A stretch of 19,252 nt of DNA. Source: Pseudomonas sp. ACM7. GTDB taxonomy: Bacteria > Pseudomonadota > Gammaproteobacteria > Pseudomonadales > Pseudomonadaceae. How positions within the stretch are numbered: the first letter of the stretch is position 1; each line of letters opens with the position of its first letter. Positions 1 through 19,252 of the stretch are shown in pieces. The notes under the pieces were generated by a model that saw only the letters and a list, made by a program, of their open reading frames with translations, searched no databases and had not been told where the DNA came from. Both the position numbers and the translations under genes were made by a program. The stretch covers positions 2,486,951 to 2,506,202 of the forward strand of contig NZ_CP024866.1 in assembly GCF_004136015.1 (NCBI RefSeq), read 5' to 3'.

Positions 1-1740
1 TACACCGCCACCGTCGGCGCGCCGGTCACCGGTTCACCAGTGACGGTGTCGTTGGCCAACGGCCAGACCATCACCATCGACATCGGTAAAACCACCGGCA
101 CCGTGACCACCCTCGCACCCAACGATGCGCTGAACGGTCACACGCCGCTGACCAACGCCATCACCAACGTCAGCGGCGGTAACTACGAAAACCTGGTCGC
201 CGACAAAACACCGGTCAGCACCACCGTGACTGACACAGTCGACACCACCAACCTGTCGCTGAGTGCGAGCAACTCAGTCGCCGAAGGCGGCTCGATCGTC
301 TACACCGCGACCCTGACCAACGCTGCCGGCACACCCGTGACCGTGACGTTGAGCAACGGCGCCGTGATCACCATCGACGCCGGCAAAACCACCGGCACCG
401 CGACGGTTGATGCGCCGAAGGACGACGCTTATATCGACGCCGGCAAAGTCAGCGCCACGATCAGCACGGCCACTGGTGGCAACTTCGAGAACCTGGTACC
501 GAGCACGGTTCCGGCAGTGACCGCGGTCACTGACACCATCGATACCTCGACCGTGACCCTGAAAGCCACTGAGTCGGCAGCTGAAGGGGGCACCGTCACC
601 TACACCGCCACTGTCGGCGCGCCGGTCACCGGTTCACCAGTGACGGTGTCGTTGGCCAACGGTCAGACGATCACCATCGAAGTCGGTAAAACCACCGGCA
701 CCGTGACCACCCTCGCACCCAACGATGCGCTGAACGGTCACACTCCGCTGACCAACGCCATCACCAACGTCAGCGGCGGTAACTACGAAAACCTGGTCGC
801 CGACAAAACACCGGTCAGCACCACCGTGACTGACACAGTCGACACCACCAACCTGTCGCTGAGTGCGAGCAACTCAGTCGCCGAAGGCGGTTCGATCGTC
901 TACACCGCGACCCTGACCAATGCTGCCGGCACTCCGGTGACCGTCACGCTGAGCAACGGCGCCGTGATCACCATCGACGCCGGCAAAACCACTGGCACCG
1001 TGACGGTTGATGCGCCGAAGGACGATGCTTACATCGATGCTGGCAAAGTCAGCGCCACGATCAGCACCGCCACCGGTGGCAACTTCGAGAACCTGGTACC
1101 AAGCACGGTTCCGGCAGTGACCGCGGTCACTGACACCATCGATACCTCGACCGTGACCCTGAAAGCCACTGAGTCGGCAGCTGAAGGTGGCACCGTCACC
1201 TACACCGCCACCGTCGGCGCGCCGGTCACCGGTTCACCAGTGACGGTGTCGTTGGCCAACGGCCAGACCATCACCATCGACATCGGTAAAACCACCGGCA
1301 CCGTGACCACCCTCGCACCCAACGATGCGCTGAACGGTCACACGCCGCTGACCAACGCCATCACCAACGTCAGCGGCGGTAACTACGAAAACCTGGTCGC
1401 CGACAAAACACCGGTCAGCACCACCGTGACTGACACAGTCGACACGACCAACCTGACTCTGAGCGCCAGCAACTCGGTGGCCGAAGGCGGCTCGATCGTT
1501 TACACCGCCACCCTGACCAACGCTGCCGGCACTCCGGTCACCGTGACGCTGAGCAACGGCGCCGTGATCACCATCGACGCCGGCAAAACCACCGGCACCG
1601 CGACCGTTGCCGCCCCGTCCGAAGACTTTTACAAAGACGCCGGCACGGTCCAAGCGAGCATCAGCACAGCCACCGGTGGCAACTTCGAGAACCTGGTTCC
1701 GAACAAAACGGCGGTCGTGACCAACGTCACCGACACCCTC
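1..1740 (+). repeat. Tandem 600-bp coding repeats of the LapA extender region
   Basis: Units start at 1, 601 and 1201 with an exact 600-bp period. Each unit encodes two different ~100-residue subrepeats; both contain a GKTTGT stretch and end in a GGNYENLV or GGNFENLV motif. Bases 1-245 and 1201-1445 are identical, while 601-845 differs from them at about six positions. The second half of the third unit (after 1445, and strongly after about 1610) diverges and leads into the Calx-beta domain. The array continues past the left edge, so total copy number is unknown. Confidence 0.95.
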
Positions 1741-4700
1741 GACAAGACCGAAGTCAGCATCACCGGCAGCACCTCGGTAACCGAGGGCCAGACCGCCAGC
1801 TACACCGTCAGCCTGACTAACCCGGCGCAGACTGAAGTCACTCTGAAAATCGTCTACAGCGGCACCGCCGCTGACGGTTCGGATTTCACCGGCGTATACA
1901 CCGTGAAGATCCCGGCGGGCGCCAGCAGCGCGAGTTTCAACGTCGCGACCCTGGACGACAGGATCACCGAGGGCACTGAAAACTTCGTGGTCAAGATCGA
2001 CTCGGCCACCGGTGGCAACTTCGAGAACCTGGCGATCAGTGCGTCCAACGGCAGCGTCAGCACCTCGATCATCGACAACGACGCGCCGCCGGTGCTCGAC
2101 CTGGATGCCAACAACTCCAGCGGCGCCACCGGTGCCAACTACAACGTGACGTTCACCGAAGGCATCACCGGCCAAGGAGTATCGATCGGCGACACCGACC
2201 TGAAAATCACCGACCCGGACAGCACTCTGCTGACCGGCGCGACCATCGTGCTGACCAACCGTCAGGATGGTGATGCGCTGAACCTGGGCAACAGCGTCAA
2301 CGGCATCACCATCAATGCCAACAGCACGAATGGCACGGTCACGCTGACCCTGTCCGGTAACGCGACACTTGCCGACTACATGCAGCAGATCAAGAACATC
2401 AGCTTCACCAACAACAGTGAGGATCCGAGCAGCGTGCCGCGGATCATCACCGTGACGGTCACTGATGGCAGCAACTACTCCAACACCGCGACCACCACCG
2501 TCAACGTAGTCGGCGTGAACGACGCACCGATCGCCGCACCGGTTAACGTCACCGGCACCGAAGACACGCCGCTGATCCTCGGCTGGTCGACCTTCGGCGT
2601 CAGTGATGTCGACAGCACCGCCGCCAACCTCGGTGTGAAAATCACCCAGCTGCCGGGCGAAGGCAAATTGCAATTCCTGGCCACCGACGGCAAGACCTGG
2701 ACCGATGTTACGAACAACCAGACGTTCAGCAAGGCTGACATCGACGCTGGCAAGTTGCGCTTCCTGCCGGATACCAATGAGTCCGGCAGCGACGGCTACA
2801 ACCCCGGCCTGGGCAACATCAAGGCCGACTACGCACAGATCCAATTCCAGCCAACCGACGGCTCGCTGCTGGGCAACACCGGCACAATCAAAATCGACAT
2901 CACACCCGTGGCCGACGCCCCGTCCCTGAGTGTTGCCGACAACAGCGTCAAATCCACAGGCCTGATCAAGGAAGTCTGGACCGGCCTGCCGCTCGGCACC
3001 GATGGCAGCGGCGCAGCCACTGGTACGCTGAAAAGCATCATCGACGGTGCGGGCAAACCAAACTCCAGTAGCACGGTGACCAACGTGCAGTCCGACGGCA
3101 GCGTCGCGGCTGGCACGGCTTCGAAAACCTCCGGCCTGATCTACCTCGAAGCCGGCAAGACTTACACCTTCAGCGGCACCGGCGATGACAGCCTTTTGGT
3201 GACCATCGGCGGTAAAAACGTGGCGGCCACGACGTGGGGCGCGGGCGGCAAACTGAACGGTTCGTTCACCCCGACCACCAGCGGTTATTACACCCTGGAC
3301 ATTTACCACCACAACCAGAGCGGCCCGGGTAGCTATGACGTCAACCTGTCGGTCAACGGCAGTGCCGCGGTCGACCTGAGCAGCGCCGGCGTGCCGCTGT
3401 ACACCGGCGTGGCGGACCTTGCCGCTTCCGGCGTGACGGTGTCCGATTTGCACGGCACCAGCGGCGAAGGCTACTACGAAGGCTACAAACTCAATGAAGC
3501 CGCGGAAGGCACCAGCGTTCATCTGTCCGCGATCAAGACGGCCCTGACGGATATCGACGGCTCCGAAAGCCTGAGCGTGAAGATCAGCGGCATCCCGGCG
3601 GGCTCAGTACTGACCGATGGCGCCGGCCACACGTTCACCGTCAGCGCGACGTCCGGCGAAGCCAACGTCACGGGCTGGAACCTCGGCACCCTGACCGTCA
3701 CTCCGCCGCCGTACTACAACGGCCAGTTCAACCTGACCGTGACCTCGACCTCCACCGAGTCACTCGGCGGTTCGGCGCAAAGCACCGCGACGATCCCGGT
3801 CACGGTTTACCCGGCGGTCTACAACGCCGTCACCGCCACGGCGGCTGACGACACCATCAGCGGCACTGACGGCAACGACATCATGGTTGCCGACATCGGC
3901 GGGCTGACCGTGGTGCCGGGCACCAACTACAACATTGCGTTCATGGTCGACAGCTCGGGCAGCATGAGCGCGTCGTCGATCAACTCAGCCAAGGACTCGC
4001 TGACCTCGGTGTTCAACACCCTCAAGCAGAGCATGGGCGGCAATTCAGGGACGGTGAACATTTTCCTCGCGGACTTCGATAACCAGGTCAACAAGTCTGT
4101 TTCGGTGAACCTGAACGATCCGAATGCGCTGATCCTGCTCAAAGCGGTGCTGGATTCGATGGCTTCCGGCGGCGGCACCAACTACGAGGACGTGTTCAAA
4201 ACCACGGCTAACTGGTTCCAGAGTGCCGACGCGATGGCCAACACCGGTGCGAAGAACCTGACGTACTTCATCACCGACGGCAAGCCGACCTACTACCAGA
4301 GCGGCGAGCAAACCAACCCGACCTTGTTCGGCAATGTGAAGCTCGATGACGTCATTACCACCACCAATTACAAATTGGGGCAGACCTATTCCAGCTACCT
4401 GGACAGCACTCACTACCTGACCATCGACAGCGCCGGCAATGTCACGCTGCAGACTCAGAAAAACTCGGGGCGCTGGAACAGCGACGAACTGGGCACCCTC
4501 CATGCCGAGGGTAACGGCACGTACGAGCTGTCCTATCACGATGGTACCGGCAGCAGCACCGACTCCACTGCCATCAACAACTCAACCAGCAGTTTCACAT
4601 TGCTGAATAACGTGTCGACGGTGGAAGCGATCGGCCTGAACAAGGACGTCACCCTCGGCGACCTCAAGCCGTACGACTCGGATCAAACGCCACAAACCAA

Positions 4701-5460
4701 CATCGACCCGAAAGACCTGGCCAACTCGATCATCGGTCACACCGAAGCGACGCAACCAGGTTCCGACACGGTCAATGGCGGTGACGGCAACGACATCCTG
4801 TTCGGCGACCTGGTGAGCTTCAACGGTGTCTCCGGTGAGGGTTATCAGGCCATGCAGGCGTTCGTCGCCCAGCAAACCGGCGTAGATGTCAGCAAAGTCA
4901 CCACCAGCAACGTGCACCAGTTCATCACCGAGCACTACACCGCGTTCGATGTGTCCGGGGCGCATGACGGTAATGACTCGCTGCTGGGCGGTGCCGGCAA
5001 TGACATTCTCTTCGGCCAGGGTGGCAACGACCTTCTCGACGCCGGCAAGGGCAATGACATCCTGCTCGGTGGCAGCGGTAACGACTCGCTGATGGGCGGT
5101 CAGGGCAACGATATTCTGATCGGTGGTTCGGGTGCCGACACCTTCGTCTGGAAGGCTGGCGACACCGGCAGCGACGTGATCAAGGACTTCAAGGCCAGCG
5201 AGGGCGACCGCATCGACTTGCGCGATCTGCTGCAGGGTGAAACCGGCAGCACCATCGACAACTTCCTGAAGATCACCACCGTGGATGGTGTTTCGTCCCT
5301 GCAAGTCAGCTCCGCCGGCAAATTCAACGGCGCCGACGCCGCAGCGGCAGCACCGGATGTGACGATCAAGCTGGAAGGCAACAACTGGTCCAGCGCCAAC
5401 ATTAACTCGTTGATTGCCGGCAGTGACCCGACCATCAAAATCGATCACAACAACAGCTGA
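1..5460 (+). CDS. lapA: LapA-type giant RTX adhesin, C-terminal part (5' end outside window)
   Basis: The frame is open from base 1 to the TGA at 5458-5460 (1819 codons), so the start lies upstream. LapA is a cell-surface adhesin exported by the LapBCE type I system; it drives irreversible attachment and is released by LapG. In order: alternating ~100-residue Ig-like repeats (1-1740); a Calx-beta-like domain (about 1741-2085); cadherin-like domains (about 2090-2930 and 3480-3810); a PA14-like beta module (about 2960-3400); a vWA domain (about 3928-4350) with MIDAS motif DSSGS at 3949 and later Thr and Asp; RTX nonapeptides of the GGxGNDxL type (one at about 4777, a block at 4983-5145); then the C-terminal secretion region. 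A 58-residue insert separates the first RTX unit from the block. The converging lapG-lapD pair supports LapA rather than another RTX adhesin. The LapG cleavage site is N-terminal and not visible. Confidence 0.93.
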   Translation, partial: YTATVGAPVTGSPVTVSLANGQTITIDIGKTTGTVTTLAPNDALNGHTPLTNAITNVSGGNYENLVADKTPVSTTVTDTVDTTNLSLSASNSVAEGGSIVYTATLTNAAGTPVTVTLSNGAVITIDAGKTTGTATVDAPKDDAYIDAGKVSATISTATGGNFENLVPSTVPAVTAVTDTIDTSTVTLKATESAAEGGTVTYTATVGAPVTGSPVTVSLANGQTITIEVGKTTGTVTTLAPNDALNGHTPLTNAITNVSGGNYENLVADKTPVSTTVTDTVDTTNLSLSASNSVAEGGSIVYTATLTNAAGTPVTVTLSNGAVITIDAGKTTGTVTVDAPKDDAYIDAGKVSATISTATGGNFENLVPSTVPAVTAVTDTIDTSTVTLKATESAAEGGTVTYTATVGAPVTGSPVTVSLANGQTITIDIGKTTGTVTTLAPNDALNGHTPLTNAITNVSGGNYENLVADKTPVSTTVTDTVDTTNLTLSASNSVAEGGSIVYTATLTNAAGTPVTVTLSNGAVITIDAGKTTGTATVAAPSEDFYKDAGTVQASISTATGGNFENLVPNKTAVVTNVTDTLDKTEVSITGSTSVTEGQTASYTVSLTNPAQTEVTLKIVYSGTAADGSDFTGVYTVKIPAGASSASFNVATLDDRITEGTENFVVKIDSATGGNFENLAISASNGSVSTSIIDNDAPPVLDLDANNSSGATGANYNVTFTEGITGQGVSIGDTDLKITDPDSTLLTGATIVLTNRQDGDALNLGNSVNGITINANSTNGTVTLTLSGNATLADYMQQIKNISFTNNSEDPSSVPRIITVTVTDGSNYSNTATTTVNVVGVNDAPIAAPVNVTGTEDTPLILGWSTFGVSDVDSTAANLGVKITQLPGEGKLQFLATDGKTWTDVTNNQTFSKADIDAGKLRFLPDTNESGSDGYNPGLGNIKADYAQIQFQPTDGSLLGNTGTIKIDITPVADAPSLSVADNSVKSTGLIKEVWTGLPLGTDGSGAATGTLKSIIDGAGKPNSSSTVTNVQSDGSVAAGTASKTSGLIYLEAGKTYTFSGTGDDSLLVTIGGKNVAATTWGAGGKLNGSFTPTTSGYYTLDIYHHNQSGPGSYDVNLSVNGSAAVDLSSAGVPLYTGVADLAASGVTVSDLHGTSGEGYYEGYKLNEAAEGTSVHLSAIKTALTDIDGSESLSVKISGIPAGSVLTDGAGHTFTVSATSGEANVTGWNLGTLTVTPPPYYNGQFNLTVTSTSTESLGGSAQSTATIPVTVYPAVYNAVTATAADDTISGTDGNDIMVADIGGLTVVPGTNYNIAFMVDSSGSMSASSINSAKDSLTSVFNTLKQSMGGNSGTVNIFLADFDNQVNKSVSVNLNDPNALILLKAVLDSMASGGGTNYEDVFKTTANWFQSADAMANTGAKNLTYFITDGKPTYYQSGEQTNPTLFGNVKLDDVITTTNYKLGQTYSSYLDSTHYLTIDSAGNVTLQTQKNSGRWNSDELGTLHAEGNGTYELSYHDGTGSSTDSTAINNSTSSFTLLNNVSTVEAIGLNKDVTLGDLKPYDSDQTPQTNIDPKDLANSIIGHTEATQPGSDTVNGGDGNDILFGDLVSFNGVSGEGYQAMQAFVAQQTGVDVSKVTTSNVHQFITEHYTAFDVSGAHDGNDSLLGGAGNDILFGQGGNDLLDAGKGNDILLGGSGNDSLMGGQGNDILIGGSGADTFVWKAGDTGSDVIKDFKASEGDRIDLRDLLQGETGSTIDNFLKITTVDGVSSLQVSSAGKFNGADAAAAAPDVTIKLEGNNWSSANINSLIAGSDPTIKIDHNNS

Positions 5461-5471
5461 TCCAACGAAAA

Positions 5472-5496
5472 ACGGCCGCCCTTATGGGGCGGCCGT
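5472..5496. terminator. Terminator-like hairpin after lapA
   Basis: A perfect 10-bp GC-rich stem (ACGGCCGCCC / GGGCGGCCGT) with loop TTATG lies 11 bases after the lapA stop. An A-run precedes it and only a short TTT (5501-5503) follows, so it would work at best weakly as an intrinsic terminator on the plus strand, and could also act on the minus strand. Confidence 0.7.
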
Positions 5497-5608
5497 CACG
5501 TTTGCGCCCAACACCCCGGTGACGATTTCGTCGCCGCACCGCATACTCGCGTCCAGTTGGCCTATGCTGCTGACAGCATGACGCTGGTCCATTTCCGAGG
5601 GATGTTCA

Positions 5609-5947
5609 ATGTTCTACGTGCAACGCGATGCGCAAGGTCAGTTAGTGCGCGTGGAAGCCGCGGCCTACGCCGAGGCCACGGAAACGCTGCCAGCCGACCA
5701 CCATGAAATCCAGGCCTGGTACGCCAACGAGGTAGTGGAAACCAGTCTCAAACAGCTCAAGCAGAGCGACCTGGAAATGATCCGGGTACTCGACGACTTG
5801 ATCCAGGTGTTGACCAGCAAGGGGGTGATCCGCGTCACCGACCTGCCGGCCGCCGCCCAGGCCAAGCTGATGGACCGGTCACACGCCCGTGAAGCGTTGG
5901 GTGGGTTGAGTCAATTGATCGATGATGATGAGACGGGGTTGATCTAG
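5609..5947 (+). CDS. Small conserved-looking protein of unknown function between lapA and lapD
   Basis: This 112-residue protein starts at ATG 5609 behind a good ribosome site (CGAGGGA, 5596-5602). It is acidic and mostly helical in composition, with no signal peptide, no membrane segment and no metal motif. The middle (about residues 45-75) looks amphipathic, with Leu/Ile spacing that could form a helical hairpin or dimer; the C-terminus is strongly acidic (DDDE). From memory, similar small proteins sit next to lap genes in P. fluorescens and are sometimes labelled tryptophan synthase subunit beta in databases; nothing in the sequence supports that enzyme, since it is far too short and has no PLP-binding motif. 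It is transcribed toward lapD. A 6-bp hairpin (ATGCTG-CTGA-CAGCAT, 5564-5579) lies just upstream and may be regulatory. I assign no function. Confidence 0.8.
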   Translation: MFYVQRDAQGQLVRVEAAAYAEATETLPADHHEIQAWYANEVVETSLKQLKQSDLEMIRVLDDLIQVLTSKGVIRVTDLPAAAQAKLMDRSHAREALGGLSQLIDDDETGLI

Positions 5948-5970
5948 CGCCCCGTTGTTGTCTGTACGGA

Positions 5971-6101
5971 CGCCTTCGCGAGCAAGTCGAATCGTCGCAC
6001 CGCCGCTCCCACATTAGATCTTCAGCGAACACAGCATGTGTGAGCAGCCGAGATTCAATGTGGGAGCGGCGGTGCGACGATTCGACTTGCTCGCGAAGGC
6101 G
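5971..6101. repeat. Long REP-type inverted repeat (REPIN) between the small gene and lapD
   Basis: Two perfectly complementary 45-bp arms (5971-6015 and 6057-6101) flank a 41-base centre. The arms begin and end like the common Pseudomonas REP core (GTGGGAGC ... GCTCGCGAAGG), but carry an internal segment (GGCGGTGCGACGATTCGACT) in place of the usual short middle. The element lies between the converging small gene and lapD, where it could form a strong hairpin in both transcripts and serve as a bidirectional barrier. Confidence 0.88.
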
Positions 6102-6129
6102 GACTGATTGACGATTCAGCTATGAAGCC

Positions 6130-8076
6130 TTACTTCCAAGGCTTCGGCTCACCAAACAACTGCCCCTGAACCCCATACAACCCCATCTCACGAATCACCA
6201 TCAACTCCCCTTCCGTCTCGACCCGCTCGGCAATCAACGGCAAATCGATGCTGTGCGCCGCCCGCTGAATCGCCTCGATGAACAGGCGCTTGTCGCTCTC
6301 CTGATCAATCGCCCGGATGTAACTGCCGTCGATCTTCAGATACGCCAACCCAAGCCGCGCCAGGTTGCCGATCATGCTGAAGCGCCCGCCAAAGCGTTGC
6401 AGGCTCAGGGAGAACCCGAGTTCGTGCAGGCGTCGCGTCAGCTCTTCCAGCATGGCTTGCTCCGGCAACTGCTCCTCACCGATTTCCAGGGTCAATCGCT
6501 CCCCGAGATCCGAATGCTGACGCAGGATTTCGAAGACTTTATTCAATGCCTGCGGATCGGTCAGCGTCGCTGAAGACAGGTTCAGCGCCAGCGACTCTTT
6601 ATGGTCGGCCATCTGCTCAAGTACCCGCTCCAACATCAGCCGATCAAGCCGCGCGGTCCAGCCAAAGCGCTCGAGCCACGGCAGGAAGCGTCCGGCGGGA
6701 ATGGTCTGGCCCTCGGCGTCGATCAAACGCGACAGCACCTTGTAATGCAGCACCAACTGCGTGTCCTGGGCAGCCACCACCGGCTGGAAATACAGCTCGA
6801 AACGCTGCTGGCTCAACGCCTGTTCCAGTAAGTTGTGCCAGGCATGATGGTCGTCGCCGACGCTGGCCGACGCGCTGTGATCCAGGCAGACCCAGCTCGA
6901 ATCGCCCTGGCCTTCCGCCTGAGCCAACGCCTGATCGCCCAGCCCGAGCACCGCTTGCGGGGAGTCGCCATAAACAAACGGTGCCAGCCCGATCGAGGCC
7001 ACCGAGGCCACATCGGTGGCGCCCGTCGCGTGCAGGCTCGCCAAGGCACTGTCGAGGTTCTGCGCCAGTTGCAGCGCTTCTTCGCGCACCAGCCCCGGCG
7101 CCAGCACGGCGAACTCACCGCCGCGAATCCGCGTCACGAGGTTCAGGGTTTCCGGGTATTTGGCGCACTCTCGGGACAACTGCTCGCCAACCGCTTTCAA
7201 CAACTGGTCAGTGCGTTGACCGCCCAACCGCTGGTTCAACCCGGCCAGGTCCCTGACCCGCAATAGCAGCAAATAACCGGAACTCGCCTGCTCCGGATTG
7301 CTCACTCGGGCGTTCAATTGCATTTCGAAATAACGACGGTTGGCCAGCCCCGTCAGGTTGTCCTGATAGGACTCGGCCCGCAGCTTTTCACTGCGCTCGG
7401 CCTGTTCCTGGAACAGCGCTTTAAGCTTCTCGACCATCTGGTTCATGGCCTGCACGACTCGCCGCAGTTCCGGCGTGCGCGGCAGTTGCGGCAGGCTGAG
7501 GAATTCGCGGCGAGCGATGGCGTGGGATTGCTTGACCATGTAATCCAGCGGTTTCAGTTGCCGGCGCAACAACAGCGCGCCCAGCACCGCGCTCACCGCA
7601 CCGCAGATCAGCAACCAGCCAAGACTGCCCAGCGCGCTCTGCCAGAGTTTGGCCAACGCGAACATCGGATGGCTGACCACTTCGACCCGCGCCGCCTGCT
7701 CCCAGCCACGGCTAACGAGGGCATCACCACCGGCCGCTTCCAGCCCGATCATTTTGACGAACCAGTCCGGCACGTTGTTCACCGCTGGAATGCCGCTACG
7801 CTCGACGATGGTCTGATCAGTCTTGAGGTCGACCACGCGGATGCTCGCGTAATAACCGCTGTCGAAGATCGAACTGACCAGCAACTCGACCATCGCCGGA
7901 TCGTCGATGTTCGGTGTCAGGGACAGCGCCAATGCCGTCGCGGCGTCCTGGGCGTGGGAGCGCAACTGGTTGACGTATTGGGTGCGCGAGCTTTCCAGAC
8001 TGACCACGAAGCTACCGGTGAAGGCGATCACCAGGAACAGACAGATAGCGATCAACAGCTGTTTGAACAAGGACAT
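6130..8076 (-). CDS. lapD: LapD: inner-membrane c-di-GMP receptor controlling LapG
   Basis: A 648-residue protein. LapD binds c-di-GMP with a catalytically dead EAL domain and, when bound, holds the protease LapG on its periplasmic domain, so LapA stays on the surface. Visible in order: TM1 (about 7-27); a periplasmic domain with W125, the Trp known to be needed for LapG binding; TM2 (about 150-170); HAMP (about 171-225); a degenerate GGDEF reading RGGEF at 318-322; and a degenerate EAL reading KVL at 446-448. F566 and E617, known c-di-GMP contact and control residues in Pf0-1 LapD, are at the same numbers here. It therefore should have neither cyclase nor phosphodiesterase activity. The start at ATG 8076 has an upstream GGAG that lies beside the lapG stop, 14 bp away, so lapG and lapD form an operon. 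Confidence 0.96.
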   Translation of the reverse strand: MSLFKQLLIAICLFLVIAFTGSFVVSLESSRTQYVNQLRSHAQDAATALALSLTPNIDDPAMVELLVSSIFDSGYYASIRVVDLKTDQTIVERSGIPAVNNVPDWFVKMIGLEAAGGDALVSRGWEQAARVEVVSHPMFALAKLWQSALGSLGWLLICGAVSAVLGALLLRRQLKPLDYMVKQSHAIARREFLSLPQLPRTPELRRVVQAMNQMVEKLKALFQEQAERSEKLRAESYQDNLTGLANRRYFEMQLNARVSNPEQASSGYLLLLRVRDLAGLNQRLGGQRTDQLLKAVGEQLSRECAKYPETLNLVTRIRGGEFAVLAPGLVREEALQLAQNLDSALASLHATGATDVASVASIGLAPFVYGDSPQAVLGLGDQALAQAEGQGDSSWVCLDHSASASVGDDHHAWHNLLEQALSQQRFELYFQPVVAAQDTQLVLHYKVLSRLIDAEGQTIPAGRFLPWLERFGWTARLDRLMLERVLEQMADHKESLALNLSSATLTDPQALNKVFEILRQHSDLGERLTLEIGEEQLPEQAMLEELTRRLHELGFSLSLQRFGGRFSMIGNLARLGLAYLKIDGSYIRAIDQESDKRLFIEAIQRAAHSIDLPLIAERVETEGELMVIREMGLYGVQGQLFGEPKPWK

Positions 8077-8090
8077 CTGAGCGCGTGCTC

Positions 8091-8780
8091 CTAGTTAGTC
8101 GTCTCGACCGGGAAACCTTCGGCCTGCATTTTCTTCAACACATCCTGCCAACGAGACAGGCGTTTGGTGTCACCGACTTTCTTGTTGCCCTTGGCGCCCG
8201 GCAACCACAACCCTTCGGCATTAAAAGAGTACACCGGCAGCAAATCGGATCGTTGGCTGGCCGGTTTGATCGCATCGATCAGGCTGTCGAGTACCAGCGG
8301 CATGGCCTCGGGGCTTGAGTAGTAGGTCAACACCATGTGCGCCCGATTCAGGCGCAAGGCCTTGACGTACGTGATGCGCAGCTTGTCACTGGCAACACCG
8401 AGATGACGCAGGCTGAAATACTTGGCGATCGCGTAATCTTCGCAATCGCCGGCGCCCTTCCACAGGGCCTCGATGGGTGTTTCCCAATAATCGACCTCGT
8501 GCCACAGGTCGATGTCTTCCTCGTAACGCATCTGCTTGTTGAAGAACTGGTTGACCAATTTAAGCTGTTCGAGCTCGCCAACTTGCTTTTGCGTGACCAA
8601 TAAGTGCTGCCAGGCATCAATGCGTGGCTGTCCTTCGCCCAATGGCCCGTACAATGCCTGCGCGCGACGGCTGATCAGCGAAAAATCCCAATCGGCATGC
8701 AGCCCGCCCAGCATAACGCCGGCCAGCAACGCGCAGCACAGCCAGCGCAAAGTCCGAGGGATCGCGAAACGTACCGCCAA
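8091..8780 (-). CDS. lapG: LapG: periplasmic calcium-dependent cysteine protease that releases LapA
   Basis: A 229-residue transglutaminase-like (bacterial BTLCP family) protease. It cleaves LapA near its N-terminus when LapD releases it at low c-di-GMP. The Cys-His-Asp triad is visible as C113 (in GDCEDYA), H148 (in RAHMV) and D165 (in VLDSL). D112 and E114 next to the Cys correspond to the calcium-binding pair described in P. fluorescens LapG. A hydrophobic N-terminal segment (about 11-27) followed by LHA looks like a Sec signal peptide. The start chosen is TTG at 8780: an in-frame stop five codons upstream (8796-8798) leaves no room for a longer protein, and a later start would destroy the signal peptide. 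The ribosome site in front is weak. It is the first gene of lapG-lapD. Confidence 0.94.
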   Translation of the reverse strand: MAVRFAIPRTLRWLCCALLAGVMLGGLHADWDFSLISRRAQALYGPLGEGQPRIDAWQHLLVTQKQVGELEQLKLVNQFFNKQMRYEEDIDLWHEVDYWETPIEALWKGAGDCEDYAIAKYFSLRHLGVASDKLRITYVKALRLNRAHMVLTYYSSPEAMPLVLDSLIDAIKPASQRSDLLPVYSFNAEGLWLPGAKGNKKVGDTKRLSRWQDVLKKMQAEGFPVETTN

Positions 8781-8938
8781 TGCGAGGCATCCAGGTCAGG
8801 CAGGTGGAAATCGGTCGATGGTGCAGGTTAGCCCGGTAAAAGACAATGGCACGGTGAGATCACTACTAGCGCGCTAAACTTTGTATGGCCGGTGCCATAA
8901 AAAACATCGCGGCCACGTCAGGGCGATCTTTTGTCCGT

Positions 8939-8967
8939 TTGACAACCTGTCAGGCAGTCACTAGTGT
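8939..8967 (+). promoter_or_regulatory. Sigma-70-type promoter of the gntR gene
   Basis: A perfect -35 TTGACA (8939-8944) and a poor -10 TAGTGT (8962-8967) are separated by 17 bp. Transcription would begin near 8974, which excludes the upstream ATG at 8885 as start of the downstream gene and favours GTG 9011. Confidence 0.55.
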
Positions 8968-8970
8968 CCC

Positions 8971-8980
8971 TTGGATCCAA
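8971..8980. promoter_or_regulatory. Candidate GntR/FCD operator, TTGGATCCAA
   Basis: A perfect 10-bp palindrome lies over the predicted transcription start of the gntR gene, 30 bp before its GTG. FCD-type GntR regulators bind short palindromes of this kind; the VanR operator in Caulobacter contains the same core. Autorepression is the inferred role. Confidence 0.5.
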
Positions 8981-9010
8981 ATTTATTTCAGTCAAACAGG
9001 GTGCGTAGTT

Positions 9011-9721
9011 GTGACACAGAAGCCCAATCCTCTGAACAGCATCAAGGTCAACGGGCCGATTCCCGCTCACCTGGCACGCTCGGTGATCGAAGAAACCCTG
9101 CGTTCGGCCATTCTCGACGGTCGCATTCCCTGCGGCACCGCCCTGCGTCAGCAAGATTTGGCCGATCTTTTCGGTGTCAGCCGCATGCCAGTGCGCGAAG
9201 CCTTGCGCCAGCTAGAAGCCCAGGCGCTGCTCAACGTCATCGCCCATAAAGGCGCCGTGGTCGCACCGCTGGTTCAGGGCGATGCCGTGGAAACCTACGC
9301 GCTGCGGATCCTGCTGGAATCCGAAGCGTTGCGCCTGTCGATCCCGTTACTGGTCAATGAGGATCTCGAACAGGCTGCCCGCTACATCGACGACCTGGAA
9401 ACGCAAAACAACTACACCGAAATCGGCCGGCTCAATCGGCTCTTCCACATGGCGCTGTACTGCAAGGCGCCGAACCAACGGCTGTTGAGGCTGGTGGAAG
9501 ACGGATTGAACGAAGAGGAGCGCTTCCTGCGCTTCAACCTGGAAGCCATGGGCCTGGGCAAACTGTCCCAGGAAGACCACCGGGCGCTGTTGCTGGCCGT
9601 CGAAGTCCGGGACGTCGAGCGCGCGGTGAAGTTGCTCGAACAACACCTCAACCGGGGCGTCGAGGTCATCACACGCTACCTCAACAGCCCCGAAGCGCTG
9701 AACAAGAAAACCTCCAAGTAA
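9011..9721 (+). CDS. GntR-family transcriptional regulator, FCD (FadR-type) subfamily
   Basis: A 236-residue protein from GTG 9011. Residues about 18-85 form the GntR winged helix, with the family signature MPVREALRQLE; the rest is an all-helical FCD ligand domain (about 90-225) that in relatives binds a carboxylate effector, often through a metal held by Asp/His residues. The frame runs back to an ATG at 8885, but that start would precede the promoter at 8939-8967 and would add 42 residues that do not look like the family. The length from 9011 fits FCD regulators. It is divergent from lapG and lies about 680 bp upstream of the mgo-like operon in the same direction, so it could govern either neighbour, itself, or an unlinked pathway. 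The ligand cannot be read from the sequence. Confidence 0.88.
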   Translation: MTQKPNPLNSIKVNGPIPAHLARSVIEETLRSAILDGRIPCGTALRQQDLADLFGVSRMPVREALRQLEAQALLNVIAHKGAVVAPLVQGDAVETYALRILLESEALRLSIPLLVNEDLEQAARYIDDLETQNNYTEIGRLNRLFHMALYCKAPNQRLLRLVEDGLNEEERFLRFNLEAMGLGKLSQEDHRALLLAVEVRDVERAVKLLEQHLNRGVEVITRYLNSPEALNKKTSK

Positions 9722-9729
9722 ACCGCGCC

Positions 9730-9773
9730 GGCAAGCCTGAGCGAGCAGATCGAACTGCTCGTTCTCGCTTGCC
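9730..9773 (+). terminator. Imperfect hairpin just after the gntR stop
   Basis: Outer stem GGCAAGC / GCTTGCC and inner stem CGAGCAG / CTGCTCG with loop ATCGAA are separated by a mostly unpaired stretch. It begins nine bases after the TAA. There is no T-run, so it may be a transcript-stabilising or Rho-linked hairpin, or a decayed REP element, rather than a true intrinsic terminator. Confidence 0.45.
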
Positions 9774-10397
9774 GCGCTGCGCTACGCCCCTCTCCAAAGC
9801 CCTGCCCTCGATTTACCCCTCTCAAGACCAACAATGACTCCGAGTCGATGACGCGCCAGTGATAGCGGCTGTCGTGATTTACGCTCACTCTTGGGCTGCC
9901 AACAAATAATGAACGGGCGACGCACCGCACGAGCGGCGCAGTCCCCGCACCAAGAACCTACGGAAGGAGTCTTGCCACGGGAAAGGAAGAACCGGCGTTG
10001 ATCCCAGCCAACTTCCCCCCCTCAGTCCACGTCGACGATTCAGTTAGAAAGTTGCTTCGAGTGAGGCATTCACTCTTCATTTTAATTCTGACTTATATAA
10101 GCCGGAAGGAGTAACTACATCCAAATAAAACTCTAATAAATAGTTTTATTGGAACTTGTCGCGCGCGAGAAAGTACAACTTTCAAATAATATAAAAATAA
10201 CTTGCCCGACACTTTGCTCATGTATTAGTTTTTCTCCGCCGCCTTGAATACCGGCACCAGGCCGTCACTTAACGACGCATTGCAACTTACCCATATCAAT
10301 TTGCTTGAGGCATCCGCTCGCCAGCAGAAAGCTTTAACTAACGATCGCTTATTCATTAAAACGCAACGGTATATCCAATTCACTTATAGGCTCACCC
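9774..10397. promoter_or_regulatory. Gene-free region upstream of the mgo-like operon, with AT-rich core and dyads
   Basis: No credible gene is seen here. Composition shifts from GC-rich (before about 10020) to strongly AT-rich: 10184-10200 is 17 consecutive A/T bases. Three perfect dyads occur: GAGTGA-N5-TCACTC (10059-10075), AATAAAACT-N9-AGTTTTATT (10124-10150) and GAAAGT-ACA-ACTTTC (10169-10183). The decamer CGGAAGGAGT occurs twice (9961-9970 and 10103-10112). I could not find a convincing -35/-10 pair with normal spacing. The operon promoter must lie here or read through from gntR. The mgoB ribosome site is a modest AGG (10388-10390), seven bases before its ATG. Confidence 0.6.
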
Positions 10398-11174
10398 ATG
10401 AAACCGACTAAAGACCGTCTCAACCAGAAGAAAGCAGAACTTAGCGCTCATCCGATCTTTTCTGAAATCAACTCACTGTCGGTATTGCAACGTTTCATGG
10501 AAACCCATGTGTTTGCAGTATGGGATTTCATGTCACTGACCAAACGCCTGCAACAGGAACTGACCTGCGTCCAGCTGCCCTGGCTGCCACCGCGAGATCC
10601 GCAGGCAGCGCGTTTGATCAACGAGATCGTGCTGGGTGAAGAGTCCGATGATCGTCCAGCTCACGGTCACTACAGCCATTTCGAGTTGTACCTTGATGCC
10701 ATGCGTGAAGTCGGCGCCAGCACGGCGGTGGTCGAGCGCTTCGTCGCGCTGCAAAAAGAAGGCGTGAGTTACGACGTGGCACTGCAAAGCGTGGACGTCG
10801 ATCCGGCGGCAGCGCAGTTCGTGCGCAACACGTTGCACACCGCGTTGCATGCGCCGGGGCACAGCGTTGCGGCGGCATTTCTGCATGGTCGCGAGAGCGT
10901 CATCCCGCAGATGTTCCAGCGAATTCTTGATGACTGGGGCATCGGCATCGAACAGGCGCCGACCTTCCGCTACTACCTCGAACGGCACATCGAAGTCGAT
11001 TCCGAAGACCATGGCCCCGCCGCTGAAAAACTCCTCGCCCGGCTGGTCAATGGCGATCCGCAACGCGAGGAAGACGTCTACGCCAGCGCCATCGCCGCCG
11101 TCGAAAGCCGAATCGCCCTGTGGGATGGCCTGCGCCTGAGCATGAGCGAACCGGTTGCCGAGGTGAATGCATGA
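10398..11174 (+). CDS. mgoB: MgoB/PvfA-like haem-oxygenase-fold protein
   Basis: A 258-residue, mostly helical protein of the haem-oxygenase-like type (DUF3050-like by recollection). First gene of the mgo/pvf operon; the family is required for full production of the diazeniumdiolate signal in other pseudomonads, but its exact reaction is not settled. Carboxylate and His candidates resembling a haem-oxygenase-like diiron centre are visible: E35 and H37 (METH), H94 and E96 (SHFE), H163 and E166 (LHGRE), and a C-terminal ERHIEVDxxxH stretch giving E195, H197, D201 and H205. This suggests a metal-dependent oxidase rather than a haem-degrading enzyme; that is inference. The stop TGA overlaps the next gene's ATG (ATGA at 11171-11174), which points to translational coupling. 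Confidence 0.85.
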
Positions 11175-12100
11175 ACGCCGCCGACTACCAATCCTTCGCC
11201 GATGCCTGGGAAAGCCGCGCGACCATCCGTACCCGCCCCCGGCGCGTGCTGGAAAACGACCACAAGCTGATCTACCCGTTGAGCCGCCAACCGTTGGTGC
11301 TGAGCGAAACCTTCCTGCGCGAATGCCCGGAGCAGCGCGACTTTGCGCTGGTGCAGACGCTCTACAAATTCATCAACGACGTGGTGATTTTCGAAACCGA
11401 AATCGTCGACAAGACCGCCCGCAGCATCGCCAAGAATCGCTTCGCCGTGGCCTTCCCGTTCGCCTGCCGTTACGACGCGATGACCGTGGTAGTGGACGAG
11501 GACTACCACGCGCTGGTGGCGATGGATTTCATGCAACAGACCGTCGCCATGACCGGCATCACGCCCATCGAACTGCCGGATGAAATCGAACTCAGCCGAT
11601 CCATTCCAGCGGCCGTGGCACTTGCGCCGGAACACCTGCGCAGCGCCGTGGAATTGATCTGCGTGGCCATCGCCGAGAACACCGTGACCGGCGATGTCGC
11701 CGCGTTCGCCAAGGACGACACGGTCAAGCAGTCGATCAAGGGCCTGATGGCCGACCACTTGCTCGACGAAGGTCGCCACTCCGGATTCTGGGCGCGGCTG
11801 GTGCGCATCTACTGGCACACCGCGAGCGAAGATGACCGCCAATGCATCGCGCACATCCTGCCGGTGTTCATTGGCCATTACCTGACCAACGACATCCAGA
11901 AATCGTTCGACTTCCGCCTGATCGACGCCTTGCAGATCAGCGACGCCGCACGCCAGGCCCTCAAGAGCGAAGTGTCGGGGCTGGCCTTCCCGATCAATCG
12001 CCATCACCCGCTGGTCGCCAACATCGTGCGGTTTTTCCGCAGCAGTTCGCTGCTCGATTCGCCGTGCGTGCAAGACGCCCTCAGCGATTACCTGGTTTAA
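11171..12100 (+). CDS. mgoC: MgoC/PvfB-like AurF-type diiron N-oxygenase
   Basis: A 309-residue protein of the AurF (p-aminobenzoate N-oxygenase) family. In mgo/pvf/ham clusters this enzyme oxidises the amino nitrogen on the way to the diazeniumdiolate (N-nitroso-hydroxylamine) group. All seven AurF metal ligands have counterparts with matching spacing: E75 (or E77), E110-x2-H113, E169, H196, E200-x2-H203; AurF has E101, E136/H139, E196, H223, E227/H230. It should therefore be active. The start is ATG 11171, overlapping the mgoB stop and preceded by GAGG (11160-11163); an in-frame GTG at 11120 lies inside mgoB and lacks support. The gene ends 13 bp before mgoA. Confidence 0.9.
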
Positions 12101-12113
12101 CGAGGAGCCCATC

Positions 12114-15100
12114 ATGAGACGTCTCGACATTCTGCTCATTGGACACAGCCAGGCCCTGACCGCCCTGGCGCTGGAACTTGAACAACACGGTCATTCTCTG
12201 GTGCGCCTGACAGCCGTCGACGAGCAGCCGTTGGGTAACGCTGATTTGCTGATCGATGACGCCAGCCTGCCTGTTCAAGACGTCGGCGATGTGCCGCGAC
12301 TGACGCTGCAACTGGGTATCGGTGTGCCTGGGGTTTCTGGCCTGCCGCCGCTGGACGTGCTGTGCACCTACGGTTCAACGCTGTTCACTCGCGTGCCTAT
12401 CACCGACGAACCTTCGGGCAATGGCCAGGCATTTCGCCTGCGTGCAGTGACGGAATTGGTCGATCACGTGGCGCTGCTGGTCAGCCGTTTCTGTCGCGAT
12501 GCCGACTATTTTCTATTGGCCGACCCTGCTGCTCCCGCTCACTTCGAGCACGTGGAAAACCTGCTCTATTTGGAGAACCTCGCGTTTTTCCATCGGCTCA
12601 ACCTCACGGCGGCTCCCGCGTTGCTGGAGCTCAGCAAAATCCCGATGATCGAGCGCCTTGAGCGGCGCTTCATCCAGTGTGCCGAACGACCCGCGCTAAA
12701 CATTGCCGGCTCATCCCTGAGCTATCGGCATTTGCACGCCCACAGCCGCGCGATCCAGCAGCGTTTGCAGCCGTTGCTCGCTCAGCATCGCGGGCCGTTG
12801 GTGATCGGGATCTGCCTGCCAAAATGCAGCGCGTTGTACGCGGGCATTCTCGCGATTCTTGGCAGTGGCGCGGTGTACCTGCCGCTGGAGCCGAGCCATC
12901 CCCTGCAACGTCAGCAGTACATTCTGGAAAACGCCGGGGCAGTGTTGCTGCTGCATGACGGTGAACATCCGCTCGCGGCGCAAATGCCGGGACTCGACAT
13001 CAGCCGCATCGACATCGGTGACGTGGATCTCGATCAACCCTTGATGCACCAACGACCCGATCCAGATGCGCCGTGCATGGCGCTCTATACCTCGGGCACC
13101 ACCGGCCATCCCAAAGGCGTGTTGCTCAGCCAGGCCAACCTCGCGCACTTCACCGCGTGGTACGCCGACTATGTGCAGCTGACCGAACAGAGCCGCGTGC
13201 TGCAGTTTTCGTCGTTGAGTTTCGACTCGTCGCTGATCGATATCTTCCCGACCCTGCTCCAGGGCGCCGAGCTGATCGTGCCCGGCGACGATCAGCGCCG
13301 CGATCCGTTGCAACTGGTCGAGCTGATCCGCCATCAACAACTGAGTCACGCCTTTTTGCCGCCGGCGTTGTTGAGCATCCTGCCGCTGGATCAATTGCAA
13401 TGCCTCGATCACGTGATGACCGGCGGCGATGTCTGCGAACCCTACGTCATCGAGCAGCTCACCCGTCAGGGCAACCTCTACAACCTCTATGGCCCTACCG
13501 AAGCGACGGTGTTGATTACCGCGCGGCAACTGCGCACCGGCGACAGTAATCGCACCCTCGGCGCGCCTATCGCTAACAGTCAGGTGCTGATTCTCGATGA
13601 GGATTTTCACCCGGTGGCCGAACAAACCGTCGGCGAGCTGTACATCGTCGGTCCGGGCGTGTGCCTGGGCTACCTGAACAACCCGCAGCAGACCGCCGAA
13701 CGTTATCTGAACCTGAGCCTGCCGGATGGCCAGAGCCTGCGCGCCTACCGTACCGGCGACATGGCGAAGTGGACCCGCGACGGCATCGAGCTGTGCGGAC
13801 GGCGGGACAATCAGGTGAAGATTCGCGGCTTTCGGGTCGAACCAGAAGAGATCGAACGCTGCCTGCGCGACAGTCAGTTGTACCGCCAAGTGGCAGTGGT
13901 TATCGACAGCCATCGACGGATTCTGGCGTTCCTCGCACAGCCTCAGGAGGATCAACCCGGCGCCGCTCGGGAAGCGCTGAAAGCCCACTCGATGCAGTTT
14001 CTGCCGGATTACATGCAGCCCACCGCATGGACCGAATTGCCGAGTATGCCATTCGCCAGCAACGGCAAAGTCGACCGCAAGGCGCTGCTGGCGATGCCCG
14101 TGAATGTCTCCGAAAACACGCTGCGGCGCTTACCCGCCAGTGCCGATGAGGCGTTGTTGTTGGAGATTTGGGCTGAATTGCTGGAGCTGCCGGCCAGCGA
14201 TATTTCCACCGACGAAAGTTTCTTCAACCTGGGCGGCCACTCGATCCTGCTGTCGCGCATGCTCTTGCGTTTGCGGGAAGAGTTCGGTCGCAGCATCTCG
14301 ATCAACCGCTTCATCGAATTGCCGACCATTGCCAAGTTGGCGACCTTGGTGCGCGGCTCCGGCACCGAAGAGGTATTGAGCGAAAAAGCCTTGGCCGATG
14401 CCTTCCGCGAACTGGATATTCAGCCGTTGCCAGTCAACCGTATGGGCGATGTGCACAAGGTGATCGTTACCGGCGCCAACAGCTTTGTCGGCGTGCACAT
14501 CGTCGAAGCGTTGCTCGCCTGGGGCGCCAGCGAAGTCGCCTGCCTGGTGCGCGATGGCGGTGGGCAATCGGCGGCCGAGCGTTTTGCCCATGCGCTGCGA
14601 GAAAACCGTCTGGAGCATCTGGACCTGAGCCGGGTGCGGGTCTATGCGGCGGACATTACGCGTGCGTCATTGGGGCTCGAAGCGGATGTTTACGAGCGAC
14701 TGGATCGGCAGTTCGGCGCGTTGGTGCACAACGCCGCCAACGTCAATCACGTACTCGATTACGAGTCACTGGCGCGGGACAACGTCGAGCCGATCTTCGA
14801 GTGCCTTCGGTTGTGCGAAGGGCGCAGCAAAAAGATCTTCAACTTCGTCTCGACGCTTTCGGCCTCCAGCACGATTGCCGCCGATGGTCGGGTGCTGGAA
14901 TTGCCCGCCGCGCAAACCCCGCCGATCTACATCAAGAACGGCTACAACCTGTCCAAATGGGTCGGTGAGCGGATCCTCGAACGGGCTCGCGAACGTGGCG
15001 TAAGGGTCAATCTTTATCGCCCCGGCAACATCAGTTTCAACAGCCTCACCGGTGTCTGCCAGCCGCACAAGAACCGCTTGATGCTGATGCTCAAAGGCTC

Positions 15101-15530
15101 GATCCAGCTCGGCCAGGTGCCGGAGTTCGCACTGAATTTCGACCTGATGCCGGTGGATTTTCTCGCACGGTTCATCGCCTTCCATGCCAGCCGTTATTCA
15201 GCCGAAAAAGCGGTGTTCAACCTGCACAACCCCGAGCCTCTGAGCTGGGATGCCTACGTCGCATCATTTCGTGAGGCGGGGCGGGAGTTTTCCATGGTCA
15301 GCGTCGCCGACTGGCAGCAGCAACTGGGCCGGGTCGACAGCGACAACGCGTTGTTCGGCGTGCTCGGTTTCTACCTCAACGGCTTCGAGGAAGACATCGG
15401 CGACATCTCAATGATCGGCCACGCCAACGCCCAGGCGGGCGTACGGCAGATGGGCGCGCACTACCCGGAAAAATCCCCGGCGCTGCTGCGTCGCGGCTGC
15501 GACTACCTGAAAGAAATCAACTTCATCTGA
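12114..15530 (+). CDS. mgoA: MgoA/PvfC-like nonribosomal peptide synthetase, (N-term)-A-T-R
   Basis: A 1138-residue single-module NRPS without a condensation domain. Residues 1 to about 175 are an extension of unclear fold that opens with a Rossmann-like DILLIG strand. The adenylation domain follows (about 177-680): core motif A3 at 324-336 (YTSGTTGHPKG), A5 YGPTEA at 459-464, A7 YRTGD at 545-549, A10 NGK at 650-652. The carrier domain has LGGHS with the phosphopantetheine Ser at 710. The C-terminal thioester reductase (about 780-1138) has the NAD(P)-binding TGANSFVG at 786-793 and the YxxxK pair Y944/K948, so the product would leave as an aldehyde or alcohol. Homologues load Leu or Val to make leudiazen or valdiazen. 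ATG 12114 has a strong GAGGAG ribosome site (12102-12107). Confidence 0.92.
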   Translation: MRRLDILLIGHSQALTALALELEQHGHSLVRLTAVDEQPLGNADLLIDDASLPVQDVGDVPRLTLQLGIGVPGVSGLPPLDVLCTYGSTLFTRVPITDEPSGNGQAFRLRAVTELVDHVALLVSRFCRDADYFLLADPAAPAHFEHVENLLYLENLAFFHRLNLTAAPALLELSKIPMIERLERRFIQCAERPALNIAGSSLSYRHLHAHSRAIQQRLQPLLAQHRGPLVIGICLPKCSALYAGILAILGSGAVYLPLEPSHPLQRQQYILENAGAVLLLHDGEHPLAAQMPGLDISRIDIGDVDLDQPLMHQRPDPDAPCMALYTSGTTGHPKGVLLSQANLAHFTAWYADYVQLTEQSRVLQFSSLSFDSSLIDIFPTLLQGAELIVPGDDQRRDPLQLVELIRHQQLSHAFLPPALLSILPLDQLQCLDHVMTGGDVCEPYVIEQLTRQGNLYNLYGPTEATVLITARQLRTGDSNRTLGAPIANSQVLILDEDFHPVAEQTVGELYIVGPGVCLGYLNNPQQTAERYLNLSLPDGQSLRAYRTGDMAKWTRDGIELCGRRDNQVKIRGFRVEPEEIERCLRDSQLYRQVAVVIDSHRRILAFLAQPQEDQPGAAREALKAHSMQFLPDYMQPTAWTELPSMPFASNGKVDRKALLAMPVNVSENTLRRLPASADEALLLEIWAELLELPASDISTDESFFNLGGHSILLSRMLLRLREEFGRSISINRFIELPTIAKLATLVRGSGTEEVLSEKALADAFRELDIQPLPVNRMGDVHKVIVTGANSFVGVHIVEALLAWGASEVACLVRDGGGQSAAERFAHALRENRLEHLDLSRVRVYAADITRASLGLEADVYERLDRQFGALVHNAANVNHVLDYESLARDNVEPIFECLRLCEGRSKKIFNFVSTLSASSTIAADGRVLELPAAQTPPIYIKNGYNLSKWVGERILERARERGVRVNLYRPGNISFNSLTGVCQPHKNRLMLMLKGSIQLGQVPEFALNFDLMPVDFLARFIAFHASRYSAEKAVFNLHNPEPLSWDAYVASFREAGREFSMVSVADWQQQLGRVDSDNALFGVLGFYLNGFEEDIGDISMIGHANAQAGVRQMGAHYPEKSPALLRRGCDYLKEINFI

Positions 15531-15552
15531 CTCACTCAACCGGAGCAAAACC

Positions 15553-16020
15553 ATGAAAACCCTACAACCCGATACCCTGATCAAAAACCCTCAAGACTGC
15601 CACGTCGTGTCCTCGGTGGAAGTGCCGGCCGATGCCAGGAAGGTTTGGGCAGTGGTCGGTAACTTTGCCGGCTTCGATCAATTCATTCCGGCTCTGTCGC
15701 ACATCGAGATGACCGGCGAAGGCGTATCGTCCCTGCGCAAGAAATTCTTCAAGGACGGCAACCTGGTGGTCGAGCAACTCAACTCCCGGGATGACCAGGC
15801 GCTGAACATGACCTGGACCACGATTTACAACACCTTGGGCGTGGCCAATTTGTGGGCGGCGATGAGTGTTGAACCGCTGGGTGCGGGCAAATCCCGAGCG
15901 ACCTGGACCATCATCGCCGAACCCGCACAGGGCGGCGCCGAGGCATTGCCGGGGTTCAGGGATTTCGTACAGGGCTTTGCCGATGACTCGATGAGCAATG
16001 TGTTGAAGCTGTTTGCGTAG
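15553..16020 (+). CDS. mgoD: MgoD/PvfD-like SRPBCC (polyketide cyclase/START-type) protein
   Basis: A 155-residue protein of the SRPBCC hydrophobic-pocket fold, recognisable from the N-terminal strand with EVPADARKVWAVVGNFAGF, the middle EQLNSRDDQALNMTW region and the long C-terminal helix. No signal peptide or catalytic motif stands out. It is the last gene of the mgo/pvf operon, 22 bp after mgoA, with a GGAG ribosome site (15542-15545) before ATG 15553. The homologous mgoD/pvfD is part of the signal operon, but its step is not firmly known; binding or shaping a hydrophobic intermediate is a plausible inference. The REP pair that begins 33 bp after the stop probably ends or stabilises the operon transcript. 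Confidence 0.87.
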   Translation: MKTLQPDTLIKNPQDCHVVSSVEVPADARKVWAVVGNFAGFDQFIPALSHIEMTGEGVSSLRKKFFKDGNLVVEQLNSRDDQALNMTWTTIYNTLGVANLWAAMSVEPLGAGKSRATWTIIAEPAQGGAEALPGFRDFVQGFADDSMSNVLKLFA

Positions 16021-16053
16021 GGCTTTGGCTCAGCGGTGACTAATCTACCGCTA

Positions 16054-16143
16054 TCGCGAGCAAGCTCGCTCCCACATTGATCTTCAGTGATCACAACATT
16101 TGTGAACGACTGAGAACCCCTGTGGGAGCGAGCTTGCTCGCGA
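16054..16143. repeat. Classic Pseudomonas REP pair (REPIN) after mgoD
   Basis: Two perfect 23-bp complementary arms (16054-16076 and 16121-16143) carry the usual REP core GTGGGAGCGAGCTTGCTCGC; 44 bases lie between. It sits between converging mgoD and the chemoreceptor gene and may act as a barrier for both transcripts. The arms lack the extra internal segment of the element at 5971-6101. Confidence 0.92.
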
Positions 16144-16173
16144 AGAACGATAACGCGGTCCAACTGACCTGAA

Positions 16174-18054
16174 TCAGATTTTGAAGCTGTCGACCAACTG
16201 CTTCAATCGGTTCGCCTGCAAGGACAACGCATCGCAATCCTTCAGCGTTTCATTGAGGTTGGCCACGCTCTGCTGGTTCAGCAGGTTGATCTGGTTAACG
16301 TCGACGTTGAGGGTTTCCACGACCGCCGTCTGCTCTTCGGTTGCCGCGGCCACCGACTGGTTCATGCCGTCTATTTCGCCGATGCGCTGGGTCACGCTGA
16401 CCAGTCGCAGACCGGCCTGGTTCGCCACTTCGACGCTCTGTTCGCTGGAGACCTGACTGGCGTTCATCGTGGTCACCGCTTCGCGAGAACCGATCTGCAG
16501 CGAGGTGATCATCTTGTGGATCTCCTCCGCCGATTCCTGAGTGCGGTGAGCGAGGTTTCGCACCTCGTCCGCCACCACCGCGAAACCACGACCGGCTTCA
16601 CCGGCGCGGGCCGCTTCGATGGCCGCGTTGAGCGCGAGCAAGTTGGTTTGCTGGGAGATGCCTTTGATCACATCCAGAATGTGCCCGATGTTGTCGGTGC
16701 TGGCGTTCAGGGTTTCGATCTGGGTGCAGGACAGGCTGATTTTCTGCGACAACTCGGTCATCGCCAGAATGGTTTTCTCCACCACCTGACGACCATCATC
16801 AGCCTGCTCGCTCGCGCCGCTGGCGTGCTGGGAAGCATCGGCGGCGTTGCGGGCGATTTCCTGGGTGGCGGCGCCCAACTGGTTGATCGCCGCGGCCACA
16901 CTGTTAGTGCGGGCGCTTTGCTCGTCGGAGCCGACGATCGAGGCGTTGGACGAGGCCATTACCCGTTGCGACAGATCGTGAACCTGGCGGGTGGCCGACG
17001 ACACTTCGGAAATTGACGCGTGAATTCGCTCCACGAACTGGTTGAACGAACCGCCTAGCTCACCGAATTCGTCTTTGCTTTCCACGGCCAGACGTCGAGT
17101 CAGATCGCCCTCACCTTGAGCAATGTCCTGCATCGCACGGCCCATGGTGGTCAGCGGACGCATCAGCACGTTGATCAGCAGGCTCAGCAGCACTGCAATG
17201 GCCGTCACGGCGATGAACATCGCGATTAGCGCAGAAGTACGGAACTGACTGAGTGGTGCGTAGGCCTTGTCCTTGTCGATCGACAGACCGATGTACCACT
17301 CGGCATTCGGCAAACCACTGACCGGCGTGAACGAAAGGATACGGTCCTGCTTGTTCAGGGTGACTTCCTGATTGCCCTTCTCGATGCGCACGCCGGCGTT
17401 CGGGTAGATGTCCTTCAGGTTTTTCATCACCTGGTCCTTGTCCGGGCTGACGATCACCTGACCGTCGGCGCTGACCAGGAATGCGTGGCCGATGCCACCG
17501 AAATCCACCGAGTTGATGATCTTCACCAGCGTTTCCAGGCTCAGGTCGCCGCCGACCACGCCGAGCAACTCGCCGTTCTTTTTCACCGGCAGGGCGATGG
17601 TCACCACCAAGCCACCGACGGCAGCCATGTAAGGCGGGGTCAGCATGGTCTTGTCGGCAGCCACGGCCTGTTTGTACCAGGGACGCTGACGCGGATCGTA
17701 ACCGTCAGGCATCTTCGCGTCCGGGCGCTGAGTAAACACGCCGTTGGCCTGGCCCACGTAGGTGAACTGGAAGTTCGAGGTCAGGGCCGGTTGACTGACC
17801 AGCCCCGGGAGGTCGGCATTGGCGCCTTGATGGGCGACGTTTTGCGCGAGGTTTTCCAGCACCAGCACACGGCCACTCATCCAGTTCTGCACGCTGCTGG
17901 CGGTCAGATCGCCGGCCTGCTGGACGCTCGATTCAAGGTTTTGACGGATGGTGTTTCGCTGCAGATAGTCGTTGTACAAAGTGAACAACGCAAAAGCCAG
18001 CACCACAACGCCGGAGGCGGCCAGAAGGATTTTATGGCTGAATTTGAGATTCAT
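16174..18054 (-). CDS. Methyl-accepting chemotaxis protein, amino-acid-type dCache (PctA/CtaA-like)
   Basis: A 626-residue transmembrane chemoreceptor. TM1 is about 10-30; a periplasmic double-Cache domain spans about 33-270; TM2 is about 274-297; HAMP about 298-350; then the cytoplasmic signalling domain with the conserved hairpin tip ([19 protein letters not shown]) that contacts CheA/CheW. The amino-acid-binding Cache motif is complete: Y119, R124, W126, Y127 and D170, with the spacing of PctA (Y121, R126, W128, Y129, D173). Length and N-terminus also resemble PctA of P. aeruginosa and CtaA-C of P. fluorescens, so amino acids are the expected ligands; which ones cannot be told. The start at 18054 is chosen over an in-frame ATG at 18165, which falls at the predicted transcription start. 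It appears to be a single-gene unit. Confidence 0.94.
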
Positions 18055-18169
18055 TTCATGGGACTTCTTATGCAAAAAGTGGGGATGCGTTCCGGGTTGC
18101 AACATTCCATGTACAGCGCAGGCAGGGCTCTGGGGCCGCTCTACTTTGGTGCACGCATGTCTCATCAGT

Positions 18170-18196
18170 CTGTCGGCACAAAACGGAGAAATCTTA
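18170..18196 (-). promoter_or_regulatory. Sigma-28 (FliA)-like promoter of the chemoreceptor gene
   Basis: On the minus strand, TAAG (18196-18193), 15 bases, then GCCGACAG (18177-18170) match the flagellar sigma consensus TAAA-N15-GCCGATAA at 3 of 4 and 6 of 8 positions. Transcription would start near 18163, leaving a leader of about 110 bases. A motility sigma factor is the expected control for a chemoreceptor. Confidence 0.6.
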
Positions 18197-18308
18197 GGCG
18201 TTTGTACGAAATGATCGGTATTCCTGTCAGATACCCGCCGAACGGCGTGCCAGAGCGCCTGCTCAGTCTTTTTGTGATGACGGTTGTTCGTACGGTAGCT
18301 GCAAATTC

Positions 18309-18572
18309 CCCCGCGCCTTTGTGCGAACGATCGCTTTTGATCTGGTGATCGACCATTGGCGCTGTGAAAAAATCGAACGCGCCTATCTGGAAAGCATTGC
18401 CCGCATGCTCGAAGTCCTGAAGCCGAAAGTGCGTCAGGCGTTTCTGCTGGCGCAGTGCGAAGGGCTTACCCACAAACACATCGCCGAGCAAATGGGTTTG
18501 TCTCTGCGTTCAGTGGAGCGCTGTGTGCGCCGACGCGCTGTATTACTGATGTCTGTGGATAACGCGCGGTGA
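18309..18572 (+). pseudogene. 5'-truncated ECF (FecI-like) sigma factor remnant
   Basis: The frame carries the end of an ECF sigma factor: the linker beginning [17 protein letters not shown], typical of FecI-type factors after region 2, and region 4 with its helix-turn-helix ([19 protein letters not shown]). An intact factor needs about 160-180 residues; region 2, which binds the -10 element and core polymerase, is missing. The open frame reaches back only to a TAG at 18195, and the intervening residues (including a Cys-rich [10 protein letters not shown] stretch) do not resemble region 2. The only start inside is GTG 18321, without a good ribosome site. The C-terminal end is also unusual: another frame at about 18535 gives a more FecI-like RALYY, hinting at a frameshift. 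No intact fecR follows. A nonfunctional relic is most likely. Confidence 0.75.
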
Positions 18573-18736
18573 ACCGCATCAGCAGGTGCTGCGTCTGCGT
18601 AACAACTCGGCTAATGCCAGGCTACGTCAGCAATGCGACGTCTGGCGGGCGAACACCATGAAGACGAACTGGCCTTGGAAGTGGAAGCGCATTTGCAGCT
18701 GATGACCCATTGAGCGTTTAGCGAGCCCATAACGAC
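18573..18736 (+). other. Decayed sequence between the sigma relic and the 5S genes
   Basis: No intact gene is visible. A short frame from ATG 18635 (about 25 residues, ending at TGA 18712-18714) encodes an acidic helical peptide rich in Glu and His, without a clear ribosome site. It could be the tail of a gene lost by the same deletion that truncated the sigma factor. I cannot name it. Confidence 0.4.
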
Positions 18737-18770
18737 AAAACCCCTGTCTGCGTTAGCAGACAGGGGTTTT
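18737..18770 (-). terminator. Intrinsic terminator after the distal 5S rRNA gene
   Basis: A perfect 11-bp stem (CCCCTGTCTGC / GCAGACAGGGG) with a four-base loop, flanked by AAAA and TTTT, gives a classical intrinsic terminator, with a T-run on the minus strand immediately after the stem. It closes the rRNA operon. Confidence 0.9.
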
Positions 18771-18780
18771 GGAATTCAAT

Positions 18781-18896
18781 CTTGACGATGACCTACTCTC
18801 ACATGGGGAAACCCCACACTACCATCGGCGATGCATCGTTTCACTGCTGAGTTCGGGATGGGATCAGGTGGTTCCAATGCTCTATGGTCGTCAAGA
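18781..18896 (-). rRNA. rrf: 5S ribosomal RNA, distal tandem copy
   Basis: The minus strand shows the Pseudomonas 5S rRNA: paired ends CTTGACGACC and GGTCATCGTCAAG, and the internal GATCCCATCCCGAACTC stretch. It is identical to the second copy 222 bp to the right over the whole gene. Exact mature ends may differ by a few bases. Confidence 0.96.
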
Positions 18897-18958
18897 AATT
18901 CTGTGACCAGCCCGTTACAGCGTAACGTGCCAGCAAAATTGGTGACTTCTACTAAAAC

Positions 18959-18991
18959 AAAACCCCTACCTGCATACGCAGATAGGGGTTT
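18959..18991 (-). terminator. Terminator hairpin between the two 5S genes
   Basis: An 11-bp stem (CCCCTATCTGC / GCAGGTAGGGG on the minus strand, one G-U pair) with loop GTAT and a following TTTTG lies after the proximal 5S. It is a diverged copy of the terminator at 18737-18770. If efficient it would limit transcription of the distal 5S; rRNA antitermination or read-through must then apply. Confidence 0.8.
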
Positions 18992-19002
18992 CGGAATTTA
19001 AT

Positions 19003-19118
19003 CTTGACGATGACCTACTCTCACATGGGGAAACCCCACACTACCATCGGCGATGCATCGTTTCACTGCTGAGTTCGGGATGGGATCAGGTGGTTCCAAT
19101 GCTCTATGGTCGTCAAGA
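19003..19118 (-). rRNA. rrf: 5S ribosomal RNA, proximal tandem copy
   Basis: Same 5S sequence as the copy at 18781-18896. It is nearest to the expected 23S gene, so it is the ordinary 5S of the operon, and the other copy is the extra one. Confidence 0.96.
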
Positions 19119-19252
19119 AATTCGGTAGCCAGGTCGTGGGCCTTTTCAGGTTCACGCTCCAGCGAATGGGTATGCGATAGTTGGGTGTTTTGTGAGTATC
19201 TCGAACTTTCGGTTCGTTTCGTCTTCACACACCGCAATCTGGTGCTCTTTCG
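19119..19252 (-). other. 23S-5S rRNA spacer (23S gene beyond the right edge)
   Basis: The minus strand upstream of the 5S contains a small CGAAC-CGAAA-GTTCG hairpin (about 19201-19215) and no coding signal. By position and resemblance to Pseudomonas rrn spacers it is the transcribed spacer; no mature 23S end is recognised inside the window. Confidence 0.6.

Follow-up and report, generated by a model that had tools for sequence, protein, structure and literature searches.

The window analysed here, a stretch of 19,252 bp from Pseudomonas sp. ACM7 (contig positions 2486951-2506202), contains an orthologous mgoBCAD operon of a known and ordinary kind, at a locus shared with P. syringae, and upstream of it an RNA element of about 250 nt (~9905-10155, on the mgo strand). 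The element is strongly supported as a conserved structure, and we found it neither in Rfam nor in the literature searched. It lies outside the interval 10398-16020 that had been singled out in an earlier, sequence-only reading of this DNA. We consider it probable that the operon directs the synthesis of a leudiazen-type signal and that the element gives rise to a transcript serving mgo alone.

The mgo operon and its surroundings

The genes of the operon, together with the regulator gene that precedes them, are as follows.

8885..9721, + strand: gene of a GntR/FCD regulator, orthologue of P. syringae ORF2 (PF07729, PF00392); start codon uncertain
10398..11174, + strand: mgoB (pvfA, hamA), DUF3050 haem-oxygenase-like protein, 258 aa (PF11251, Haem_oxygenas_2, E = 8e-89)
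11171..12100, + strand: mgoC (pvfB, hamC), AurF-type diiron N-oxygenase, 309 aa (PF11583, E = 6e-18)
12114..15530, + strand: mgoA (pvfC, hamD), A-T-R NRPS, 1138 aa (PF00501, AMP-binding; PF00550, PP-binding; PF07993, NAD_binding_4), signature DSIFMGLVLK
15553..16020, + strand: mgoD (pvfD, hamE), SRPBCC protein, 155 aa (PF10604, Polyketide_cyc2)

The order haem-oxygenase-like protein, AurF-type oxygenase, A-T-R NRPS and SRPBCC protein, proposed in the sequence-only reading for 10398-16020, was recovered by Pfam for all four genes, and the 4-bp ATGA overlap of mgoB and mgoC and the gaps of 13 and 22 bp that it described proved exact. Gene order, operon-like spacing and the residues described below all agree with its designation of a complete mgo/pvf-type operon. 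MgoB matches the solved DUF3050 structure 9vwb (E = 1e-73) and MgoC matches AurF itself (3chh, E = 1e-9); some of the closest MgoB relatives carry the source name "mangotoxin biosynthesis-involved protein MgoB". MgoA has a single full-length match in the 6.6-Mb single-contig genome. Many of the divergent orthologues of the GntR protein can be aligned only from residue 30-50 onward; for some close orthologues the alignment starts at residue 3.

Of 298 Pseudomonas genomes searched at E 1e-20, 182 contain MgoC (two of the matches, in G137 and G223, are weak), and the operon is therefore an ordinary one; its conservation in fluorescent pseudomonads has already been described (PMC3945005). The earlier observation that it lies beside the lap locus is correct as far as the genes are concerned, since LapD and LapG score above their NCBIfam equivalog thresholds and are accompanied by a fragment of a LapA-type adhesin. 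The neighbourhood, however, is unremarkable: of 80 named loci, 78 have GntR and 76 have LapG.

A further 40 mgo loci were compared and divided into three classes. Class i (22 loci) consists of GntR, a long gap and mgoBCAD, and class ii (12 loci) of GntR followed by a shorter gap. Class iii (6 loci) has no GntR in the stretch examined and carries additional DNA separating mgoB from mgoC, as in the ham cluster; an ORF occupies this insert in four of the six loci, those that were translated (L157, L162, L164 and L166), and the two tested contain a Cupin_7 (Pfam) domain. In the MgoA tree that had been suggested as a check (56 rows: the window, 16 named loci and 39 of the 40 further loci, the contig-cut L174 being omitted), class ii is set apart from the other rows by a branch with a support of 100, and so is class iii, the root being arbitrary. 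Both the window and locus L173 are of class i. In L173 the promoter letters published for P. syringae are present at a distance of 21 bases, the published terminator is matched in 26 of 26 bases, the gap measures 813 bp compared to the published 814, and a 5S rRNA gene directly follows mgoD. We placed this locus in the P. syringae group because its promoter and terminator letters match the published ones, and not by name.

A conserved structured RNA element upstream of mgoB

Alignment of 30 loci revealed a conserved block at ~9850-10155, whereas the DNA adjoining mgoB is poorly conserved. The following features were distinguished in and near this block.

9878..9894, + strand: motif TTTACGCTCACTCTTGG, preceding the RNA and conserved in the 30-locus alignment
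9930..10020, + strand: RNA 5' domain, with a hairpin around a conserved AAGGAG and a GGAAG..CUUCC hairpin
10048..10155, + strand: RNA core, a three-way junction and an AU hairpin (from covariation, G-U bias for the strand, and models R1 and R2)
10050-10058/10108-10116, 10059-10064/10070-10075 and 10086-10093/10100-10107, + strand: core helices of the three-way junction
10125-10132/10142-10149, + strand: AU hairpin (helix 4), the inverted repeat ATAAAACT-N9-AGTTTTAT spanning 10125-10149
10202..10228, + strand: mgo promoter-like site TTGCCC-N15-TATTAG, loose pattern, conserved

The structure of the core (10048-10155) was derived with RNAalifold and pairing by hand. In alignment A4, which contains 47 sequences including divergent ones and which replaced an alignment (A3) that held two reverse-strand matches, 92.8% of the cells are paired, compared to 82.9% in shuffled and 39-48% in slid controls. 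Both sides have changed in 22 of 31 pairs (7 of 9 in helix 1), and the A4 values were reached by 0 of 500 shuffles. Alignment to the model, as in A4, favours structure; A1, aligned without the model, gives the same picture with fewer changes: in its 66 class-i sequences 95.8% of the cells are paired (93.3% shuffled, 38-54% slid), with both-sided changes in 10 of 31 pairs. A1 was made from 66 of the 79 distinct core sequences; for A2 the figure is 55 of 69. The compensatory changes thus exceed the controls, as is characteristic of a structured non-coding RNA.

G-U pairs (118 cells) greatly outnumber A-C combinations (24 cells), which identifies the RNA strand as that of mgo (+). The bias resides in helices 1-3 (114 vs 17 cells) and is absent from helix 4 (4 G-U, 7 A-C), the AAAAC/GTTTT core of which shows little variation. 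The 5' domain covaries only weakly (paired cells amount to 89.6% vs 88.5% shuffled, and double-change pairs number 5 vs 3.3, in a set of 77 rows picked for AAGGAG). Folding of single sequences is modestly better than that of shuffles and about equal on the other strand (z of -2.77 and -2.65), and at some loci the core, being palindromic, is also matched weakly on the reverse strand. The TTTACGCTCACTCTTGG motif, of which the genome contains one exact copy and one other place with two mismatches, might, as a guess, be a promoter or a binding site for the RNA element.

A search of the whole window against Rfam 15 at the gathering cut-off matched 5S rRNA alone, and a search of 9700-10450 with E values up to 5 yielded one microRNA match, far below threshold. 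Among the matches listed from the open-licence literature, no title or opening abstract concerned the element, nor is it mentioned in the available portions of the P. syringae mgo literature.

Occurrence of the RNA element with the operon

Model R1 matches 126 of the 298 genomes, once in each, always 996-1166 bp upstream of mgoC and on the same strand. R2, a model built from the divergent set, matches 130, namely the same 126 and four more (G069, G078, G140 and G168), where the match lies 1129-1130 bp upstream of mgoC. The element was accordingly detected by R2 in 130 of the 182 genomes with MgoC, compared to none of the 116 without it. For R1 the association with MgoC has a Fisher p of 9e-40, a value to be read with the relatedness, and hence non-independence, of the genomes in mind. 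Listed coordinates are available for 149 MgoC genomes, 23 of which lack an R1 match; the other 33 MgoC genomes are without listed coordinates. An order-wide sample gave 2 matches in 194, both in Pseudomonas.

The distribution follows the locus classes. All 22 class-i loci contain the RNA, 20 of them by R1 (E <= 0.02) and the remaining two, L149 and L161, by R2 (E = 0.008 and 0.014, in the correct orientation and within the gap that precedes mgoB). No match precedes mgoB in the 12 class-ii and 6 class-iii operons, and mgo can therefore work without the RNA. From the class-ii leaders (9 loci) no shared structure emerged convincingly, and their reverse strand scored slightly better. A weak match (E = 0.52) was seen after mgoD in L155.

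The RNA is tied to mgo and not to the adjacent regulator gene, because genomes that carry GntR without mgo lack it. GntR is present in 240 of the 298 genomes, such that at least 58 of these are without MgoC, and none of them has the RNA. Ten mgo-less loci were examined; all ten have lapG and GntR and lack both the mgo genes and the RNA, the best unfiltered R2 match among them having an E of 2.3. In nine, an MCP gene or 5S rRNA gene follows GntR within ~500 bp, and in the tenth (L200) another frame intervenes. The RNA and the operon are neighbours, and their joint absence may have originated in one deletion.

Active-site residues and the predicted product

The sequence-only reading held the catalytic residues to be intact, and its seven putative AurF ligands, carrier serine and reductase YxxxK are indeed all present. 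The ligands of MgoC (E75, E110, H113, E169, H196, E200 and H203) were assigned by what we take to be the AurF ligand pattern, and are invariant in 120 or 121 of 121 loci, the missing one reflecting an alignment that does not cover the position. In MgoA, the carrier Ser710, the reductase Y944/K948 and K652 of A10 are kept in 121 of 121 loci. Using the signature position numbering that we assume for A domains, we read the ten residues DSIFMGLVLK in the window as well as in L173 and L177, and in 91 of the 121 loci overall. Loci of the cupin class have DALF-type signatures. The same type occurs in seven RNA-bearing class-i loci (L178, L179, L182-L184, L187 and L188), and the RNA is therefore not bound to one signature.

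Since the A-domain signature of the window is of the P. syringae type, leucine is the best guess for the substrate, and a leucine-derived, leudiazen-type signal the likeliest product. The assignment relies on the shared signature letters and on a published prediction of leucine for mgo (eLife 2021). MgoA would load the amino acid, most probably leucine; together with MgoB and MgoD, MgoC would convert the amine of the loaded amino acid to a diazeniumdiolate; and the reductase domain of MgoA would release the aldehyde, which would go on to the alcohol, a leudiazen-type diffusible signal. Of the products earlier attributed to the relatives of this operon, leudiazen is indeed reported from P. syringae (PMC8473136, citing a preprint), but valdiazen, earlier assigned to P. 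entomophila, was isolated from Burkholderia cenocepacia (PMC5878181). The signal of P. entomophila is described as unknown in the available text of PMC10194917, in the reference list of which one title links P. entomophila-type PvfB to the in vitro biosynthesis of valdiazen. A valine-type signal or a pyrazine N-oxide as the main product is, in our estimate, unlikely: the Pvf enzymes of P. entomophila and Pf0-1 do yield dihydropyrazine N-oxides and leucinazole, but the published prediction and the P. syringae-type signature, which differs from that of the cupin-bearing, ham-like loci, both favour leucine.

Promoter and possible roles of the RNA

By the loose pattern, the promoter-like site is found 43-48 bp 3' of the RNA in 21 of 26 loci, a near-constant spacing that suggests coupling in cis. 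A strict sigma70 scan of 9700-16200 returned no sites and thus left this one unreported; terminator-like sites in the same interval number 5, vs 6.8 in shuffles. In L173 the promoter-like site falls where 5'RACE placed the P. syringae promoter, which puts the RNA just upstream of a mapped promoter. The operon would be transcribed from the conserved site at 10202-10228.

We infer that the RNA (9905-10155) is itself transcribed and acts in the mgo system only, either as a small RNA with a regulatory function or as an upstream leader, and that it would tune mgo or its targets. In the ham and pvf systems the signal upregulates its own operon (PMC10194917, PMC5878181), and a gacA mutant of P. syringae has less mgo transcript; the region containing the RNA and the promoter would be the site where such autoregulation or Gac control acts. 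A tentative proposal, to which we give somewhat less than an even chance, is that the element is a regulatory RNA devoted to diazeniumdiolate signalling, ancient within the genus, produced beside the operon and only together with it, and responsible for part of the regulation or output of the signal.

The same block could form the 5' portion of a longer leader of mgo, transcribed from a second, upstream start and serving as a cis switch. The shared strand, the strict linkage to mgo, the near-constant distance to the -35 box and the absence, by eye, of a poly-U run after the AU hairpin are all in keeping with such a leader. Nevertheless, the 5'RACE start in P. syringae lies downstream of the position of the RNA, RT-PCR there did not join ORF2 to mgoB, and conservation is poor across the ~170 bp that separate the promoter from mgoB in the window, so that we regard this reading as rather doubtful. 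It is quite unlikely that the block is instead a DNA control region, in which ATAAAACT-N9-AGTTTTAT (10125-10149) binds the signal receptor and the remainder is supporting. The covariation of helices 1-3, with its excess of G-U cells, is not explained by DNA binding, even though the near-constant promoter distance, the unbiased helix 4 and its nearly invariant core would suit a protein site, as would the single occurrence of the exact repeat in the genome. A search for a regulon with this exact repeat recovered the mgo copy only. Under our own reading as well, helix 4 may additionally serve as an inverted repeat bound by a protein.

That the RNA acts as an RsmA/RsmE decoy and so connects Gac with the operon appears highly improbable. 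Such a role would account for the gacA effect in P. syringae, where GGA motifs have been noted upstream, and for the retention of AGGAG in 107 of 108 loci (12.3 expected; the loci are those with the exact hairpin pattern plus 20 R1 hits). In the local fold, however, no more than 20 of 107 loci leave the GGA unpaired, a share not above that with shuffled flanks (0.278), and the second AAGGAG is paired within the junction; the decoy role is thus not supported. A small ORF was also considered and, by eye, rejected: in the sequences read, the second AAGGAG is not followed by an ATG, GTG or TTG at a usual spacing, and a short TTG frame past the first seems not to be kept. GntR is not favoured as the signal receptor, because the P. 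syringae ORF2 (GntR) mutant still makes mangotoxin and GntR occurs without mgo.

This class of signal steers toxins and secondary metabolites in several pseudomonads, and its receptor and transduction are named as future work in PMC10194917. A covarying RNA that occurs only with the operon, adjacent to a promoter whose P. syringae counterpart has been mapped, is a tangible, testable element. If it acts in the circuit, models of mgo/pvf regulation miss a component in at least 130 of the 182 operon-bearing genomes of the sample.

Comparison with known systems

Like the regulatory RNAs RsmX/Y/Z, the element contains a conserved GGA-containing motif. Unlike them, it has no Rfam match, does not present the GGA in loops more often than controls do and lies beside one operon only.

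The hamABCDE cluster of Burkholderia cenocepacia H111 includes counterparts of all four enzymes, HamA, C, D and E corresponding to MgoB, C, A and D. A cupin gene, hamB, separates hamA from hamC, whereas in the window the corresponding genes overlap by ATGA; the four Pseudomonas loci with a translated ORF at this position are without the RNA. The pvfABCD operon of P. entomophila L48 consists of four genes for the same types of enzyme (PMC10194917).

A close resemblance is also seen to mgoBCAD of P. syringae pv. syringae UMAF0158, which shares the gene order, the place of the promoter and the signature letters. As in the window, GntR lies upstream of that locus and 5S rRNA downstream; an MCP gene between mgoD and the rRNA genes distinguishes the window from it. 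The proteins of the window are 74% (MgoB), 80% (MgoC), 65% (MgoA) and 63% (MgoD) identical to those of the P. syringae-type locus L173, in which the RNA is also present.

Distribution of the RNA and of the mgo operon

The conserved structured RNA is absent from the GntR-mgoB interval of the class ii loci, those with GntR and a shorter gap (L150-L153, L155, L156, L158, L160, L165, L168, L170 and L171). This interval carries conserved stretches of their own, one of which, ACTTATAGGCA, lies immediately 5' of mgoB in most class ii loci. The MgoC search of the genus genomes gave two matches each in seven genomes (G168, G025, G121, G167, G187, G235 and G278). The two loci of G168, L163 and L164, differ in type: one is a GntR-linked class i locus with the RNA, and the other is a class iii locus without it.

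Among the mgo-less loci with lapG and GntR, the site 3' of GntR in L195 (G273) is empty except for an apparent decayed mgoD remnant, seen by eye and not reported by tblastn at 1e-3; because of this remnant, loss of the operon is suggested at this locus. In L200 (G107), a thioesterase-like reading frame was seen by eye 3' of GntR, before an MCP remnant.

Other features of the window

Downstream of mgoD, GCGAGCAAGCTCGCTCCCACA-like repeats, which we take to be REP-type, form an inverted pair by eye (window ~16050-16150). LapD and LapG adjoin the adhesin part listed here, and both tandem 5S rRNA genes run antiparallel to mgo.

1-5460, LapA-type RTX adhesin, C-terminal part
18780-18895, (-), 5S rRNA gene, first tandem copy
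19002-19117, (-), 5S rRNA gene, second tandem copy
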